64,000 nt of DNA, taken from Streptomyces sp. STR69 (lineage in GTDB: Bacteria; Actinomycetota; Actinomycetes; Streptomycetales; Streptomycetaceae). A model generated the notes under the pieces. The model worked only from the letters and a program-made list of their open reading frames with translations. It was not told the DNA's origin and searched no databases. A program made the translations under genes and the position numbers. The stretch lies in NCBI RefSeq assembly GCF_024519455.1, contig NZ_JALJRY010000016.1, positions 124,001 to 188,000 on the forward strand. Direction: 5' to 3'. This document shows positions 1-64,000 of this stretch, piece after piece (the stretch's first letter is position 1; each line of letters starts with the position of its first letter).

Positions 1-349
1 GGGCGTGGTCGCGCGGCAACTGTGGCGGACGGCGGGGCTCGGGCCGGACGACATGGACGTGGCGATCCTCTACGACCACTTCACGCCGTTCGTGCTGATG
101 CAGCTGGAGGAGTTCGGGTTCTGCGGAAAAGGGGAGGCGGCGGACTTCGTGGCCGAGGAACGGGTGCCGCTCAACACGCACGGCGGACAGCTCGGGGAGG
201 CGTATCTGCACGGGATGAACGGGATCGCGGAAGGCGTCAGGCAGGTGCGCGGCACCGCGGTGAACCGAATACCGGGGGCCGGGCGGGTACTGGTGACGGC
301 GGGGACCGGGGTACCGACCTCCGGACTGGTCCTCACCACCGACGAGTGA
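1..349 (+). CDS. Thiolase-family (lipid-transfer/SCP2-like) protein, C-terminal part
   Basis: The reading frame is open from the window edge, so the gene is cut at its 5' end and only about 115 C-terminal residues are visible. They match the C-terminal half of the thiolase fold found in actinobacterial lipid-transfer/acetyl-CoA acetyltransferase-like proteins. The HGGQLGEAYLHGMNG stretch corresponds to the conserved catalytic-His region, and the protein ends in a Gly-rich strand segment. Such proteins usually sit in acyl-CoA or steroid side-chain degradation operons; an acyl-CoA ligase lies 1 kb downstream. Family assignment is fairly sure; substrate is unknown. Confidence 0.8.
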   Translation, partial: GVVARQLWRTAGLGPDDMDVAILYDHFTPFVLMQLEEFGFCGKGEAADFVAEERVPLNTHGGQLGEAYLHGMNGIAEGVRQVRGTAVNRIPGAGRVLVTAGTGVPTSGLVLTTDE

Positions 350-496
350 GCCCCCAGGGGTAAACCCGCAGTACGTCCCGGTCGCTCGTCCACCTTCAGG
401 AGGTGGAGCCAGCCCCACCACTACAACCTGAGGCGGAGTCCCCTTCGGGACCTGCGGCCGATCCGCCGAAGCGGCGATGACTCATAGCGTGGAGCC

Positions 497-1222
497 ATGA
501 CCACAGCCGTCTGCACCAGCGCTTCGAACGCCGTCGCACAGGCCGCCGAACGGGCCGACGCTCGGACCACGACACGGCCCGGCATCCGCCCCGCCGTACG
601 CCCCGCCGCCGTACGCCCCGCCGCCGTACGCCCGGCCGCCCGTCCCGCCACCCGGCCCACCGCACGGGCTGCGCAGACCCAGCCGACCGCCACCGCCACC
701 GTTGCCGCTGCCGCCACGACCCTCACGTACCCCTCCTTCTCGTCGTACATGAGGGCCAGGCAGCCGGTGCTGCTGCGGACCGCCCGGTCGCTGACCGCGA
801 ACCCGTCCGACGCCGAGGACCTGCTGCAGACCGCGCTGACCAAGACATATGTCGCCTGGGAGCGGATCGAGGACCACCGGGCGCTGGACGGCTATGTGCG
901 CCGGGCGCTGCTGAACACGCGGACCTCGCAGTGGCGCAAGCGCAAGGTCGACGAGTTCGCGTGCGAGGAGCTGCCCGAGCCGGAGACGGGCGGCGCCGCG
1001 GAGGACCCGGCCGAGCAGCAGGCGTTGCACGACGCGATGTGGCGGGCGATCGCGAAGCTGCCGGACCGGCAGCGGGCGATGGTGGTCCTCAGGTATTACG
1101 AGGATCTCAGCGAGGTCCAGACGGCCGAGGTGCTCGGGGTGTCCGTGGGCACGGTGAAGTCGGCGGTGTCGCGGGCGCTGGGCAAGCTGCGCGAGGACCC
1201 GGAGCTGGTCCTCGCCCGGTAG
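497..1222 (+). CDS. SigE-family ECF RNA polymerase sigma factor with Ala/Pro/Arg-rich N-terminal extension
   Basis: 241 residues. The sigma core begins near residue 82. Region 2 follows, with the SLTANPSDAEDLLQ and TSQWRKRK motifs. Region 4 ends in a helix-turn-helix, SEVQTAEVLGVSVGTVKSAV (about 203-222). These are hallmarks of the short SigE-family ECF group. It should direct RNA polymerase to its own promoter set; no anti-sigma gene is adjacent. Residues about 28-62 hold tandem RPAAV/RPAA repeats that the family does not need, so a start nearer residue 85 (ATG at 749) is possible. I kept 497 because the frame is open and GGAG lies just upstream. Position agrees with SCO4005 of S. coelicolor, from memory. 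Confidence 0.85.
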   Translation: MTTAVCTSASNAVAQAAERADARTTTRPGIRPAVRPAAVRPAAVRPAARPATRPTARAAQTQPTATATVAAAATTLTYPSFSSYMRARQPVLLRTARSLTANPSDAEDLLQTALTKTYVAWERIEDHRALDGYVRRALLNTRTSQWRKRKVDEFACEELPEPETGGAAEDPAEQQALHDAMWRAIAKLPDRQRAMVVLRYYEDLSEVQTAEVLGVSVGTVKSAVSRALGKLREDPELVLAR

Positions 1223-1272
1223 GAGCCAGGCGCAAGCCAGACGGAAGGCAGACGTAAGCCAGAGGAAGCCAG

Positions 1273-1307
1273 ACGGATGACGGGTGACGGGTGATCGATC
1301 ATCCGTC
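1273..1307. terminator. Possible hairpin after the sigma gene
   Basis: Nine-base arms GACGGATGA (1272-1280) and TCATCCGTC (1299-1307) are exactly complementary around an 18-base loop. They lie 50 bases after the sigma-factor stop and just before the ligase operator. There is no T-run, so a terminator role is only plausible. Confidence 0.35.
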
Positions 1308-1314
1308 CCTAGTG

Positions 1315-1332
1315 ACATACCGTGCGGTATGT
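1315..1332. promoter_or_regulatory. Perfect operator-like palindrome upstream of acyl-CoA ligase
   Basis: ACATACCG-TG-CGGTATGT is a perfect 8+2+8 inverted repeat 60 bases before the ligase start. Size and symmetry fit a TetR-family operator, as expected for a fatty-acid-responsive repressor. No tetR gene is adjacent, so the regulator must act in trans. Confidence 0.55.
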
Positions 1333-1391
1333 GAGCAGAATCAGCGCGACCCCTTACTACCGCGTAGGCAATGTCGCCCCGGGAGGACGCC

Positions 1392-3047
<1,656 letters not shown>

Positions 3048-3090
3048 CCGACGGAGTACGACCACGTCGGTGCCATGCGGTGGCGAGGTG

Positions 3091-3117
3091 GGTGGGGTGG
3101 TGGCGAACCACCCCACC
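3091..3117. terminator. Bidirectional hairpin between convergent genes
   Basis: GGTGGGGTGGT (3091-3101) and ACCACCCCACC (3107-3117) form an 11-bp perfect stem with a 5-base loop. It lies between the ligase stop and the stop of the converging PAS-sensor gene, where a shared terminator is expected. Confidence 0.65.
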
Positions 3118-3145
3118 ACAGGCACCAACAGGTCGTGCCGCAGGG

Positions 3146-6100
3146 CTAGTTGGTGCCGATCCGCGCCAACAGGTCCACGATCCGCGACTGGACCTCGGTA
3201 CTCGTCGACCGTTCGGCGAGGAAGAGGACGGTCTCCCCGGAGGCCAGCCGGGGCAGGTCGGCCTCGTCCACCGCAGCCGTGTACACGACCAGCGGGGTGC
3301 GGTTGAGCTGCCCGTTCGCCCGCAGCCAGTCGACGATCCCGGCCCGCCGCTTGTGCACCTGCAGCAGATCCATCACGACGAGGTTGGGCCGCAACTGCCC
3401 CGCCAGCGTCACCGCATCGGCATCGCTGGCGGCCCGCGCCACCTGCATCCCGCGCCGCTCCAGCGTCGCGGTCAGCGCCAGCGCGATCTCCGCGTGCTCC
3501 TCGATCAACAGCACCCGCGGCGGATGCTGCTCACTGTCCCGGGGCGCGAGCGCCTTCAGCAGTACGGCGGGATCGGCGCCGTAGGCCGCCTCCCGCGTGG
3601 CCTGCCCGAGCCCGGCCGTCACGAGCACCGGCACCTCGGCGGCCACCGCCGCCTGCCGCAACGACTGAAGTGCCGTCCGCGTGATCGGCCCGGTCAACGG
3701 GTCCACGAACAGCGCCGCCGGGAACGCGGCGATCTGCGCGTCGACCTCCTCGCGCGAGTGCACGATGACGGGCCGGTACCCGCGGTCGCTCAGCGCCTGC
3801 GTGGTCGTCACGTCCGGCGCGGGCCACACCAGCAGCCGACGCGGATTGTCGAGCGGCTCGGGAGGCAGTTCGTCGTCGAGCGGCTGCGGCCTCGGCGTGT
3901 CCGCGATCTCGACGGCCCCACCGGGACCGTCCAACGGCTCGGGCCCCTCGGCCGCGTTCTCGTCCGGTGCTCCTATGGCGTACGACCGTCCGGCGCCCTC
4001 GGTGATCGGTGAGAGCCGCGACTGCCCGGCCATCGAATGCTGGGCCTGCTCACCCTGGGGATGCGGACGGGCCGCCTGCTCCGGCGCCCCGGCAGCGGGC
4101 TCGGGCCGCGTCCCCAGCTTCCGCCGCCGCCCGCCGCCGCCCGCCTGATGCGGCGGAGGCGTGGCAGTGCCGGCCGGCTGCTGCACCTGAGCCGCCTGCC
4201 GCGTGAACGGCACCCCCTGCCCCAACGTCCGCACACTGATCGCCCGCCCCTGAGTGGAGTTGGGATCAACGCCCCCGACAGCGGCCCCGGACGGCGCCGG
4301 CACGGCAGCCTCAGCGGGCAACGGCTGCGCGACCCGCGCCTGCGCGGCGGCAGCGGCGGGAGCGGCCGGTGCCGGGGCGTTCGGGTTCGGCTGCGAACCC
4401 GGCTGCGAGTTCGGCTGTGGAACGGGCTGCGGAATCGGTTGAAGGTTCGACTGAAGGTTCGGGTCCGGGTTCGGGGCTACGGCGGGGCCGGCGCCGTTGG
4501 CCGGTACGGGGGTGCCCGGGGCCGGCTGAGCGGCGGGGAGCGCCTGCGCCGGTACGGCCGCACCGGGGTGGGCCTGAGCCGGGGCCACCTGGCCGGGAAT
4601 GCCGTGCGGAGAAACCGGCTGACCCTGGGCGCCAGGGACGCCCGGGGTCCCCTGAGGAACAAGGCCCTGGGCGGGCGCGGGCTGCCCGGGGATGCCCTGC
4701 GGCGGAATCGGCTGCCCTGCGAGTCCTTGACCCGGGATCCCCTGTGCGGGAACTCCTTGAGGGGAAACCGGCTGGCCGACGGGGATGCCCTGAGGTGAGA
4801 CCGGCTGGCCGGGGCCGCCCTGCGGCAGCGCCGCCTGCGCGGGGATGCCCTGACCGGGGGTCGCCTCCGGGAGCGGCAGCGGCTGGGCCGCGGTGGTCTG
4901 TCCCTGGGCGGGGTGGCTCTGCGCGGGGGCGAGTTGCATGGCACTGCCCGGCTGACCGGGCTGGCCGGGCACCGGCTGACCGGCGACGGGCGGCCCGCCG
5001 ACCGGCTGCACCACACCCTGCACCTGTCCTGCGCCCTGCACCTGCCCGGGAAGTCCTTGTCCCACGGCCGCGTCGCCCGCCGCCGCGAGCTGACCGGTGT
5101 TCTGCCCGGGCAGAACGGGGGCGACCCCGGCCTGCGCCGGTACGCCCGCGGGAACACCCGGCCCCTGCTGGACCGACTGCTGCCCAGGAGCGGCGACTTG
5201 CTGCCCCTGACCCGCCGTCCCCTGCGCCGGAACCATCGCGCCCGCCGCCTGCACCGGCACGCCCTCCGCGGGCTGCTGCGGCTGGGCCACGGCACGGCGA
5301 CGGCGCCCGGTCGGCGCGCTCGCGGGATGCGGCTGCGGTGGAGTGTGGTCGTCGGACTGGTCGTGCGGAACGGCGTCGTGCCGCCCTTCGTCACCGGCAA
5401 CCTGCCCGGGAGCGACCGGAACTCCAGGTGCGATCGGAACCCCGGGAGCGACCGGAGCTCCAGGAGCGATCGGGACCCCAGGCATCTGCGCGCCCGTGTC
5501 CGGCGTCCGGTCCGCGTCGGCCGGCGGCAGCGCGAACACCGTACGGGCGCCCGCCTCCTGCGCGGCGGCCCGCTCGGCCGCCGCGGCGAGCGCGCGCCTA
5601 CGACGCCCGGTCGGCTGCCCGTCCTCGCCAACGGAACCACCGGAGCCGCCAGAACCACCAGCGCCATTGGCGCCGTCGGACGCACCCCCCGCGGGCAACG
5701 CGGGCGGCAACGCCTGCCGCTCGCCACCGCCGCCGGGCGCGGGCACGCCCCCCGGCGGTACCGCGCCCAGACCCGTACCGGAGGCCGCCGTTCCGGCCGC
5801 ATGCTCCGCCGCCGTCATCACGGCACCCTCGGACACACCGTCCGCGCCACCCTCAGAACCGTCACCGTCACCGGCGCCGACCTCGGCCGCCCGCCCGCGC
5901 CGTCGCCCGGTACCGCTGGACGCACCGTCGCCGCCCGCCTCCGCAGCCGCCGCCGATTCCTCGCCCGCACGCCTTCTGCGCCGCCCGGTGGGCACCGCGG
6001 CCTCGCTGCCGGTGTCGTCGGAGGCACCGCCCGGTACCTCGCTCTCCAGGAACGCGTCGACGGAGGACCGCCGGGCCCGCCGTCGCCCGCTGTTGCCGCC

Positions 6101-7825
6101 TGTGGCCTGCTCGGGCAGGGCGAGTTCGGCACCGCCGGTCGCGACCGGAGCCGCGACGGCCCCCGCCCCGCCCCCGATCGGAACCTCCAGCACATACGCG
6201 CTGCCGCTCATACCCGGCACGTCGTGCGTCTGCAGCACCCCGCCGTGCGCCCGCACGATCCCGCGCACGATCGGCTCGTGCACCGGGTCTCCCCCGGCGT
6301 ACGGCCCGCGCACCTCGATCCGTACGACCTCACCGCGCTGCGCCGCCGCCACGACGACCGTGTTGTCCATGTAACCGCCCGCCGACGCGGGCGAGTTGCC
6401 GGTCGCGTCGACACCGGCGACGTCCGCGACGAGGTGGGCGAGCGCGGTGGCGAGGAGCCGGGGGTCGACCTCGGCCTCGATGGGCGGCGCGTGCACGGCG
6501 AACTGCACGCGACCGGGACCGATCAGTTCCACGGCCCCGTCGACACCGGCGGCGACGACCGCGTCCAGCATCACTTTCGTCCGCGAGATCTCCTCGACCC
6601 CGGTCTCCAGCCGCTGATAGCCGAGCACGTTGTCGATGAGCTGGGTGATGCGCGAGTAACCGGCCGACAGGTGATGAAGGACCTGGTTGGCCTCGGGCCA
6701 CAGCTGCCCGGCGTCGTCGGCGGCCAACGCGGCCAGTTCCCGGCGCAGTTCGTCGAGGGGGCCGCGCAGCGAACGCCCGAGCAGCGTGAGCAACTGCTCG
6801 TGCCGCGCGGCGAGTTCCTCGTACCGGTCCTTCTCCCGCTCCCCGAGCGCGGCGTACCGCTCCTCGTTCGCCGCGAGCTCCTCGTCGTGCTGCTCCTGGA
6901 GCTCCTCGACCTCGGTGATGTGCTTCTGGCGCAGGGAGGTCAGTTCGGAGGCGTGCTCCTCGTCGATCCGCTCCAGCTCGTCCCGGTGCAGCTTGTCGGC
7001 GGCGTCCTTCTCCTCGGCGAGCGAGTCGTAGGGCCGCCGGTCGGTGAAGGTCATCACGGCGCCGACGAGCTGGTCGCCGTCGCGCACGGGCGCGGTGGTG
7101 AGGTCGACGGAGACCCGGTCCCCGTTCTTGGCGAACAGCACCTGCCCGCGCACCCGGTGCTTGCGCCCGGACCGCAGGGTGTCGGCGAGCGGCGACTCCG
7201 CGTACGGGAACGGCGAGCCGTCCGCGCGCGAGTGCAGCACAAGGGTGTGCAGCTCCTTGCCGCCGAGGTCGCTGGCGCGGTACCCGAGGATCTGGGCGGC
7301 GGCCGGATTGACGAGCACGACCCGCCCGTCCGTGTCCGTCCCTACGACACCCTCGGCCGCCGCGCGCAGGATCATCTCGGTCTGCCGCTGCGAACGGGCC
7401 AGCTCGGCCTCGGTGTCGACGGTGCCGGAGAGGTCGCGGACGACGAGCATCAGCAGCTCGTCGGCGGTGTAGCCGTAGCCGTCGTAGGCCTGCTGCCCGT
7501 CTTCGAGATTGGCGCTGGTCACTTCGACCGGGAACTCGGACCCGTCCGTCCGCCGTGCGATCATCCGGGTCGGCTTGGTCCGGCCGCGTGGGTCCATCGA
7601 GTCGGGGCGCCGCATGGAACCGGGGATGAGCCGGGAGTCGAACTCCGGCAGCAGGTCCAGCAGTCCGCGTCCGACGAGCGCGGTGCCGGGCGCCTCGAAG
7701 GCTTCCAGCGCGATGGTGTTCGCGTTGACGACCGTCCCGTTGGCGTTGACCAGCACCAACGCGTCCGGGAGCGCGTCGAGTATGGCTGCGAGGCGAGCAG
7801 CGCCTCGGGATGGCCTGCTGCTCAC
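3146..7825 (-). CDS. Giant PAS-PAS / degenerate histidine kinase / receiver protein with long Pro-Gln-rich linker
   Basis: 1,559 residues, starting at GTG 7825 behind GGGAGGAAGC. Order: PAS (about 8-115), PAS (145-265), acidic coiled coil (270-345), HisKA/HATPase-like region (345-550), a roughly 730-residue linker rich in Pro, Gln, Gly and Ala, then two receiver-like domains (about 1330-1559). The dimerisation helix reads SLRGPLDELRR where an active kinase has SHELRTPL, so the phospho-accepting His is absent, and the ATPase N-box is also poor. The last receiver keeps its Asp (VVMDL) but has EE for the acidic pair. Five GRRR motifs (mostly TGRRRR) recur in the linker. I infer a signalling scaffold or pseudokinase, probably cytosolic since no membrane helices are seen. 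Confidence 0.8.
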   Translation of the reverse strand: MSSRPSRGAARLAAILDALPDALVLVNANGTVVNANTIALEAFEAPGTALVGRGLLDLLPEFDSRLIPGSMRRPDSMDPRGRTKPTRMIARRTDGSEFPVEVTSANLEDGQQAYDGYGYTADELLMLVVRDLSGTVDTEAELARSQRQTEMILRAAAEGVVGTDTDGRVVLVNPAAAQILGYRASDLGGKELHTLVLHSRADGSPFPYAESPLADTLRSGRKHRVRGQVLFAKNGDRVSVDLTTAPVRDGDQLVGAVMTFTDRRPYDSLAEEKDAADKLHRDELERIDEEHASELTSLRQKHITEVEELQEQHDEELAANEERYAALGEREKDRYEELAARHEQLLTLLGRSLRGPLDELRRELAALAADDAGQLWPEANQVLHHLSAGYSRITQLIDNVLGYQRLETGVEEISRTKVMLDAVVAAGVDGAVELIGPGRVQFAVHAPPIEAEVDPRLLATALAHLVADVAGVDATGNSPASAGGYMDNTVVVAAAQRGEVVRIEVRGPYAGGDPVHEPIVRGIVRAHGGVLQTHDVPGMSGSAYVLEVPIGGGAGAVAAPVATGGAELALPEQATGGNSGRRRARRSSVDAFLESEVPGGASDDTGSEAAVPTGRRRRRAGEESAAAAEAGGDGASSGTGRRRGRAAEVGAGDGDGSEGGADGVSEGAVMTAAEHAAGTAASGTGLGAVPPGGVPAPGGGGERQALPPALPAGGASDGANGAGGSGGSGGSVGEDGQPTGRRRRALAAAAERAAAQEAGARTVFALPPADADRTPDTGAQMPGVPIAPGAPVAPGVPIAPGVPVAPGQVAGDEGRHDAVPHDQSDDHTPPQPHPASAPTGRRRRAVAQPQQPAEGVPVQAAGAMVPAQGTAGQGQQVAAPGQQSVQQGPGVPAGVPAQAGVAPVLPGQNTGQLAAAGDAAVGQGLPGQVQGAGQVQGVVQPVGGPPVAGQPVPGQPGQPGSAMQLAPAQSHPAQGQTTAAQPLPLPEATPGQGIPAQAALPQGGPGQPVSPQGIPVGQPVSPQGVPAQGIPGQGLAGQPIPPQGIPGQPAPAQGLVPQGTPGVPGAQGQPVSPHGIPGQVAPAQAHPGAAVPAQALPAAQPAPGTPVPANGAGPAVAPNPDPNLQSNLQPIPQPVPQPNSQPGSQPNPNAPAPAAPAAAAAQARVAQPLPAEAAVPAPSGAAVGGVDPNSTQGRAISVRTLGQGVPFTRQAAQVQQPAGTATPPPHQAGGGGRRRKLGTRPEPAAGAPEQAARPHPQGEQAQHSMAGQSRLSPITEGAGRSYAIGAPDENAAEGPEPLDGPGGAVEIADTPRPQPLDDELPPEPLDNPRRLLVWPAPDVTTTQALSDRGYRPVIVHSREEVDAQIAAFPAALFVDPLTGPITRTALQSLRQAAVAAEVPVLVTAGLGQATREAAYGADPAVLLKALAPRDSEQHPPRVLLIEEHAEIALALTATLERRGMQVARAASDADAVTLAGQLRPNLVVMDLLQVHKRRAGIVDWLRANGQLNRTPLVVYTAAVDEADLPRLASGETVLFLAERSTSTEVQSRIVDLLARIGTN

Positions 7826-8000
7826 GAGACGCTTCCTCCCTGTTACCGCACCTTGCCGACCGCGGAGGCCATCTTGCCAACCGGCCCACGACGTGTCACG
7901 CGAGGGAGTCTAAGGGCACTCCTTGTGCTCGCGGAGTGAGATGAGAGGGAGGTCGCACGGTGAAGTGACATAGAACGTGTGACCGACCGTCGTCGGGCAT

Positions 8001-8471
8001 CTACTGACGGAGGTCGGGCAGCAGCGGGACCATCCCGTTCCAGCGGGAGATCTCGCAGCCGTTGCCGCGGTCGTACGTCGTGTCGACGGGGCGTCCGGCC
8101 CACGTGCCGGTGACATGGGCGGTCGCGGGGCCGCCGTAGATCATCGTGCACATGCTGTCCGGCGGCACCGGGGCGAAGGGGTCCTTCCCCCACTGGGTGT
8201 TGCGGCCGACGGCCTCGCAGGCGCCGGTGACGTCCGGGTGGGTGCCGCCGCCGGGGTGGCAGTACAGCTCGAAGGTCCCGTCGGCCGGGCCGCCCGCGTG
8301 CCGGACGGTGACGGTGAGATGGTCGCCGCCGGACCGGTCCTCGTCACGGACGGGCGGCGGCGCGAGGGTGCGGGCGGTCGTGGGGGACGCGGTGGCGGGC
8401 GTCGCGGCCAGTGCGCCGACGGTGGCGGCGGACGCGGCGGCGATCACGAGGAGACGGTTGACCTGCAACAT
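8001..8471 (-). CDS. Subtilisin-inhibitor-like (SSI family) secreted protease inhibitor
   Basis: 156 residues with a Sec signal peptide (residues 1 to about 29, ending ATPATAS). The mature part has the SSI signature: TVRH, TFELYCHPGGGTHP and the reactive loop SMCTMIYGGP. Cysteines at 71, 85, 108 and 139 match the two SSI disulfides. By alignment to SSI the P1 residue is Met110 and P1' Ile111, so inhibition of subtilisin- or chymotrypsin-like extracellular proteases is expected. It lies alone between tRNA-Ser(GCT) and the PAS sensor gene. S. coelicolor has an SSI-type gene at this position (SCO4010, from memory). Confidence 0.92.
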   Translation of the reverse strand: MLQVNRLLVIAAASAATVGALAATPATASPTTARTLAPPPVRDEDRSGGDHLTVTVRHAGGPADGTFELYCHPGGGTHPDVTGACEAVGRNTQWGKDPFAPVPPDSMCTMIYGGPATAHVTGTWAGRPVDTTYDRGNGCEISRWNGMVPLLPDLRQ

Positions 8472-8640
8472 GACCTGACTAACGCCCGCCGCCCCGGGAC
8501 GTTGCGGACCCGGCGGCCGGCATCAACGGCTTTGCCCTGCGGCCCGCCTGCCTAGTACCGTAGGGCGCGATTGGTGGCACCGCGCTCGTCTGTGTCATCA
8601 TCTGCACGCACCACTCGCGCTCGCGCGGGAGGTCGTTGCT

Positions 8641-8731
8641 GGAGGCGTCGCCTAGTCCGGTCTATGGCGCCGCACTGCTAATGCGGTTTGGGACGCAAAT
8701 CCCATCGAGGGTTCAAATCCCTCCGCCTCCG
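8641..8731 (+). tRNA. tRNA-Ser(GCT)
   Basis: A complete class II tRNA of 91 nt. The acceptor stem pairs 8641-8647 with 8724-8730 (discriminator G8731), and the long variable arm is typical of Ser. Anticodon stem CCGCA/TGCGG encloses loop CTGCTAA with anticodon GCT at 8677-8679. The T-loop is GTTCAAATC. CCA is not encoded. Confidence 0.95.
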
Positions 8732-8740
8732 CACCCCATC

Positions 8741-8771
8741 CGAAGCCCCGGTCGAAGCGACCGGGGCTTCG
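8741..8771 (+). terminator. Hairpin terminator of tRNA-Ser(GCT)
   Basis: CGAAGCCCCGGTCG and CGACCGGGGCTTCG form a perfect 14-bp stem with a 3-base loop, ten bases after the tRNA. There is no T-tract, which is common in Streptomyces. Confidence 0.75.
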
Positions 8772-8926
8772 GTCGTCCACAAGGTCGTTTTCAGGCCGTT
8801 TCCGCAGCTCACAAGGGGTATGGCTAACGGATTTCACATGGCGGCGGCAGTCATGTAATGTTCTTCCTGTCGCCGCGAGCGGGCCGGAAGGGCCGGGAGC
8901 GCCGAAGAAAAACAAGAGAAAATCAA

Positions 8927-8999
8927 GCACTCGTAGCTTAACGGATAGAGCATCTGACTACGGATCAGAAGGTTGCAGGTTCGAATCCTGCCGAGTGCA
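8927..8999 (+). tRNA. tRNA-Arg(ACG)
   Basis: A complete 73-nt tRNA. Acceptor arms GCACTCG (8927-8933) and CGAGTGC (8992-8998) pair, with discriminator A8999. The anticodon loop CTACGGA between TCTGA and TCAGA gives ACG. A34 is the substrate of the TadA deaminase encoded at 34184-34615. Confidence 0.95.
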
Positions 9000-9007
9000 C
9001 AGCAGAC

Positions 9008-9037
9008 AGGGCCCCGCGGAGAGATCCACGGGGCCCT
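9008..9037 (+). terminator. Terminator of tRNA-Arg(ACG)
   Basis: AGGGCCCCG (9008-9016) pairs with CGGGGCCCT (9029-9037) nine bases after the tRNA. A CTTTTT run follows at once, giving a classical intrinsic terminator. Confidence 0.8.
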
Positions 9038-9117
9038 AGACTTTTTGTATTGACGACGTTGGTCGACGACGTTGCTTGACGACGGTGCTCGGCGACCTGC
9101 GGGACATGAGGCAAGCC

Positions 9118-9594
9118 ATGCGCATCGGGATCACCGGCCACCGAGGACTGCCCGTCGACACGGAGCGATCGGTCACCGCGGCCATCCGGGAGGCCGTGAG
9201 CGCCTGCCCCGCGACCGGCCTCGTCGGCGTCTCCTGCGTCGCGGACGGCCCCGACGCATGGTTCGCCCGGGCGATCCTTGAGCACGGCGGCTCGCTCGAA
9301 ATCGTCGTACCGGCCGGGAAGTACCGTGCGTCGCTGCCGGATTGGCACCACGCGGTCTACGACGACCTCGTGCGCCGGGCGTCCGAGGTGCACGAGACCG
9401 GGCTGACGGACTCCGACTCCCACGCCTACATGGTCGGCAGCGAGGTCCTGGTCGGGATGGTCGACGAGCTGCTCGCCGTCTGGGACGGGCAGCCCGCGCG
9501 CGGCCACGGCGGTACCGCCGACGTGGTGACGTACGCGCGGCGCACCGGCGTACCCGTACGGGTCCTGTGGCCCGCCGGAGCCACCCGCGACTGA
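9118..9594 (+). CDS. SLOG-like nucleotide-binding hypothetical protein
   Basis: About 158 residues. The N-terminus MRIGITGHRGL resembles the glycine-rich first strand and loop of SLOG/LOG Rossmann-like proteins. A second conserved-looking stretch, SCVADGPDAWFA, would be the next helix, and GKYRASLPDW could be ligand-binding. No signal peptide or membrane segment is present. In-frame ATGs at 9076 and 9109 precede 9118; I chose 9118 because the conserved fold starts there, though no ribosome site is convincing. Its cellular role is unknown; SLOG domains elsewhere bind or cleave nucleotide-derived ligands. Confidence 0.65.
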   Translation: MRIGITGHRGLPVDTERSVTAAIREAVSACPATGLVGVSCVADGPDAWFARAILEHGGSLEIVVPAGKYRASLPDWHHAVYDDLVRRASEVHETGLTDSDSHAYMVGSEVLVGMVDELLAVWDGQPARGHGGTADVVTYARRTGVPVRVLWPAGATRD

Positions 9595-9794
9595 CGGCAA
9601 CCCTGACGGCAACGCCCGCGACCGTCAGGCACCCGCACCTGTCGCACACCCACCCACTCCTACCCCAAAGTGACGTTGCTCACATGATTTCGGGCGCTCG
9701 GCGAGGTCGTCCAGGGGGTCGTCCACCAGGTTGTGATGAACAAGCGATGCGGACGGCCTCAGCGAGAGGCGTGTCTAGGCCCATACTGGAAGCA

Positions 9795-10016
9795 ATGACA
9801 AAGCCAGCTGCACCGAAGCGCTATCTGCCCACCAGTCCCTTCAAGGCACCGGCCGCGGCGGCCCCCAAGCATTTCGCCGTGGGCGACCAGGTGACACACG
9901 ACATGTACGGCCTCGGCCGGGTCATCGGCATCGAGGACGGAATCGCGGTGCTCGTCGACTTCGGGTCGGTTCAGGAGCGCATCCTGAGTCCGTACGCCAA
10001 GATGAGCAAGCTGTAG
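9795..10016 (+). CDS. Small Tudor/CarD-like conserved protein
   Basis: 73 residues, starting at ATG 9795 in a longer open frame. The last 45 residues, with HFAVGDQVTHDMYGLGRVIG and GIAVLVDFGS, form the small beta-barrel signature of the PcrA/UvrD C-terminal and CarD-like RNAP-interacting modules (Gly-x-Gly turn, hydrophobic strands). Basic N-terminus rich in Lys, Pro and Ala. A nucleic-acid or RNA-polymerase-associated role is a reasonable inference. It is monocistronic, with about 200 bases of leader upstream. Confidence 0.75.
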   Translation: MTKPAAPKRYLPTSPFKAPAAAAPKHFAVGDQVTHDMYGLGRVIGIEDGIAVLVDFGSVQERILSPYAKMSKL

Positions 10017-10079
10017 GACCGCAGTGCCCGGTCACGGCACACCAGGTCCTGGCGGCCTGTAACGAACGGGAGACCTCTC

Positions 10080-10262
10080 ATCGAACTGACCTCGCTGTTC
10101 TCCGCCCCGGAAGGGGCGTCCCGCCATGCCAACGCGGGATCGCCCCCTCCGGCGACGAACCCCTTCCAGGCCCCTGATTTCGGGGACGACGAGACGCTGC
10201 CGCTCGACGACGGGCCGGCATCGTTCTCGGAGCTGGACGAGGCTTACCGCCGGGCGGGCTAG
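10080..10262 (+). pseudogene. Start-less 60-codon open frame (gene remnant)
   Basis: A frame reading IELTSLFSAPEGASRHANAG and ending in SFSELDEAYRRAG is open for 60 codons with natural amphipathic composition. It has no ATG/GTG at its head: a GGGAG ribosome-like site sits eight bases before an ATC codon. Either the start codon is mutated or an upstream part has been lost. I do not recognise the family. Confidence 0.35.
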
Positions 10263-10441
10263 GAAAGACGGGCCGGCCACGGGTGCCGACGCGTCGGTCA
10301 CGGCGGGCCGGGCTTCCGGAGCGGAATCGGGTTTCCGGCGGTGGACCGGGCTTGCACGGTCATGTCCGGCCATGTCCGGTGAAGCCCGTCTACCTCGTCC
10401 GTCCGTCAACCACGGGCCAGTTCCCCAGCGGTAGCGATCTT

Positions 10442-10575
10442 TCACTGATCCCTCGCCAGCCGTCCGACGGCACGGAAGACGGCGACCGGATCCCTGTGGT
10501 CGCGCCAGTACGTCACCTCGCGGTTCTTGACAGTGACCACGGAGACGAAGTGGTCGTCGTAGAGCCGCCCGGTGC
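10442..10575 (-). pseudogene. C-terminal fragment of SnoaL-like/NTF2-fold protein
   Basis: On the minus strand this frame reads GRLYDDHFVSVVTVKNREV, then TYWRDHRDPVAVF, and stops at 10442. That is the terminal beta-sheet region of the SnoaL-like polyketide-cyclase/NTF2 fold. The N-terminal two thirds are absent; upstream sequence belongs to a methyltransferase fragment in another frame. It is too short to fold alone. Confidence 0.55.
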
Positions 10576-10695
10576 GCTCAGCCCGTGCGCGCTGAACGTC
10601 GTCATCGCCGTGTCGAACGCCCCGTCGGGGAAGGGCAGTTGCTCAGCTGTCGTGTCCACGGCCTCGGCGAGACCCCAAGGATGCTGCCCACGCAT
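10576..10695 (-). pseudogene. Internal fragment of a class I methyltransferase
   Basis: The frame reads GLAEAVDTTAEQLPFPDGAF then DTAMTTFSAHGLS. This is motif II/III of UbiE-like SAM methyltransferases (D-x-x-AEALPFPDGSFD...). The SAM-binding N-terminus and the C-terminal half are missing, and it runs out of frame into the SnoaL-like fragment. The two debris pieces abut at about 10575. Confidence 0.5.
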
Positions 10696-10768
10696 CGAAC
10701 GGTTCGTTCACGAAACCATTCAAATCGGGGGGTGTATCCGCGCCGTCAAGGACGTGCTCCGGCGGTGG

Positions 10769-11515
10769 TCAGCCGACGACCCACGGTCCGGGCAGGTCCG
10801 CGCGGATCGTCTCCAGGTCCGCGGCCGTGCGTCCGCGCGCGTGCACCCAGGAGTGGTCGAACACTCCGTCCCGGCGCAGCAGCCGGCCCGGGGCCGCGTA
10901 CCAGCGCAGCGGTGAGCATGCGGCACTGGCCCACAGCGGATGGTCCGGCAGATCCACTCGCGTGTAGCGCGCCCGCAGGTCCGGCAGGAGCCCGTCCGGC
11001 AACTCGCAGGCGTCGTACAGGCTGCCGGCGCCGAGCAGTGACTCGCTCAGCACCAGTTCCACCCAGGCCACGGACAGCCTGTCCAGGAACGGGACCCAGC
11101 CTTCGTACGCCTCCATCACCACGGGGGGATCGTCCTGCTCGATCTCGTTCAGGCGAACGCCCCACGACGCGCAGCCCTGGTTCTCGTGGCGGAAGACCAG
11201 GACACCGCCGAAGTCGTCGACGACCCGGAGGGCGGACGGCGGGAGAAGGGGATCCTGCTGCCGCGTGAGGTCGTCACGACGGCCCAGCAGCGCGTACCCC
11301 TCCCGCAGTGCGGCGGGGAACCGGAATCCCAACTCGGCCTCGGCCGCATCCAGTTCGGCCGCGGTGCAGCCGTCCTCGGGCTGCAGTGGCAGGCCCGTCC
11401 ATTCGTCGGCGAAGCGGCGCAGGAAGCCCCAGGCATGGGCCCGACCGGTCACTCCGCCACGCAGCGCGACCGAGACATCGAGCCGTGGTTCGGGCATGGG
11501 CGTGGGTTTCGGCAT
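10769..11515 (-). CDS. SMI1/KNR4-family protein
   Basis: About 248 residues from ATG 11515. The segment EDGCTAAELDAAEAELGFRF then PAALREGYALLGRRDDL is the diagnostic start of the SMI1/KNR4 (SUKH) fold, followed by RVVDDFGGVLVFRHENQGCA and WGVRLNE strands. SUKH proteins often act as immunity proteins to contact-dependent or secreted toxins, but single chromosomal copies in Streptomyces also occur without one. No toxin gene is adjacent. Divergent from the phosphotransferase gene at 11596. Confidence 0.75.
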   Translation of the reverse strand: MPKPTPMPEPRLDVSVALRGGVTGRAHAWGFLRRFADEWTGLPLQPEDGCTAAELDAAEAELGFRFPAALREGYALLGRRDDLTRQQDPLLPPSALRVVDDFGGVLVFRHENQGCASWGVRLNEIEQDDPPVVMEAYEGWVPFLDRLSVAWVELVLSESLLGAGSLYDACELPDGLLPDLRARYTRVDLPDHPLWASAACSPLRWYAAPGRLLRRDGVFDHSWVHARGRTAADLETIRADLPGPWVVG

Positions 11516-11595
11516 GGTGCAGACGCTAGCCAGTCGAAGAGCGGATGACCGTCTCCATTTGGCTCCACGCGGCTCCACGCGGCTCTACTTCAGCC

Positions 11596-12552
11596 ATGAC
11601 CACCCATCGTCAACAGCACTCCACCACCTGGGTCCGCTACTTCGCCGACCGTGGTCACGGAGACGCCCGACCGCTCGCCGCCGGTGTCGAAGGTGCCGTG
11701 TACCGCCTCGGCGACGGGACGGTCGCCAAGGTGTGGACCGGGCACCGGCCGGCCGCTGTGGACCTCTTACGGCGGGTCTACGACGACATCGCCCGGCACC
11801 CGGCGCCGCTGCCCTTCGCCACCCCGGAGATCCTCACCGTCGAGGAGCACGAAGGCGTCCTCGTCACCTATGAACGTGAGTTGGCAGGGGCACCCCTGCG
11901 GTCCGACTCGGCGGTCGCGGCGCCGCCCAGGGACCTGCCCGTGCGGGAGACCGACGCCCTGCTGACGGTCCTGCGCGCCCTGGCCGCCGTACCCGGCACC
12001 GAGGCCATGCGCCGCCTCACCGTCCAGGGCGACGACCGCCCCCTCTGGGAGGGCCACGCCCGCTTCCCCGACGCGCTCGCCGCCCTCGTCCGGCGTGCCG
12101 TCCGCCGCCATGGCGACCTGCTCGCCGCCAGGGTCCCCGACCTCGCGGCTGTCGTGCGGCGGACCGTCGAGTCCCTGGTGGCGCTGCCGGACAGCCCGTT
12201 CGTCTCCGTCGTGCACGGCGACCTCGTACCGCCCAACATCCACGTCGACGACACCGGCGCCCCCACGGCCGTACTCGACTTCGGGTTCTTCACGACAGCG
12301 GGCGACCCGGCCTTCGAGGCCGCGGTGGCAGCCGCCGTGTGGGACATGTACGGCCCGTACGCGGAGCCGCACACCACCACGCTCACCCACCTGTTCGCCG
12401 CGGAACTCCACCACTCCCCGGCCACGCTCGCCCTGTACCAGCGCGCCTACGCCCTGACGACCTACGACCTGTTCTCCTCGGACGGCGGAGACGGTCACTT
12501 CCGTTGGTGCGCCGCGCTGTTGGGGCGCGGGCCGCTTACGCCGCCGCGCTGA
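11596..12552 (+). CDS. Aminoglycoside-phosphotransferase-fold (APH) kinase
   Basis: 318 residues from ATG 11596. The Gly-rich N-lobe is GVEGAVYRLGDGTVAKVW; catalytic loop VHGDLVPPNIHVDD sits near residue 207 (Brenner motif) and metal-binding LDFGFF near 227. It should phosphorylate a small hydroxylated metabolite or antibiotic; substrate is unreadable. An upstream frame extension to 11545 has no support. Its last 17 bases overlap the end of the convergent GtrA gene. Confidence 0.85.
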   Translation: MTTHRQQHSTTWVRYFADRGHGDARPLAAGVEGAVYRLGDGTVAKVWTGHRPAAVDLLRRVYDDIARHPAPLPFATPEILTVEEHEGVLVTYERELAGAPLRSDSAVAAPPRDLPVRETDALLTVLRALAAVPGTEAMRRLTVQGDDRPLWEGHARFPDALAALVRRAVRRHGDLLAARVPDLAAVVRRTVESLVALPDSPFVSVVHGDLVPPNIHVDDTGAPTAVLDFGFFTTAGDPAFEAAVAAAVWDMYGPYAEPHTTTLTHLFAAELHHSPATLALYQRAYALTTYDLFSSDGGDGHFRWCAALLGRGPLTPPR

Positions 12553-13066
12553 ACACAGGCGCCCCCGGCAGCGGCCGTACCGGAATCGCGACGGTGGCCG
12601 GTGTGCTCCGGTCGGCGAAGACGAACAGGCGCAGGACCAGGAAGCGGCCGATGCCGGCGAGGGCCGAGGCGCTGAGGTAGACGATCTGTTCGGTGAGCAT
12701 GCTGGGGGAGGCCTGGACGGTGTGGAGGACGAGGATCGCGGCGGACGTCGCCGCGTAGGCCGCCGTGGCCGAACCCGCCGACTGCCAGTGCTCGCGCAGA
12801 CCGGGACGGCGCCCGGTGCCGAAGGTGAACAGGGCGTGCAGTTCGGTGCAGAGGATGGTTGACGCGACCGTGATCAGCGCGTTCGCCGCCGCCCAGGGCA
12901 TCAGCGCGGCGAGCAGCGGCACCGCCAGGCTGGACAGGACCCCGACTCCGCCCCCGCACACCACGAACCGGACGAAGGAAGCGAACGGACCGGGAGCGGT
13001 CGTAGTGGTCCCGGTCGTCCCCTCGGTCCCCGCGTTTCCCTGCTTCTGCGAGAGCGGCGACTTCAT
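12536..13066 (-). CDS. GtrA-like small membrane protein
   Basis: 176 residues with about four transmembrane segments (FVRFVVCGGGVGVLSSLAV; ANALITVASTIL; AAYAATSAAILVLHTV; GIGRFLVLRLFVFA). The last, ending in a FLVLRLFVFADR motif, is typical of GtrA-family proteins, thought to help flip or transfer polyprenyl-linked sugars. Start ATG 13066 follows GGAGGG. A second GtrA domain occurs fused to the glycosyltransferase at 19249. No sugar gene adjoins this one. Confidence 0.8.
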   Translation of the reverse strand: MKSPLSQKQGNAGTEGTTGTTTTAPGPFASFVRFVVCGGGVGVLSSLAVPLLAALMPWAAANALITVASTILCTELHALFTFGTGRRPGLREHWQSAGSATAAYAATSAAILVLHTVQASPSMLTEQIVYLSASALAGIGRFLVLRLFVFADRSTPATVAIPVRPLPGAPVFSAAA

Positions 13067-13174
13067 GGGATTTCCCTCCGTACGGCGGCCGTTCGACCTG
13101 CGCCGGTCCTCCTGACCGGCTGAGATCAACGATGCCGTCGTACGGCTGCGGGCACGATGGAGTGCTCTCCCGAA

Positions 13175-13202
13175 CCGTTGGTGTAGCGGGCTCCACCAAC
13201 GG
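13175..13202. terminator. Inverted repeat after the marR gene
   Basis: CCGTTGGTG (13175-13183) and CACCAACGG (13194-13202) are perfect nine-base arms with a ten-base loop, 21 bases beyond the MarR stop on the minus strand. Probable terminator; an operator for the GtrA gene is the alternative. Confidence 0.5.
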
Positions 13203-13222
13203 GGTCGGGCTTACCCCCCGCC

Positions 13223-13708
13223 CTACTCCTCCCGGTCCCGCGCGCGGAGTTCCTCGATGTAGTCCTGCGCCAGCGTCGACGTCCGCGTGAACCAGTCGGC
13301 CAGTACGGCGATCTCCTCGGGGGAGTAGTCGGCGAACTGGGCGTTGAGGCGGTCGTAGTACGGCCCGTAGAGGGCGACGACCCGGGTCACCGCGGCCGGT
13401 ACCGAGGCCACGCGGACGCGGCGGCGGTCGGTGGGGTCGGGGACGCGGGTGATGAAACCGGCCCGTTCCAGCCGGTTGAGGATCCCGGTCACCGCACCCG
13501 TCGTGACGTGGGCGTGCTCCGCCAGGTCGCCTGCAGTGAGGAGGTTCTCGCCCGCCTTCAGGACGCAGGCGAAGCAGAGGAGATCGGTGACGTTCAGGCC
13601 CAGCCGTTCGGCCATTTCCTGCTGGCCGAGCTGGGCGGTGGCGATGAGGGAGTCCATCGCGTCCAGTGCCTGGGCCGGGGTGGCGGCGGGGCGGGGCTTG
13701 GCTTGCAT
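13223..13708 (-). CDS. MarR-family transcriptional regulator
   Basis: 161 residues. The winged HTH comprises LTAGDLAEHAHVTTGAVTGI and LNRLERAGFITRV followed by PDPTDRRRVRV, the classic MarR wing with the Asp/Arg salt-bridge motif. Flanking helices form the dimerisation domain. It begins at ATG 13708, divergent from the membrane protein at 13824; imperfect repeats between them at 13718-13764 are a probable autoregulatory operator. Ligand unknown. Confidence 0.88.
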   Translation of the reverse strand: MQAKPRPAATPAQALDAMDSLIATAQLGQQEMAERLGLNVTDLLCFACVLKAGENLLTAGDLAEHAHVTTGAVTGILNRLERAGFITRVPDPTDRRRVRVASVPAAVTRVVALYGPYYDRLNAQFADYSPEEIAVLADWFTRTSTLAQDYIEELRARDREE

Positions 13709-13717
13709 GGATATTGC

Positions 13718-13764
13718 CTTAGGTAGTGAGAGGTTAATACTCTAAACTTCTTAGATGGTGAGAG
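13718..13764. promoter_or_regulatory. Paired operator-like repeats between divergent marR and membrane gene
   Basis: CTTAGGTAGTGAGAG (13718-13732) recurs as CTTAGATGGTGAGAG (13750-13764), 13 of 15 identical, 32 bases apart. Between them TCTAA-ACTTC-TTAGA (13741-13755) is a perfect inverted repeat. MarR dimers bind such sites near their own promoters. Confidence 0.5.
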
Positions 13765-13823
13765 ATCTGAGGGATCTGTCATCTGTCATCTGTGGTCTGT
13801 GGTCTGTCGAAGGGGGCTGGCAC

Positions 13824-14186
13824 GTGAGCGCACACCAGTATGACGAGGGGCATACGGTCGCCGGGTGGACCGGATTCGGCATCGCGACCGTCGGAACGGC
13901 CGTCGCGGGCGTGGGGGTGTGTACGGTCTCCGCCACGCTGATCGGCGGCGGGCTGGGGATCGTCGTCGTCGGCGTCCTGGTCACCTGGGCGCTCCACCTC
14001 AACGGCTGGGGCAAGCCGCCCGGGCGGCGGGACCGGGCGCAGTGGGGGATGCGGGTACGGGACCCGTTGGCGCGGGCCGGGCACGCCGGGTGTGTCGGGT
14101 GCCGGCTGGCGGGGCGGGGACAACGGGGGGAGGGACGCACGGAGGAGACCCGGCAGCCCGTTCCGGTCGGAGAAACCGCAGGTTGA
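13824..14186 (+). CDS. HGxxPAAW-family small membrane protein
   Basis: About 120 residues with two membrane helices (FGIATVGTAVAGVGVCTVSA and LIGGGLGIVVVGVLVTWALH), the first preceded by HQYDEGHTVAGWTG. That is the H-x(n)-W hallmark of this Streptomyces family of unknown function. The tail is basic and holds CVGC. GTG 13824 is favoured over ATG 13755 because GAAGGGGG precedes it at good spacing and homology begins there. Confidence 0.72.
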   Translation: MSAHQYDEGHTVAGWTGFGIATVGTAVAGVGVCTVSATLIGGGLGIVVVGVLVTWALHLNGWGKPPGRRDRAQWGMRVRDPLARAGHAGCVGCRLAGRGQRGEGRTEETRQPVPVGETAG

Positions 14187-14222
14187 GGACGTTGTCAGTG
14201 CCGCCCTCTAATCTCGTGAGCG

Positions 14223-15122
14223 ATGGCACAGACATCACGTGCACCACGGACGTGGAAGTGCTCGGGACTCCGATGGACGGTGGGCGGTCCCGAGCTGAAG
14301 TGGGACGGCGGGCACGGGAGCCCGCTGCCCCGGGGGAAGCGGGTGGCCTTCGAGGTCGCGGAAGGGGGCGGGCGGACATGCGTGGGAGCACGGGGGCATC
14401 CCTGTCCGGTACGGGCGGCCGTGCCGGAGCGGAGCACGGGCGCGCGATGCGAGGAGTGCGCGCGGCTGGACCGGGCGCACTCGGTGGCCGCCGACACGAT
14501 CGCGGACGACCCGCGCCCGTATCACGTATATCTGGCCTGGTTCGGCCCCGGCCTGCTCAAGGTCGGCATCACCGCCGAAGAGCGCGGCTCCGCGCGACTG
14601 CTTGAGCAGGGCGCCGTCTGCTTCAGCTGGCTGGGCCTCGGCCCGCTGATGGCGGCCCGCCGCTCGGAAGAACTCCTGCGCGCCGCACTCCGGGTACCGG
14701 ACCGGATTCCCTACGGCGAGAAGCGCGCCGTCCGCTCCGCGCTGCCGGGCTCGGCTGCGGAGCGCGCGGCCGAGATCGCCGACCTGCACGCCCGGGCCCT
14801 CGCGCTGCGCGAGTGGCCGGAGTCGCTCCACCGCGAGCCGTACCAACCGGTGGACCACGTCGACGCGTTCGGCCTCACGGACCTCCCGGCCGCCGTCGGC
14901 GAGGTGAGCGGGCTGGTCACGGGCGGGGTGGTGAGCGGGGAGGTGCTCGCGGCTGCGGGACCGGATCTCCACCTCGCGACCGGGCGGGGCGTGGTCGTGC
15001 TGGACACACGGCTGATGACGGGGTGGGAGCTGATCCCGGCCGGGGGCGACACGGTTGAACTCACCGTGCCGGTAAGGGAGTTCAGGAGGGAAGCGCCGGG
15101 GGTCCAGGAAGGGTTGTTCTGA
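14223..15122 (+). CDS. DUF2797 domain protein
   Basis: 299 residues. WKCSGLRW near the N-terminus, CVGARGHPCPVRAAVPE, then CEECARLDRAH with paired cysteines suggest zinc binding. YHVYLAWFGPGLLKVGITAE followed by RLLEQGA resembles a GIY-YIG-like fold, as noted for DUF2797. The C-terminal 80 residues look like a beta domain. Function is unestablished in the literature I know. Start ATG 14223 follows the preceding gene by 36 bases. Confidence 0.8.
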   Translation: MAQTSRAPRTWKCSGLRWTVGGPELKWDGGHGSPLPRGKRVAFEVAEGGGRTCVGARGHPCPVRAAVPERSTGARCEECARLDRAHSVAADTIADDPRPYHVYLAWFGPGLLKVGITAEERGSARLLEQGAVCFSWLGLGPLMAARRSEELLRAALRVPDRIPYGEKRAVRSALPGSAAERAAEIADLHARALALREWPESLHREPYQPVDHVDAFGLTDLPAAVGEVSGLVTGGVVSGEVLAAAGPDLHLATGRGVVVLDTRLMTGWELIPAGGDTVELTVPVREFRREAPGVQEGLF

Positions 15123-15161
15123 GAACGGGGAGGAGTCGGGCAGGAGTCGGGGAGGGTCGTC

Positions 15162-15644
15162 ATGGAGGTCACCGTCCAGTGGGTCCGCACGTCCTGGACG
15201 AAGCGGTCACGGGGAGGCGAGGCAGCCGCGCGCAGAAACGCGGCCCCGGTCGGATTCCTGCTGCCGGACGGGGTGGCGTCGCTGGTCCGCACGGTCCACA
15301 CGGTCCGGATGCGTGAGCAGGACGACTTCACTCCGTGCGACGGCCGGGCGGAGCGGAGGGATGTCGCGGTCGGACTCCGGGAGACCGAGGGGCGGTTGAG
15401 AGTGTTCCCGCGCGTGGACCCGATGTTCGGGCTGCCGCCCAGGCCCCGCCGGCCTCCCGCGGTCCGGCTCGCGCCGGGACAGTGGGTCCGGTGGCAGCTC
15501 AACTACCGTTTCAGCAGCGCGGCCGGTGTGCGGGACTGGTCGTACTGGCTGGACACGTTCAACGTCGCCTACGGGCCGGTGACCGTCGACGTGTTTCTGG
15601 GTACGCCCGCCTTCCATGTGGACGAGCAGGGGCCGGTTCGATAG
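15162..15644 (+). CDS. Hypothetical protein
   Basis: 160 residues, no recognised domain. Starts MEVTVQWVRTSWTKRS. The middle has PRVDPMFGLPPRPRRP followed by VRLAPGQWVRWQLNYRF and DWSYWLDTFNVAYGPV, a beta-rich, Trp/Tyr-rich pattern. No signal peptide or membrane helix. It may be co-transcribed with the amidohydrolase gene 25 bases downstream. Confidence 0.6.
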   Translation: MEVTVQWVRTSWTKRSRGGEAAARRNAAPVGFLLPDGVASLVRTVHTVRMREQDDFTPCDGRAERRDVAVGLRETEGRLRVFPRVDPMFGLPPRPRRPPAVRLAPGQWVRWQLNYRFSSAAGVRDWSYWLDTFNVAYGPVTVDVFLGTPAFHVDEQGPVR

Positions 15645-15668
15645 CGATGGGCAGGAGGGGGGTCCCCT

Positions 15669-16640
15669 ATGAAAATGGACAGTGAAGGGTGTGAAGGCGG
15701 TGAAGCCGGCGCGGCGGCTGAGGCGGTCGGGGTGGCTGAGACAGTCGGAGTGGCCGAGGCGGTCGGGATCCGGCAGTTCTGGCGACGGCTCGGGCTCCCC
15801 GGTCTCGTCGACGTGCACACCCACTTCATGCCCGAGCGGGTGCTGCGCAAGGTCTGGGGTTACTTCGACGCGCTCGGGCCATCGACCGGCGGAGCCCTCG
15901 AATGGCCGATCACCTACCGGAAGGAGGAAGCGGAACGGGTCGCGCTGATCAGGGAGTTCGGAGTACGCGCTTTCACCGCCATGCTCTACCCGCACAAGCC
16001 CGGCATGGCCCGGTGGCTCAACGGCTGGGCCGTCGACTTCGCCGCCCGCACTCCCGACTGTCTGCACACCTCGACTCTCTTCCCGGAAGAGGGAGTTGAG
16101 GACTATGTCCGGGAGGCGCTCGACTCCGGAGCGCGGGTGTTCAAGGCGCATGTGCAGGTCGGGGCGTACGACCCGGCCGACGAACTCCTCGATCCCGCCT
16201 GGGGGTTGCTCGCCGAGTCCGGGACACCGGTCGTGATCCACTGCGGATCGGGGCCCGCCCCCGGCAAGCACACCGGGCCCGAGCCGATCGCCCAGGTGCT
16301 GGCGAGGCACCCGCGGCTGCGGCTGGTCGTCGCGCACATGGGCATGCCGGAGTACGAGGACTTCCTCGACCTCGCCGAGCGGTACGGGGAGGTGCGGCTG
16401 GACACGACGATGGCGTTCACGGACTTCAGCGAACGCCTCGCCCCCTTCCCGCCCCGTGCGCTCCCCCGGCTGGCCGCCCTGGGAAACCGCGTTCTACTCG
16501 GCAGCGACTTCCCGAACATCCCGTATCCGTACCTGCACCAGCTGCACGCCCTGGAGCGACTGGACCTCGGGGACGACTGGCTGCGGGCGGTCTGCCACGA
16601 CAACGGGGCGGAGCTGTTCGGGCTGGGCGCCGGACTGTGA
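15669..16640 (+). CDS. Amidohydrolase-family (TIM-barrel) metal-dependent hydrolase
   Basis: 323 residues. VDVHTHFMP gives the HxH metal ligands; VVIHCGSGP and VVAHMGMPE supply the later histidines, and LLGSDFPNIPYPY the barrel-8 Asp. This is the amidohydrolase-2 (ACMSD-like) subgroup, which decarboxylates or hydrolyses carboxylated substrates. Residues 12-34 are a low-complexity AEAVGVAETVGVAEAVG repeat absent from the usual fold, so the real start may be downstream. Substrate unknown. Confidence 0.82.
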   Translation: MKMDSEGCEGGEAGAAAEAVGVAETVGVAEAVGIRQFWRRLGLPGLVDVHTHFMPERVLRKVWGYFDALGPSTGGALEWPITYRKEEAERVALIREFGVRAFTAMLYPHKPGMARWLNGWAVDFAARTPDCLHTSTLFPEEGVEDYVREALDSGARVFKAHVQVGAYDPADELLDPAWGLLAESGTPVVIHCGSGPAPGKHTGPEPIAQVLARHPRLRLVVAHMGMPEYEDFLDLAERYGEVRLDTTMAFTDFSERLAPFPPRALPRLAALGNRVLLGSDFPNIPYPYLHQLHALERLDLGDDWLRAVCHDNGAELFGLGAGL

Positions 16641-16762
16641 GGCAGAGAAGGAGGTTGGGGGGGGATACAGGGGAGACCGAGGCGGCACGGGCGGAACGCA
16701 CAGGTCCGCCGGATCCGTGTGCGGCACGGGATAAGTCCCGGGCAAGAGATTCCAAGGCGTTC

Positions 16763-16790
16763 CCTGAGAGGCCCCTGTGTGTTTCTCAGG
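16763..16790. promoter_or_regulatory. Possible regulator site upstream of the two-component operon
   Basis: CCTGAGA (16763-16769) and TCTCAGG (16784-16790) are complementary seven-base arms, about 50 bases before the response-regulator start. In an otherwise gene-free 196-base gap this is the best candidate for autoregulation. Evidence is symmetry alone. Confidence 0.3.
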
Positions 16791-16836
16791 AAAATCACAG
16801 ACTCTAGAAAGCGTGCTCTAAGAGGACCACGACAAC

Positions 16837-17586
16837 GTGTCCACCATGACCACGACCTCGCCCCAGGGGCGCACCGAACTGCTGAGGCCGGACGGGAGCC
16901 CCGTCCGAGTGCTTGTGGTGGACGACGAGCTGTCGATCACCGAGCTGCTGTCCATGGCCCTTCGCTACGAAGGCTGGCAGATCCGCAGCGCGGGTGACGG
17001 AACCGGCGCGATCCAGACCGCGCGCGAGTTCCGGCCCGACGCCGTCGTCCTCGACATGATGCTGCCCGACATGGACGGCCTGACCGTCCTGGGTCGGCTG
17101 CGCCGTGAGCTGCCGGACGTTCCGGTGCTGTTCCTCACCGCGAAGGACGCGGTCGAGGACCGGATCGCGGGTCTCACCGCCGGCGGCGACGACTACGTCA
17201 CCAAGCCCTTCAGCCTCGAAGAGGTCGTGGCCCGGCTGCGCGGGCTGATCCGCCGCTCCGGTGCGGCGGACCGCCGCTCCGACTCCGTGCTGGTCGTGGG
17301 TGACCTCACCCTCGACGAGGACAGCCACGAGGTGTCGCGGGCCGGGGAGGGCATCCACCTCACCGCCACCGAGTTTGAGCTGTTGCGCTTCCTGATGCGT
17401 AATCCCCGTCGTGTACTCAGCAAGGCACAGATCCTCGACCGTGTGTGGTCGTACGACTTCGGTGGGCAGGCCAATGTGGTCGAGCTCTACATCTCGTACC
17501 TCCGCCGGAAGATCGACGCGGGACGTGAGCCGATGATCCACACTCGACGCGGTGCCGGTTACCTGATCAAGCCCGCGGCCTCATGA
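16837..17586 (+). CDS. OmpR/PhoB-family response regulator
   Basis: 249 residues. Receiver: VLVVDDELSI (acidic pair), phospho-acceptor Asp in VVLDMMLPDMDG, FLTAKDA and VTKPFS with the conserved Lys. Winged-helix DNA-binding domain: LTATEFELLRFLMRNPRRVL, YDFGGQANVVELYISYLRRK, RRGAGYLIK. First gene of a four-gene operon; its stop overlaps the kinase start (ATGA). GTG 16837 has GAGGA upstream, with ATG 16846 the alternative. It probably controls the downstream glycosyltransferases, as PmrA controls arn genes. Confidence 0.93.
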   Translation: MSTMTTTSPQGRTELLRPDGSPVRVLVVDDELSITELLSMALRYEGWQIRSAGDGTGAIQTAREFRPDAVVLDMMLPDMDGLTVLGRLRRELPDVPVLFLTAKDAVEDRIAGLTAGGDDYVTKPFSLEEVVARLRGLIRRSGAADRRSDSVLVVGDLTLDEDSHEVSRAGEGIHLTATEFELLRFLMRNPRRVLSKAQILDRVWSYDFGGQANVVELYISYLRRKIDAGREPMIHTRRGAGYLIKPAAS

Positions 17587-19235
17587 GCGGGCGACGACGG
17601 CCGCGTGCGCAGAAGAAGCGAGCGGGTAAGCCGCGCACCCTGCGGACCCGGCTCGTCGTCGCGTCCGTGACGCTGATCGCGGTGGTGTGTGCGGTGATCG
17701 GTACGGTGACGACGATCGCCTTGCAGGATCACCTGTACCAGCAGCTCGACGGCAAGGTGACCGATGCCGCCAGGCGTGCGGTCGGCAATCGCCTGGACGG
17801 CAAGCAGCCGGGCGGGAACCTGGTTCCGGGTGGCAAAACGGGCAACGCACCGGCGAAGGACGCCACGCCGGCGAGCGCCAAGGCCGCCCAGTTCGCCAAG
17901 CAGCCCCCGACGCAGCCCAAGACCATCGCCGCGTATGTGCAGAAGGGCAAGATCGTCAGTGCCGCCATCGCCGAGCAGCAGAGCGACAGCAACGGCGTCT
18001 TCAACGGCATGGCCGCAGGCAGTCTCACCACGGCGCAGAAGGCGGCCATCGCCTCCGTGGCGAAGGACGGCAAGAACCACTCGGTGGACGTGCCGGGTCT
18101 CGGTGAGTACCGGGTCCAGTACGCCACGAACGACAGCGGCGACTCGTACTACATCGCCCTGCCGACCTCCGAGGTCACCAACACCGTCAACACCCTGATC
18201 CTCGTCGAGCTCAGCGTCACCGCCGCGGGCCTCGTGGCCGCGGGCATCGCCGGCTACATCCTGGTCGGCATCGCCACCCGCCCCCTCCGCCGCGTCGCCG
18301 CCACCGCCACCCGGGTCTCCGAACTCCCGCTCCACACAGGCGAGGTGACCCTGAACGAGCGGGTCCCCGAGTCCGAGACCGACCCGCACACCGAGGTCGG
18401 CCAGGTGGGCGCCGCGCTGAACCGGATGCTCGACCATGTGCACGGCGCCCTGCACGCGAGACAGCAGAGCGAGATGCGGGTACGGCAGTTCGTCGCGGAC
18501 GCGAGTCATGAGCTGCGGACGCCCCTCGCCTCCATCCGGGGATATGCCGAACTCACCCGTCGCGGGCGCGAACAGACCGGGCCCGACACCAAGCACGCCC
18601 TCGGGAGAATCGAGTCCGAGGCGGGCCGTATGACCCTCCTCGTCGAGGATCTCCTCCTGCTCGCCCGGCTCGACGCGGGCAGACCGCTCCAGTTCGACCA
18701 GACCGACCTGATCCCGCTCGTCGTGGACACCATCAGCGACTCGCGCGCGGCCGGCATGGGGCACAACTGGCGGCTCGACCTGCCCGACGAACCGGCCCTC
18801 GTGTCCGCGGACGCGGCCCGCATCCAACAGGTGCTGGTCAATCTGCTGGGCAACGCGAGAAAGCACACTCCACCGGGTACGACGATCACCGCACGTGTGC
18901 AGCGGCGCGGACCGTGGATGTGCGTGGACGTCGAGGACAACGGTCAGGGCATCCCGCCGGATTTGCTGCCGCACGTCTTCGAACGGTTCGCGCGCGGTGA
19001 CTCGGCGCGTTCCCGCTCCACCGGGTCGACCGGTCTGGGCCTCGCCATCGTGCAGGCGGTCGCGACCGCGCACGGCGGCGCGGTCACCGTGGACAGCGTT
19101 CCCGGACGCACTGTGTTCACCGTGCATCTGCCCGCGCTTGCACCGGCTGTGCCCACGCCCGCCCCCGAAACGAATTGGCAATCGCACTCACAGGCACAGC
19201 ACAGTGCCACCACATGGGTGCAACAGGGCGCTTGA
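17583..19235 (+). CDS. Membrane sensor histidine kinase
   Basis: 550 residues. Two membrane helices (LVVASVTLIAVVCAVIGTVT; LVELSVTAAGLVAAGIAGYI) enclose an extracellular domain of about 150 residues rich in Lys, Ala and Gln. A HAMP segment follows, then the H-box ASHELRTPLAS, N-box LVNLLGNARKHT, G1 VEDNGQGIPP and G2 GSTGLGLAIV: all active-site motifs are intact. It overlaps the response regulator by four bases, so they form a cognate pair. The extracellular domain has no recognisable ligand fold. Envelope-stress or cationic-compound sensing is my inference from the neighbours. Confidence 0.92.
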   Translation: MSGRRRPRAQKKRAGKPRTLRTRLVVASVTLIAVVCAVIGTVTTIALQDHLYQQLDGKVTDAARRAVGNRLDGKQPGGNLVPGGKTGNAPAKDATPASAKAAQFAKQPPTQPKTIAAYVQKGKIVSAAIAEQQSDSNGVFNGMAAGSLTTAQKAAIASVAKDGKNHSVDVPGLGEYRVQYATNDSGDSYYIALPTSEVTNTVNTLILVELSVTAAGLVAAGIAGYILVGIATRPLRRVAATATRVSELPLHTGEVTLNERVPESETDPHTEVGQVGAALNRMLDHVHGALHARQQSEMRVRQFVADASHELRTPLASIRGYAELTRRGREQTGPDTKHALGRIESEAGRMTLLVEDLLLLARLDAGRPLQFDQTDLIPLVVDTISDSRAAGMGHNWRLDLPDEPALVSADAARIQQVLVNLLGNARKHTPPGTTITARVQRRGPWMCVDVEDNGQGIPPDLLPHVFERFARGDSARSRSTGSTGLGLAIVQAVATAHGGAVTVDSVPGRTVFTVHLPALAPAVPTPAPETNWQSHSQAQHSATTWVQQGA

Positions 19236-19248
19236 GGAGAGTCGGTTC

Positions 19249-20754
19249 ATGCGAACCGACTCTTCTCCCGGCACCCTGCCGGCGCGGGAGCACCTCCCGG
19301 CCGGAGACGCCGGTACGCCTGTCCTGGACGTAGTGATCCCCGTCTACAACGAGGAGAAGGACCTCCAGCCATGTGTGCTCAGACTGCACGAGCACCTCAA
19401 GCGCACGTTCCCGTACGCGTTCCGCATCACCATCGCGGACAACGCGTCGATCGACACCACTCCTCAGGTGGCTGCGCGGCTGGAGTCGGAAATCCCGGAG
19501 GTCAAGTCCTTCCGGCTGGAGCAGAAGGGGCGCGGTCGAGCACTGCGCACCGTCTGGTCCGCCTCGGACGCCCCGATCCTCGCCTACATGGACGTGGACC
19601 TCTCCACCGACCTCAACGCGCTGCTCCCCCTGGTGGCGCCGCTGATCTCGGGTCACTCCGACCTGGCGATCGGTTCCCGGCTGGCCCGCTCGTCGCGTGT
19701 CGTGCGTGGCGCCAAGCGCGAGTTCATCAGCCGGACCTACAACCTGATCCTGCGCGGCTCGCTGCAGGCCCGTTTCTCGGACGCCCAGTGCGGGTTCAAG
19801 GCGATCCGGCGTGATGTGGCCCAGGCCCTGCTGCCGCTCGTCGAGGACACCGGCTGGTTCTTCGACACCGAGATGCTGGTGCTGGCCGAGCGGGCCGGAC
19901 TGCGCATCCACGAGGTGCCGGTCGACTGGGTCGACGACCCGAACTCGACCGTCCACATCGTGAAGACGGCGACCGAGGACCTGAAGGGAGTGTGGCGCGT
20001 GGGCAAGGCCCTGGCCTCCGGTTCGCTGCCGCTCGACCGTGTCACGCGCCCCTTCGGCGACGACCCCCGCGACCGTGACATCAAGGACGTGCCCAAGGGC
20101 CTGGCCCGCCAGCTCGTCGGATTCTGTGTCGTGGGCGGTCTCTCCACCCTCTTCTACCTGGTGCTCTACAGCGCCTTCCGGCAGTTCTCCGGCTCGCAGA
20201 TCGCCAACGCGCTCGCGCTGCTGGTCTCGGCGGTCGCCAACACGGCCGCCAACCGCCGCCTCACCTTCGGGGTCCGCGGCAAGGGCGGAGCCGTCCGTCA
20301 CCAGGCACAGGGCCTGGTCGTCTTCGCCATCGGCCTCGCGCTGACCAGTGGCTCCCTGGCCGCCCTGAACGCGGCCAGCAGCAACCCGGCGCACTCCACC
20401 GAACTCGCGGTCCTGGTGGCCGCCAACCTCGCGGCGACCGTCCTGCGCTTCCTGCTCTTCCGCGCCTGGGTCTTCCCGGACCGCGGCGACAGCACCGACG
20501 AGTCGACGCTCGCAGCCCTCAACTCCCCTTCGTCGCCCACCTATTCGACGGCGGCGACGACACCCCAGCACACGCAGCACCACGGTTCCTACGGCCCGCT
20601 GCCCCACCGGCAGCCGCAGCCCCAGCAGGGAGCGCCGTACGACACCACCACCCAGTTCCGCGCCGGTGAAGCCGCGGACGGCACCTGGAGGGACGCGACG
20701 ATGCAGTTGCAGCCGGTGCGTCCCCACGACACCGACCCGAGGGACCCCCGATGA
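19249..20754 (+). CDS. GT2 (Dpm1/ArnC-like) glycosyltransferase fused to GtrA membrane domain
   Basis: 501 residues. The N-terminal GT-A fold (about 25-260) has VVIPVYNEEKDL, the YMDVDLSTDL metal site and DAQCGFKAIRRDVA, as in polyprenyl-phosphate-mannose and ArnC-type enzymes. Residues about 285-420 contain four membrane helices of GtrA type, ending LRFLLFRAWVFPDR. A hydrophilic His/Gln/Pro-rich tail follows. It likely loads a sugar onto undecaprenyl phosphate and helps expose it outside. ATG 19249 follows GAGGAG 13 bases after the kinase gene; its stop overlaps the next start. Confidence 0.88.
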   Translation: MRTDSSPGTLPAREHLPAGDAGTPVLDVVIPVYNEEKDLQPCVLRLHEHLKRTFPYAFRITIADNASIDTTPQVAARLESEIPEVKSFRLEQKGRGRALRTVWSASDAPILAYMDVDLSTDLNALLPLVAPLISGHSDLAIGSRLARSSRVVRGAKREFISRTYNLILRGSLQARFSDAQCGFKAIRRDVAQALLPLVEDTGWFFDTEMLVLAERAGLRIHEVPVDWVDDPNSTVHIVKTATEDLKGVWRVGKALASGSLPLDRVTRPFGDDPRDRDIKDVPKGLARQLVGFCVVGGLSTLFYLVLYSAFRQFSGSQIANALALLVSAVANTAANRRLTFGVRGKGGAVRHQAQGLVVFAIGLALTSGSLAALNAASSNPAHSTELAVLVAANLAATVLRFLLFRAWVFPDRGDSTDESTLAALNSPSSPTYSTAATTPQHTQHHGSYGPLPHRQPQPQQGAPYDTTTQFRAGEAADGTWRDATMQLQPVRPHDTDPRDPR

Positions 20755-22988
20755 CCACCGAAACCGATCAGACGACCTATCCGGGAGGAGGCGGCCCCTC
20801 GTCCTGGGGGGCGCCGACCGGTGACGCCGGTGCCAGAGACACGGCCGTGCACGAACCGGTGGCGCCCTCGGACACCCTGACCCCCCAGGCCGGTGAGCCC
20901 AAGCAGCCGCTCGGCCGCCGCCTGTGGCGTGGCCGTCCCGAGGACCCGCGCTGGGTGCGCCCCGCCTTCTGGAGCATGCTCCTGGCGACCGGCCTGCTCT
21001 ACCTCTACAACCTGAGCGCGTCCGGCTACTCCAACTCCTTCTACTCGGCGGCGGTCCAGGCCGGCAGCAAGAGCTGGAAGGCGATGCTGTTCGGCTCGCT
21101 GGACGCGGGCAACGCGATCACCGTCGACAAGCCCTCGGCGTTCCTGTGGCCGATGGAGATCTCGGTCCGCATCTTCGGCCTCAACTCGTGGGCGATCCTG
21201 GTCCCCGAGGTCCTCATGGGCGTCGGCACGGTCGCGGTCGTCTACGCGGCGGTCCGCCGTCGCCACAGCCCCGAGGCCGGTCTGATCGCGGGCGCCGTGC
21301 TGGCGCTCACCCCGGTCGCCGCGCTGATGTTCCGCTTCAACAACCCCGACGCGGCACTGGCGTTGCTGATGTCGGTGGCCTGCTACCTCGTCGTCCGGGC
21401 CCTGGAGGACGGCCGTACGAAGTGGCTGGTGTGGGCCGGTGTCGCGATCGGCTTCGCGTTCCTGTCGAAGACCCTGCAGGCCTTCCTGATCCTGCCGCCG
21501 CTGGCCATCGTCTACGCGGTGTGCGCGCCGGTGAGCGTGAAGAAGAGGTTCGCCCAACTGGGCCTGGCCACCGGCGCGTTGGTCGTCGCGGCCGGCTGGT
21601 GGGTCGCGCTCGTCGAGCTGTGGCCGGCGTCCTCGCGCCCCTACATCGGCGGCTCGCAGAACAACAGCTTCCTTGAACTGACCTTCGGCTACAACGGGTT
21701 CGGCCGCCTCAGCGGCGACGAGACCGGCAGCGTCGGAGGCGGCGGTGGTGGCACCGGCACGGGCATGTGGGGTGCCACCGGCTGGAACCGCATGTTCAAC
21801 TCCGAGATCGGCAGCCAGATCTCCTGGCTGCTGCCCACCGCGCTGATCCTCCTCGTCGCGGGCCTCGTGGCCACGCGCAAGCTCAACCGCACGTCGGTCA
21901 GGCGCAGTTCGATGCTCGTGTGGGGCGGCTCGCTGGTGACGACCCTGGTCGTCTTCAGCTACATGGCCGGCATCTTCCACCAGTACTACACGATCGCCCT
22001 CGCCCCCTACATCGCGGCCGTGATCGGCATCGGCGCGGGTTCCCTCTGGGAGCGACGCGGTGAGATCTGGGCATCGATCACCCTCGCGGCGGCGGTGGTT
22101 GCCGCGGGCGTGTGGGGCTACGTCCTCCTCAACCGCACCTCCGACTACCTGCCCTGGCTGAAGTGGCTGGTCCTCCTCGGCTCCCTGGCGGGCGCGCTCG
22201 GCCTGATCTTCGTGGCGAAGATCGGCCGCCAACTCGCCCTCGCGGCAGTCGGCTTGAGCATCGTGGCGGGCCTGGCGGGCCCGGCGGCGTACACCATGTC
22301 GACGGTCAACTCGGCCCACACCGGTTCGATTCCGACGGCGGGTCCGGCGGGCGCCAGCATGATGGGCGGCGGCGGTCCGGGCGGCGGCGGTCGCGGCGGC
22401 TTCGGCGGCGGCAACCGCACCGGCGGCACGGGCACGATGCCCGGTCAGCAGGGCGGCGGCACCACCCAGAACCAGGGCGGCGGCTTCCCCGGCGGCGGCA
22501 CGGGCACGATGCCCGGCGGCGGTACCGGCACCGCGCCCGGCGGCGGCACCCAGAACCAGGGTGGCGGCTTCGGCGGCCAGACCGGCGACGGCGGCGGCAT
22601 GGGCGGCGGCGGTGGCGTCGGCGGCCTGCTCAACGGCGCGACGGTCACCTCAGCGGCCAAGAAGCTGCTGCAGACGGACGCGAGCAAGTACACCTGGGTC
22701 GCCGCGTCCATCGGCTCCCAGAACGCCGCGAGCTACCAACTCGCCACCGGCGACCCGGTGATGGCGATCGGCGGCTTCAACGGCACCGACCCGTCGCCGA
22801 CGTTGGCCCAGTTCCAGAAGTACGTGGCGGACGGAAAGATCCACTACTTCATCTCGGGCGGCACCGGCATGGGCGGCAGCAGCACCGGCAGCTCCTCGCA
22901 GATCACCTCGTGGGTCGAGAAGAACTACAAGAAGGTGACGGTCGGTTCGGCCACCTTCTACGACCTGACGCAGAAGACGAGCAGCTGA
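20751..22988 (+). CDS. ArnT/PMT-type (GT39/GT83-like) membrane glycosyltransferase
   Basis: 745 residues. After a 75-residue cytosolic leader come about 11 membrane helices. The first external loop has SFYSAAVQAGSKSWKAMLFG and the AITVDKPSAFLWPME motif, typical of ArnT-like lipid-linked sugar transferases that modify outward-facing acceptors. Around residues 530-625 lies a striking Gly/Gln/Thr-rich repeat region (GGGTGTMPGG-type), followed by a soluble C-terminal domain. It starts by ATGA overlap with the GT2 gene and ends at a strong terminator. Together with the GT2 it should decorate a cell-wall polymer or protein; acceptor unknown. Confidence 0.88.
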   Translation: MTTETDQTTYPGGGGPSSWGAPTGDAGARDTAVHEPVAPSDTLTPQAGEPKQPLGRRLWRGRPEDPRWVRPAFWSMLLATGLLYLYNLSASGYSNSFYSAAVQAGSKSWKAMLFGSLDAGNAITVDKPSAFLWPMEISVRIFGLNSWAILVPEVLMGVGTVAVVYAAVRRRHSPEAGLIAGAVLALTPVAALMFRFNNPDAALALLMSVACYLVVRALEDGRTKWLVWAGVAIGFAFLSKTLQAFLILPPLAIVYAVCAPVSVKKRFAQLGLATGALVVAAGWWVALVELWPASSRPYIGGSQNNSFLELTFGYNGFGRLSGDETGSVGGGGGGTGTGMWGATGWNRMFNSEIGSQISWLLPTALILLVAGLVATRKLNRTSVRRSSMLVWGGSLVTTLVVFSYMAGIFHQYYTIALAPYIAAVIGIGAGSLWERRGEIWASITLAAAVVAAGVWGYVLLNRTSDYLPWLKWLVLLGSLAGALGLIFVAKIGRQLALAAVGLSIVAGLAGPAAYTMSTVNSAHTGSIPTAGPAGASMMGGGGPGGGGRGGFGGGNRTGGTGTMPGQQGGGTTQNQGGGFPGGGTGTMPGGGTGTAPGGGTQNQGGGFGGQTGDGGGMGGGGGVGGLLNGATVTSAAKKLLQTDASKYTWVAASIGSQNAASYQLATGDPVMAIGGFNGTDPSPTLAQFQKYVADGKIHYFISGGTGMGGSSTGSSSQITSWVEKNYKKVTVGSATFYDLTQKTSS

Positions 22989-23004
22989 CGGTTCTCCACT
23001 GAGC

Positions 23005-23034
23005 AGGGGCGGTGACCACACGGTCACCGCCCCT
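23005..23034 (+). terminator. Operon terminator hairpin
   Basis: AGGGGCGGTGACC (23005-23017) and GGTCACCGCCCCT (23022-23034) form a perfect 13-bp stem with a 4-base loop, followed by CTTCGTGT. It ends the four-gene glycosyltransferase operon. Confidence 0.8.
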
Positions 23035-23055
23035 CTTCGTGTCCGCCGTAACTCT

Positions 23056-23093
23056 GTTGTACGCCGTATAGGAACTGTTCTACGGTGTACAAC
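23056..23093. promoter_or_regulatory. TetR-type operator/promoter directly abutting the MFS start codon
   Basis: GTTGTACGCCGTA (23056-23068) and TACGGTGTACAAC (23081-23093) are 13-base inverted arms with one mismatch and a 12-base spacer. TTGTAC (23057) and TACGGT (23081) are spaced 18 bases like -35/-10 boxes, which would start the mRNA at or next to ATG 23094. A leaderless, TetR-repressed transcript is inferred; the tetR gene lies at 24682. Confidence 0.65.
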
Positions 23094-24548
23094 ATGCCGA
23101 CCTCCCATCCGAAGCGCTGGATCGTCCTCGGGGTCATCTGCCTCGCCCAGCTCACCGTGCTGCTCGACAACACCGTCCTGAACGTCGCGATCCCCTCGCT
23201 CACCCGCGAACTGGACGCGAGCACCGCCGACATCCAGTGGATGATCAACGCGTACTCGCTGGTGCAGTCCGGACTCCTGCTCACCGCGGGCAGCGCGGCC
23301 GACCGCTACGGCCGCAAGAAGATGCTGATCACGGGACTCGTGCTGTTCGGCACGGGCTCGCTGATCGTCGGACTGGCCGACTCCACAGGGCAGTTGATCG
23401 CTGCGCGCGCCGGTATGGGAGTGGGCGGGGCGCTGCTCATCACCACCACCCTCGCCGTCGTGATGCAGATCTTCACTCCCGAGGAACAGCCGAAGGCGAT
23501 CGGCATCTGGGCCGCCGTCAACGCCCTCGGCTTCGCGACCGGCCCGCTCCTCGGCGGCTTCATGCTCAACCACTTCTGGTGGGGCGCGATCTTCCTGATC
23601 AACCTCCCGGTGGCGGCACTCGCCCTGGTCGCGGCGGTGGTACTGGTCCCCGAGTCCAAGAACCCGCGCGGCGACCGCCCCGACCTCCTGGGCGCCCTGC
23701 TCTCCACCGTCGGCATGGCCGCGCTGGTCTACGCGATCATCTCCGGCCCCGCGCACGGCTGGACGTCCGGCCGGGTGCTGCTCACCGGCGCGGTGGCGAT
23801 CACGGTGCTGGCCGCCTTCGCGTACTGGGAGAGCCGTGTCCCGTACCCCATGCTCGACCTCGACTTCTTCCGCGACCGCCGGTTCACGGGCGCGGTCACC
23901 GGGGTCGTCCTGATCACCTTCGGCATGGCCGGCTCCCTCTTCCTCCTCACCCAGCACCTCCAATTCGTCCTCGGCTACGGCCCGTTGGAGGCCGGTGTGC
24001 GGACGGCACCGCTCGCCCTGGCGATCGTGGCGCTCAACTTCTCGGGGCTGGCGGCGAAGTGGACGGCGCGGCTCGGAGCCCCGGTCGCGATCGGGCTGGG
24101 CATGGTGCTGATGTCGGCGGGGCTGGTGTCGATCGCGTCGCTCGCGTCCGGTGGGTATGCGGGGACTCTGGTGGGGTTGTTGCTGATCGGGGCGGGGGCG
24201 GCGCTGGCGAACCCGGCGATGGCTCACGCGATCATGAGTGCCATTCCGCCGGAGAAGGCGGGGGTCGGTGCGGGCGTCAATGGAACGCTGGGGGAGTTCG
24301 GGAACGGGCTGGGAGTCGCGGTGTTGGGGGCGGTGCTGAGCTCTCGCTTCGCGGCGGTGTCCCTGCCGGTGGCGTTGGCGGGGGCTTCTTCCGCCGAGGA
24401 GAGGAGGACGGTGACCGATTCCTTCTCCGCCGGGCTGGAGGTCAGTCAGCTTGTGGGCGCGGTTGCTGTCTTGACCGGGGGGTTGCTTGCGGCGGCGTTG
24501 TTGTGGCGGGCGGAGCGGGCAGACTCGGAGATGGTGGTCGCCCAGTAG
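23094..24548 (+). CDS. MFS drug-efflux transporter (DHA2 type, 14 TM)
   Basis: 484 residues. Motif A-like ADRYGRKKMLITG between helices 2 and 3, motif C-like NALGFATGPLLGGFML in helix 5, and the N-terminal LLDNTVLNVAIPSLTREL signature mark the proton-driven DHA2/EmrB group. It should export hydrophobic toxicants or the organism's own antibiotics. ATG 23094 was chosen over GTG 23085 because the operator arms and probable transcription start end exactly there. The following tetR gene, in the same direction, is the likely repressor. Confidence 0.9.
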   Translation: MPTSHPKRWIVLGVICLAQLTVLLDNTVLNVAIPSLTRELDASTADIQWMINAYSLVQSGLLLTAGSAADRYGRKKMLITGLVLFGTGSLIVGLADSTGQLIAARAGMGVGGALLITTTLAVVMQIFTPEEQPKAIGIWAAVNALGFATGPLLGGFMLNHFWWGAIFLINLPVAALALVAAVVLVPESKNPRGDRPDLLGALLSTVGMAALVYAIISGPAHGWTSGRVLLTGAVAITVLAAFAYWESRVPYPMLDLDFFRDRRFTGAVTGVVLITFGMAGSLFLLTQHLQFVLGYGPLEAGVRTAPLALAIVALNFSGLAAKWTARLGAPVAIGLGMVLMSAGLVSIASLASGGYAGTLVGLLLIGAGAALANPAMAHAIMSAIPPEKAGVGAGVNGTLGEFGNGLGVAVLGAVLSSRFAAVSLPVALAGASSAEERRTVTDSFSAGLEVSQLVGAVAVLTGGLLAAALLWRAERADSEMVVAQ

Positions 24549-24571
24549 CTCGGGTGGCGGGGTGCGTCGGC

Positions 24572-24640
24572 GGCTGCGGGTGCGTTGTGGCTGGTCGCGC
24601 CCACGCGGCGGAGCCGCAAATGTCACAGCCCCGCGCCCCT
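24572..24640. repeat. Streptomyces intergenic repeat, copy A
   Basis: This 69-base segment shares its framework with 30891-30961: a ggctgcgg start, a cgcgcccac block, gcggcggagcc, and a cagccccgcgcccct end. Similar short GC-rich units are scattered between Streptomyces genes (known to me in outline). It has no coding capacity. Confidence 0.6.
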
Positions 24641-24681
24641 AATTAACCTGGGCCGGGATCTAGAAGTGAGGTAGGTGCGTC

Positions 24682-25452
24682 ATGGCCAAGACAAGCCCGT
24701 CGTCCGGGCGTTCCGCGCGCACCAGTGTCTGGCTGGAGAGCCGGACGCGCGGGAGTGGACGTGGGGGCGGACAGCCCTCCGGGCTTGATCGTGATCGCAT
24801 CACCGACGCCACCGTACGACTACTGGACGCCGAGGGACTCGCGAAGTTCTCCATGCGGCGGCTCGCCACCGAGCTGAACGTGACCGCGATGTCCGTCTAC
24901 TGGTACGTCGACACGAAGGACGACCTTCTCGAACTCGCCCTGGACGCCGTCTTCGGTGAGTTGCCGTTGCCCGATCCGGAGGCCGACGGTGCGGACTGGC
25001 GGGACCAGCTCCGCATGCTGGCAACGGCGTACCGGGCCTTGCTGGTACGGCACCCGTGGCTGTCGCCGCTCGCCGGGACGTATCTCAACATCGGGCCGAA
25101 CAACCTGTCCTTCTCCCGAGTTGTGCAGCGCGTGATCCGGCGCACGGGGCTGCCGGACCACGGGCTGACGGGGGCCATCTCGGCCGTCTTCCAGTTCGTC
25201 TACGGCTACGGCACGATCGAGGGCCACTTCTTCGCCCGGGTCGCCGACGCCGGCATGACCCCCGACGACTACTTCCGCCATGCCATGACAACCTTCGACG
25301 GCGCCCCCACCACCTCCGAGGTCGTCGAGGAGTCCAAGCAGCTCATGGCGGCCCGGGGCGGCGACACGGTCGCGGAGATGATGGAACGGGACTTCACCTT
25401 CGCCCTGGACCTGCTGGTGGCGGGCATCGAGGCGATGGTGAAGCGGGGTTGA
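24682..25452 (+). CDS. TetR/AcrR-family repressor with TetR_C-type ligand domain
   Basis: 256 residues. A basic 35-residue leader precedes the HTH: LDRDRITDATVRLLDAEGLA, KFSMRRLATELNVTAMSVYW, YVDTKDDLLELALDAV. The C-terminal part (SPLAGTYLNIGPNNL, FQFVYGYGTIEGHFFARV) is of the tetracycline-repressor-like type. It follows the MFS gene by 133 bases that include the intergenic repeat. Most likely it binds the 23056-23093 operator and is released by an exported substrate. Confidence 0.9.
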   Translation: MAKTSPSSGRSARTSVWLESRTRGSGRGGGQPSGLDRDRITDATVRLLDAEGLAKFSMRRLATELNVTAMSVYWYVDTKDDLLELALDAVFGELPLPDPEADGADWRDQLRMLATAYRALLVRHPWLSPLAGTYLNIGPNNLSFSRVVQRVIRRTGLPDHGLTGAISAVFQFVYGYGTIEGHFFARVADAGMTPDDYFRHAMTTFDGAPTTSEVVEESKQLMAARGGDTVAEMMERDFTFALDLLVAGIEAMVKRG

Positions 25453-25461
25453 GCATGGGCG

Positions 25462-25932
25462 CTACTCGTCGTCCGCCAGCCGCGCGGAAAAACCGCCGGT
25501 GGCAACCGGCCCCCACCGCTCCGGTGTGATCCGGATGATTGACTTGCCCTGCTTGATCATCGCCGCCCGGTACTCGTCCCAGTCCGGGTGCTCCCCGGCG
25601 ATGTTGCGGTAGTACTCGACGAGCGGTTCCACGGACTCCGGCGGGTCGATGACCTCGGCCGTGCCGTCGATCTGGACCCACGGGTCGTTCCACTCGTCGC
25701 TCACGACGACGATGCTGACCCGCGGGTCCCGCTTGGCGTTGCGGGTCTTGGCCCGCTCGGGGTAGGTGGAGACCACGATCCGCCCGGAGTCGTCGACCCC
25801 ACAGGTCAGCGGCGAGGCCTGCGGGCTGCCGTCGGCCCGCCGGGTGAGCAGCAGGGCCCGGTGGCGGGGTCGTACGAAGTCGAGCAACTCGTCCAGGGAG
25901 ACGGTGGTGTTGGTCGCGATGTTCGGTGCCAT
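25462..25932 (-). CDS. PPOX-class F420-dependent oxidoreductase
   Basis: 156 residues, the usual size for the split-barrel FMN/F420-binding family. FVRPRHRALLLTRRADGSPQ then ASPLTCGVDDSGRIVVSTYP and TRNAKRDPRVSIVVVSDEW are family landmarks (substrate-loop, ribityl and phosphate contacts). F420 dependence is inferred from actinobacterial relatives. Its start is 28 bases beyond the YceI stop, so it may be the last gene of the minus-strand marR-MFS-yceI unit. Confidence 0.85.
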   Translation of the reverse strand: MAPNIATNTTVSLDELLDFVRPRHRALLLTRRADGSPQASPLTCGVDDSGRIVVSTYPERAKTRNAKRDPRVSIVVVSDEWNDPWVQIDGTAEVIDPPESVEPLVEYYRNIAGEHPDWDEYRAAMIKQGKSIIRITPERWGPVATGGFSARLADDE

Positions 25933-25960
25933 ACCGCCACCCTAGGCGCACGGCACCTCG

Positions 25961-26800
25961 TTACGCCTGAGGCAGCGACTCCCCCTGCACCGCCTGGATG
26001 TCCAGCTCGACCTTGAGGGTCGTGCCGATCGCGGCGATGCCCGCCTGGACGACCTGGTTGTAGTTCATCGCGAAGTCCTCGCGGTGCAGTTCGGTGGTCG
26101 CGCGGAACGCGGCCCGGGTGCCGCCCCAGGGGTCGGCGCCGGTGCCGAGGTAGGCGAGGTCGAGGGCGACGGGTCGTACGACACCGTGGAGGGTCAGTTC
26201 GCCGGAGACCGTCCAGCGGTCGGAACCGGCGGGGGCCAATGCCGTGGAGCGGTAGGTGATCTCCGGGTAGCGGGTGACGTCCAGGAAGTCCGGGGAGCGC
26301 AGGTGGTCGTCGCGCATGCCGTTGCCCGTGTCGATGGACGCGGCTCGGATGACCGCGTCCACACGGGACTTGGCGATGTCGTCGGGTGCGATCTCGACCG
26401 TCGCCGTGAAGTCGGTGAAACGCCCGCGCACGCTGGAGATGCCCAGGTGCTGGGCGACCGCGCCGACCGTGGAGTGCGCGGGGTCCACGGTCCAGGGGCC
26501 GGGCGGCGGGAGTTCGGTGCCACCCTGCCGGGCCAGGGTGACCGTGCCGACCTCGGCCCGGCCTCCCCCAGAGGGGGGACCCCCAGCGGTGACGATCGCG
26601 GTGGCGGCGGCGGGCGCGTATCCGACGGCGGTCACGATCACCGTGTACGGGCCTGGGGCCAGCGGGTTCACGTCCCGCACCGCCCCCTCCGCGTCCGCCT
26701 CGGCCCGCAGTACCTGTGCCCCGGTCGCGTCGGTCACCGTGACGACCGCGTGCGACACGGCCCATCCGTCGCGGGTACGGATCTTCGCGGTCAGTCCCAT
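25961..26800 (-). CDS. YceI-family protein with N-terminal carboxypeptidase-regulatory-like domain
   Basis: 279 residues. Residues 1 to about 85 (KIRTRDGWAVSHAVVTVTDA, PGPYTVIVTAVGYAPAA) form a CarboxypepD_reg beta-sandwich like those on the neighbouring exporter. The rest is YceI lipocalin-like: WTVDPAHSTVGAVAQHLGIS, VRGRFTDFTATVEI, SPDFLDVTRYPEITYRST, HREDFAMNYN. YceI proteins bind polyprenoid-like lipids. No signal peptide is visible, unlike many YceI proteins. Downstream of the MFS gene by 87 bases in the same orientation. Confidence 0.88.
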   Translation of the reverse strand: MGLTAKIRTRDGWAVSHAVVTVTDATGAQVLRAEADAEGAVRDVNPLAPGPYTVIVTAVGYAPAAATAIVTAGGPPSGGGRAEVGTVTLARQGGTELPPPGPWTVDPAHSTVGAVAQHLGISSVRGRFTDFTATVEIAPDDIAKSRVDAVIRAASIDTGNGMRDDHLRSPDFLDVTRYPEITYRSTALAPAGSDRWTVSGELTLHGVVRPVALDLAYLGTGADPWGGTRAAFRATTELHREDFAMNYNQVVQAGIAAIGTTLKVELDIQAVQGESLPQA

Positions 26801-26887
26801 GTCCCTCTAACTCCTTGCCGTGCAAATGAGAACCGGCCTGCCCAACACGTCTCCGCTCGGGACGCGTTGCGCAGGCCTGAGTGTGAA

Positions 26888-29416
26888 CTACTCGCCGGGG
26901 TGGGCGAGTTCGATGTCGTGGCCGTCGGCTCCGCGGCCGTTCAGAGTGAGGGCGGTGGCGACCGGCGGGTAGCCCGTCGCGATCACCGTGTACTCGCCGC
27001 CGCTCAGGTCGGTGAAGGCGTACGCTCCGTCCGTCCCGGTCGTGGCGGTGCCGACCACGTTGCCCGCCGCGTCCACGAGGGTCACGCGGGCGTCGGCCAG
27101 GGGGCCGTGCGGGGCGCGGACCACGCCCAGGACCTGAGCACCGGAGTCGAGGTCGATCTCGACCCGGGTGACCCCGGTGCCGCCGACCTCGACGGGCAGC
27201 GCGCGCGGCCGGTACCCGTCGGCGTTCACCGCGACGGTCACCGCCCCCGGCACCAGCTCGGCGAACGCGAACTCGCCCTGCTCACCGGTGGTTCCGCTGG
27301 ACAGCAGGTCCCCGCGCACGTCCGTCACGATGACCATCGCGTCCTTGACCGGCAGACCCGAATCGGCCGCCCGGACAAGGCCGTTGAGGCCGCTGGTGCC
27401 GCTGAGGAGGACGTCGTAGGAGACCGGGTCGCTGCCGTTCACGACGACCGTCGACGCCTGCGGCTGGAAGCCGTCGGCGGAGGCGATCAGGACGTACGAG
27501 CCGACGCTCGGCGCGTCCAGCGCGTAGGAGCCGTCCGCCTGGGTGACCGAGCGGCCCAACTGGCGTCCCCCGAGGGAGATCAGGGTGACGGCGGCCTGCG
27601 GGACGGGCGCGCTCTCGGCGCCGCGGACGTAGCCGCTGACGGGAATCCCACCCGGGACGGGTGTGGAGTCGGATGCGGTCACGGGTGCGGTCTCCTTCCC
27701 CACCACCGTTGCCACGGCGGCGAGTTGCTGCTCGGTACCTTCGGCCGCCCAGCTGGGGACCTTCTCCTCGGCCGGCGCGGGAATCTCGGCCGCGTCCAGC
27801 ACGCCCACCGCTTCCTCCGCGGCCTGGGCCAGTCCGCCGGACGTCCGCAGCGGGACCTCCTTGATGAACATCACGACGATGAAGGAGACCAGCGCGAAGG
27901 GGGCGGCGTAGAGGAACACGTCGGCGATGCCGTGGCCGTAGGCGCTCTCCAGCCAGGTGCGGACCGTGCTCGGGAGGGCGTCCATGTCGGGGAGCGCGCT
28001 GCTGCCGACGGCCTTCGCGGCGGCGGCCTGCGACTGCGGGTCGAGCGAGGTGACGGTGTCCCTGGCGTAGTGCGTGATCCGGCCGGACATGACCGAGCCG
28101 AGCACGCCGACGCCGACCGCGCCGCCGAGCGAGCGGAAGAAGCTCACCGTGGAGGAGGCCGCGCCGAGGTCCTTCGGGGTGACCTGGTTCTGCGTGGAGA
28201 GGACCAGGTTCTGCATCATCGTGCCGACGCCGATGCCCAACAGGGCCATGTAGATGGACAGTTCCCAGTACGGGGTGTCGTAGCGCATCAGACCGAGCAG
28301 ACCCAGACCGGCGGTGAGGAAGAGGCCGCCGGCGACCAGCCAGCCCTTCCAGCGGCCCGTCCTGGTGATGAAGCGGCCGGAGACCATCGACGCGACGAAC
28401 AGGCCGCCGATCATCGGGATGGTCATGACGCCGGACATCGTCGGGGACTTGTCGCGGGCCAGCTGGAAGTACTGGGAGAAGAAGACCGTGCCCGAGTACA
28501 TGCCGACGCCGACGAACAGGGACGCCAGCGAGGCCAGCGACACCGTGCGGTTGCGGAACAGGCGCAGCGGGATGATCGGCTCGCTCGCCCGGGTCTCGGT
28601 GAACACGAACAGCAGCGCCAGCACGAAGGTGCCGCCCACCATCGTGTACGTCTGCCACGACAGCCAGTCGTACTTGTCGTCGGCGAAGGTCACCCAGACC
28701 AGCAGCAGCGAGGCGGCGGCGGTGATGAAGAAGGCGCCGGTCCAGTCGACCTTGACCTTCCGCTTGGCGACCGGGAGGTTCAGCGTCTTCTGCAGGACGA
28801 TCAGCGCGATCAGCGCGAAGGGGATGCCGACGAACAGGCAGTAGCGCCAGCCGAGCCACGAGGTGTCGGTGATCACGCCGCCGAGCAGCGGGCCGCCGAC
28901 GGTCGCCACGGCGAAGGTGGCGCCGGTGTAGCCGGAGTACCGGCCGCGTTCGCGCGGGGCGATCATCGCGGCCATCACGACCTGGACGAGGGCGGAGAGA
29001 CCGCCGGCGCCGAGGCCCTGGATCACGCGGGCGCCGATCAGCATCGCCGGGTTCTGCGCGAGGCCGGCGACGACCGAGCCGATGATGTAGATGACCAGGG
29101 ATATCTGGACCAGGGCCTTCTTGCTGACCAGGTCGGCCATCTTGCCCCACAGCGGCACCGAGGCCGTCATGGAGAGCAGGGCCGCGGTGACGACCCAGGT
29201 GTAGGCCTCCTGGCCGCCGCCGAGGCTGCCGATGATGGTCGGCAGGGCGTTGGTGACGATCGTCGAGGAGATGATCGCGGCGAACAGACCGAGCAGCAGC
29301 CCGGAGAGCGCCTCCATGATCTGCCGGTGTGTCATCGGAGCGCCGTCGGGGGCCGCGGGGGATCCCCCTCCGTGCTTGGCGTGAGCCCGCACACCGGCTG
29401 GTGTGGTCGTTGCCAT
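26888..29416 (-). CDS. DHA2-type MFS exporter with C-terminal carboxypeptidase-regulatory-like repeats
   Basis: 842 residues, about 300 more than usual. Residues about 35-530 are a 14-helix exporter (ALPTIIGSLGGGQEAYTWVV, LWGKMADLVSKKALVQISLV, GYTGATFAVATVGGPLLGGV). After a linker, three consecutive CarboxypepD_reg beta-sandwich repeats occupy about 615-840, each with a P-V-x-x-A-x-V-T/I-L start and a GSY/GAYxF-G-x-Y end. The repeats are unusual on a transporter and recur in the next gene. A MarR gene 22 bases upstream probably regulates it. Confidence 0.9.
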   Translation of the reverse strand: MATTTPAGVRAHAKHGGGSPAAPDGAPMTHRQIMEALSGLLLGLFAAIISSTIVTNALPTIIGSLGGGQEAYTWVVTAALLSMTASVPLWGKMADLVSKKALVQISLVIYIIGSVVAGLAQNPAMLIGARVIQGLGAGGLSALVQVVMAAMIAPRERGRYSGYTGATFAVATVGGPLLGGVITDTSWLGWRYCLFVGIPFALIALIVLQKTLNLPVAKRKVKVDWTGAFFITAAASLLLVWVTFADDKYDWLSWQTYTMVGGTFVLALLFVFTETRASEPIIPLRLFRNRTVSLASLASLFVGVGMYSGTVFFSQYFQLARDKSPTMSGVMTIPMIGGLFVASMVSGRFITRTGRWKGWLVAGGLFLTAGLGLLGLMRYDTPYWELSIYMALLGIGVGTMMQNLVLSTQNQVTPKDLGAASSTVSFFRSLGGAVGVGVLGSVMSGRITHYARDTVTSLDPQSQAAAAKAVGSSALPDMDALPSTVRTWLESAYGHGIADVFLYAAPFALVSFIVVMFIKEVPLRTSGGLAQAAEEAVGVLDAAEIPAPAEEKVPSWAAEGTEQQLAAVATVVGKETAPVTASDSTPVPGGIPVSGYVRGAESAPVPQAAVTLISLGGRQLGRSVTQADGSYALDAPSVGSYVLIASADGFQPQASTVVVNGSDPVSYDVLLSGTSGLNGLVRAADSGLPVKDAMVIVTDVRGDLLSSGTTGEQGEFAFAELVPGAVTVAVNADGYRPRALPVEVGGTGVTRVEIDLDSGAQVLGVVRAPHGPLADARVTLVDAAGNVVGTATTGTDGAYAFTDLSGGEYTVIATGYPPVATALTLNGRGADGHDIELAHPGE

Positions 29417-29437
29417 GGGCTTCCTTTTCTTCCGTGC

Positions 29438-29962
29438 TTATGCGGGTGTACGGGTGGTGTGGTCGAGTTCGTGGTGGGGGGTGTGGGGGGTTTCGGGGAC
29501 GTGGGGGGCATTGAGGCGGGACGGGGTCGCGGTACGGCAGTCGCCGAAGTCCGCCCGGAGCCGGGCCATCAGCCCGATCAGCTGGCCGACCTCGTCGTCG
29601 CTCCAGTCGCTCAGCCGGTCGGCGAGCAACTGGGCGGTGCGCCGGGACAGTTCGTCGAGCCGGGCCAGGCCGCTGGGGGTGAGGCGCAGGATGCGGGAGC
29701 GCTTGTCCGAGGGGTCGGCGGACCGCTCGATCCAGCCCCGGTCGGCGACGTGCGCGACATGGCGGCTGGTCACGGACATGTCGACGGCGAGCAGCTCCGC
29801 GAGCCTGCTCATGCGCATGTCGCCGTGCCGGCCGAGCAGGGTCAGTACGGCCGCGGAGCCGCTGGGGCAGTCGGACGGCAGGATCCGGCCCAGCTCCCTG
29901 CGTACGGCGCCGAAGGCACTGAACTGACGCATCAGCTCCTCGTACTGCGTCCGCTCGGCCAT
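29438..29962 (-). CDS. MarR-family regulator
   Basis: 174 residues. HTH: SAAVLTLLGRHGDMRMSRLA, ELLAVDMSVTSRHVAHVADR, then wing IERSADPSDKRSRILRLT. ATG 29962 has GGGGAGGT at ideal spacing; the ATG 21 bases upstream lacks one. First gene of the minus-strand unit leading into the MFS exporter. Two palindromes at 29988-30031 lie just upstream, as in autorepressed efflux loci. Confidence 0.9.
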   Translation of the reverse strand: MAERTQYEELMRQFSAFGAVRRELGRILPSDCPSGSAAVLTLLGRHGDMRMSRLAELLAVDMSVTSRHVAHVADRGWIERSADPSDKRSRILRLTPSGLARLDELSRRTAQLLADRLSDWSDDEVGQLIGLMARLRADFGDCRTATPSRLNAPHVPETPHTPHHELDHTTRTPA

Positions 29963-29987
29963 CACACCTCCCCTGCTCGCCATGTTC

Positions 29988-30031
29988 GTTGCTTAGGGCA
30001 ACCATAAGAGAGGTTGGTTGCTACAGGCAAA
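29988..30031. promoter_or_regulatory. Twin MarR operator sites
   Basis: GTTGC-TTAGG-GCAAC (29988-30002) is a perfect palindrome, and GTTGC-TACAG-GCAAA (30017-30031) repeats it with one arm mismatch. Centres are 29 bases apart, about three helical turns. They sit 26-69 bases upstream of the marR start. Confidence 0.65.
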
Positions 30032-30160
30032 TAAAACGGGTGGGTGTGGCATAAAAAGTTGGCAAAGGCAAGCATTGCTGACCGTAAACCCACAGGTGGG
30101 AACGGCTGCGCGAAGCCCCGCACTTGGGTGTCCCCCGGGGATTCGCTAGTGTCTCGGCCC

Positions 30161-30364
30161 ATGGCAAACAACACCCAGGGCCCCGAGGGCAACTACGACC
30201 CCGCCGGCAGCACCCAGATGTTCCGTGCCTTCGTCGACGAGACCCCCCAGGGCGGCCGGCAGCAGCAGGCCGCCGCTCCCGCCGGACCGCGTATCGGCCT
30301 GATCGTCGGCGTTGTCGTCGCCGTGCTGGTCGTGGCGGCGGTGGTGTACCTGGCGATGATGTAG
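30161..30364 (+). CDS. Small single-pass membrane protein
   Basis: 67 residues from ATG 30161. A soluble N-terminus (MANNTQGPEGNYDPAG, then MFRAFVDETPQ) precedes one C-terminal membrane helix, IGLIVGVVVAVLVVAAVVYL, ending two residues before the stop. It looks tail-anchored. Conserved in Streptomyces near sigN/sigF, as far as I recall; function unknown. Convergent with the GNAT gene. Confidence 0.7.
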   Translation: MANNTQGPEGNYDPAGSTQMFRAFVDETPQGGRQQQAAAPAGPRIGLIVGVVVAVLVVAAVVYLAMM

Positions 30365-30387
30365 CGCCGGCCGCGCGATTCGGGCGG

Positions 30388-30831
30388 CTACCGGGCCGGT
30401 TCCACGGGGAACCGGTAGACCGTCGACTCCCGCGCCCGGAAGCCCAGCCGCTCGTACAGCCGGTTGGCCGCGGTGCGGTCCGGCCGCGAGGTGAGATCGA
30501 CGGTCCGGGCGCCGGCCTCCCGGGCGATCCGCAACGCCTCGCCGGTCAGCAGCGCGGCGATTCCCCGCCCTCGGGCCGAGCCGTCGACGACCACGTCCTC
30601 GACGCGCCCGCGCAGCCCGGACGGCACCGGGAACAGCACCAGCGTCAGCGTGCCGACGACCGTGCCCTCCGCCCGTGCCACCAGCACCGTGTTCGTCGCG
30701 CACGAGACCAGCCGCTCGACCGCGGCCCTGTCGAGGGGCTCCGCCGTCGAGGACAACTGCGGCAGCAACCGGCCGAACGCGTCCACGAGTTCGTCGGTCG
30801 CCTCGCGCACGACCTCCACCTGTACGTCCAT
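30388..30831 (-). CDS. GNAT-family N-acetyltransferase
   Basis: 147 residues. Acetyl-CoA site VEDVVVDGSARGRGIAALLT has the R-G-x-G-I/A pyrophosphate loop, followed by ARTVDLTSRPDRTAANRLYE and RLGFRARESTVYRF, the standard C-terminal beta-bulge. Start ATG 30831. Acceptor unknown. No partner gene; the 355 bases upstream contain a repeat and no gene. Confidence 0.87.
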   Translation of the reverse strand: MDVQVEVVREATDELVDAFGRLLPQLSSTAEPLDRAAVERLVSCATNTVLVARAEGTVVGTLTLVLFPVPSGLRGRVEDVVVDGSARGRGIAALLTGEALRIAREAGARTVDLTSRPDRTAANRLYERLGFRARESTVYRFPVEPAR

Positions 30832-31186
30832 GGCGGGGAGCCTATCGATCGGGCTGCCGGCACTGGAGGAGCCGCGATCTGTCGGTGGTTGGCTGCGGTG
30901 TCTGCGTGGCTGCGCGCGCCCACGGCGGCGGAGCCACGTATCGAAACAGCCCCGCGCCCCTTTGGGGCGCTGCCCAGAGCTACTTGACCGAGACGCCCCG
31001 AACTCACCGCCGTTCCCCCGGAGTTGCCGCCCGCGCACGCGGTCGGTGTCGGGCAGACGACGGCCGCCGACGCACCCAGCGGGGCGCCTCGGCGGCCAGT
31101 TGTCCGTGTGGGACGACGCATCGGGCCGGGGTGACCGACTGACGCTTCGTCGCATAGGAACCCTTGGCGGCGGGTTCAGAAGGGGT
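30832..31186. other. Gene-free interval with intergenic repeat
   Basis: No convincing gene. It holds repeat copy B (30891-30961) and a hairpin at 30954-30970 (GCGCCCC-TTT-GGGGCGC). A minus-strand open frame across it reads like random Arg/Pro-rich translation. Confidence 0.5.
30891..30961. repeat. Streptomyces intergenic repeat, copy B
   Basis: Partner of 24572-24640. Its distal end folds as GCGCCCC-TTT-GGGGCGC (30954-30970), so the unit may terminate transcripts approaching from the left. Confidence 0.6.
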
Positions 31187-32077
31187 TCAGTCGGAGATCA
31201 GGCCCTCGCGCAGGGTGGACAGGGTGCGCGTGAGGAGGCGGGAGACGTGCATCTGGGAGATGCCGACCTCCTCGCCGATCTGCGACTGGGTCATGTTGGC
31301 GAAGAAGCGCAGCATGATGATCCGGCGCTCACGGGGCGGGAGTTTGGCCAGGAGCGGCTTGAGGGACTCCCGGTACTCCACGCCCTCCAGGGCCGTGTCC
31401 TCGTAGCCGAGGCGGTCCGCCAGTGAGCCCTCGCCGCCGTCGTCCTCGGGGGCCGGGGAGTCGAGCGAGGAGGCCGTGTAGGCGTTGCCGACCGCGAGGC
31501 CGTCGACGACGTCCTCCTCGGACACGCCCAGGACCGCGGCGAGTTCGGGGACGGTCGGCGACCGGTCCAGCTTCTGGGAGAGCTCGTCGCTGGCCTTGGT
31601 GAGGGCCAGCCGCAGCTCCTGGAGCCGGCGCGGGACGCGCACCGACCACGACGTGTCGCGGAAGAAGCGCTTGATCTCGCCCACGACGGTCGGCATCGCG
31701 AACGTCGGGAACTCCACCCCGCGTTCGCAGTCGAACCGGTCGATCGCCTTGATCAGGCCGATCGTGCCGACCTGGACGATGTCCTCCATCGGCTCGTTGC
31801 GGGAGCGGAAACGCGCGGCGGCGTAACGCACCAGCGGGAGATTGAGCTCGATGAGGGTGTCCCTGACGTAACCGCGCTCGGGGCTGTTCTCGTCGAGTGC
31901 GGCGAGCCGCAGGAAGAGGGAGCGGGACAGGGTGCGGGTGTCGATGGCTCCCGTGGTCGGGAGGGCCGGGGCCGGTACGGCGGGTACGGCCTCCAGGACC
32001 GTAACGGCGTCGAGTGCGGGCTCAGCCTCGCTCTTGGTGAGCGTGAGCACCTTCGAGCTGCCCTGGTCTGCGGACAT
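31187..32077 (-). CDS. sigN: SigB/SigF-type RNA polymerase sigma factor (sigN-like)
   Basis: 296 residues. Region 2: [60 protein letters not shown]. Region 4: [20 protein letters not shown], the -35-recognition helix. ATG 32077 is preceded by AAAGGGGG; upstream in-frame extension would invade the next sigma gene. This is the stress/development class controlled elsewhere by anti-sigma partners, none of which is adjacent. Named sigN by position next to a sigF-like gene, as in S. coelicolor SCO4034/4035 (from memory). Confidence 0.88.
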
Positions 32078-32345
32078 GCCACCCCCTTTGGGTCGCGGGA
32101 CGGTCGCGGCGATCGCCCCCGTCTGGGGAGCGGTGCCTTCACCTGAATACCGGAGCCTGGGCCACGGCAAACGCGCTTCCCGCAGAATGTCACATGTCGG
32201 CAACACGCTGTAGTGACATGTCGACTTGTCTGTTACGAAACGGCCCTGGAAAAAGGGGGTCTGACGGTTTTTCAGCGCAGAACTGGCGGGAAGCGCCCTG
32301 GTGAGCGATTCGTTCGTAACGGTGACAACTCGCTCGCGCTTTCGG

Positions 32346-33188
32346 TTAGGCCTCGATGCGGTTCGCGGAGCGCAGTCGCTGGAAGCTGCGCGCGAGCAGC
32401 CGTGAGACATGCATCTGGGAGACGCCGAGTTCCGCGCTGATCTGCGACTGGGTGAGATTGCTGTAGTAGCGCAGAAGCAGGATCCGCTGTTCGCGTTCCG
32501 GGAGTTGGACGAGAAGGTGCCGGACGAGGTCGCGGTGCTCCACGCCGTCCAGGGCCGGGTCCTCGTAGCCGAGCCGGTCCAGCAGGCCGGGCAGTCCGTC
32601 GCCCTCCTGGGCGGCCTCCAGGGAGGTCGCGTGGTACGAGCGGCCGGCCTCGATGCAGGACAGCACCTCGTCCTCGCCGATGCGCAGCCGCTCGGCGATC
32701 TCGGCGGTCGTCGGAGTGCGGCCGAACGCGGTCGTCAGGTCCTCGGTCGCCGCGTTGACCTGCACCCACAACTCGTGCAGCCGGCGCGGGACATGGACCG
32801 TGCGAACGTTGTCACGGAAGTAGCGCTTGATCTCGCCGATGACGGTCGGCATCGCGAACGTCGGGAACTGCACGCCCCGGTCCGGGTCGAAGCGGTCGAT
32901 GGCGTTGATCAGACCGATGGTGCCGACCTGGACGACGTCCTCCATCGGCTCGTTGCGGGAGCGGAAGCGGGCGGCGGCGTAGCGCACGAGCGGGAGATTG
33001 GCCTCGATGAGCGCCCCGCGCACCCGGTTGTGCTCCGGCGTACCCGGCTGGAGCCCCTTGAGCTGGCCGAACAGCACCTGGGTGAGAGCCCGGGTGTCGG
33101 CACCGCGACTGCGCGGCGGAGCGGCTGCCGCCGGGGGCTGGGCGGGAGCCTCTTCCTGAGGCGGCGCTGTACTGGCCGACACGGTCAA
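32346..33188 (-). CDS. sigF: SigB/SigF-type RNA polymerase sigma factor (sigF-like, late sporulation)
   Basis: 280 residues, with the same core as the downstream paralogue ([60 protein letters not shown]). N-terminus is Pro/Ala/Gln-rich. I start at TTG 33188, seven bases after GAAGAGG; GTG 33194 is too close to that site and GTG 33182 rather far. sigF of Streptomyces acts late in spore maturation and spore pigment. The protein ends 269 bases upstream of the sigN-like start. Confidence 0.88.
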
Positions 33189-33324
33189 CGCCACACCTCT
33201 TCAATAGGTCAACTCATCCGTCAAAAGCGGTCATAGCATCACAAGACATGTGCACTGTGTGCAAGCACCGACTAATACCTTGTTAGGCCGTGTTGACGGG
33301 CAAGTTGTGGCATTGGGTGCGGAA

Positions 33325-33353
33325 AAGCCCCCCGCCGTCACGGCAGGGGGCTT
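33325..33353 (-). terminator. Hairpin after the Dabb gene
   Basis: AAGCCCCCCGCCG (33325-33337) and CGGCAGGGGGCTT (33341-33353) pair with one mismatch around TCA. It is 13 bases past the stop of the minus-strand Dabb gene and separates it from sigF. Confidence 0.65.
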
Positions 33354-33366
33354 CTCGGCGGTGCGT

Positions 33367-33660
33367 TCAGATCTCGTAGTCGGCGATCACCCAGGTAGCG
33401 AACTCGTGCCACAGCACGACGCCCGCCTGGTGCGCGGGGTGCTCGACGTACCGCTTCAGGGCGTCGGCGTCGTCGACCGACGAGTTGATCGCGAAGTCGT
33501 AGGCGATGGGGCGGTCGCTGATGTTCCAGCCCAGCTCCCAGGAGCGCAGCTCCCCGATCAGGTCGCCGAGCGGGCGGAAGGCCTCGACGCCCGCCACCAC
33601 CCGCGGGTCGTCGCGCCGGACGCCCTCGTTGAGCTTGAAGAGGACGAGGTGGCGGATCAT
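33367..33660 (-). CDS. Dabb-family (stress-responsive alpha/beta barrel) protein
   Basis: 97 residues, full length for a single Dabb domain. MIRHLVLFKLNEGV, LIGELRSWELGWN, YDFAINSSVDDADALKRYVE and HPAHQAGVV are the family landmarks of a dimeric ferredoxin-like barrel. Some relatives are cyclases or monooxygenase-like, most are uncharacterised. Downstream of the small membrane protein gene by 25 bases in the same direction. Confidence 0.87.
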   Translation of the reverse strand: MIRHLVLFKLNEGVRRDDPRVVAGVEAFRPLGDLIGELRSWELGWNISDRPIAYDFAINSSVDDADALKRYVEHPAHQAGVVLWHEFATWVIADYEI

Positions 33661-33685
33661 CTGCGCGCTCCCGGGTGGTGGTTGG

Positions 33686-33862
33686 CTAGTGTGCCCCGTC
33701 GGCCAGCCAGGTCATGAAGTCTCCGATGGCCTTCGCGGCGTCCGATATGCCCTCGAAGCCTATCTGGACGTAGTCGGCCGCCTTGGCGGGCTTCGTGATG
33801 ATCACGTACAGCGCGAAGACCACGAGCACATAGACGGCGACCTTCTTCGCGTTCACCGCCAT
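33686..33862 (-). CDS. Small single-pass membrane protein
   Basis: 58 residues from ATG 33862 (GGGGAGG just upstream). An N-terminal helix, VAVYVLVVFALYVIITK, is followed by an amphipathic tail (AADYVQIGFEGISDAAKAIG). An in-frame ATG at 33946 would add 28 residues but lacks a ribosome site. Conserved near tadA in Streptomyces to my recollection; unknown function. Confidence 0.68.
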   Translation of the reverse strand: MAVNAKKVAVYVLVVFALYVIITKPAKAADYVQIGFEGISDAAKAIGDFMTWLADGAH

Positions 33863-33998
33863 CGCGGCCTCCCCTGTGACGTCCGTGCCCGTGGGCCCCC
33901 TGTTGTCGGCGGTGAGTGTAACCTTCACGGCCTCTTTTTGGATCAATCAGGGACCAACGGCCCGCAGGTGGAGGGCTGTTGCCCCACATCACGCAAGA

Positions 33999-34024
33999 AG
34001 GGCCCCGTCTCTCGACGGGGCCCT
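33999..34024 (-). terminator. Terminator of tRNA-Ser(CGA)
   Basis: AGGGCCCCGTC and GACGGGGCCCT form a perfect 11-bp stem with loop TCTC, eight bases beyond the 3' end of the minus-strand tRNA. Confidence 0.75.
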
Positions 34025-34031
34025 CCAGAAG

Positions 34032-34116
34032 CGGTAGCGGAGGGATTTGAACCCTCGGTGACTTGCGCCACACTCGCTTTCGAGGCGAGCTCCTTCGGCC
34101 GCTCGGACACGCTACC
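34032..34116 (-). tRNA. tRNA-Ser(CGA)
   Basis: An 85-nt class II tRNA on the minus strand. Acceptor arms are at 34110-34116 (5') and 34033-34039 (3'), discriminator G at 34032. Anticodon stem CTCGC/GCGAG encloses CTCGAAA, anticodon CGA. Long variable arm; T-loop GTTCAAATC. Confidence 0.94.
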
Positions 34117-34183
34117 GAGAGAGACCTTACAACAAGGTGGGGCGTGGTTTGAAATCGGTAATCGAGCCCCGCCACCGATCCTG

Positions 34184-34615
34184 CTACCGGCCGCGGAAGA
34201 ACTCCGTGAGGACGTGCGCGCACTCGTCCGCGAGCACGCCTTCGATCACCTCGGGGCGGTGGTTGAGCCGCCGGTCGCGTACGACGTCGAAGAGCGAGCC
34301 GGCCGCGCCGGCCTTCTCGTCGCGGGCGCCGTAGACGACCCGGTCGACCCGGGACTGCACGAGTGCGCCCGCGCACATCGTGCAGGGTTCGAGGGTGACG
34401 ACGAGGGTGCAGCCCGAGAGCCGCCACTCACCGAGGTGAGAAGCGGCCCGGCGGATCGCGAGGACCTCGGCGTGCGCCGTCGGATCGCCGGTGGCCTCGC
34501 GTTCGTTGTGCCCGGTGGCGAGCACGGTCGTACCGTCCGGGGACAGTACGACCGCGCCGACCGGGACGTCGCCGCCCCGGGCGGCCTGTCCGGCCTCGAC
34601 CAGGGCGAGCCGCAT
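34184..34615 (-). CDS. tadA: tRNA-specific adenosine(34) deaminase TadA
   Basis: 143 residues. Zinc site: His48-Ala-Glu50 and Pro77-Cys78-x-x-Cys81 (TLEPCTMCAGALV). This deaminates A34 to inosine in tRNA-Arg(ACG), which is itself encoded at 8927. Followed upstream by the tadA-associated protein gene, 56 bases away in the same orientation, an arrangement kept across Streptomyces. The start may lie a few codons upstream; ATG 34615 is the only standard codon before the conserved block. Confidence 0.93.
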   Translation of the reverse strand: MRLALVEAGQAARGGDVPVGAVVLSPDGTTVLATGHNEREATGDPTAHAEVLAIRRAASHLGEWRLSGCTLVVTLEPCTMCAGALVQSRVDRVVYGARDEKAGAAGSLFDVVRDRRLNHRPEVIEGVLADECAHVLTEFFRGR

Positions 34616-34671
34616 CGCGGCCCGCCAGCGGTCGCGTACCGGGTCCGGAGTCCCTTCTGTGCGTGCTGTGG

Positions 34672-35205
34672 TCAGCGGACGGTCTCCAGGACCTCCGAGG
34701 CCCCCAGGGCCTCGGCGATGGAGCTCAGCGCGTCGTCGGCGTCGAGTTGGCGCAGCTCCTTCTCGCCGACGCCCAGGTCGTCGAGGATCTGGCTGTCCCC
34801 GACCGGGCTGTGCGGAACGGCCTCGGCCGAGGTGCCGTCCTCGTCGTCGTCCTCCTCGGAGTCACCGTCCTCGGTGCCGTCGAGGTCGAGGGAGTCCAGA
34901 TCGACGACGTCGTCGTCGTCCGGATCCCTTCCGAGCAGCTCGTCCGTGAGCAGGATCTCGCCGTACGAGCTGCGGGCTGCCGCAGCTGCGTCCGAGACGT
35001 AGATCCGGGGGTCGTCCTCGCCGTCGATACGGACGACGCCGAACCAGGCGTCCTCCTGCTCGATGAGCACCAGCACCGTGTCGTCCTCGGGCGAGGCTTC
35101 ACGGGCCAGTTCGGCCAGATCCGACAGGCTCTCGACATCGTCGAGCTCTGTGTCGCTCGCTTCCCACCCGTCTTCGGTGCGCGCGAGCAGTGCGGCGAAG
35201 TACAC
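34672..35205 (-). CDS. tRNA adenosine deaminase-associated protein
   Basis: 177 residues from GTG 35205, preceded by GGGAGAG. YFAALLARTEDGWEASDTEL starts the conserved domain; the middle is very acidic (DPDDDDVVDLDSLDLDGTED, then DSEEDDDEDG), and the end QLDADDALSSIAEALGASEV is again conserved. Co-transcribed with tadA; likely a modulator or structural partner, but the mechanism is unknown. Confidence 0.82.
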   Translation of the reverse strand: MYFAALLARTEDGWEASDTELDDVESLSDLAELAREASPEDDTVLVLIEQEDAWFGVVRIDGEDDPRIYVSDAAAAARSSYGEILLTDELLGRDPDDDDVVDLDSLDLDGTEDGDSEEDDDEDGTSAEAVPHSPVGDSQILDDLGVGEKELRQLDADDALSSIAEALGASEVLETVR

Positions 35206-35449
35206 CGTGACTCTCCCACTGGTCTTAGGCGTGCCGGTTGGGGGTCCCCCCGGCGGAGGTTGCGGGCGGGGAGAGCTCGTGCTCCGAGCCCCACCCACTC
35301 GGAATCGTGGCAGAAACAAGGCGTTCAGGGGACGTCTTCGGCTCCCTGTGTCCGCCCGTGTTTGATCGACCACCAGCGGGATCGTACGCGGCGATCGCCG
35401 TGCGCACGCACCCGGTTGGCCATACAAGGTGCTGTGAGACAGGCCTCAA

Positions 35450-35644
35450 CTACCAGCGGAAGGTTCGCATACGCATGGCGTGGCGCAGCCGGGCGGCCTT
35501 GGCGCGGCGGGGCTGGACGCGGTCGCGCAGCTCACGGGCCTCGGTCAGTTCGCGCAGGAACTCCGCCCGGCGCCGTCTGCGCTCGGCATCGGTCTCCCGG
35601 CTCTCGTGCTGTGACGGGTCCTCGTGGGACTCACGGTCAGGCAT
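35450..35644 (-). CDS. Small basic/acidic helical protein
   Basis: 64 residues from ATG 35644 (GGTGAG upstream). N-terminus acidic ([18 protein letters not shown]), then an Arg-rich amphipathic helix ([20 protein letters not shown]). Ends MRMRTFRW. Predicted coiled coil; probably nucleic-acid or protein binding. Divergent from upp, as in S. coelicolor. Unknown function. Confidence 0.65.
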
Positions 35645-35740
35645 CGGCTCACCACCCCGGTCCGTCCCTCCCACTTTCCCCCGGACGGGCGGTTTGATGC
35701 CAGCGCGAGCAGGTGGGGAGTGGCGGCTACTGTTGTGGAC

Positions 35741-36376
35741 ATGCGTCTCCACGTCGTCGACCACCCCCTGGTCGCCCACAAGCTCACCACGCTGCGCGAC
35801 CAGCGCACCGACTCCGCGACCTTCCGCCGCCTGGCCGACGAGCTGGTCACCCTGCTCGCCTACGAGGCCACGCGTGACGTGCGCACCGAACAGGTCGACA
35901 TCACGACGCCGGTCGCCCCGACCACCGGCGTCAAGCTGTCCTACCCGCGCCCGCTGGTGGTGCCGATCCTGCGGGCCGGCCTCGGCATGCTGGACGGCAT
36001 GGTCCGGCTGCTGCCCTCGGCCGAGGTCGGCTTCATGGGCATGGTGCGCGACGAGGAGACGCTCCAGGCCTCCACGTACGCCACGCGCATGCCGGAGGAC
36101 CTCTCCGGCCGCCAGGTGTACGTCCTGGACCCGATGCTGGCCACCGGCGGCACCCTGGTCGCGGCGATCCGCGAGCTGATCAAGCGCGGCGCGGACGACG
36201 TCACGGCCGTGGTCCTGCTGGCCGCCCCCGAGGGCGTCGAGGTCATGGAGCGCGAGCTCGCGGGCACCCCGGTGACGGTCGTGACGGCCTCGGTCGACGA
36301 GCGCCTGAACGAGCACGGCTACATCGTCCCGGGCCTCGGCGACGCGGGCGACCGGCTGTACGGGGCGGCCGAGTAA
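35741..36376 (+). CDS. upp: Uracil phosphoribosyltransferase
   Basis: 211 residues. Salvages uracil with PRPP to UMP. PRPP loop [16 protein letters not shown] near residue 127, uracil-binding [15 protein letters not shown] at the C-terminus, and [20 protein letters not shown] at the N-terminus are diagnostic. ATG 35741. Monocistronic. No pyrimidine riboswitch is apparent upstream. Confidence 0.97.
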
Positions 36377-36459
36377 GGCCGGGTAGGACTCGGTCAACAC
36401 CCGATTCCCGTACGGCTCTTACCTGCCGTACGGGTATCTGCGTGTGTGCTGTCGTACGG

Positions 36460-37107
36460 CTACGAGCACGCCTTCGGTGAAGCACTGGCCGCCGGTGCGG
36501 CGGGCCCGCTAAGCGTGGCCAGGGCCTTGTCGGCGGCGGCCTTCGCCGTGAGGTCCTTGAAGGCGGTGCCGATGATCAGGTCGACGGCGGTGCCCTTGCG
36601 AGTGGCCTCGGTGCGGCGCTCGGCGCCGGTGAGCTGGGTGGCGAGGACGGGCAGCGAGGTGTCGAGGGAGGCGGCGGGGCCGAGCAGTATCCCGGTGCCC
36701 TTCACCTTCTTGTCGAACTGCGTGGACGCGTTGCCCACGTCGCCGATCTTGAAGCCGCGCTTCTTGAGTTCGTCGGCGGTCGACTTGGCGAGGCCGCTGC
36801 GGGGTGTGGCGTTGTAGACGTTCACGGTGATCTGGGCGGGCTTCGGGACGGCGGCGTTCGTGGTGGGCGAGGGGCTCACCTTGGAGGCGCAGTCCGCCTT
36901 GGGACCGGCCGCCGCGGCCTGCTTGCCGCCACCGGTGAAGACGTCGATGAGCTGCAACGTGCCCCACCCGCCCACACCCAGTACGGCGACGGACGCGACC
37001 ACCATGAGGACGAGCCGTCCGCGGCGCCGCGGACGGCGCATGCGCGGGTATTTGTCCCCCGTGATCCGGTACTGGCCGCCCATGCCTGGGGGAGTCAGCA
37101 TGCTCAT
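36460..37107 (-). CDS. LytR_C-domain membrane-anchored protein
   Basis: About 215 residues. An Arg-rich stop-transfer (MRRPRRRGR) precedes one helix, LVLMVVASVAVLGVGGW, then an external domain where ITVNVYNATPRSGLAKSTAD, ELKKRGFKIGDVGN and VDLIIGTAFKDL define LytR_C. This domain accompanies wall-polymer ligases. Alternative start ATG 37101. Its stop is close to upp, convergent. Confidence 0.83.
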   Translation of the reverse strand: MSMLTPPGMGGQYRITGDKYPRMRRPRRRGRLVLMVVASVAVLGVGGWGTLQLIDVFTGGGKQAAAAGPKADCASKVSPSPTTNAAVPKPAQITVNVYNATPRSGLAKSTADELKKRGFKIGDVGNASTQFDKKVKGTGILLGPAASLDTSLPVLATQLTGAERRTEATRKGTAVDLIIGTAFKDLTAKAAADKALATLSGPAAPAASASPKACS

Positions 37108-37206
37108 GAGCGCAGCGTAGTGCGCCCGGGCGACGATGCCTACTAGATGATCATTCGACAGCGCCGAGACCAACCCGAAAGGGCGAACGCCCCGTGAGCG
37201 GGAGGC

Positions 37207-37503
37207 TCAGTCGAGTTCGAGCACGCGCGCGTGGAGCACCTGGCGCTGCTGCAGCGCGGCGCGGACCGCGCGGTGCAGGCCGTCCTCCAGGTACAGGTCG
37301 CCCTGCCACTTCACGACGTGCGCGAAGAGGTCGCCGTAGAAGGTCGAGTCCTCGGCGAGGAGGGTTTCCAGGTCGAGCTGGCCCTTGGTCGTCACCAGCT
37401 GATCGAGGCGGACCGGGCGCGGCGCGACATCCGCCCACTGCCGGGTGCTTTCCCGGCCGTGGTCGGGGTACGGCCGGCCGTTTCCGATGCGCTTGAAGAT
37501 CAC
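37207..37503 (-). CDS. Conserved VapB-like/ParB-fold small protein
   Basis: 98 residues. MIFKRIGNGRPYPDHGREST starts a domain kept in many actinobacteria; GDLYLEDGLHRAVRAALQQR resembles the ParB/sulfiredoxin 'DGxHR' loop. It is annotated in relatives as a VapB-like antitoxin, but no vapC is present here, so a TA role is doubtful. Divergent from the HerA-like gene. Confidence 0.72.
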   Translation of the reverse strand: MIFKRIGNGRPYPDHGRESTRQWADVAPRPVRLDQLVTTKGQLDLETLLAEDSTFYGDLFAHVVKWQGDLYLEDGLHRAVRAALQQRQVLHARVLELD

Positions 37504-37608
37504 ACGGAAAGCCTACCGGTCATGACGTTCCGGGCGCAGCCATGGAGACGGAGTGCGACGCTGGAAAAGATGCCGCAAAGGCGGGCAAAAAGGGAACAGG
37601 GGCCTGAT

Positions 37609-39120
37609 ATGAGTGACAGCGAGACGATCGCCGCCGGGTACGCCTTCACAGGACCTGCACTCGATCTGGGCGCCCTGCTCTGGGACGGGGCCTGTCTGCC
37701 CGACGCCCAGATCCGCATCCCCCTCCCGATGCTCAACCGCCACGGCCTGGTCGCGGGCGCCACCGGCACCGGCAAGACCAAGACGCTCCAGCTCATCGCC
37801 GAGCAGCTCTCGGCGCAGGGCGTGCCCGTGTTCCTCGCGGACGTGAAAGGTGACGTGTCGGGCATCTCGGCGCCGGGCACCTCGAACGACAAGGTCGGGG
37901 GGAGGGCCGCCGAGGTGAGGCAGCAGTGGACGGCGACCGGCTTCCCCGCCGAGTTCTACGCCCTCGGCGGCATCGGCCACGGCATCCCCGTCCGCGCCAC
38001 GATCACCGGCTTCGGCCCGGTGCTGCTCTCCAAGGTCCTCCAGCTCAACCAGACCCAGGAGCAGTCCCTCGGCCTGATCTTCCACTACGCCGACACCAAG
38101 GGCCTGGAGCTGATCGACCTCAAGGACCTGCGGGCGGTCGTCACCTTCCTCACCTCGGACGAGGGGAAGGTGGAACTGAAGAACATCGGCGGCCTGTCCA
38201 CCGCCACGGCCGGCGTGATCCTCCGCTCCCTCACCGCCTTCGAGGCGCAGGGCATGGCCGACTTCTTCGGCGAGCCCGAGTTCGACACGAGCGAACTGCT
38301 GCGCACGGCCGGCGACGGCCGGGGCATGGTCTCGGTCCTCGAACTCCCCGCCGTCCAGGACAAGCCGCAGCTCTTCTCGACCTTCCTGATGTGGCTGCTG
38401 GCGGACCTCTTCCACGATCTCCCCGAGGTCGGCGACGCCGACAAGCCGAAGCTCGTCTTCTTCTTCGACGAGGCGCATCTGCTCTTCAACGACGCCTCCA
38501 AGGCCTTCCTGGACTCCATCACGCAGACCGTCCGGCTGATTCGCTCGAAAGGGGTCGGCGTCTTCTTCGTGACCCAGACCCCGAAGGACGTCCCCGGCGA
38601 CGTCCTGGCCCAGCTCGGCAACCGTGTCCAGCACGCGCTGCGCGCCTTCACCCCGGACGACCAGAAGGCCCTGAAGGCGACCGTGAAGACCTTCCCGAAC
38701 TCCTCCTACGACCTGGAGGAGATCCTCACCGGCCTGGGCACAGGCGAGGCCGTCGTCACGGTCCTGAGCGAGAACGGCGCCCCGACCCCGGTCGCCGTCA
38801 CCCGCCTCCGCGCCCCCGAGTCCCTGATGGGCCCGATCGACCCGACGACCCTCGACCAGGCGGTCAAGTCCTCGTCCCTCTACGGCCGTTACGCACAGGC
38901 TGTGGACAGAGAGTCGGCGTACGAGAAGCTGACGTCCCGTCCGCAGCCGCAGGAGACGCCGAAGGCGGCGGCGAAGAAGGCTCCGGCCGAGGAGGACGAG
39001 TCGATGGTCCAACAGGTCGTCGGCAGCGGCATGTTCAAGTCCCTGGCGCGTTCCGTCGGCACCCAGATCGGCCGCGAGATCACCCGCTCCCTCTTCGGCA
39101 CGGCCCGGCGGAAGCGGTAG
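37609..39120 (+). CDS. HerA/DUF853-like helicase ATPase
   Basis: 503 residues. Walker A GATGTGKTKTLQL near residue 50, Walker B VFFFDEAHLLF near 285, and VFFVTQTPKDVPGDVLAQLG as sensor. DUF853 members are hexameric DNA translocases of the FtsK/HerA clade. C-terminus has an Ala/Lys/Pro linker and a conserved MVQQVVGSGMFKSLARSVGT tail. ATG 37609 is preceded by AGGGG. No NurA partner here. Confidence 0.9.
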   Translation: MSDSETIAAGYAFTGPALDLGALLWDGACLPDAQIRIPLPMLNRHGLVAGATGTGKTKTLQLIAEQLSAQGVPVFLADVKGDVSGISAPGTSNDKVGGRAAEVRQQWTATGFPAEFYALGGIGHGIPVRATITGFGPVLLSKVLQLNQTQEQSLGLIFHYADTKGLELIDLKDLRAVVTFLTSDEGKVELKNIGGLSTATAGVILRSLTAFEAQGMADFFGEPEFDTSELLRTAGDGRGMVSVLELPAVQDKPQLFSTFLMWLLADLFHDLPEVGDADKPKLVFFFDEAHLLFNDASKAFLDSITQTVRLIRSKGVGVFFVTQTPKDVPGDVLAQLGNRVQHALRAFTPDDQKALKATVKTFPNSSYDLEEILTGLGTGEAVVTVLSENGAPTPVAVTRLRAPESLMGPIDPTTLDQAVKSSSLYGRYAQAVDRESAYEKLTSRPQPQETPKAAAKKAPAEEDESMVQQVVGSGMFKSLARSVGTQIGREITRSLFGTARRKR

Positions 39121-39144
39121 CCGCCGCCGGACCGCGCGGTCGGG

Positions 39145-39267
39145 TCAGCGCTCGGGTTCCTCCGGGGGCCGCTGCGGTTCGGGTGTGCGCGCCTCGGGTT
39201 TGGGCGCGTTGCGGACGGCCTCCGCGCGCAACAGGGCGCGCAGGACCGCGTACGGGTCGATGGGCAT
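39145..39267 (-). CDS. 40-residue conserved small protein
   Basis: MPIDPYAVLRALLRAEAVRN followed by a charged Pro-rich tail ending PPEEPER. The amphipathic N-terminal helix and Pro/Glu tail look selected. It lies just beyond the HerA-like gene, convergent. I recall a similar tiny protein beside this ATPase in other Streptomyces, unverified. Confidence 0.55.
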   Translation of the reverse strand: MPIDPYAVLRALLRAEAVRNAPKPEARTPEPQRPPEEPER

Positions 39268-39329
39268 GGCTGTGTTCCTCGCGTCGTACTGCCGGACTGA
39301 CTGACTGGCCTGGTGGGGCGGTCGGTCCG

Positions 39330-39716
39330 TCAGCAGCGCAGGACCACGGTGCGCTGGGCACGCAGGGTGTACGACGGCCCGTGCGGTGCGGGGAGAGGGC
39401 GGCCCTCGGGGTCGTGCGACGCCGGGGCGGGCGCGGGGCGCAGGGGTGCGGTGGGCCGGTGGACGGCGAGGGAGGAGGGCCGTAGGGCTGCGGTGGCCGT
39501 GTCGAGGACGTCGTACTCGATGGTCGTCTCGACGGAGGACGCGACAGGCATCGCGCGCGTCTCGGCGTGCGTGCCCGGCATCAGGAGGGCGAGCAGCAGC
39601 ACGAGCGCCCGCAGCCAGGCACGGCTGCGGGGGAGGCTGCGTGCGGTGCTCACGGGGGTCAATCTGCCCTGTGGGTCTACGGCGTTCATCGCGTCCGGAG
39701 CGAGATACGCCCGCAT
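39330..39716 (-). CDS. Putative secreted/membrane-anchored hypothetical protein
   Basis: 128 residues from ATG 39716, or 119 from ATG 39689. A hydrophobic segment, AWLRALVLLLALLMPGTHA, after basic residues looks like a signal peptide. The rest is Pro/Ala-rich with VETTIEYDVLDTATAAL and a single terminal Cys. No family recognised. Just 16 bases below the DUF308 gene, same strand. Confidence 0.55.
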   Translation of the reverse strand: MRAYLAPDAMNAVDPQGRLTPVSTARSLPRSRAWLRALVLLLALLMPGTHAETRAMPVASSVETTIEYDVLDTATAALRPSSLAVHRPTAPLRPAPAPASHDPEGRPLPAPHGPSYTLRAQRTVVLRC

Positions 39717-39732
39717 GGAGTAGGGGGACCTG

Positions 39733-40398
39733 TCACAGGGCGGTCGGTACCTGCTGGGCCCGGCCGCGCATCCTGATCGCCGTGATGATCTCGACGACGC
39801 CGACCGCGACCAGCCAGATGCCGCCGACGAGGGTGAGGACGGCGACCGAGCGGAAGGGCGAGTCGATGAGGACGATGCCGGCGATGAACGTGACGATCCC
39901 GAGGAAGATCTGCCAGCCACGCGCGGGCATGTTCTGGTCGGAGGCGGCGGCCAGGGTCTGCGTGATGCCCCGGATCAGCCAGCCGATGCCGATCCACAGG
40001 GCGAGCAGCAGGATCGACTGCATCGGGCCGCGGAAGCAGAACAGGCCCAGCACGATCGACAGCGCGCCGCTGATGAAGGCCAGTACGCGCAGCGAGGTCG
40101 CCTTGTGGGTGCCGAAGGCGGAGACCAGCTGGAAGACGCCGCTGATCAGCAGGTAGATGCCGAAGAGGATGCCGGCCGCGAAGAGGGACGCGCCCGGCCA
40201 CACCAGGACCAGGACGCCCAGGACCAGTGACGCGATGCCGGTGAGCAGGACGACCTGCCAGGCGGCCTTGGACAGGGCGTGCAGGGGACCTTCGAGATCA
40301 GGTTCCCGGTACCGCTCGTCGTGCGGGGGCCGCGGTGCGTGGGCGCGGCGGTCGTCGAACTCCGGGCCCCTGGGGGAGCCGCTCGGTGCCTCGGTCAT
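39733..40398 (-). CDS. DUF308/HdeD-like multipass membrane protein
   Basis: 221 residues with about six helices (VVLLTGIASLVLGVLVLVWP; LFAAGILFGIYLLISGVFQL; SILLLALWIGIGWLIRGITQ; GWQIFLGIVTFIAGIVLI). The repeated Gly/Trp/Pro pattern is the DUF308 signature, as in HdeD, tied to acid stress in enterobacteria. A 50-residue hydrophilic leader is rich in Arg, Pro and Asp. ATG 40398 chosen as start of the leader. Confidence 0.85.
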   Translation of the reverse strand: MTEAPSGSPRGPEFDDRRAHAPRPPHDERYREPDLEGPLHALSKAAWQVVLLTGIASLVLGVLVLVWPGASLFAAGILFGIYLLISGVFQLVSAFGTHKATSLRVLAFISGALSIVLGLFCFRGPMQSILLLALWIGIGWLIRGITQTLAAASDQNMPARGWQIFLGIVTFIAGIVLIDSPFRSVAVLTLVGGIWLVAVGVVEIITAIRMRGRAQQVPTAL

Positions 40399-40460
40399 GG
40401 TCCATGTTTTGACCGGGATCGCGCGTCCCGCCACCGGGGACGGGCCACCTGGCTGACGGG

Positions 40461-41057
40461 CTACTTGCCGCCGGCTGCCTTCGCCGCCTTGGCCGCCGCC
40501 TTCATCTCCTGCTTGTGCGCGCGCACCTTGGTCAGCGACTCGGGCCCGGTGATGTCGGCGACCGAGCGGTAGGACTTGGGCTCGCCGTAGGCGCCGGCGG
40601 CCTCGCGCCAGCCCTTCGGCGTCACCCCGAGCTGCTTGCCGAGCAGGGCGAGGAAGATCTGCGCCTTCTGCTTGCCGAACCCGGGCAGTTCCCCAAGCCG
40701 CTTCAGCAGCTCGGCACCGGTGCCGACGCCTTCCCAGACGGCGCTCGCGTCCCCGTCGTAGTGCTCGACGAGGTACTGGCAGAGCTGCTGGATGCGCTTG
40801 GCCATCGAGCCCGGGTAGCGGTGCACGGCCGGCTTCTCGGAGAGGAGTGCGGCGAAGGCCTCGGGGTCACGGGCCGCGATCTCGTGGGCGTCCAGATCGG
40901 TGGCCCCGAGCCGGTCGGCGATCGTCCGCGGCCCCTTGAACGCCCACTCCATCGGCACCTGCTGGTCGAGCAGCATCCCGACCAGCGCGGCGAGCGGGGA
41001 TCGGCCGAGGAGTTCGTCGGCCTCGGGGTCCTGGGCGAGGTGAAGGGTGACGTCCAT
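40461..41057 (-). CDS. HhH-GPD-type base-excision DNA glycosylase
   Basis: 198 residues. LVGMLLDQQVPMEWAFKGPR matches the N-terminal helix bundle; LKRLGELPGFGKQKAQIFLA is the helix-hairpin-helix. C-terminal Lys/Ala tail. It should remove damaged bases from DNA; the catalytic Asp is not obvious, as in this actinobacterial subfamily. A 34-base palindrome lies 80 bases upstream. Confidence 0.82.
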   Translation of the reverse strand: MDVTLHLAQDPEADELLGRSPLAALVGMLLDQQVPMEWAFKGPRTIADRLGATDLDAHEIAARDPEAFAALLSEKPAVHRYPGSMAKRIQQLCQYLVEHYDGDASAVWEGVGTGAELLKRLGELPGFGKQKAQIFLALLGKQLGVTPKGWREAAGAYGEPKSYRSVADITGPESLTKVRAHKQEMKAAAKAAKAAGGK

Positions 41058-41137
41058 GGGTCGATTCTGGCGCGTCCGGGGTCGGGATGCCTCCCTGCGC
41101 GCGGGGAGGCCCGGCTCTCGGGGAGGGTGCCATTTAG

Positions 41138-41171
41138 AAGTGTGTCACTTTGCATGAAAAGTGACACACTT
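41138..41171. repeat. AT-rich perfect palindrome
   Basis: AAGTGTGTCACTTT (41138-41151) and AAAGTGACACACTT (41158-41171) are perfect 14-base arms around GCATGA. T-run follows on the plus side, but no plus-strand gene ends here. Composition stands out from the surroundings. Could be an operator for the glycosylase gene or the terminator of the SIP gene. Confidence 0.6.
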
Positions 41172-41199
41172 TTTTGAAGAGGGTCCCCTCCGGCTCGCC

Positions 41200-41913
41200 T
41201 CAGGTCGCCCGCCAGTACCCGAGCGCGTGCACCCGCTCCCGTCGTACGCCCAACTCCTTGCGGACGTACGACGACAACGCCCGGGTCGTCGTCGTGTCGC
41301 AGGTGATCCAGACGTAGGGGTCCGGGGTGGCCTTGAGGAGGTCGGGGAGTTCCGTGCGGATCCGCTCGGCCAGCCGGCCCCGGGGGAGTGCGCGGATCTC
41401 GTGCCGGTCCGGGTCGGTGCGGAGGGGGAGTCCGTCGGGCTCGCCCTCGAACCAGATCGTCGCCGGGACCGTCGAACCCACCGCTCCCAGCAGGGAGTTG
41501 ACGGCGGGGACGGATGCCGGGTCGCCGATCGCGAAGAGGTGTGAGGGGGTCGGGTCGGGAGCCTCGAAACCCGTGCCCTGGACCGTCGCCTCGATCGTGT
41601 CGCCGGGCTTCGCGGACCGTGCCCAGTCGCTCGCGCGGCCCTCGTGCAGGGCGAATTCGAGGCCGAACGTGCCGGCCGCCGGGTCGGGGTCGACCAGGGT
41701 GTACGCCCGCTGATGCGGCTTGCCCGCGTTGTCGAACCAGAGCCGGACCCACATCGTCGGGTGGACGCCGGTCGCCGCGAGCATGCCGCCGTCGGTGAGA
41801 TGGAGGCGGCGATAGTGCGGGGTGACGTCCTCCGCCCGTGTGACGGTGAACTCGAAGTCCTTGGCGCGCAGCAGCTTGAGTACCGCGCCCTCCCAACCGC
41901 GCCCCTGCACCAT
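41200..41913 (-). CDS. Siderophore-interacting FAD-binding ferric reductase
   Basis: 237 residues. FAD loop HQRAYTLVDPDP (R-x-Y-T), TFGLEFALHEGRASDWARSA, GDPASVPAVNSLL and the closing ALGYWRAT are SIP/ViuB signatures. It reduces ferric-siderophore in the cytosol to release iron. ATG 41913 (AAGAGG nearby) is favoured over a longer start inside the iron box. An iron box at 41954-41972 controls it divergently with the acylase-GNAT fusion. Confidence 0.92.
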   Translation of the reverse strand: MVQGRGWEGAVLKLLRAKDFEFTVTRAEDVTPHYRRLHLTDGGMLAATGVHPTMWVRLWFDNAGKPHQRAYTLVDPDPAAGTFGLEFALHEGRASDWARSAKPGDTIEATVQGTGFEAPDPTPSHLFAIGDPASVPAVNSLLGAVGSTVPATIWFEGEPDGLPLRTDPDRHEIRALPRGRLAERIRTELPDLLKATPDPYVWITCDTTTTRALSSYVRKELGVRRERVHALGYWRAT

Positions 41914-41953
41914 CGCCTCTTCACCCTTCGCGTACGATTTCCCCACGAGTAAC

Positions 41954-41972
41954 TTAGGCAAGGCTAACCTAA
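41954..41972. promoter_or_regulatory. Iron box (IdeR/DmdR1 operator)
   Basis: TTAGGCAAGGCTAACCTAA matches the 19-bp actinobacterial iron-box consensus TTAGGTTAGSCTAACCTAA at all but 2-3 positions. It lies between the divergent SIP and acylase-GNAT genes, 41 and 40 bases from their starts, so both should be derepressed by iron starvation. Confidence 0.9.
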
Positions 41973-42011
41973 AAAACAGCCTCGCAACAGGAACAACGGA
42001 GAGGCCACAGG

Positions 42012-44702
42012 GTGACGACCGAGATCCACCGCGATGCCTGGGGAATCCCCCACCTGCGCGCCGGCAGCGCCGACGAACTCGCCCGCGCCCAGGGCCGCGT
42101 CACCGCCCACGACCGCGCCTGGCAGCTGGAGGCCGAACGGCATCGCGCACAGGGCACCTCGGCCGCCTTCCTCGGCATCGGCGCCCTGCCCTGGGACCTC
42201 TTCGCCCGCCGCGCCCGCCTCGCCGACACCGCGAGACGCTGCTTCGCCGCCCTGGAGCGGCGGGACCCGGAGACCGCGCGCTGGGTGCGGTCGTACGTCG
42301 ACGGCGTCAACGAGGGCCTGAGCGAGGGGACTTCGGCCCCGGAGTTCACCGAGTCGGGCCTCGCGCCCGGCCGCTGGGAGCCCTGGACCCCGCTCGCGGT
42401 CTGGCTCGCCACGCACATCCTGTTCGCGGGGTTCCCGGCCAAGCTGTGGCGCGAGGAGGCGATACGGCACCTCGGGCCGGACGCCGTCGGCCTGTTCGCC
42501 ACGGACGGGCCCGGCACCTCCGGCAGCAACGGCTGGCTGGTGAGCGGCGCACGGACCACGACCGGCCTGCCCGTCCTCGCCGGCGACCCGCACCGCTTCA
42601 TCGAGGACCCCGGCGTCTACCAGCAAGTCCACCTCTCCTGCCCGGAGTTCGACGTCGTGGGCCTCGCCGTGCCCGGGATCCCCGGCATCGCCCACTTCGG
42701 CCACACCGGCACGGTCGCCTGGGCCATCACCAACGCGATGGCCGACTACCAGGACCTCTACCGGGAGCGCCTGCGCCGCACCGGCGCCGGTGTCGAGGCC
42801 CTCGGCCCGGACGGTGTGTGGCGGCGCGCGGCCCGGCACACGGAGACCGTCGAGGCGGCGGGCGAGGAACCCGTCGAGGTCGAGGTCATCGAGACCGAAC
42901 GCGGGCCGGTCGTCATCGGCGGGCCGGAGGGACTCGACGGCGGAGTCACCGCGCCACCCGGCACCCCACCCCTCGCCATCAGCCTCCGCCACCCGCCCCG
43001 CGTCACCGAGGACCTCGGCTTCACCACCCTGCTCCCCCTCCTCCGCGCCCGCCAAGTAGCCGACGTGGACCGGGCGTTCGACGACTGGGCCGAGCCCGTC
43101 AACGTCGTCCAGGCCGCCGACACCCGGGGCGGACTGCTGCACCGGGTGGCCGGAAAGGTCCCGCTGCGCGCCGAGGCCAACCGCGTGCGGCTGGTCCCCG
43201 CCTGGGAACCCGGCCACGAATGGCACGGCTGGCACGAGCCGCCCCGAGCCGAACCGGCCGCCGACGGCATCGCGGTCATGGCCAACCAGCGCGGCCCGGC
43301 CACCCCGCTCGGCGTCGAGTTCGCCCCGCCCCACCGCGCCGACCGCATCGCCGAACTGCTCGCCGGGCGCGCCCACTGGTCGGCCGCCGACATGCCCGCG
43401 ATCCACCTGGACACCCATCTCGGCTCCGCCGCACCCCTGTTGGAGCACCTGGCCGCCCTCACCGACCTCACCCCCGGGGCCGCCGCACTCCGCGACCGGC
43501 TCCACAACTGGGACCGCCGCATGGACGCCGACAGCTCCGACGCCGCCGCCTACGCGGCGGTGCGCGGCGCGGTCGTACGACGGCTCGCGGCCCACCCGGC
43601 GTTCGCCGCCCTGGCCGAGGCGCCCGCCTACCCGGAGGTGTTCCTGCCGTGGCTCGCGCTGCTCCCGCGCGTCGGCTTCGCGCTCGAACACCTGCTGCGG
43701 GCACCGGAGTTGTACGGCATCGACCGGCCGGAGACCGTACGGGCGGCGGTCGAGGAAGTCGCCGCCGCACCCCTCGGCACCTGGGGCGACACCCACCGCC
43801 TGACTCCCTGGCGGGCACTCGCCGACACCCCGACTCCCGGTCCGGGCCTGTCCGGTGACCACGACTGCGTGCTGTGCACCTCCTCCGTGCCCGGGTTCAC
43901 CGACCTGAGCGCGCGGGGCCCGGCGGCCCGGTTCGTGTGGGACCTGGCCCGGCGGGAGGACAGCCTGTGGGTGGTGCCGCTGGGCGCGTCGGGGCTGCCC
44001 GGCTCACCGCACCACCACGACCAACTCCCCTTGTGGCTCAAGGGAGATCTGGCCCCGGTGATCACCGACTTCAGCCGCCTCGAACCCGAACCCGAACCCG
44101 AACCCGGACCCCTCACCCGCGAACCGGTCCACGAACAGCATGTCGACGGCTTCGGCACCGTCCGTGTCCTGCCCCTGGACCCGGCGGCCGACGCCGAGGT
44201 GATCCACCGCTGGGTCAGCGAGGAACGGGCCGCGTTCTGGGGCATGAACGGTCTCACCCAGCCCCAAGTCGCCGAGATCTACGCCCACATGGACACCCTC
44301 GACACCCACCACGCCCACCTGGTGCTCAGGGACGACGAACCGGTCGCTCTCCTCCAGACCTACGAGCCCGCCGCCGACCGCGTCGGCGACTGCTACGCCG
44401 TAGAACCGGGAGACATCGGCATTCACCTCCTCCTCGCCCCCGCCGGACCGGACGGTGTACGCCCCGGCTGGTCGGCGGCGCTGATGGGTGTCCTCGCCGC
44501 TTACGTCCTGCTCGGTCTGGACCGGCGCCGGATCGTGGTCGATCCGGACGTGCGCAACGAGAAGGCGGTCGCGCGCTTCCTGCGGCAGGGCTTCGTGGCG
44601 GGCCCGGAGGTGGTGCTCCCGGAGATCGACATCCCGGACGTGTATCTGCCCGAGAAGCGCGCCCAACTGGCGTTTCTCCCTCGTGAGGTGGCCTTCCCGT
44701 AG
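42012..44702 (+). CDS. Penicillin-acylase (Ntn hydrolase) / siderophore-type GNAT fusion
   Basis: 896 residues. First about 690: penicillin-acylase fold, with the predicted autocatalytic nucleophile Ser172 in GTSGSNGWLVSG, and PGIPGIAHFGHTGTVAWAIT and PVNVVQAADTRGGLLHRVAG as further landmarks. No signal peptide is visible. Last about 200: IucB/DesC-like acyltransferase (WVSEERAAFWGMNGLTQPQV, ERCYAVEPGDIGIHL-like segment, VVDPDVRNEKAVARFLRQGF). An acidic EPEPEPEPG linker joins them. GTG 42012 follows GGAGAGG. With the iron box, it should make or remodel acyl groups on a hydroxamate siderophore; I recall desG/desH-type genes linked to aryl-desferrioxamines. Confidence 0.88.
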   Translation: MTTEIHRDAWGIPHLRAGSADELARAQGRVTAHDRAWQLEAERHRAQGTSAAFLGIGALPWDLFARRARLADTARRCFAALERRDPETARWVRSYVDGVNEGLSEGTSAPEFTESGLAPGRWEPWTPLAVWLATHILFAGFPAKLWREEAIRHLGPDAVGLFATDGPGTSGSNGWLVSGARTTTGLPVLAGDPHRFIEDPGVYQQVHLSCPEFDVVGLAVPGIPGIAHFGHTGTVAWAITNAMADYQDLYRERLRRTGAGVEALGPDGVWRRAARHTETVEAAGEEPVEVEVIETERGPVVIGGPEGLDGGVTAPPGTPPLAISLRHPPRVTEDLGFTTLLPLLRARQVADVDRAFDDWAEPVNVVQAADTRGGLLHRVAGKVPLRAEANRVRLVPAWEPGHEWHGWHEPPRAEPAADGIAVMANQRGPATPLGVEFAPPHRADRIAELLAGRAHWSAADMPAIHLDTHLGSAAPLLEHLAALTDLTPGAAALRDRLHNWDRRMDADSSDAAAYAAVRGAVVRRLAAHPAFAALAEAPAYPEVFLPWLALLPRVGFALEHLLRAPELYGIDRPETVRAAVEEVAAAPLGTWGDTHRLTPWRALADTPTPGPGLSGDHDCVLCTSSVPGFTDLSARGPAARFVWDLARREDSLWVVPLGASGLPGSPHHHDQLPLWLKGDLAPVITDFSRLEPEPEPEPGPLTREPVHEQHVDGFGTVRVLPLDPAADAEVIHRWVSEERAAFWGMNGLTQPQVAEIYAHMDTLDTHHAHLVLRDDEPVALLQTYEPAADRVGDCYAVEPGDIGIHLLLAPAGPDGVRPGWSAALMGVLAAYVLLGLDRRRIVVDPDVRNEKAVARFLRQGFVAGPEVVLPEIDIPDVYLPEKRAQLAFLPREVAFP

Positions 44703-44711
44703 CCTGCCGGA

Positions 44712-45185
44712 GTGACCCCAGAAGACCTCGTCGCCCACTACGGGCTGGAGCCGATCCCCCGCGAGGGCGGCCTGTTCCGCCGTACCTGGGCGGGCCCGGA
44801 ACGGTCCGACGGCCGCCCCGAGGGCACCGCGATCGTCGCCCTCCTCGCCGCCCCGGACTTCTCCGCCCTGCACCGGCTGCCCAGCGACGAGGTCTGGCAC
44901 TTCTACCTCGGCGACCCGCTCGAACTCCTGCTCCTCGCCCCCGACGGCACCTCCCGCACGGCGGTCCTCGGCCCGGACATCACGCACGGCCAGCACCTCC
45001 AGTTCACTGTGCCGGCCGGCACCTGGATGGGGGCGCGGGTCGCGGCCGACGGCGCGTGGACGTTCTTCGGCTGCACGATGGCGCCCGGTTTCACCTACGA
45101 GGGCTACGAGCACGGCGACGCCGCCGAGCTGACCGCCCGCCACCCGGCCGAGGCCGCCCGTATCGCCGGGCTGTGCCGCCCGTGA
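44712..45185 (+). CDS. DUF985-type cupin protein
   Basis: 157 residues. LHRLPSDEVWHFYLGDPLEL, TVPAGTWMGARVAADGAWTF and FTYEGYEHGDAAEL give the His/Glu-containing beta-barrel of the DUF985/YML079w cupins; typical ligand unknown. GTG 44712 begins 10 bases after the acylase stop, and its stop overlaps the SDR start (GTGA), so all three may be one iron-controlled operon. Confidence 0.88.
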   Translation: MTPEDLVAHYGLEPIPREGGLFRRTWAGPERSDGRPEGTAIVALLAAPDFSALHRLPSDEVWHFYLGDPLELLLLAPDGTSRTAVLGPDITHGQHLQFTVPAGTWMGARVAADGAWTFFGCTMAPGFTYEGYEHGDAAELTARHPAEAARIAGLCRP

Positions 45186-45949
45186 GCGGCCTGCTGACCG
45201 GGCAGGTCGCCCTGGTCACGGGCGCGAGCGGCGGCATCGGCCGGGGCATCGCCCTGCGCTTCGCCGAACAGGGCGCGGCGGCGGTCGCGGTCCACTGCCG
45301 TACGGCGGTCGGTGCGGCGAGTGAAGTGGCGGCCCGCGTACGGGAGTTGGGCGCCCGGTCCGTCGTACTGCAAGCAGATCTGACCGACGAGGACGACTGC
45401 CGGGCGCTGGTGCGCGAGGCGGCGGAGTTCGGCGGCGGGCGGCTGACCGGGCTGGTCAACAACGCGGGCGTACAGCCGACGCAGCCGCTGGACGGGATGA
45501 CGGCGGCGGACTGGCGGGCGGTCGTCGACACGAATCTGATGAGCGTGTTCGCCTGCACGCAGGCGGCGGTGGAGATCATGCGGGAGCAGGGCGCCGGCTC
45601 CGTGACGCACATCGCGTCCATCGAGGCGGGCGCCCCGGCACCGCTGCACGCGCACTACTCCGCGTCCAAGGCGGCCGTGGTGATGCACGCGCGGTCGGCG
45701 GCCCTGGAGTACGGCCCCTACGGCATCCGCGTCAACACGGTCTCGCCCGGCCTGATCGACCGGGAGGGACTGGGGGAGGCCTGGCCGGAAGGGGTGCGGA
45801 GGTGGCGGGAGGCGGCACCGACGGGGCGGCTGGGCCGCCCGGAGGACGTGGGCGACGCGTGCGTGTTCCTGGCTTCGCCGCTGGCCTCCTGGATCACCGG
45901 GCACGACCTGGTCGTGGACGGCGGAGTCTCGGCCCGGCCCACGTGGTGA
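45182..45949 (+). CDS. Short-chain dehydrogenase/reductase (SDR)
   Basis: 255 residues from GTG 45182. Cofactor loop TGASGGIGRG, NNAGVQ, catalytic Ser in THIASIEAG, Tyr-x-x-x-Lys in YSASKAAV, and C-terminal PEDVGDACVFLASPLASWIT then GHDLVVDGG define a classical SDR. NADP(H) preference is suggested by HCRTA after strand 2. Substrate unknown; coupled to the cupin gene. Confidence 0.92.
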   Translation: MSGLLTGQVALVTGASGGIGRGIALRFAEQGAAAVAVHCRTAVGAASEVAARVRELGARSVVLQADLTDEDDCRALVREAAEFGGGRLTGLVNNAGVQPTQPLDGMTAADWRAVVDTNLMSVFACTQAAVEIMREQGAGSVTHIASIEAGAPAPLHAHYSASKAAVVMHARSAALEYGPYGIRVNTVSPGLIDREGLGEAWPEGVRRWREAAPTGRLGRPEDVGDACVFLASPLASWITGHDLVVDGGVSARPTW

Positions 45950-46012
45950 GCGAAGGGAACGGTTCTTCCGTACATAACCCGAAGCCTGCAAGTCCGAAGA
46001 CGGAGATATGAC

Positions 46013-47866
46013 GTGCGCCGACGACGGAACGAGGGACAGCGTTTTGGACGCGACGGAGTCGATGGAGACTACCGAGGCAGTCGGCGGCGAGGAGTTCAAG
46101 GGCTGGTGCTGCTGGGCACCGTGCTGGTCCTGCTCCTCCTCGGCAGCGCGGGCACCGCGTCCGCGCACGCCGCCCTCGAATCCACCACCCCCGCCGACGG
46201 AAGCGTCCTCAAGTCGGCCCCCCGCACGCTCACCCTCACCTTCTCCGAGTCCGTCGCCCTGCTCGACGACTCCTTCCGCGTCTACGACCCCGACAACCGG
46301 CGGGTGAAGACCAGCTCCGCGCACCATGCGAAGGATGCCGGTGACACGGCGAGCGTCACCCTCCCGGCCAAGCTCGGCACCGGCACCTTCACGGTCGCCT
46401 GGCGCGTGGTCTCGGCCGACAGCCACCCCGTCTCGGGCGCCTTCACCTTCTCCATCGGCAAACCCTCCGCCACCACCACCCCGATCAGCACGGCCCCGAA
46501 CGAGAACCCGTTGACGGCCAGCCTGTACGACACAGCCCGCTACTTCGCGTACATTGCCGCGGCCCTCCTCATCGGCACGGCCACCTTCCTTGCCCTGTGC
46601 CGCCCCCCGAACCCCACGGTCCTCAACAAGCCGATCCTGACGGGTTGGTGGACCCTCCTGGCGTCAACCCTGGCCCTCCTGATCCTCCGCGCCCCCTACG
46701 AGGCGGGCACGGGCCTGGCCACGGCCTTCGAACCCTCCGCTCTCCCCAAAACCCTGACCACCCGCCCGGGCGAGGCACTCGCGGCCCGCCTGCTCCTCCT
46801 CACCGCAACCGCCTTCTTCCTCCTACGACTCCGGGGGCGGGACCGGTTCGGACGGATCGCCCTGGGGACGGGCGCCGCCCTGGCGGTGGGGCTGGCGCTG
46901 ACCTGGGCGTCGGCGGAGCACGCGTCCGCCGGGATCCAGGTACCGGTGGCGATGACCTCGGCGGTCCTGCACCTGCTCGCGATGTCGGTCTGGCTGGGCG
47001 GCCTCACGGCCCTCCTGACCGTCCTCTACCGCTCACCCGACCTCGACGCGGCCCCGGTCGCCCGGTTCTCGCGCCTCGCCTTCATCTCGGTCACCGTCCT
47101 GGTCGTCACCGGCGTCTACCAGTCCTGGCGCGGCCTCGGCTCCTGGAACGCCCTGACCGGAACGTCGTACGGCCGCATCCTGCTCGTCAAGCTCGGCGCG
47201 GTGGTCCTGCTGCTCGCGGCGGCGGGCTGGTCGCGCCAGTGGACGGCCCGGCTCGCGGGGGCCGAAGTGCAGCTCTCCGTACCGGAGTTGGTGCGCACGG
47301 GCGCGGACACGACGACGACGAAAGCCTCCACCGGTGACGACGAGGGCCTCCCGGACCCCGGTGCCGGTGACGGCTCTCCGGAGGGGTACCGCCGTGGCCT
47401 GCGCCGCTCGGTACTGCTCGAAGTCGCCGTCGGCGTCACCGTGTTGGTGATCACCACCCTGCTGACCAACACACTGCCCGGCCGGGCAGCGGCGGAGGCC
47501 CAGCAGACGGCGACCCCGGCCGGCATCCCCGCGGCCTCCGTCACCATGGTCCCCTTCCGCGTCGGCAACGCCGGCGGCAAGGTACAGATCACCCTCGACC
47601 CCGGCCGCGTCGGCCTGAACTCCGTCGAGGCCGTCGTCTACGGCCCCGACGGCGGCTTCGCCACGGTCCCCGAACTCCGCCTCTCCTTCACCCTCCCGGC
47701 CCAGAAGATCGGCCCCCTCGACGCCAACATCAAGGACGAGGGCGGCTATTGGGGCACCAACTCCCTCAACATCCCCATCGCCGGCACCTGGACGATGAAG
47801 GTGACGGTCAGGACGTCGGACATCGACCAGGTGAGCGTGGAGCGGCAGGTACGGATCGTGCGGTAG
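46013..47866 (+). CDS. CopC-CopD copper resistance fusion protein
   Basis: 617 residues. Signal segment VLLGTVLVLLLLGSAGTASA, then mature His of AHAALESTTPADGSVLKSAP (CopC copper site) and WRVVSADSHPVSGAFTFSIG. CopD: about eight helices (TSAVLHLLAMSVWLGGLTAL, FSRLAFISVTVLVVTGVYQS). A linker with acidic residues and a final YtfJ-like beta domain follow. GTG 46013 has CGGAGA upstream. It imports or buffers copper at the membrane. Confidence 0.9.
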   Translation: MRRRRNEGQRFGRDGVDGDYRGSRRRGVQGLVLLGTVLVLLLLGSAGTASAHAALESTTPADGSVLKSAPRTLTLTFSESVALLDDSFRVYDPDNRRVKTSSAHHAKDAGDTASVTLPAKLGTGTFTVAWRVVSADSHPVSGAFTFSIGKPSATTTPISTAPNENPLTASLYDTARYFAYIAAALLIGTATFLALCRPPNPTVLNKPILTGWWTLLASTLALLILRAPYEAGTGLATAFEPSALPKTLTTRPGEALAARLLLLTATAFFLLRLRGRDRFGRIALGTGAALAVGLALTWASAEHASAGIQVPVAMTSAVLHLLAMSVWLGGLTALLTVLYRSPDLDAAPVARFSRLAFISVTVLVVTGVYQSWRGLGSWNALTGTSYGRILLVKLGAVVLLLAAAGWSRQWTARLAGAEVQLSVPELVRTGADTTTTKASTGDDEGLPDPGAGDGSPEGYRRGLRRSVLLEVAVGVTVLVITTLLTNTLPGRAAAEAQQTATPAGIPAASVTMVPFRVGNAGGKVQITLDPGRVGLNSVEAVVYGPDGGFATVPELRLSFTLPAQKIGPLDANIKDEGGYWGTNSLNIPIAGTWTMKVTVRTSDIDQVSVERQVRIVR

Positions 47867-47877
47867 GCGATGGCTTC

Positions 47878-48750
47878 TCAGTCGAGGAGCCCGAGCCGCT
47901 CCACCCACCTCGATATCGCGCCGGCGATCACCTCCGGCCGGTCCTCCGGTGTGTGATGGCCGGCCACGGTGTCGGAGTGCTCGATCTCCAGGGCCGCGAT
48001 GTTCGCGGCGCACCAGGCGATGGTGTCCGGGGTCGTCATCGTCCCCGCCCCGGGTGTGAACGTCAGCAGCAGCTTGGGCACGTCCGGGCTGGACGCCAGC
48101 CAGCGGTCGTACGCCTCGATCCTGGTCACGACGTCGGCGGGTTCGCCGCCCAGCGGCATCGAGCGCGCCCAGCGCAGGAGGGGCCTGCGGCTCTCCCGGG
48201 TCGGGTACGGCTCGCGGTAGACGGCGAGGTCGGCCGGTGCGAGCGGGGTCGCGGAGGAGGCGGGGAGCGCCTGTTCGACGAAGGCGTTCTCGTCGAGGAT
48301 CATGGCCTCACCGACGCCGTCCGTCTTGATCGCCCGGAACAGCTCCCGGCCCCCTTCGGGGAACTCCCCCCAGGCCATCGGCTTCACGATGGTCTCCGTG
48401 AATGCGATGCCCCGCACCCGGTCCGGATGGCGCGCGGCCCGGTCGAAGGCCAGGGCACCGCCCCAGTCGTGCCCCACCAGCACCGTGTCCCGCAGCCCGA
48501 GCGCGTCGAACCAGGCGTCCAGATAGCGGGCTTGGTCGGCGAAGCCGTACGCGATGTCCGGCTTGCCCGACGCGCCCATGCCGATGAGGTCGGGCGCCAG
48601 CAGCCACCCGGACGGCACGCCCGGCAGGACGTTCCGCCACAGGTGCGACGAGGTCGGGTTGCCGTGCAGGAAGACGATCGGCACTCCGGTCCCCGACTCC
48701 CGGTGGGCCATGGTCGAGTCGAGGACGTGCGTCACCTGCGAGGCCGTCAC
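47878..48750 (-). CDS. Haloalkane-dehalogenase-like alpha/beta hydrolase
   Basis: 290 residues from GTG 48750, which overlaps the upstream gene's stop (GTGA). Nucleophile Asp95 in VGHDWGGALAF, halide-contact Asn31 in LHGNPTSSHLW, and acid Glu119 in AFTETIV match DhaA-type enzymes; a His follows in VAGHHTPEDRPEV. The reaction is hydrolytic C-halogen cleavage, or a related hydrolysis. Probably co-regulated with the NmrA-like gene by the TetR at 49659. Confidence 0.87.
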   Translation of the reverse strand: MTASQVTHVLDSTMAHRESGTGVPIVFLHGNPTSSHLWRNVLPGVPSGWLLAPDLIGMGASGKPDIAYGFADQARYLDAWFDALGLRDTVLVGHDWGGALAFDRAARHPDRVRGIAFTETIVKPMAWGEFPEGGRELFRAIKTDGVGEAMILDENAFVEQALPASSATPLAPADLAVYREPYPTRESRRPLLRWARSMPLGGEPADVVTRIEAYDRWLASSPDVPKLLLTFTPGAGTMTTPDTIAWCAANIAALEIEHSDTVAGHHTPEDRPEVIAGAISRWVERLGLLD

Positions 48751-49550
48751 CGGAAGGCCGCCGCGTTGCGCTCCGCCCACGCCGCGAACGTACCCGGCGC
48801 CCGCCCCAGCACCCGCTCCACGTCCGGGCTCACCCGCCGCTCCTCCTCGGTCGGCTCGCCCAGCACGGCCAGCGTGCCCTCGACCACGGGCAGCGGCATG
48901 AAGCTCGCCATCAGTTCGTACGCCTCCGCGCGGGACTGCTCCGTGAAGGTCACCGGCTCGCCCAGCGCCGCCGCTATCGCCGCCGCCCGCGCGCGGGGTG
49001 TCGTAGGCGCCGGACCGGTCAGGGTGTAGGTCGCGCCCCTGTGTGTCCCGTCGCGCAGAACAGCGGCGGCGACCGCGGCCACGTCGTCGGGGTCCACGAA
49101 CGGCAGGCCCACGTCACCGAAGGGTGCCGCCGCCGCGCGCCGGGCACGGATCGACTCGGCCCAGGCGAACGCGTTGCTGTCCAGCCCGCCCGGCCGCAGG
49201 ATCGTCCAGTCGAGCCCCGACTCCCGTACGGCCGCCTCGAATCGACGCGGTTGCGCGTACACCTCGGGCCGGGTCCCCGCCCCCTGCGAGGACACCAGCA
49301 CCACCCTGCGGACACCGGCGGCCTTCGCCGTGTCCAGGATGTCGTACGGCCGCTCGCCCGCCACCAGCAGGAACAGTGCCTCCGCGCCCTCGAACGCGCC
49401 CCGCAGACCCTCCGGTTCGCCCAGGTCGCCGGCCACCGTCCCCGGCCCGGCGATGTGCCGGGCCACCGCCGTCACCGGGACCCCGGCCTCCGTGAGGATC
49501 CGCACCAGCGTCCGCCCCACGTTCCCGGTCGCACCTGTCACCACGATCAT
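48747..49550 (-). CDS. NmrA/NAD(P)H-binding SDR-like protein
   Basis: 267 residues. Rossmann loop VTGATGNVGRTLVRI, then VAGDLGEPEGLRGAFEGAEA, LVSSQGAG and LRPGGLDSNAFAWAES are atypical-SDR/NmrA landmarks, binding NAD(P)H as redox sensor or quinone reductase. First gene of the two-gene minus-strand unit, 35 bases from the operator at 49585. Confidence 0.88.
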   Translation of the reverse strand: MIVVTGATGNVGRTLVRILTEAGVPVTAVARHIAGPGTVAGDLGEPEGLRGAFEGAEALFLLVAGERPYDILDTAKAAGVRRVVLVSSQGAGTRPEVYAQPRRFEAAVRESGLDWTILRPGGLDSNAFAWAESIRARRAAAAPFGDVGLPFVDPDDVAAVAAAVLRDGTHRGATYTLTGPAPTTPRARAAAIAAALGEPVTFTEQSRAEAYELMASFMPLPVVEGTLAVLGEPTEEERRVSPDVERVLGRAPGTFAAWAERNAAAFR

Positions 49551-49584
49551 GTCGCTACCCCCGTCGCATGTGTGAGCTCTTGTG

Positions 49585-49668
49585 AGTTAGTTGGCTGACT
49601 AACTCCGTCGGGAACGACGCTAGCACGATCGACCCGCCCGTTGTCTATAGTTAGTCAGGTGACTGACT
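49585..49668. promoter_or_regulatory. Twin TetR operators in divergent promoter
   Basis: AGTTAGT-TGGCTG-ACTAACT (49585-49604) is perfectly symmetric; AGTTAGTCA-GG-TGACTGACT (49649-49668) repeats it with one mismatch. TATAGT at 49646-49651 is a good -10 for a transcript starting at GTG 49659, so the tetR mRNA appears leaderless. Confidence 0.7.
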
Positions 49669-50294
49669 CAAAGGATTCCCGGCCCGACAGGACCGACCAG
49701 CCCGACCAGCCCGCTCGGTCCGCCCGGTCCGCCGCCGTCGGCAAGCGGCAGCGGCTGACCACCGCCACCGCCCGGGTCCTGCACGAGCAGGGCGTGGAGC
49801 GCACGACCATCGCCGACATCGCCCGCGCCGCCGACGTCCCGACGGGCAACGTCTACTACTACTTCAAGACCAAGGACGAGCTGATCGAGGCGGCCCTCTC
49901 CGAGCACACCGGCAACCTGGCGAGCCTGACCGCACAGCTCGACCAGCTCCCCGACCCGCGCGAACGCCTCAAGGCCCTCATCGGCGGCTGGGTCGACCAG
50001 AAGGACATCGCGGCCCGCCACGGCTGCCCCATGGGCACCCTCGCCGTAGAGCTGGACAAGCGGTACGAGGACGGTCTCGATCTCGCCGCGGGGCAGGTCA
50101 TACGGGGGTTGGTGGACTGGGTGGAGGAGCAGTACCGGCTGCTCGGCGCGGCCGATCCCGCGGGGCTCGCCCTCACCCTCGTCGCCGCCTACCAGGGCAT
50201 GTCGTTGCTCTCCAACGCCCTGCGCGACCCGGAGATCATGACCCGCGAAGGGGCCCGGCTCACACGGGAGTTGGACGCCCTGACCGTGATGTGA
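49659..50294 (+). CDS. TetR/AcrR-family repressor
   Basis: 211 residues from GTG 49659. HTH: TARVLHEQGVERTTIADIAR, AADVPTGNVYYYFKTKDELI. C-terminal ligand domain has HGCPMGTLAVELDKRYEDG, typical of the subgroup regulating oxidoreductase operons. It lies divergent to the NmrA-haloalkane-dehalogenase unit with its operator over its own start. Confidence 0.9.
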   Translation: MTDSKDSRPDRTDQPDQPARSARSAAVGKRQRLTTATARVLHEQGVERTTIADIARAADVPTGNVYYYFKTKDELIEAALSEHTGNLASLTAQLDQLPDPRERLKALIGGWVDQKDIAARHGCPMGTLAVELDKRYEDGLDLAAGQVIRGLVDWVEEQYRLLGAADPAGLALTLVAAYQGMSLLSNALRDPEIMTREGARLTRELDALTVM

Positions 50295-50301
50295 GGAGCT
50301 C

Positions 50302-51270
50302 CTACCGCTGGCCCCGGATGCGCTGCGCGACCTCGCTGTTCTCGGTTTCCCACCAGGGGCGGACGAGTTCCGGTCCGTCCACCACGGCTTCCGTGGGCGT
50401 GGCCCGCTCCAGCTCCGTGTCCAGCCGTCGGTCCAGCGCCACCGTCTCCGCGCGTTCCGTCCGGGCCCACTGGACCAGGATCGCGAGCAGGAAGGGGATC
50501 GCGACCAGTTCGGCGATGCCGACCATCGCGCCGCCGCCGAGCTGCTGGTCGTGCTGGACATCGGGGGCCCAGGACGGAGCGTGGGCGAGGTACCAGGAAC
50601 CGGCGATCAGCGTGCCGTGGGTCATCACCACGATGCCCGGGACCGCGTCGATGATCCCGTCGACGAACACCAGCGCCGCCCGCACCGGATGCGTGCACCA
50701 GGCGGGCAGCGCCTCCTCACGGGTGAGCACCGGCAGGACGAACAGGCTCCCGGCGAGCAGCAGTTGGAGGTACATCAACTGGTGCAGCCAGTTGTTGGCC
50801 AACGCCGTTTCGAAGTACGGCGTGAAGTAGATCGTCAGTTCCGTCGTCAGAACCAGCGCCGTACTCACCAAGGGGAAGGTGAGCAGCCGGAGCACGCGGC
50901 CGGTCAGGGCTCCCTGCGCCCGCGCCGCCGCGCGTTCGGGCAGGGCGCGCAGCGCCAGCCGCAGCGGATCGCCGAGGGCCAGGCCGAGCGGGGCGATCAG
51001 GTCGAGGAGGACGTTCTGGACGGCGGCCGGCCAGAACAGCACGCGGTCGTACACGGCGAGCGCGGACATCGTGGCGACCACGATCGTGCCGAGCCCGAAC
51101 ACCGCGAACGCGACGGTCCGCGCCACCGGCCAGCTCTCGCCGCGGCGACGCAGCCGCAGGACGCCCCAGCCGTACAGGCCGCCGAGGAGTACGACGACCA
51201 GCAGCGCGGGGACGTCCGCCTGCCAGGAGGAGAACAGCCGTCCCACGGTGAGCTGTGGCAGGTTCTCCAT
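50302..51270 (-). CDS. CtaG-type cytochrome c oxidase assembly protein
   Basis: 322 residues with about seven helices. ALAVYDRVLFWPAAVQNVLL, DLIAPLGLALGDPLRLALRA, NNWLHQLMYLQLLLAGSLFV and THGTLIAGSWYLA carry the His/Met positions of actinobacterial CtaG (caa3_CtaG) thought to deliver copper. Start ATG 51270 after GGAGG. CopCD is 2.4 kb away. Confidence 0.88.
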   Translation of the reverse strand: MENLPQLTVGRLFSSWQADVPALLVVVLLGGLYGWGVLRLRRRGESWPVARTVAFAVFGLGTIVVATMSALAVYDRVLFWPAAVQNVLLDLIAPLGLALGDPLRLALRALPERAAARAQGALTGRVLRLLTFPLVSTALVLTTELTIYFTPYFETALANNWLHQLMYLQLLLAGSLFVLPVLTREEALPAWCTHPVRAALVFVDGIIDAVPGIVVMTHGTLIAGSWYLAHAPSWAPDVQHDQQLGGGAMVGIAELVAIPFLLAILVQWARTERAETVALDRRLDTELERATPTEAVVDGPELVRPWWETENSEVAQRIRGQR

Positions 51271-51391
51271 CGCGATCTACCTCCACCCACGCCTGCCGGA
51301 CCTGCCGCAGCACTCTATGCCGCCGAGTGCCGCGGCCAGGACCCGCCCCCGTGGCGGAGCACCTTTACATCGACTGCAACGACTACGACGA

Positions 51392-52177
51392 CTACGACGA
51401 TTGGCGCATGATCCAGTCCCGGATGCCGGGGATCGTGTACGCGACCTGCCAGGTGGCCATGTGCGCACTGGTCGTGGAGCCGGTCGGTACGACCGTGCCG
51501 GTCTCGAACGCGGCGAAGTTCACCGGGGTCCGCTGCGCCTTCATGCCGCGCACGTCGGCCGCGAACCCGGCGGCGGTGGACTGCCCGTCCCACAACGCGG
51601 TACTGACCTGCGTGCCCTGTTCCTGGATGACCGCGGTGATGGCCTGCTCACCGGGGCAGGCCTTGGTGTCGTCGGCGGAGACGACGATCCACAGGTCCTT
51701 CTGCGCCAGCGGCGCGGCCTGCGCCTCGGGCCACTGCCCGGCCACGATGAACGCCGCCGCGAACAGGTCCGGGTACTTGATGTTGAGGCCGAGCGACATC
51801 ATCGCGCCCATCGACTGACCAGTCGTGTAGCGGCGCCAGCGCCGGGCGCGTACGGGTGCGTCCCGGCCCGGGTCGCCTCGGTCCAGTTCCCGCCCCGACC
51901 ACGGCACCCGCGGCCCGGCGTCCTCCTCGCCGGGCAGCGGCGCCGGCACGGTCACGGTCACCGACGTCGCGGTGAGGGCGTCGAACCGGCCGACGATCTG
52001 GTTGCCCGCGGTGGACGCCACCCCGATGGTGATGACGAGCGTGGTGATGCCGAGGACCGTGCCGAGCGTGGTGAGCGCGGACCGCACCGGCCGGGCGAGG
52101 ACCCCCGCGAGGGCCTCCGTCCACAGGTCCCGCGGATCCATCCACGGCCGTTCGACCAGCCCTCTTCTCCCTGTCAC
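51392..52177 (-). pseudogene. Chimeric remnant: MacB-type permease N-terminus fused to alpha/beta-hydrolase C-terminus
   Basis: 261 codons. Residues 1 to about 100 are the cytosolic/first-helix part of a MacB permease (VRSALTTLGTVLGITTLVIT). From about 117 the sequence is the second half of an esterase/peptidase: GQSMGAMMSLGLNIKYPDLF holds the nucleophile elbow and WIVVSADD the acid. Each parent is incomplete: no periplasmic core or last three helices, and no hydrolase N-terminus. The join falls near 51850. It overlaps the ATPase remnant upstream by four bases. Confidence 0.75.
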
Positions 52178-52920
52178 CGCTCCTCCGTCGTGAGGCGCCC
52201 GTCGGTGATGCGGACCCGGCGGCCCGCCCGCCGGCTGACCGCGTCGTCATGGGTGATCACGACCAGGGTCATGCCCTGGGCGCACAGATCGTCGAAGAGT
52301 TCCAGCACGGAGAGCGTGTTCTCGGTGTCCAGGTTGCCGGTCGGCTCGTCGCAGAGCAGCAGTGCCGGGTCGCTGAGCAACGCCCGCGCGATGGCGACCC
52401 GTTGACGCTCACCGCCGGACAGCCGGTCGGGCCGGAAGCCCACCCGGCGCCCCAACCCCACCTGTTCCAGCGCCAGATGGGCCCGGGCGAGCCGACCGCC
52501 GCGCCCACGTCCGGCACGCGGCCTGCGGTAGGCCTCGGCCAGCATGACGTTCTCGTCGACCGTCCGGTACGGCAACAGGTGGAAGGACTGGAAGACGAAC
52601 CCGATCCGGCTCCCGCGCAGGGAAGTTCGTTCGAGGTCGCCGAGCCCGGTGGTCTCCACGCCGTCCAGCAGATACGACCCCGCCGTGGGCCGGTCCAGCA
52701 GCCCGAGCGTGTTGAGCAGCGTCGACTTCCCCGAGCCGGACGGCCCGACGACGGCCAGGTGTTCGCCGCGCCCCTCGGCCAAGTGCCAGTCCCCGCACAG
52801 CAGATAGGCCGAACGACGCAGATGCGCCTGCCGGCTGCGCGCGAAGTCGTCGAAGTCCAGACCGTTTTCGACGACACCACCGGCATCGGAGACGTCCTGC
52901 CCGACCGGCGTCCGGATCAC
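52174..52920 (-). pseudogene. Chimeric remnant: ECF-sigma N-terminus fused to MacB-type ABC ATPase
   Basis: 248 codons from GTG 52920, with a strong GGAGGTGG site. Residues 1 to about 48 read as a SigE-family sigma N-terminus (FDDFARSRQAHLRRSAYLLC, GDWHLAE). After GRGEHLAVVGPSGSGKSTLL it is a good MacB/LolD ATPase: Walker A, Q-loop FVFQSFHL, LSGGERQRVAIARALL, Walker B LLLCDEPTG. The ATPase lacks its first about 30 residues, including the A-loop. Deletion fusion near 52773. Whether it is still made is unknown. Confidence 0.78.
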
Positions 52921-53043
52921 AGGCCACCTCCGCCCGGCACCGGCGCGGTGCGCGGTGAGACGTACTTCATGCCTATCGAACGGGCATACAGGAATGGGAG
53001 GTTGTCACCTCTCGAGAAATTTTCTTCAACGGGGTGGGTGGCA

Positions 53044-53595
53044 GTGGTGGAGAGTTCACTGAGCGGGGTCGCGTCGCCGGCCGAGGTGCGCTACCGCATG
53101 ACCATGTGGCAACGGACAGTGCCGTTCCTGCCGGCGGTCGTCGTCACGGCGGCCGTCTTCACCACGTCCGCAGCCGGGGCCGGGACAACACCTCCGGGCG
53201 GACTGCCCGGCCTGGCGGCGTTCTGGATCGTCCTGCTGATACTGACCGCCCTGTTCCCCCACCGCTTCGGCATCACCCTCACCCCGTCGTCGGCAGTGGT
53301 CCACAACCTGCGCCGCCGCACCATCCCCTGGTCGGAAATCCGGGCCGTCCAGACCGAATCCATCCTCGGCACCATGACGATCGTCCTCTACGAGGCGAAC
53401 GGCCGCCGCACCCGCCTACGGGCACCCAGCACCGGATTCCTGGCCTGGGACCACCACTTCGAGGAGAAGTTCCACGTCATCGGAACGTGGTGGCTGACGT
53501 ATCGAGGCCCCGACTGGAACCCGGTCCCACCCCCGCCGACCTGGCCGACCACCCCACCGACACCGGACGAGAACCCGTTCGCTCCTCCTGCTTGA
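53044..53595 (+). CDS. PH-domain (bPH) membrane protein
   Basis: About 183 residues. Two helices (VPFLPAVVVTAAVFTTSAAG; LPGLAAFWIVLLILTALFPH), then a bacterial PH fold: RFGITLTPSSAVVHNLRRRT, IPWSEIRAVQTES and GRRTRLRAP. C-terminal Pro/Trp-rich tail. GTG 53044 chosen for GGGGTGG upstream; GTG 53047 and ATG 53098 are alternatives. Unknown role. Confidence 0.75.
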   Translation: MVESSLSGVASPAEVRYRMTMWQRTVPFLPAVVVTAAVFTTSAAGAGTTPPGGLPGLAAFWIVLLILTALFPHRFGITLTPSSAVVHNLRRRTIPWSEIRAVQTESILGTMTIVLYEANGRRTRLRAPSTGFLAWDHHFEEKFHVIGTWWLTYRGPDWNPVPPPPTWPTTPPTPDENPFAPPA

Positions 53596-53630
53596 CGGCC
53601 GCCGGCGGGGCCCCAACACGCTGGTCAGTA

Positions 53631-54479
53631 TCAGCCGCTGTGTCGGCGGGCCGTGCGGATGAGCGTTTCGGCTTCGGAGGAGCGGCCGGCCAGTTGACCG
53701 GCGGTGCGTATCTGTTCGTCGGTCATGCCCCGCTGCACCAGTTGGATCGCCTCATGGAGCCCGTCTCCGTTGCCCTTGTCGAGCATCGCCAGGAACCACC
53801 GCACGGCCTGGACCGGGTCCGGTGCCGTTCCCAGGCCGTCGCGGTACCAGCACCCGGCGGCGAACATCGAACCCGCGTGACCCCGCTCAGCGGCATACAG
53901 GTACCAGCTCAGCGCCTCGGTGTCCTCATCGACGGAGGCGAGCCTGTCACCGAGCACGGCGGCGGCCTGGGTGACGCCCCCGGCGACGGCTTGGCGCAGC
54001 AGACGCAGGCACTGGTCGTGGTCCCTGGCCTGGGTGTCGCCCGTGATGTGCATGCCGGCCAGGTTGAAAGCGGCGAATGCGTCGCCGGCCTTCGCAGCCG
54101 CCGTGAAGAGGTCCTCGGCTCGGCGGGCGTCCGGTTCGACTCCGCGGCCGGTGCGGTACATGAGGCCCAGCGTGCGCTGAGCCGACGGATGCCCGGCCTG
54201 TGCCGCGGCAGTCGCATAGGTCAGCACCATCGGCAGGGCGGACTCGTGGAAGAAGTCGAGCATCACACCGGCAAGAAGAGCCATCGCGTCGACGTCCCCT
54301 TCATCGGCCTGCGCCTTCAGGGGTGGGACCGCCGTGACCACCAGGTTCGCCGATTCCAGACTCCCGGCATTGGAACCGGCGATCCAGGCCGTGACAGCCG
54401 TCTTCCAGTCCCCTTCCGCGGCGGCCCGCCGACCTCGCTCGACGGACTCACTCACTGAGGGCACGGCCGCATCGCTCAC
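53631..54479 (-). CDS. Sel1-like repeat (TPR-type) protein
   Basis: 282 residues. Sel1 motif A-G-x-x-x-G-x-x-x-x is repeated: AQAGHPSAQRTLGLMYRTGR, AAKAGDAFAAFNLAGMHI, AERGHAGSMFAAGCWYRDGL. This superhelix mediates protein-protein contacts. No signal peptide. GTG 54479. Not in an operon; convergent with the PH-domain gene. Confidence 0.83.
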   Translation of the reverse strand: MSDAAVPSVSESVERGRRAAAEGDWKTAVTAWIAGSNAGSLESANLVVTAVPPLKAQADEGDVDAMALLAGVMLDFFHESALPMVLTYATAAAQAGHPSAQRTLGLMYRTGRGVEPDARRAEDLFTAAAKAGDAFAAFNLAGMHITGDTQARDHDQCLRLLRQAVAGGVTQAAAVLGDRLASVDEDTEALSWYLYAAERGHAGSMFAAGCWYRDGLGTAPDPVQAVRWFLAMLDKGNGDGLHEAIQLVQRGMTDEQIRTAGQLAGRSSEAETLIRTARRHSG

Positions 54480-54877
54480 GAGGACACATCCTGCCGCACG
54501 ACCTCACCTCGGGAAACTGCGGGCATTCACGGCTACTTGGAACGCCGACCTGCGCGAACGGCTTCAGATCCCCACGTCGAGAACTGCATGACCAGTTCCC
54601 AGCACACCGGAGGGGGTTGCGCGCATGTGCGTCGACTCCTCGGCCCGGGCCGCCGAACCAATGCCGCTTGCCGATCACCGAAGCGTCTTGCGTAGCGACC
54701 TGCCGCCAGCGAGCCGCAGCACACACCGACACCGAGCAAAGAAGCCCCGATCCACGTTCCCGCGGACCGGGGCTACTTCACCGAGCTGATCACCACCGTC
54801 CCCCGCGTCACCAGGAAGGAGGTGGTCGTCCGTAACTCCGGCGAACACAACCGCCGGAAGATCGTGTGATCGCTGCG
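54480..54877. other. Interval with a coding fragment
   Basis: No complete gene. On the plus strand a frame at 54750-54869 reads IHVPADRGYFTELITTVPRV, then TRKEVVVRNSGEHNRRKIV and stop; no start codon is available before an upstream stop. Looks like the end of a lost gene, family unknown. Confidence 0.35.
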
Positions 54878-55321
54878 TCAGGAGGGTTCGGACGGCTGCA
54901 CGGACGGCCAGTCGGCCAGCCGAGCGCGGGCTTCCTGCGCAATGACAGGCCACGGGTCATCAACCAAACGCACTACCGCCGACCGTGGCGAGTGCGGATG
55001 GCCTGCGACGAGCCTCCGCACGGCGTCATGCGGATCGTCGACCAGCTGTTCCAGCAGCTCAGGCGGGCAGTTGCGCTTACTGGCCACCCGGTCTCGAACC
55101 CGCCAGTCCGGATCATTGATCAGTTCGGCCAGGATCTGCGACGGCACAGTCCTGTTATGCGCGGCCCAGAAACGCATGTCGGGATGGTTGCGCACCAGGT
55201 CCCACCAGACGGGCAGCGGCATGGCTGCCCACGCCGAGCGGTTGTACTCCGCCGGGTCCTCACTCTCCCGCAGCCGGATGAACTCCTCCACGGAGGTGAT
55301 CTCAGGGAAACGATCCGCCAT
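54878..55321 (-). CDS. Leucine-rich-repeat-variant/HEAT-like protein
   Basis: 147 residues. Repeats with AELINDPDWRVRDRVASKRN, LLEQLVDDPHDAVRRLVAGH and VVRLVDDPWPVIAQEARARL (about 24 residues each) are LRV/HEAT units. Probably a scaffold or partner-binding protein. Start ATG 55321. It is the first gene of the accessory zone. Confidence 0.72.
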   Translation of the reverse strand: MADRFPEITSVEEFIRLRESEDPAEYNRSAWAAMPLPVWWDLVRNHPDMRFWAAHNRTVPSQILAELINDPDWRVRDRVASKRNCPPELLEQLVDDPHDAVRRLVAGHPHSPRSAVVRLVDDPWPVIAQEARARLADWPSVQPSEPS

Positions 55322-55632
55322 GACAGCCAGTAAGCCACGATGTCTAGGTCAGACGTCAAGCATCACCCGACGCCAACCCGTCAACAATCAACTGACACTC
55401 GACACGGTCCCGTGGGGCTGTTGAGTCTCCGCAGTTGGTTCAGTGCGGCGCCTGGGGCTGGGCGCGAGCCATCAGCGCCGAATTATCGTGATCGCAGAAT
55501 TTTGCCCGTCTCTGCGTTCCTGCTTGTGACCGCCATGGGGGTCTGACTCGCGGAGACGTACGGCATCATCGGCGACGGCTGAACCCCGCACTCCTGACGA
55601 CACCAGCCCCGAACACCGGAGACACAACGACC
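55322..55632. other. Interval before the lipoprotein gene
   Basis: No complete gene. A short frame ending near 55583 reads AETYGIIGDG and stop, which resembles the C-terminal end of a conjugation-region protein of Streptomyces integrative elements; only about ten codons remain. Otherwise nothing seen. Confidence 0.3.
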
Positions 55633-56340
55633 GTGGCTCTCTCACGACACCGCATCATGGCGTGGCTGACGTTTACACTCCTCGCCACAGCGGCGGCCAC
55701 TGGCTGCCAGTCCGCACCGGTTGCAGCAAACAAGCCGCCGGCAACAGCCACAACTGATACAGCTTCCACGGGAAGTGAAAAGAGCTGCCCGACAACACGG
55801 GCTTCCGGCCGGCGAACCGGTCTCGCAACCCCGCCCGAGGGGGTCTCCTGGCAGATGTTCCGCACCGTCGCCGTACCTACGTCTCCCACTCTGGGGCCGA
55901 AGAGGACCGCCGGGGACATCGCGCGCTGCTACGCACACAACTCTGCCGGTGCACTTCTCGCCGTCTTCCAGATCGGCACCCGCATTCCGCTGTCGCCGCA
56001 GTGGAAAGCGGTAGTGGCAGCGCAAACCTACGGCGATGGCCGTGAGGGCTACGTGGGTGCGCGCACCAGGCGCGAAGCCGAGGTGGGCAAGCCCCCCTCG
56101 CCCAAACCCGGCAAAATGCTGCAACCGGCCGGGTTTCGCTTCGACAGCTACTCCGATCAGCGTGCCGTCATCTCCGTCGCCTACCGGCAAGCCGGAGGTG
56201 CCCTTATCCAGGCCAATACCACCACCGTGCAGTGGCAGGGTGGATCCAGCGGAGACTGGCGCTTTGAAATGCCTCGATCCCCCGGCCCCTTCCAGAAACT
56301 CGACAGCCTCAAGGGCTACACAGTGTGGGGAGCCTCATGA
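55633..56340 (+). CDS. DUF8175-like lipoprotein of integrative conjugative elements
   Basis: 235 residues. Lipobox LLATAAATGC (Cys25), Pro/Thr-rich spacer, then the conserved domain: GVSWQMFRTVAVPTSPTLGP, then DIARCYAHNSAGALLAVFQI, AGFRFDSYSDQRAVISVAYR, and KGYTVWG. Streptomyces AICEs carry this next to conjugation genes. GTG 55633 has CGGAGA upstream. Gene seems intact, although the rest of the transfer module is missing. Confidence 0.7.
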   Translation: MALSRHRIMAWLTFTLLATAAATGCQSAPVAANKPPATATTDTASTGSEKSCPTTRASGRRTGLATPPEGVSWQMFRTVAVPTSPTLGPKRTAGDIARCYAHNSAGALLAVFQIGTRIPLSPQWKAVVAAQTYGDGREGYVGARTRREAEVGKPPSPKPGKMLQPAGFRFDSYSDQRAVISVAYRQAGGALIQANTTTVQWQGGSSGDWRFEMPRSPGPFQKLDSLKGYTVWGAS

Positions 56341-56426
56341 GGAGCCACGGGGGTGCCTCGAACGCTGCGGCTGACATGTGGGATGAGGTCAGGCCCGCCA
56401 CCGAGCTGAGCACCAAAGCGGCCAAC

Positions 56427-56714
56427 TCAAGCACTCGCCCACGCCAACCGAGGGCGGAATGAGGTTCCAGTTGTTGCCAGGGTCAATCGGATAGGTGGAT
56501 CAGCCTGCGAGGGGCTCGAGAAGTCAAACGGCTCTACGGCGGCGTAGAGGCCCGGGGTGACGTGGTGGCCGGTGAGCTGGAGTCCAAGTGCTGCAAGGAG
56601 TTGGGGGCGAACCAGCATGCCTGGACGGAGTTGTACTTCCTCCTGGAAGTCGTACACATCGGTGAGTTCCCCGACCTGCCTGAACGCGTGCCTTGTCCCG
56701 TCCGGCTTCGCCAT
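56427..56714 (-). CDS. Hypothetical protein of the accessory zone
   Basis: 95 residues with normal hydrophobic pattern: GELTDVYDFQEEVQLRPGML, VRPQLLAALGLQLTGHHVTP, GLYAAVEPF. No family recognised. Eight bases separate it from the preceding minus-strand gene, so they are likely co-transcribed. Confidence 0.55.
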   Translation of the reverse strand: MAKPDGTRHAFRQVGELTDVYDFQEEVQLRPGMLVRPQLLAALGLQLTGHHVTPGLYAAVEPFDFSSPSQADPPIRLTLATTGTSFRPRLAWASA

Positions 56715-56722
56715 GCGAGCAC

Positions 56723-57127
56723 TTAATCAGGATCGTCGGCTGCCGAAGTCTCTGCTTGACGCTTGAAGTCGTAGGCGCATGAGGGCAGTTCTGTGCCCTG
56801 ACGGTGTGCCATCGGCAGGAAGAGTGCCGGTCGAACTGTCCACGTGATGCGCGTGGCGACGTGGGTGACGGACACCGCCCACGGTTCCCCACGCAGGAGG
56901 GCTCGTCTCGTGTCGATGCGGTGGTCGTGGAGCCGCGTCCACGCTTTCTGAGAAGCATCAGCGTCGAGGGCCGGTGAGATGGTGCGCGGGATCGTCGACA
57001 CCCGACCGTCAGCCTCGCGCTCCGAGTACGCGTCGTAGGAGCCGAACAGGGTCGGCGGCAACTGCCCGTCCGAGCCCTCCGTCCAGCACTCGCACCAGTA
57101 ACCGCGCCTGGCCGTGATCCTCAGCAT
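56723..57127 (-). CDS. Hypothetical protein of the accessory zone
   Basis: 134 residues. MLRITARRGYWCECWTEGSD start, WTRLHDHRIDTRRALLRGEP and WAVSVTHVATRITWTVRPAL later, with no recognised family. Its start codon lies where the integrase remnant loses similarity, so the two genes abut divergently at a probable rearrangement point. Confidence 0.55.
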   Translation of the reverse strand: MLRITARRGYWCECWTEGSDGQLPPTLFGSYDAYSEREADGRVSTIPRTISPALDADASQKAWTRLHDHRIDTRRALLRGEPWAVSVTHVATRITWTVRPALFLPMAHRQGTELPSCAYDFKRQAETSAADDPD

Positions 57128-57147
57128 GGGCGTGCTCCTCGTCGTGC

Positions 57148-58093
57148 GAGCCCAACGGGGCCTCGTCCAGCTACCTCGGCAAGGACGGCAAATGGCATGG
57201 CCGGGTGACGGTCGGCGTCCGCGATGACGGCAAGCCTGACCGCCGTCACGTCGAGCGGAAGACGAAAGCCGAAGCGACCAAGGCCGTAAGCGAGTTGGAA
57301 CGGACCCGCGACGACAAGAAGCTCCGGAAGCCGGGTAAGGGCTGGACCGTCCAGGGCTGGCTTGAGCACTGGGTCGAGAACATCGCCAAGCCGTACGTCT
57401 CCGAGAACACCTACGCCGGATACGAGGTGGACGTCCGCGTGCACCTGGTCCCGGGTCTCGGTGTCCACCGGCTCGATCGGCTGGAACCCGAGCACCTGGA
57501 GCGCTTCTACCAAAAGATGCAGAGCAACGGCAGCGCGGCCGGCACCGCCCACCACGTGCACCGTACAGTCCGTACCGCCCTCAGTGAGGCAGTACGGCGC
57601 GGACACGTGCCCACCAACGCTGTGCCGAGATCGCCAAGGCGCCTCGACTCGAAGAGGAGGACATCGAGCCGTTCACGATCGAGGAGTTCAGAGCCTGCTC
57701 GTCGAAGTGGCCAAGCTCCGCAACAGTGCACGTCGGGTCGTCGCCCTGGCGCTCGGCCTGCACTGGGAAGACTTCGACATTCTCCGCCGGCACCAGGAGG
57801 CCCACGAGCGGGAGCGCATCGCGGCCGGCACTGACTGGGAGGGCAAGGGATACATCTTCGCCTCGCTGATCGGCGGCCCTCTCAGCCCCAACACCGACTC
57901 CCACACCTGGAAGCGGCTTCTCCGGGACGCGGGCGTACGGAACGGCCGTCTCCACGACGCTCGCCACACCGCAGCGACCGTCCTCCTGATCCTCGGGGCC
58001 CCTGACGTCGTGATCGACTCGATCATGGGTTGGGAGCCAGAGCCAGCCGGTGCGGACAACAAAAACACCGGAGCGGACAAGAAAACCAACTGA
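57148..58093 (+). pseudogene. Tyrosine-recombinase (AICE integrase) pseudogene
   Basis: Three-frame remnant. Frame 1 (to about 57622): PNGASSSYLGKDGKWHGRVT, then the AP2-like and core-binding N-terminal domains. Frame 2 (57624-57688): AEIAKAPRLEEEDIEPFTIE. Frame 3 (57689-58093): SLLVEVAKLRNSARRVVALA, then a jump to RRHQEAHERERIAAGTDWEG; the part between, including the first catalytic Arg, is deleted. The HDARHTAATVLLILGAPDVV box is kept but the end with the catalytic Tyr is lost. No start codon. Not functional. Confidence 0.88.
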
Positions 58094-58117
58094 GACGAAA
58101 ACTGAGACGGACAACGA

Positions 58118-58228
58118 CGAAGGGCCCCACCGCGAACGGTGGGGCCCTTCGACATCGTGCCCGGTGAGGCACTGGCGGAGGATACGAGATTCGAACTCGT
58201 GAGGGGTTGCCCCCAACACGCTTTCCAA
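58118..58228. repeat. Direct repeat (att-like), copy 1
   Basis: 111 bases identical to 62498-62608. It carries hairpin GAAGGGCCCCACCG-CGAA-CGGTGGGGCCCTTC (58119-58150) and the 3' half of tRNA-Ser(GGA) on the minus strand (58176-58228). Identity ends just after the anticodon, where tyrosine integrases of Streptomyces elements commonly cross over. Confidence 0.9.
58176..58227 (-). tRNA. Partial tRNA-Ser(GGA), 3' half only
   Basis: On the minus strand this runs from anticodon GGA through variable arm, T-loop GTTCGAAT and acceptor ATCCTCC plus G. The D-arm side is absent: what precedes it is unrelated. It is an attachment-site duplicate and not a working tRNA. Confidence 0.85.
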
Positions 58229-58362
58229 ATGTTCGTCTGGGGGTTCCGGGGCATACGGGAGCGTTCTGACCTGCGATGGAGTGGGGGTGGTCGGGACTTC
58301 TGGACAGTGCCGTACGCAGGTGAACGCAACCAGAACTGCAACCAGGGCATCTCAGCCGCTGC

Positions 58363-59784
58363 TCATGGTCTGCGCCAGGCGCTGAGCAGTTCGTCGGGAC
58401 CGTACGCCGCATGAAGCCCAGCACAGCTGGTTCCGTTTCGGGAAACCGCCACGAGCGGCACTGGCTCGTCGGTGATCGCCGCCCGGTGCTTCTGCAGTGC
58501 GGCCAGGTCGTGGCTGTCGAGCGGGGAGTTCTCCAGCCACTTGATCGAGCCGAGGAAGAGCAACTGCTTGGCCACCGGCTGCCGGTCGGCGCCCACCAAG
58601 TCGATTTCGACGTCGTTGCTGCGGGTCCAGTAACCGCCGATCGCAGGGGCGGCGGGCAGGAGTCCGTCCGGCAGGAGGCGGGCGAGGGATTCCCGGACCA
58701 GGGGCTCGATCGCGCGGCCCCGCCAACTCGTCCACTGCTCCCTGATCCGGCTCAGTGTGAGATCTCCCCGCATCCGCTCGATCTCCGCCATGTGCGGATC
58801 CAGAAACGCGAGCCAGAACCGCAGGTAGGGGTCTGCCACTCGGTAGCGGCGTTCTTTCGACGGGCGCAGGGAGAGGGGCAGTTCGGCTGCCACCACCCGC
58901 TTCTCGGTCAGGACGTCCGTTGCCCGGGTAAGCGTGGTGTGGGCGATGCCGCCGGCGGCGCGCGCGATGTTGGTGAAGGTTCGTTCTCCGGCTCCGATGG
59001 CACGTAGGACTTCCCTGCTCATCGCCTGCGGTGGGAACTCCGCGGCCAGTGAGCGTTCGGCGGAGACCAGCAGCGCCGAGATCGGGTTGTCGAGCGAGTC
59101 GCGGAGGAACTCCCAGACGTCCGCTCCGGCCCGCCACTCCGCACAGATCAGCGGAAGACCGCCCGTGATCAGGGCGGCGTCGAAAGCGACCGCCGGCGAC
59201 AGGTCGAGCATCTCGCGGATGTCGGCCGGGTTCAGCGGTCCCACGACCATTTCCCGGCCCCGCTGATGGAAGGGGCGGTCGTAGCTGTTCAGCGCCTCCA
59301 TCATCGACAGGTCGGATCCGACCAGGAGGAGGAGCACGGGCTTGCGGCTGAGCAGCCGGTCCCAGGCCCGTTGCAACATCCCCTCGAACGCGTCGATTCG
59401 GTCCATGAGATACGGAACCTCATCGATGACGACCACGCTCGGGCTGTCGTCGGGCAGGACCTCGGCAAGCAGCCTGAACGCCGCATTCCACTGCTCCGGG
59501 GCCTCCTCCGAGAACAGTCCCCGCTCCGGGAGGGTGGATCTGGCGACGGCGTCGAGCAGCTCCGTCAGCTCGTCGTCCGCTGTGCCGCCCGCCGCGGTGA
59601 AGAAGAGGTGCGGCGTCTCGGTGCGCCGGAGGAATTCCTCGACGAGGCTGGACTTGCCGACCCGCCGCCGTCCGCGCATGAGGATGCACTGGCCTGGTTT
59701 CGCCGACCCGGCGGCATCATGAACCGCCTGCAGGGCGTTGCCGAGCACGTTCAGCTCGCGGTCCCGCCCGATGAAGCGACGCAT
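58363..59784 (-). CDS. AAA-family ATPase with DUF234-like, degenerate nuclease-type C-terminus
   Basis: 473 residues. N-terminus MRRFIGRDRELNVLGNALQA, Walker A MRGRRRVGKSSLVEEFL near 41, Walker B VVVIDEVPYLM near 120, sensor VLLLLVGSDLSMM, then winged-helix (VLRAIGAGERTFTNIARAAG) and a PD-(D/E)xK-like end: SNDVEIDLVGADRQPVAK, LFLGSIKW. In place of the usual E-x-K it has S-I-K, so nuclease activity is doubtful. Such archaeal/bacterial ATPases accompany mobile elements. ATG 59784 with GGGAGG. Confidence 0.85.
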   Translation of the reverse strand: MRRFIGRDRELNVLGNALQAVHDAAGSAKPGQCILMRGRRRVGKSSLVEEFLRRTETPHLFFTAAGGTADDELTELLDAVARSTLPERGLFSEEAPEQWNAAFRLLAEVLPDDSPSVVVIDEVPYLMDRIDAFEGMLQRAWDRLLSRKPVLLLLVGSDLSMMEALNSYDRPFHQRGREMVVGPLNPADIREMLDLSPAVAFDAALITGGLPLICAEWRAGADVWEFLRDSLDNPISALLVSAERSLAAEFPPQAMSREVLRAIGAGERTFTNIARAAGGIAHTTLTRATDVLTEKRVVAAELPLSLRPSKERRYRVADPYLRFWLAFLDPHMAEIERMRGDLTLSRIREQWTSWRGRAIEPLVRESLARLLPDGLLPAAPAIGGYWTRSNDVEIDLVGADRQPVAKQLLFLGSIKWLENSPLDSHDLAALQKHRAAITDEPVPLVAVSRNGTSCAGLHAAYGPDELLSAWRRP

Positions 59785-59803
59785 GGCAAGCCTCCCGTAG
59801 GCA

Positions 59804-59840
59804 ATAGTATCGGAAGAGATACTATCCCTGTCGATACCAT
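59804..59840. promoter_or_regulatory. Operator/promoter of the ATPase gene
   Basis: ATAGTATC-GGAAGA-GATACTAT (59804-59825) is a perfect palindrome; a third half-site GATACCAT sits at 59833-59840. Minus-strand TCGACA and TACTAT boxes overlap it. A dedicated regulator, perhaps the WYL-like protein upstream, could bind here. Confidence 0.6.
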
Positions 59841-59848
59841 CGCCTCTT

Positions 59849-62275
59849 TTATTCGGGCATGACGCTGTGGATGCGGGAGAGGGTGAAAACGCGCTCGGCC
59901 TCCCGAAGGTGGCACCAGGCTTCCAGGTACGGCGGGTCGAGTGCGAGGCGGCTGAGGGTGCGCACGGTCCGGCTTCCCGAGGCGGCGACGTACTCGACGG
60001 TGATGGCCTGATCGGCGTCGATGGCATGCGCGAGTTGGCGGATGTCGCTGTACGACAGGCGCTTCGCCCACCCTGCGACGATCTCCTCGGTGTCCGTGGC
60101 GAAGGGCACTCCTCCCTCGAACGGCGCCGGTTCGGGAGTCGTCGGCGGGGCGGCCAGCAGTTGGGCCGCCAGGATGCTCGGGTCGGCAGCGGTGGGAGCC
60201 TTCGCCGCGCGTGTGGCAGCGATCCGGCCGCTGTTCCTCGCGCTCGTGCCGCGTGGAGTGGGAACGGGAGCGGCGGCCCGCTGAGGCCGGGCTTTCTCGA
60301 TGCGTACCGTGCCCTCGGCCGTCTCGGCGACAGGGGCGTACCCCTGGGCCCGGAGCGCGGCGAGGGTCGTGTCGATCGGGCTGCGGCTGATGAGCACCGT
60401 CGGTGCCAGCTGCCGCAGTCCAAGTTTGGCGAGCCCGCGGTGGGCGGCGAGCTCGGCCAGGAGCGCGGGTTCCTCGCCGTGGATGACGCAGGCGGCGGGG
60501 GCGATGCGCACGCGTCCGTGGCCGCGCGCGGTGTCGGCGATCAGATACGACAGCGGCTGTGGCAGGGGCCCGCCGGCGACAGCGGCCAGGTCGGCTGTGA
60601 TGTCCTCGGGGATGCGGCCGGCATCCAGAGCCCGGCGGATGCCGCCGACGCTGAACCGCCACACCGATGCCGTGCCGCTGGTCTCTCGATCGGCGACGGA
60701 ATCCAGGAGCGCGGTCAGCCGCGTGGACGGCGGGCCGGTGACGACGGCGGTGAGGTCGGCGCCGATCCGAGCCACTGCCGTGGCCGACGGGACCAGTCGC
60801 CGGCACTCGATGCTCAGCCCCTCCGTATCGCCGGTCCGCAGGTGGATGCCGAGAGCGGACAGGGCGCCACGTGCGAGTACGCCGAGGAGCTCGGCCTCAC
60901 GGATCACGGTGGCGAACGGCGTTCCGTCCTGGGGTGACGAGTCGGCGAGGGGGCGGTGCCAGGCGATCAGTGGCCCCAGATCCGAGGCGACTCCCGCGCC
61001 CTGCCCTGCCGGGAGCTGTGCTGCTGCGGCCAACAGCCCGAGGCGGGCCTGCACACAGCCGCCGCAGGGTGGCGCTCCGGCGACGGCGGGGAGCGCTCTG
61101 TTGTCCTCGTCGCGCGCCTGGGTGGGGGTGAGCGGCAGGTTCTGCCATGCCTGGAGCAGCACTGCGAACTGCTCCGGGGGTTCCTGTTCCGCCCAGGCGT
61201 CGTATGCCTCGGTGGGGGCCACACGGTCGCCGTCCCGGCCCAGAAGCCCAGCGGCGTACGAGGTCTCCAGGGTGATGCGTACGACAGCGTCGTCGGCCTG
61301 GGCCGCCTTGCCGATCCGGGCCAGTTCACGTGCACCGATCCCGCCGGACTTCAGCCGGGCCGGTGCCGTTGCCGAGCAGGCCGCCAGGACCGAGGCGGCA
61401 TGGGTTACGAAGGCCGTGGCCGCGGCCGATGCTTCGCGATCGGTCTCCGTCGGGGTGACAGATGCCGACCGGGGGCACGGTGGGACGGGCTCGAACGGGA
61501 CGTGCCAGCCGGGCCCGCGCAGCGCGAGTGCCACCTCGGCGGGCATACGCGCCGGGCCGTATCGGTGCCGGTCCTGGATCAGGAGCCCCCGGTCCAGTGC
61601 CCATCGCGCACCCGGTTCGAGGTCGGGCCCAGGAAACCCGGACACGACGAACTGCGGCTGCCTCGTAGCGGCCCGCGCCAGGCGGTCGAGCAGTTTCCGG
61701 GCGGTCTCGGGGGCCTTTGCGATCACGGAGGTGATCTGCTCCGGGTCGCTGTGGTGCTCCACCACGGCGGCCAGTCGGTGCGGCTTGGCGCCCGGCGGCT
61801 TGACGCCCAGTCTCACCAGCATGCCGCGCAGTTCGTCGGAGGTCGTGCCCGCGAGCAGTTCCTCCAGCGGAGCATCCAGCCCAAGGGGTGTGTCCCATGC
61901 CTGCCGCAGCGGTCCGGTCATACGGAGCTGCCCCGCGCCGTCCGGCCAGACCAGAGCGTGATCGGCCAGCGTCTCCAGCACGGTGTCGAGTTCGCGGGTG
62001 GTTGCGTCGTCCACGACTCCCAGCAGTTTCACCAGAGCATCGCGCGATGCGTGGACCCCAAGCGCCGCCAGCGCCTCGGCCACCTGGAGGTGTGGCAGCG
62101 CGAGCCGCGGCAGGATCAGCGCCACCGATCCCGGGCGCTGAAGACGATCCGCCAGTTCCCCCAGCGAACGCGGCTCCGGAAGCGACACGGCGTCCTGCCG
62201 TGCCCCGAGCACGCGCGCCAGACGAGAGCCGTCGAGGCTGCCGAGCCATGTCGCCAGCGTGGATCGGGACTTCAT
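59849..62275 (-). CDS. XPB/Ssl2-like helicase C-terminal-domain protein with WYL-like C-terminus
   Basis: 808 residues. N-terminal helical HTH-rich part (LGELADRLQRPGSVALILPR), the Helicase_C_3 type module at about 570-665 (QPLSYLIADTARGHGRVRIA, LISRSPIDTTLAALRAQGYA), and a WYL-like barrel at about 738-808 (ITVEYVAASGSRTVRTLSRL, YLEAWCHLREAERVFTLSRI). No Walker motifs, so no helicase activity. A housekeeping paralogue exists in Streptomyces; this copy is in the repeat-flanked cassette, 64 bases upstream of the ATPase. I infer DNA/ligand sensing. Confidence 0.78.
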   Translation of the reverse strand: MKSRSTLATWLGSLDGSRLARVLGARQDAVSLPEPRSLGELADRLQRPGSVALILPRLALPHLQVAEALAALGVHASRDALVKLLGVVDDATTRELDTVLETLADHALVWPDGAGQLRMTGPLRQAWDTPLGLDAPLEELLAGTTSDELRGMLVRLGVKPPGAKPHRLAAVVEHHSDPEQITSVIAKAPETARKLLDRLARAATRQPQFVVSGFPGPDLEPGARWALDRGLLIQDRHRYGPARMPAEVALALRGPGWHVPFEPVPPCPRSASVTPTETDREASAAATAFVTHAASVLAACSATAPARLKSGGIGARELARIGKAAQADDAVVRITLETSYAAGLLGRDGDRVAPTEAYDAWAEQEPPEQFAVLLQAWQNLPLTPTQARDEDNRALPAVAGAPPCGGCVQARLGLLAAAAQLPAGQGAGVASDLGPLIAWHRPLADSSPQDGTPFATVIREAELLGVLARGALSALGIHLRTGDTEGLSIECRRLVPSATAVARIGADLTAVVTGPPSTRLTALLDSVADRETSGTASVWRFSVGGIRRALDAGRIPEDITADLAAVAGGPLPQPLSYLIADTARGHGRVRIAPAACVIHGEEPALLAELAAHRGLAKLGLRQLAPTVLISRSPIDTTLAALRAQGYAPVAETAEGTVRIEKARPQRAAAPVPTPRGTSARNSGRIAATRAAKAPTAADPSILAAQLLAAPPTTPEPAPFEGGVPFATDTEEIVAGWAKRLSYSDIRQLAHAIDADQAITVEYVAASGSRTVRTLSRLALDPPYLEAWCHLREAERVFTLSRIHSVMPE

Positions 62276-62491
62276 GCGACGTGCACCTCGTCAGACCAGG
62301 GAGCTTCGTAGCGGGCCCGGGTTCAAGGATGGCGTATCCCCGTGATCCGCGGGTGCCGCAAGGGGCAGGTTCCCCCTTGGCGGGCGTCGGCGGCTTGTGG
62401 GCCGCCGCAATTGCGGCGCGAGAGGGCCGACGGATCGGCTAAATGTCTGAAATGGAAGCTTATAAATGCAACCAGAAATGCAACCAGTGCA

Positions 62492-62537
62492 CGATGTCGA
62501 AGGGCCCCACCGCGAACGGTGGGGCCCTTCGACATCG
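62492..62537. terminator. 21-bp perfect hairpin at repeat 2
   Basis: CGATGTCGAAGGGCCCCACC+G pairs fully with its complement around CGAA, extending the hairpin present in copy 1 by seven bases. In copy 1 the left side differs. Likely terminator for an integrase now gone. Confidence 0.65.
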
Positions 62538-62608
62538 TGCCCGGTGAGGCACTGGCGGAGGATACGAGATTCGAACTCGTGAGGGGTTGCCCCCAACACG
62601 CTTTCCAA
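62498..62608. repeat. Direct repeat (att-like), copy 2
   Basis: Identical over 111 bases to 58118-58228, offset 4,380 bases. It includes another partial tRNA-Ser(GGA) 3' half (62556-62607, minus strand). The flanks differ in both directions: left is a TGCAACCAG repeat, right GC-rich sequence of unknown origin. Confidence 0.9.
62556..62607 (-). tRNA. Partial tRNA-Ser(GGA), second 3' half
   Basis: Same as 58176-58227. The 5' half is not here either; an intact tRNA-Ser(GGA) should exist outside the window, to the right if elements were stacked at one site. Confidence 0.85.
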
Positions 62609-63241
62609 CTGTGGGGGTGAGGTGGCGGGGTGCATTCGGGGGCGTTCACTTGGGTTCATGGGCGGTTGGCCCGTGTGGTGAGCCCGACGCGCGGCCTCCA
62701 CTGAACAACCGTGAACGGTGGTGAATGAGACGGAAACTGAGACGGGGGAGGCTGCTTCACTCTTCGCCAGATGGGGATGAGGCGGTCGGCGTCGTCCATC
62801 TGTCCGTGGGCGTCGAGCACCTGCACAGTAAACGGCCCGTTGTCGGGTTCCGGGTCCTTTCAGCACGACCTCCAGCCGCCTCCCAGGATGGAAGCGACCA
62901 CTTGGTCGGTCTGCTCAAGGTGGGAGAAGTTTCGCAGTAGGCCGTGACCGGGCGGTGGGTACCGCGCTTGGGATCGACTTCGAGGGCAACATCCGTTTTC
63001 TTGTCCCAGGTGAATAGAACAGCGGACGGTCGGCAGGCACATTTTTAACCAGTTTGGAGGACAGCATGCTGTCGGACGTCACGGCTTTCCGCACTCGGAA
63101 ATAATGGGCCCTCACTGATCATTCGGTGCACCCCAATGGAAGACAAGCGTGACTCTGGTACGACCCGTGGGAAATCTCGGATAAACATGCATAGAAGCCT
63201 ATTGGGTCGGTCTTGCGCCCAAGTTCCGTCAAAGTTCGCCG
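62609..63241. other. Low-GC gene-free interval
   Basis: No convincing gene. TGAGACGGAAACTGAGACGG (62726-62745) repeats the integrase-remnant stop region at 58091-58110 with one difference. A 12-codon frame with a good ribosome site (63066) is too short to judge. GC drops noticeably toward the right. Confidence 0.5.
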
Positions 63242-64000
63242 TCACAATTTTGCCAGTCGCTTCAAAAGCGTTCGATATTGAGTGATAAATTCATCAGGTT
63301 CGCGAGGGTCGCTCCCATAGAAACAGGCGGAGTCGACACCGTGTTCGTCGTCTAGTCGGAGCTCTTTACGCAGGTGCTTCAGAAGGGTTGCGTCTACTTC
63401 GTGGCCGTCGCTGCGGTACCCGACTGTAGCGCCGTAAGTTCTCACTTTTGAGAGACCGAACAAGCCTTTCGCTTGAACCGTACGCTGTACCTTGATCCTA
63501 TTTCCAGGCATTGGAGAGCCGATCTGACAGTCAAATCGAGAAAGGATTCGACGGAGTTCGCGCCATTTCAGTAGGCGGTCTCCATGCTGTATTTGCCGAC
63601 TATTTTTCAGGACCCATCGAGCAATTTCTTGAACTTCTCGATCGGCGACTGAACTCCAGCCAGTTGGCACAAGACGGTGTTGAGCTACCTTCAAAACCAA
63701 CTTGAACAAGTCGCGCTCTGTGCAAGTGAGAAGCACATTATTCCGGTCTAGGAAGGCTAGGGCCGAGACGAGAGCGGTACGCTTGTTTCCATTATGAAAT
63801 GGATGGTTGTGGATAATTGAGTGCAGCAATGCCGCACCAGCCAGTTCGACGGTCGAGTATTTACGCTCACCGCCCAGAGAGGTGCCAGGGCGAAACGCAG
63901 CAGATTCCAGAAGGTTATTGTCTCGCACTCCGGGTGGATCAATTGGGTCCTTAGAAACTCTGAAATCCTCCACAAGAGCGTCGTGGATGCTGTGAATGTC
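63242..64000 (-). CDS. Fic/Doc-type toxin fused to HicA-like domain (5' end beyond window)
   Basis: The frame is open to the window edge (DIHSIHDALVEDFRVSKDPI), so the N-terminus is missing; GTG 63973 is internal. Doc signature HNHPFHNGNKRTAL, with LLESAAFRPG upstream. The C-terminal about 100 residues, KWRELRRILSRFDCQIGSPM then GNRIKVQRTVQ and SDGHEVDATLLKHLRKELRL, look like the HicA dsRNA-binding fold. Doc proteins phosphorylate EF-Tu, HicA cleaves mRNA. GC here is far below the window average, indicating transfer. No antitoxin is visible within the window. Confidence 0.75.
   Translation of the reverse strand, partial: DIHSIHDALVEDFRVSKDPIDPPGVRDNNLLESAAFRPGTSLGGERKYSTVELAGAALLHSIIHNHPFHNGNKRTALVSALAFLDRNNVLLTCTERDLFKLVLKVAQHRLVPTGWSSVADREVQEIARWVLKNSRQIQHGDRLLKWRELRRILSRFDCQIGSPMPGNRIKVQRTVQAKGLFGLSKVRTYGATVGYRSDGHEVDATLLKHLRKELRLDDEHGVDSACFYGSDPREPDEFITQYRTLLKRLAKL

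Follow-up and report, generated by a model that had tools for sequence, protein, structure and literature searches.

This locus raises the question of whether two adjacent genes held between mobile-element sites in Streptomyces sp. STR69 form a dedicated defence system. The genes lie near one end of a 64,000-nucleotide stretch of DNA, called here the window. A preliminary description had proposed that the two, one encoding an XPB-C/WYL-like protein (gene A) and the other an AAA-DUF234-like ATPase (gene B), might constitute such a system. The explanation that we favor, with a probability of roughly 0.5 for the whole, is that they make up a two-slot cassette bounded by attachment sites (att), in which A would be an XPB-acting paralog and B an independent ATPase, rather than a dedicated pair.

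Layout of the cassette and the adjoining element

The two minus-strand open reading frames of the preliminary description are real, A running from 62275 to 59849 and B from 59784 to 58363, and domains were found in both by Pfam. The region contains the following features.

57146..58111, plus strand: integrase relic (blastn pieces 57146-57759 and 57779-58038)
58111..58232, minus strand: downstream att copy (97% identity between the two copies)
58363..59784, minus strand: gene B, AAA ATPase with a DUF234 C terminus, 473 aa (open reading frame, Pfam and PDC-S27 profile)
59803..59841, minus strand: three GATA-TATC-like boxes between A and B, putative operator of B (positions from the sequence)
59849..62275, minus strand: gene A, Helicase_C_3 and WYL, 808 aa, constant first gene of the cassettes (open reading frame and Pfam)
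62491..62612, minus strand: upstream att copy, consisting of the 3' half of tRNA-Ser(GGA) and the inverted repeat behind it
62613..64000, no strand assigned: cassette-side end of a pSAM2-type AICE that stands in tandem with the cassette and reaches C38:200692 beyond the window
63242..64000, minus strand: Fic/Doc protein, cargo of the near end of the AICE, with its 5' end outside the window

The mobile-element sites that had been suspected around A and B proved to be a 122-bp direct repeat, 97% identical between its copies at 58111-58232 and 62491-62612. Alignment to the tRNA gene shows that each repeat begins in the anticodon loop of tRNA-Ser(GGA), continues through the 3' end and includes the following inverted repeat. 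A third att copy, at contig C38:200693-200814, is 100% identical to the downstream copy. The A-B cassette is flanked by att on both sides and has no integrase or transfer genes of its own. The AICE lies between the att copies at 62491 and 76693 and carries the same att as the cassette. It encodes a full-length tyrosine integrase (75416-76675, 419 aa, Phage_integrase and SAM-like domains), and the integrase relic is 93-94% identical to this gene at the DNA level (blastn). The gene set of the element also includes an HTH_17 excisionase-like protein, a RepSA-like protein, GntR and NUDIX, together with what we take by eye to be an FtsK/TraSA-like gene; the name dnaX was assigned in the same way.

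Accretion of AICEs at Streptomyces tRNA-Arg, with direct-repeat-flanked leftover genes that are possibly mobilized in cis, is described in sections of one paper (PMC9513070). The arrangement in strain STR69 resembles such accretion and cis-mobilizable elements in that integrase-less, att-bounded DNA stands in tandem with an AICE carrying the same att. Unlike the remnant of a single AICE, however, the cassette is small, recurs across the genus and consists of one constant and one variable gene. In genome G128, an A-B cassette is 97% identical over 4505 bp, and comparison of the 2-kb flanks gave no match at E 1e-5. The unrelated flanks around the same cassette lend indirect support to its excision or transfer. 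We infer that the cassettes may be mobile: an AICE integrase would move and stack them, or RecA would do so through the repeats, in the manner of the remnants for which cis-mobilization by an AICE has been proposed. Among phage and plasmid sequences, the DNA of the region matched three plasmid records covering 2-4% of the query, A matched one phage record (E 1e-5) and three plasmid records (E 1e-40), and B matched five phage records at 24-25% identity (E 1e-5) and three plasmid records (E 1e-40). A search of viral contigs with the B profile gave 53 stretches that fit a pattern, none of which encodes a relative.

A constant first gene and a changing second slot

Relatives of A were found 273 times in genome contigs, and the best 80 of the 273 were kept as named loci. 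Among these best 80 of 273, 22 loci are closed at both ends in the order att-A-X-att, with lengths of 2.7-6.2 kb, and 19 of the 22 harbor a recognised second-slot module (VapBC, HNH nuclease, B or RHH-PIN). Counting relics, VapBC follows A at 16 of the best 80 loci (tblastn) and is commoner than B, of which a match or relic occupies the slot at 12. The HNH nuclease, at 11 of the 80, is roughly as common as B. Full-length B follows A at seven of these loci, a set that overlaps with the matches and relics (for example, G062 and L167). Another AAA-DUF234 ATPase occupies the slot once, at L203, which is labelled B through a 19-residue relic of B; the reports of this second family (DUF234b) at B loci are due to cross-matching of the two families. 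At L099, VapBC is represented by a VapB_antitoxin domain (E 4.1e-12) adjoining a PIN domain (E 3.7e-14). The VapBC pair that was run against PADLOC is not listed there. No module was recognised in 40 of the best 80 loci with reference families chosen from the loci first seen, and the six of these slots that were run against Pfam gave unrelated families or none. An att copy upstream of A is absent from the fetched DNA in 12 of the best 80 loci and is not found within 1 kb in 34. In six of the 80, fewer than 700 bp separate the start from the edge of the retrieved DNA. These comparisons show A as the constant, first gene and the second slot as variable, and the structure of A-B as one version of a two-slot cassette between tRNA-Ser(GGA) attachment-site copies is well supported.

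The proposal of a dedicated two-gene defence system, in which A would sense invading or damaged DNA via its WYL and winged-helix parts and license the ATPase B, can be examined against these distributions. Three other genomes among 199 of the genus (G128, G062 and G140) carry both genes in complete and colinear form, so that the pair does recur beyond the strain, as in the cassette of G128 with its unrelated flanks. Slot switching is seen on a quickly built tree of 77 A proteins, where the slot label requires 18 changes compared with 35.9 under shuffling (a value as low came up in 0 of 200 shuffles), or 5 when empty slots are ignored. A proteins with B behind them cluster on this tree, where one clade of 18 contains 11 of the 13 rows labelled B. 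The close clade of B is also found together with A in 8 genomes versus 2.8 expected (p 0.002). At the level of all B proteins, however, the association with A is nil (10 genomes together, 9.0 expected, p 0.67). The first 382 residues of A match in 31 of the 199 genomes and B in 58 (both at E 1e-40, fragments included for B), yet by coordinates B lies directly behind A in just 4 of those 58. VapBC or HNH replaces B in other A cassettes, and four genomes (G101, G008, G180 and G107) keep a full-length B preceded only by 3' pieces of A, although the cassette next to it in G107 carries A in complete form. As B mostly occurs without A directly ahead of it and VapBC is commoner in the slot, the ATPase is largely a stand-alone gene, which is the outcome that the preliminary description had itself named as speaking against its proposal.

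B also has upstream boxes of its own, which argues against a dedicated pair and agrees with the earlier suggestion of dedicated regulation. GATA-TATC-like boxes precede 15 of 17 B genes at at least 77% identity, the window included; those of L076 and L082 have none. In a clade of B at 69% identity, a different boxed motif stands at the equivalent place. A loose box pattern gave 21 of 32 and also caught some rows of the 69% clade, and the count for the close clade was therefore repeated by eye. Overall, we consider a dedicated two-gene defence system decidedly unlikely.

A further possibility is that both genes are passengers in a decaying accretion array, A persisting mainly because recombination between it and att exchanges the second genes, as a hitch-hiking homology arm with no role in defence. 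The tandem att array with its integrase relic and the truncation of A or B at several loci are consistent with this, as is the accretion and decay of AICEs at Streptomyces tRNA genes on record in parts of PMC9513070. The dN/dS values of A are only moderately low (0.28-0.43 in seven pairs, with a maximum of 0.59 from a single close pair), and those of B are 0.09-0.16 (six pairs). With these values and with homologs of A and B intact in other genomes, the pair is more than chance open reading frames. A gene serving purely as a homology arm would not have to stay open, but the frame of A exceeds 780 codons in 76 of the best 80 of 273 loci, a sample biased towards intact copies, and the Helicase_C_3 and WYL residues are conserved across 55 sequences. 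We regard the passenger explanation as conceivable but doubtful.

Gene A as a paralog of the XPB-neighbour protein

Gene A encodes a winged-helix-like region at about residues 56-132 (VIA on the predicted model), a Helicase_C_3 domain at 505-624 (Pfam, E 2.8e-30) and a WYL domain at 746-805 (Pfam, E 9.5e-8), and its profile matches the WYL part of PafC (PDB sequences, E 0.001). A literature search for Helicase_C_3 combined with WYL found no paper. The same genome harbors, at C41:8949-11675, a paralog encoded beside the XPB helicase. Profile comparison indicates that A is a full-length paralog of this protein (hhalign 100%, E 2.3e-59, 763 columns), with the identical domain order of Helicase_C_3 followed by WYL (Pfam). 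Helicase_C_3 is common to the paralog and the N terminus of XPB (Pfam; BLASTP E 2e-11), and the match of A to the XPB N-terminal domain alone is weak (hhalign probability 7.8, E 0.0045). A differs from the XPB-neighbour protein in that it is not next to XPB, is patchy in distribution (31 of 199 genomes) and is carried in tRNA-bounded cassettes.

Of 79 genomes of the class, 63 have XPB together with the paralog and 13 have neither, with 3 discordant. The paralog lies upstream of XPB on the same strand in 55 of 56 genomes with both genes on one contig, at a distance within 6 kb in 54 of the 55. G217 and G262 have these genes divided among contigs, and for them the weaker fragment beside the partner was used, as the best matches alone would give "different contigs". 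Rv0862c of M. tuberculosis is presumably an example of this actinobacterial XPB-neighbour protein. The gene-neighbour link to XPB was seen for the paralog family only.

The predicted structure of A (mean pLDDT 68.7, with values below 50 at 499-541, 587-594, 662-696, 714-735 and 776-808 among others) has the TFIIH subunit p52 as its best, marginal, fold match. In a Foldseek list of 296, p52 or TFIIH-complex chains stand at ranks 1, 2, 3, 6, 10, 13, 17 and 25, with a best E for the list of 2.3e-3, none reaching 1e-3, and TM-scores by query length of 0.08-0.15 for these rows. The entry title names p52 at ranks 2, 17 and 25 only, and we take the other TFIIH-complex chains to be p52/Tfb2. VIA gave Z 7.7-8.7 over 157-268 residues (rmsd 5.0-20.1) for the p52/TFIIH comparison, in a list made up mostly of single winged-helix matches at 56-132, from which the absence of other folds carries no meaning. 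The weak SspB matches (Foldseek ranks 7 and 9) were discounted. The p52 family was not among the Pfam hits of A (E up to 1) or the paralog (E up to 0.01), and profile or phmmer searches of PDB sequences with either returned no p52 chain. Apart from PafC, for the WYL part, no informative relative came out of the PDB sequence searches with A, B, the paralog or the clutch-like part of the paralog. A may resemble p52/Tfb2 in having a winged-helix-like part followed by a domain of a family also found at the XPB N terminus, and differs in lacking a sequence match and in ending in WYL, where p52 ends in a p8-binding module.

The N-terminal domain of XPB and the clutch of p52 are homologous and dimerize, according to sections of PMC6422496, and parts of a 2012 paper state that bacterial homologs of TFIIH subunits beyond XPB and XPD had not been found (PMC3353954). 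A search of titles and the beginnings of abstracts, covering mostly openly accessible papers and a small part of the broadest listing, found no report of a bacterial XPB partner or p52-like protein. The paralogy, the co-occurrence of the paralog with XPB and the marginal p52 match raise the possibility that A is a mobile XPB partner. Through its clutch-like Helicase_C_3 domain, A would bind host XPB at the N-terminal domain and either alter this translocase or compete for it, somewhat as p52 does in TFIIH, with WYL as a putative sensor.

Gene B and the role of the cassette

Gene B encodes an AAA_16/ATPase_2-type domain and DUF234 at 324-418 (E 3.4e-10), as assigned by Pfam alone, since an AlphaFold2 model built from 12 sequences (mean pLDDT 39.8) was not used. 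The Walker motifs are invariant among aligned homologs. The degenerate PD-(D/E)xK motif noticed in the preliminary description is borne out: D395 and K415 are invariant, and the glutamate of ExK is S413 in 22 of 22 aligned homologs. The second AAA-DUF234 ATPase retains GEAKW in three of three rows. B matches both PDC-S27 profiles of PADLOC (81.6 and 66.9 bits; top match E 1.4e-23 over residues 1-363), a library that prints no curated cut-off for them. PMC12988326 describes PDC-S27 as a candidate consisting of one gene, whose product combines an ATPase with a PD-(D/E)-X-K domain. B differs from it in that SxK replaces ExK, so that the catalytic motif is not intact, and in sharing a cassette with A. 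We infer that B is a stand-alone defence candidate, which, independently regulated, would sense foreign or damaged nucleic acid and act without canonical PD-(D/E)xK catalysis.

A could instead be a guard, a WYL regulator that represses the toxin or nuclease of the second slot until DNA damage or infection. Its WYL domain, winged-helix-like region and match to PafC fit such a role, as does the nature of its companions, which are toxin or nuclease genes. However, the upstream boxes differ by eye, with GATA-TATC for B and another motif for vapBC, so that A as a single regulator would have to read many operators. VapB is the usual regulator of vapBC, and B-only loci persist without A. We consider such a guard quite unlikely.

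In the two-slot explanation that we favor, A and the second gene would share a vehicle and probably a purpose, the keeping or defence of the island, with no dedicated pairing. A bolder version, which we think unlikely as a whole, is that Actinobacteria have a p52-like XPB partner, which would give this part of the TFIIH core an earlier origin or a broader distribution than assumed, and that modular immunity cassettes in Streptomyces islands are built around its mobile copy, A, as their unchanging component. A would steer the host XPB onto foreign DNA, and the swappable effector of the second slot (AAA-DUF234 ATPase, VapBC or HNH nuclease) would kill or arrest. Should A and the chromosomal paralog prove to be partners of XPB, this poorly understood bacterial protein would have a cofactor open to testing and a connection with TFIIH. 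The simple cassette rule of a constant gene with a swappable module at tRNA-Ser(GGA) offers a route for mining toxin-antitoxin and candidate defence genes in Streptomyces.

An att-bounded cassette at tRNA-Ser(GGA)

The preliminary description placed two genes, here called A and B, between mobile-element sites, and this is confirmed: both genes were found, with an att repeat on each side. The features discussed are as follows; coordinates above 64,000 continue the numbering past the window end, and C41 is another contig of the same assembly (10.7 Mb, 130 contigs).

62275-59849, minus strand: gene A, 808 aa, Helicase_C_3 (residues 505-624) and WYL (746-805)
59784-58363, minus strand: gene B, 473 aa, AAA/ATPase_2-type domain and DUF234 (324-418)
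62613-76692: pSAM2-type AICE, between the second and third repeats
C41, 8949-11675: chromosomal paralog of A, upstream of the XPB gene
C41, 12318-13973: XPB helicase gene, downstream of the paralog

The two bracketing 122-bp direct repeats are 97% identical to each other. Compared with the tRNA-Ser(GGA) gene, each starts in the anticodon loop and takes in the 3' half together with the inverted repeat that follows it. The repeat occurs a third time 14 kb past the second copy, and the intact tRNA gene is located on a separate contig, C55. The repeat or its tRNA is present in 196 of 199 genus genomes (E 1e-15).

One of these, G128, harbors the complete unit from att to att directly at tRNA-Ser(GGA) (97% identity over 4505 bp), and the copy in the window has 2-kb flanks without a match in 19 kb of G128 DNA at E 1e-5. 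A Streptomyces prunicolor locus harbors the unit at 93% identity over 4452 bp. These copies and the unmatched flanks in G128 support horizontal movement or exchange of the cassette, with its boundaries apparently at att, and we infer that the cassette is mobile.

The A-B unit has no integrase gene. Because the AICE lies on one side and the remnant of an integrase gene, sharing 93-94% identity with that of the AICE, lies to the left of the first repeat, the unit is a single member of a tandem att array. AICE accretion at Streptomyces tRNA genes is already known (PMC9513070). The AICE encodes a 419-aa tyrosine integrase with both domains, an HTH_17 excisionase-like protein, a RepSA-like protein, GntR, NUDIX and, assigned by eye, an FtsK/TraSA-like protein; a Fic/Doc protein is encoded at its near end (63242-64000). 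The RepSA-like gene (74463-75188) is perhaps truncated, or its start wrongly called, since the match is confined to positions 206-436 of the 438-position profile. The tRNA-Ser(GGA) site adjoins a dnaX-like gene (by eye) in 13 loci, and holds many other att-bounded segments, of which 28 of the 37 listed have no A match.

A variable second slot, and the relation of B to A

A search with an alignment of A returned 273 relatives, and the best 80 were kept, from Streptomyces, Kitasatospora, Actinacidiphila and Mangrovactinospora. Among these 80, an att copy is found upstream of A in 68 loci in the DNA fetched, and within 1 kb in 46. The gene position after A (second slot) was scored by tblastn, relics included, in the interval from A to the following att, or within 2.6 kb. 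It holds VapBC in 16 loci, B in 12 (7 full-length), an HNH nuclease in 11 (6 with RHH-PIN) and RHH-PIN alone in 1. No module was recognized by tblastn in the other 40, which may hold other families, since the reference families were drawn from the loci first seen; Pfam searches of six of the slots gave unrelated families or none. The modules start shortly past the A stop codon with upstream boxes of their own (by eye).

Closed cassettes, with att less than 1 kb before A and less than 4 kb behind, numbered 22 of 80, spanning 2.7-6.2 kb from att to att: 9 with VapBC, 6 with HNH (4 with RHH-PIN), 3 with B, 1 with RHH-PIN, 1 with A alone and 2 without an assigned module. A quick tree built from 77 A proteins (that of the window plus those of 76 loci) shows clustered slot labels, with 18 changes versus a shuffled mean of 35.9 (0 of 200 shuffles as low). 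Leaving out empty slots, the labels still require at least 5 changes. Among the 12 B loci, L203 is occupied mainly by a second AAA-DUF234 ATPase, accompanied by a relic of B; a 19-residue stretch with 89% identity to B, between A and that ATPase, is perhaps a trace of an earlier slot exchange. In the part of the literature consulted, we found no account of a recurrent cassette at tRNA-Ser(GGA) that joins a constant to a variable gene and is built on a mobile XPB-neighbor paralog, which is not proof of absence.

The proposal of a two-gene module stands for a shared vehicle, the cassette, but not for a dedicated system. Among the 199 genus genomes, the first 382 residues of A have matches in 31 and B in 58 (both E 1e-40, fragments counted for B); they occur together in 10, versus 9.0 expected (p 0.67). 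The close B clade occurs in 18 genomes, 8 of which also have A, versus 2.8 expected (p 0.002). Complete, colinear A and B were found in 4 of 199 (the source genome, G128, G062 and G140). In G107 the two occupy adjacent cassettes, with B first. There and in G101, G008 and G180 a full-length B is directly preceded by 3' pieces of A only, and at most other close-clade loci homology starts at A's last bases or in the spacer. The distant B clade (about 69%) is located elsewhere, often within a conserved chromosomal neighborhood. By these counts and locations, B is mostly a stand-alone gene.

Motifs, regulation and selection of gene B

Walker A and Walker B do not vary among B homologs, nor do D395 and K415 in the DUF234 region, but the ExK motif has S in place of E in 22 of 22. 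B matches PDC-S27, a PADLOC candidate (ATPase fused to a PD-(D/E)-X-K domain). The cassette genes may have a role in defense. The second AAA-DUF234 ATPase (L203:5493-6965, L167:4942-6414, L090:3784-5367; 28% identity) retains GEAKW in 3 of 3 rows. It follows A in L203, where it also matches PDC-S27, and in L090 it is bounded by the same att repeats, with A absent.

Each B clade has its own triple-box motif directly upstream of the start codon (59785-59874 in the window; B homologs in loci L067-L123). GATA-TATC boxes precede 15 of 17 close-clade genes, and CTAAC/GTTAG boxes occupy the same place in the 69% clade. These clade-specific boxes suggest autoregulation of B. As judged from dN/dS, purifying selection is stronger on B (0.09-0.16) than on A (0.28-0.43 in comparisons with the window copy, and 0.26-0.59 in five further pairs of A).

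Gene A, its chromosomal paralog and XPB

The 908-aa paralog matches A over 763 columns (hhalign E 2.3e-59). Helicase_C_3 is found in A (E 2.8e-30), the paralog (6.8e-47) and the XPB N terminus (5.1e-40); the latter matches the paralog by BLASTP (E 2e-11) and A weakly by hhalign (probability 7.8, E 0.0045). Among 79 genomes of the class, XPB (cut-off E 1e-80) is present in 64 and the C-terminal half of the paralog (cut-off E 1e-25) in 65: both in 63, neither in 13 and discordant in 3, with a Fisher p of 5e-12 that overstates independence because the sampled genomes are related. The two share a contig in 56 genomes. In 55 of these the genes have the same orientation and the paralog lies upstream, within 6 kb of XPB in 54; G254 (23 kb apart) and G228 (opposite strand) do not fit this pattern. 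The gap is at most 500 bp in 26 genomes, and the genes lie on different contigs in 7. G217 and G262 were scored by the fragment adjoining its partner. Across the class, the paralog and XPB genes make up a conserved pair.

An AlphaFold2 model of A from 55 sequences (mean pLDDT 68.7) has much of residues 1-495 at 70-92 and is poor at the Helicase_C_3 start, the linker ahead of WYL and the C terminus. Foldseek against the PDB gave no hit at E 1e-3 or better among 296 rows. Short of that threshold, TFIIH entries take ranks 1, 2, 3, 6, 10, 13, 17 and 25; rank 1 is 9pd3_D (E 2.3e-3, probability 0.97), and ranks 2, 17 and 25 are titled p52. By label and length, we take the chains at ranks 1, 3, 6, 10 and 13 to be p52/Tfb2. 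VIA-align matched p52/Tfb2-type chains at Z 7.7-8.7 over 157-268 residues (rmsd 5.0-20.1); the remaining matches were mostly single winged-helix.

Membership of A and the paralog in the p52 family was rejected, since the sequence test was negative and the C terminus of p52 differs from theirs. In human TFIIH, according to PMC6422496, p52 stimulates XPB, and the p52 clutch and XPB N-terminal domain are homologous and pair as a pseudo-symmetric dimer. By analogy with this homology, and from the model-based TFIIH matches, A and the paralog may be read as p52-like in working principle. The paralog is a candidate bacterial XPB cofactor, and A may bind XPB.
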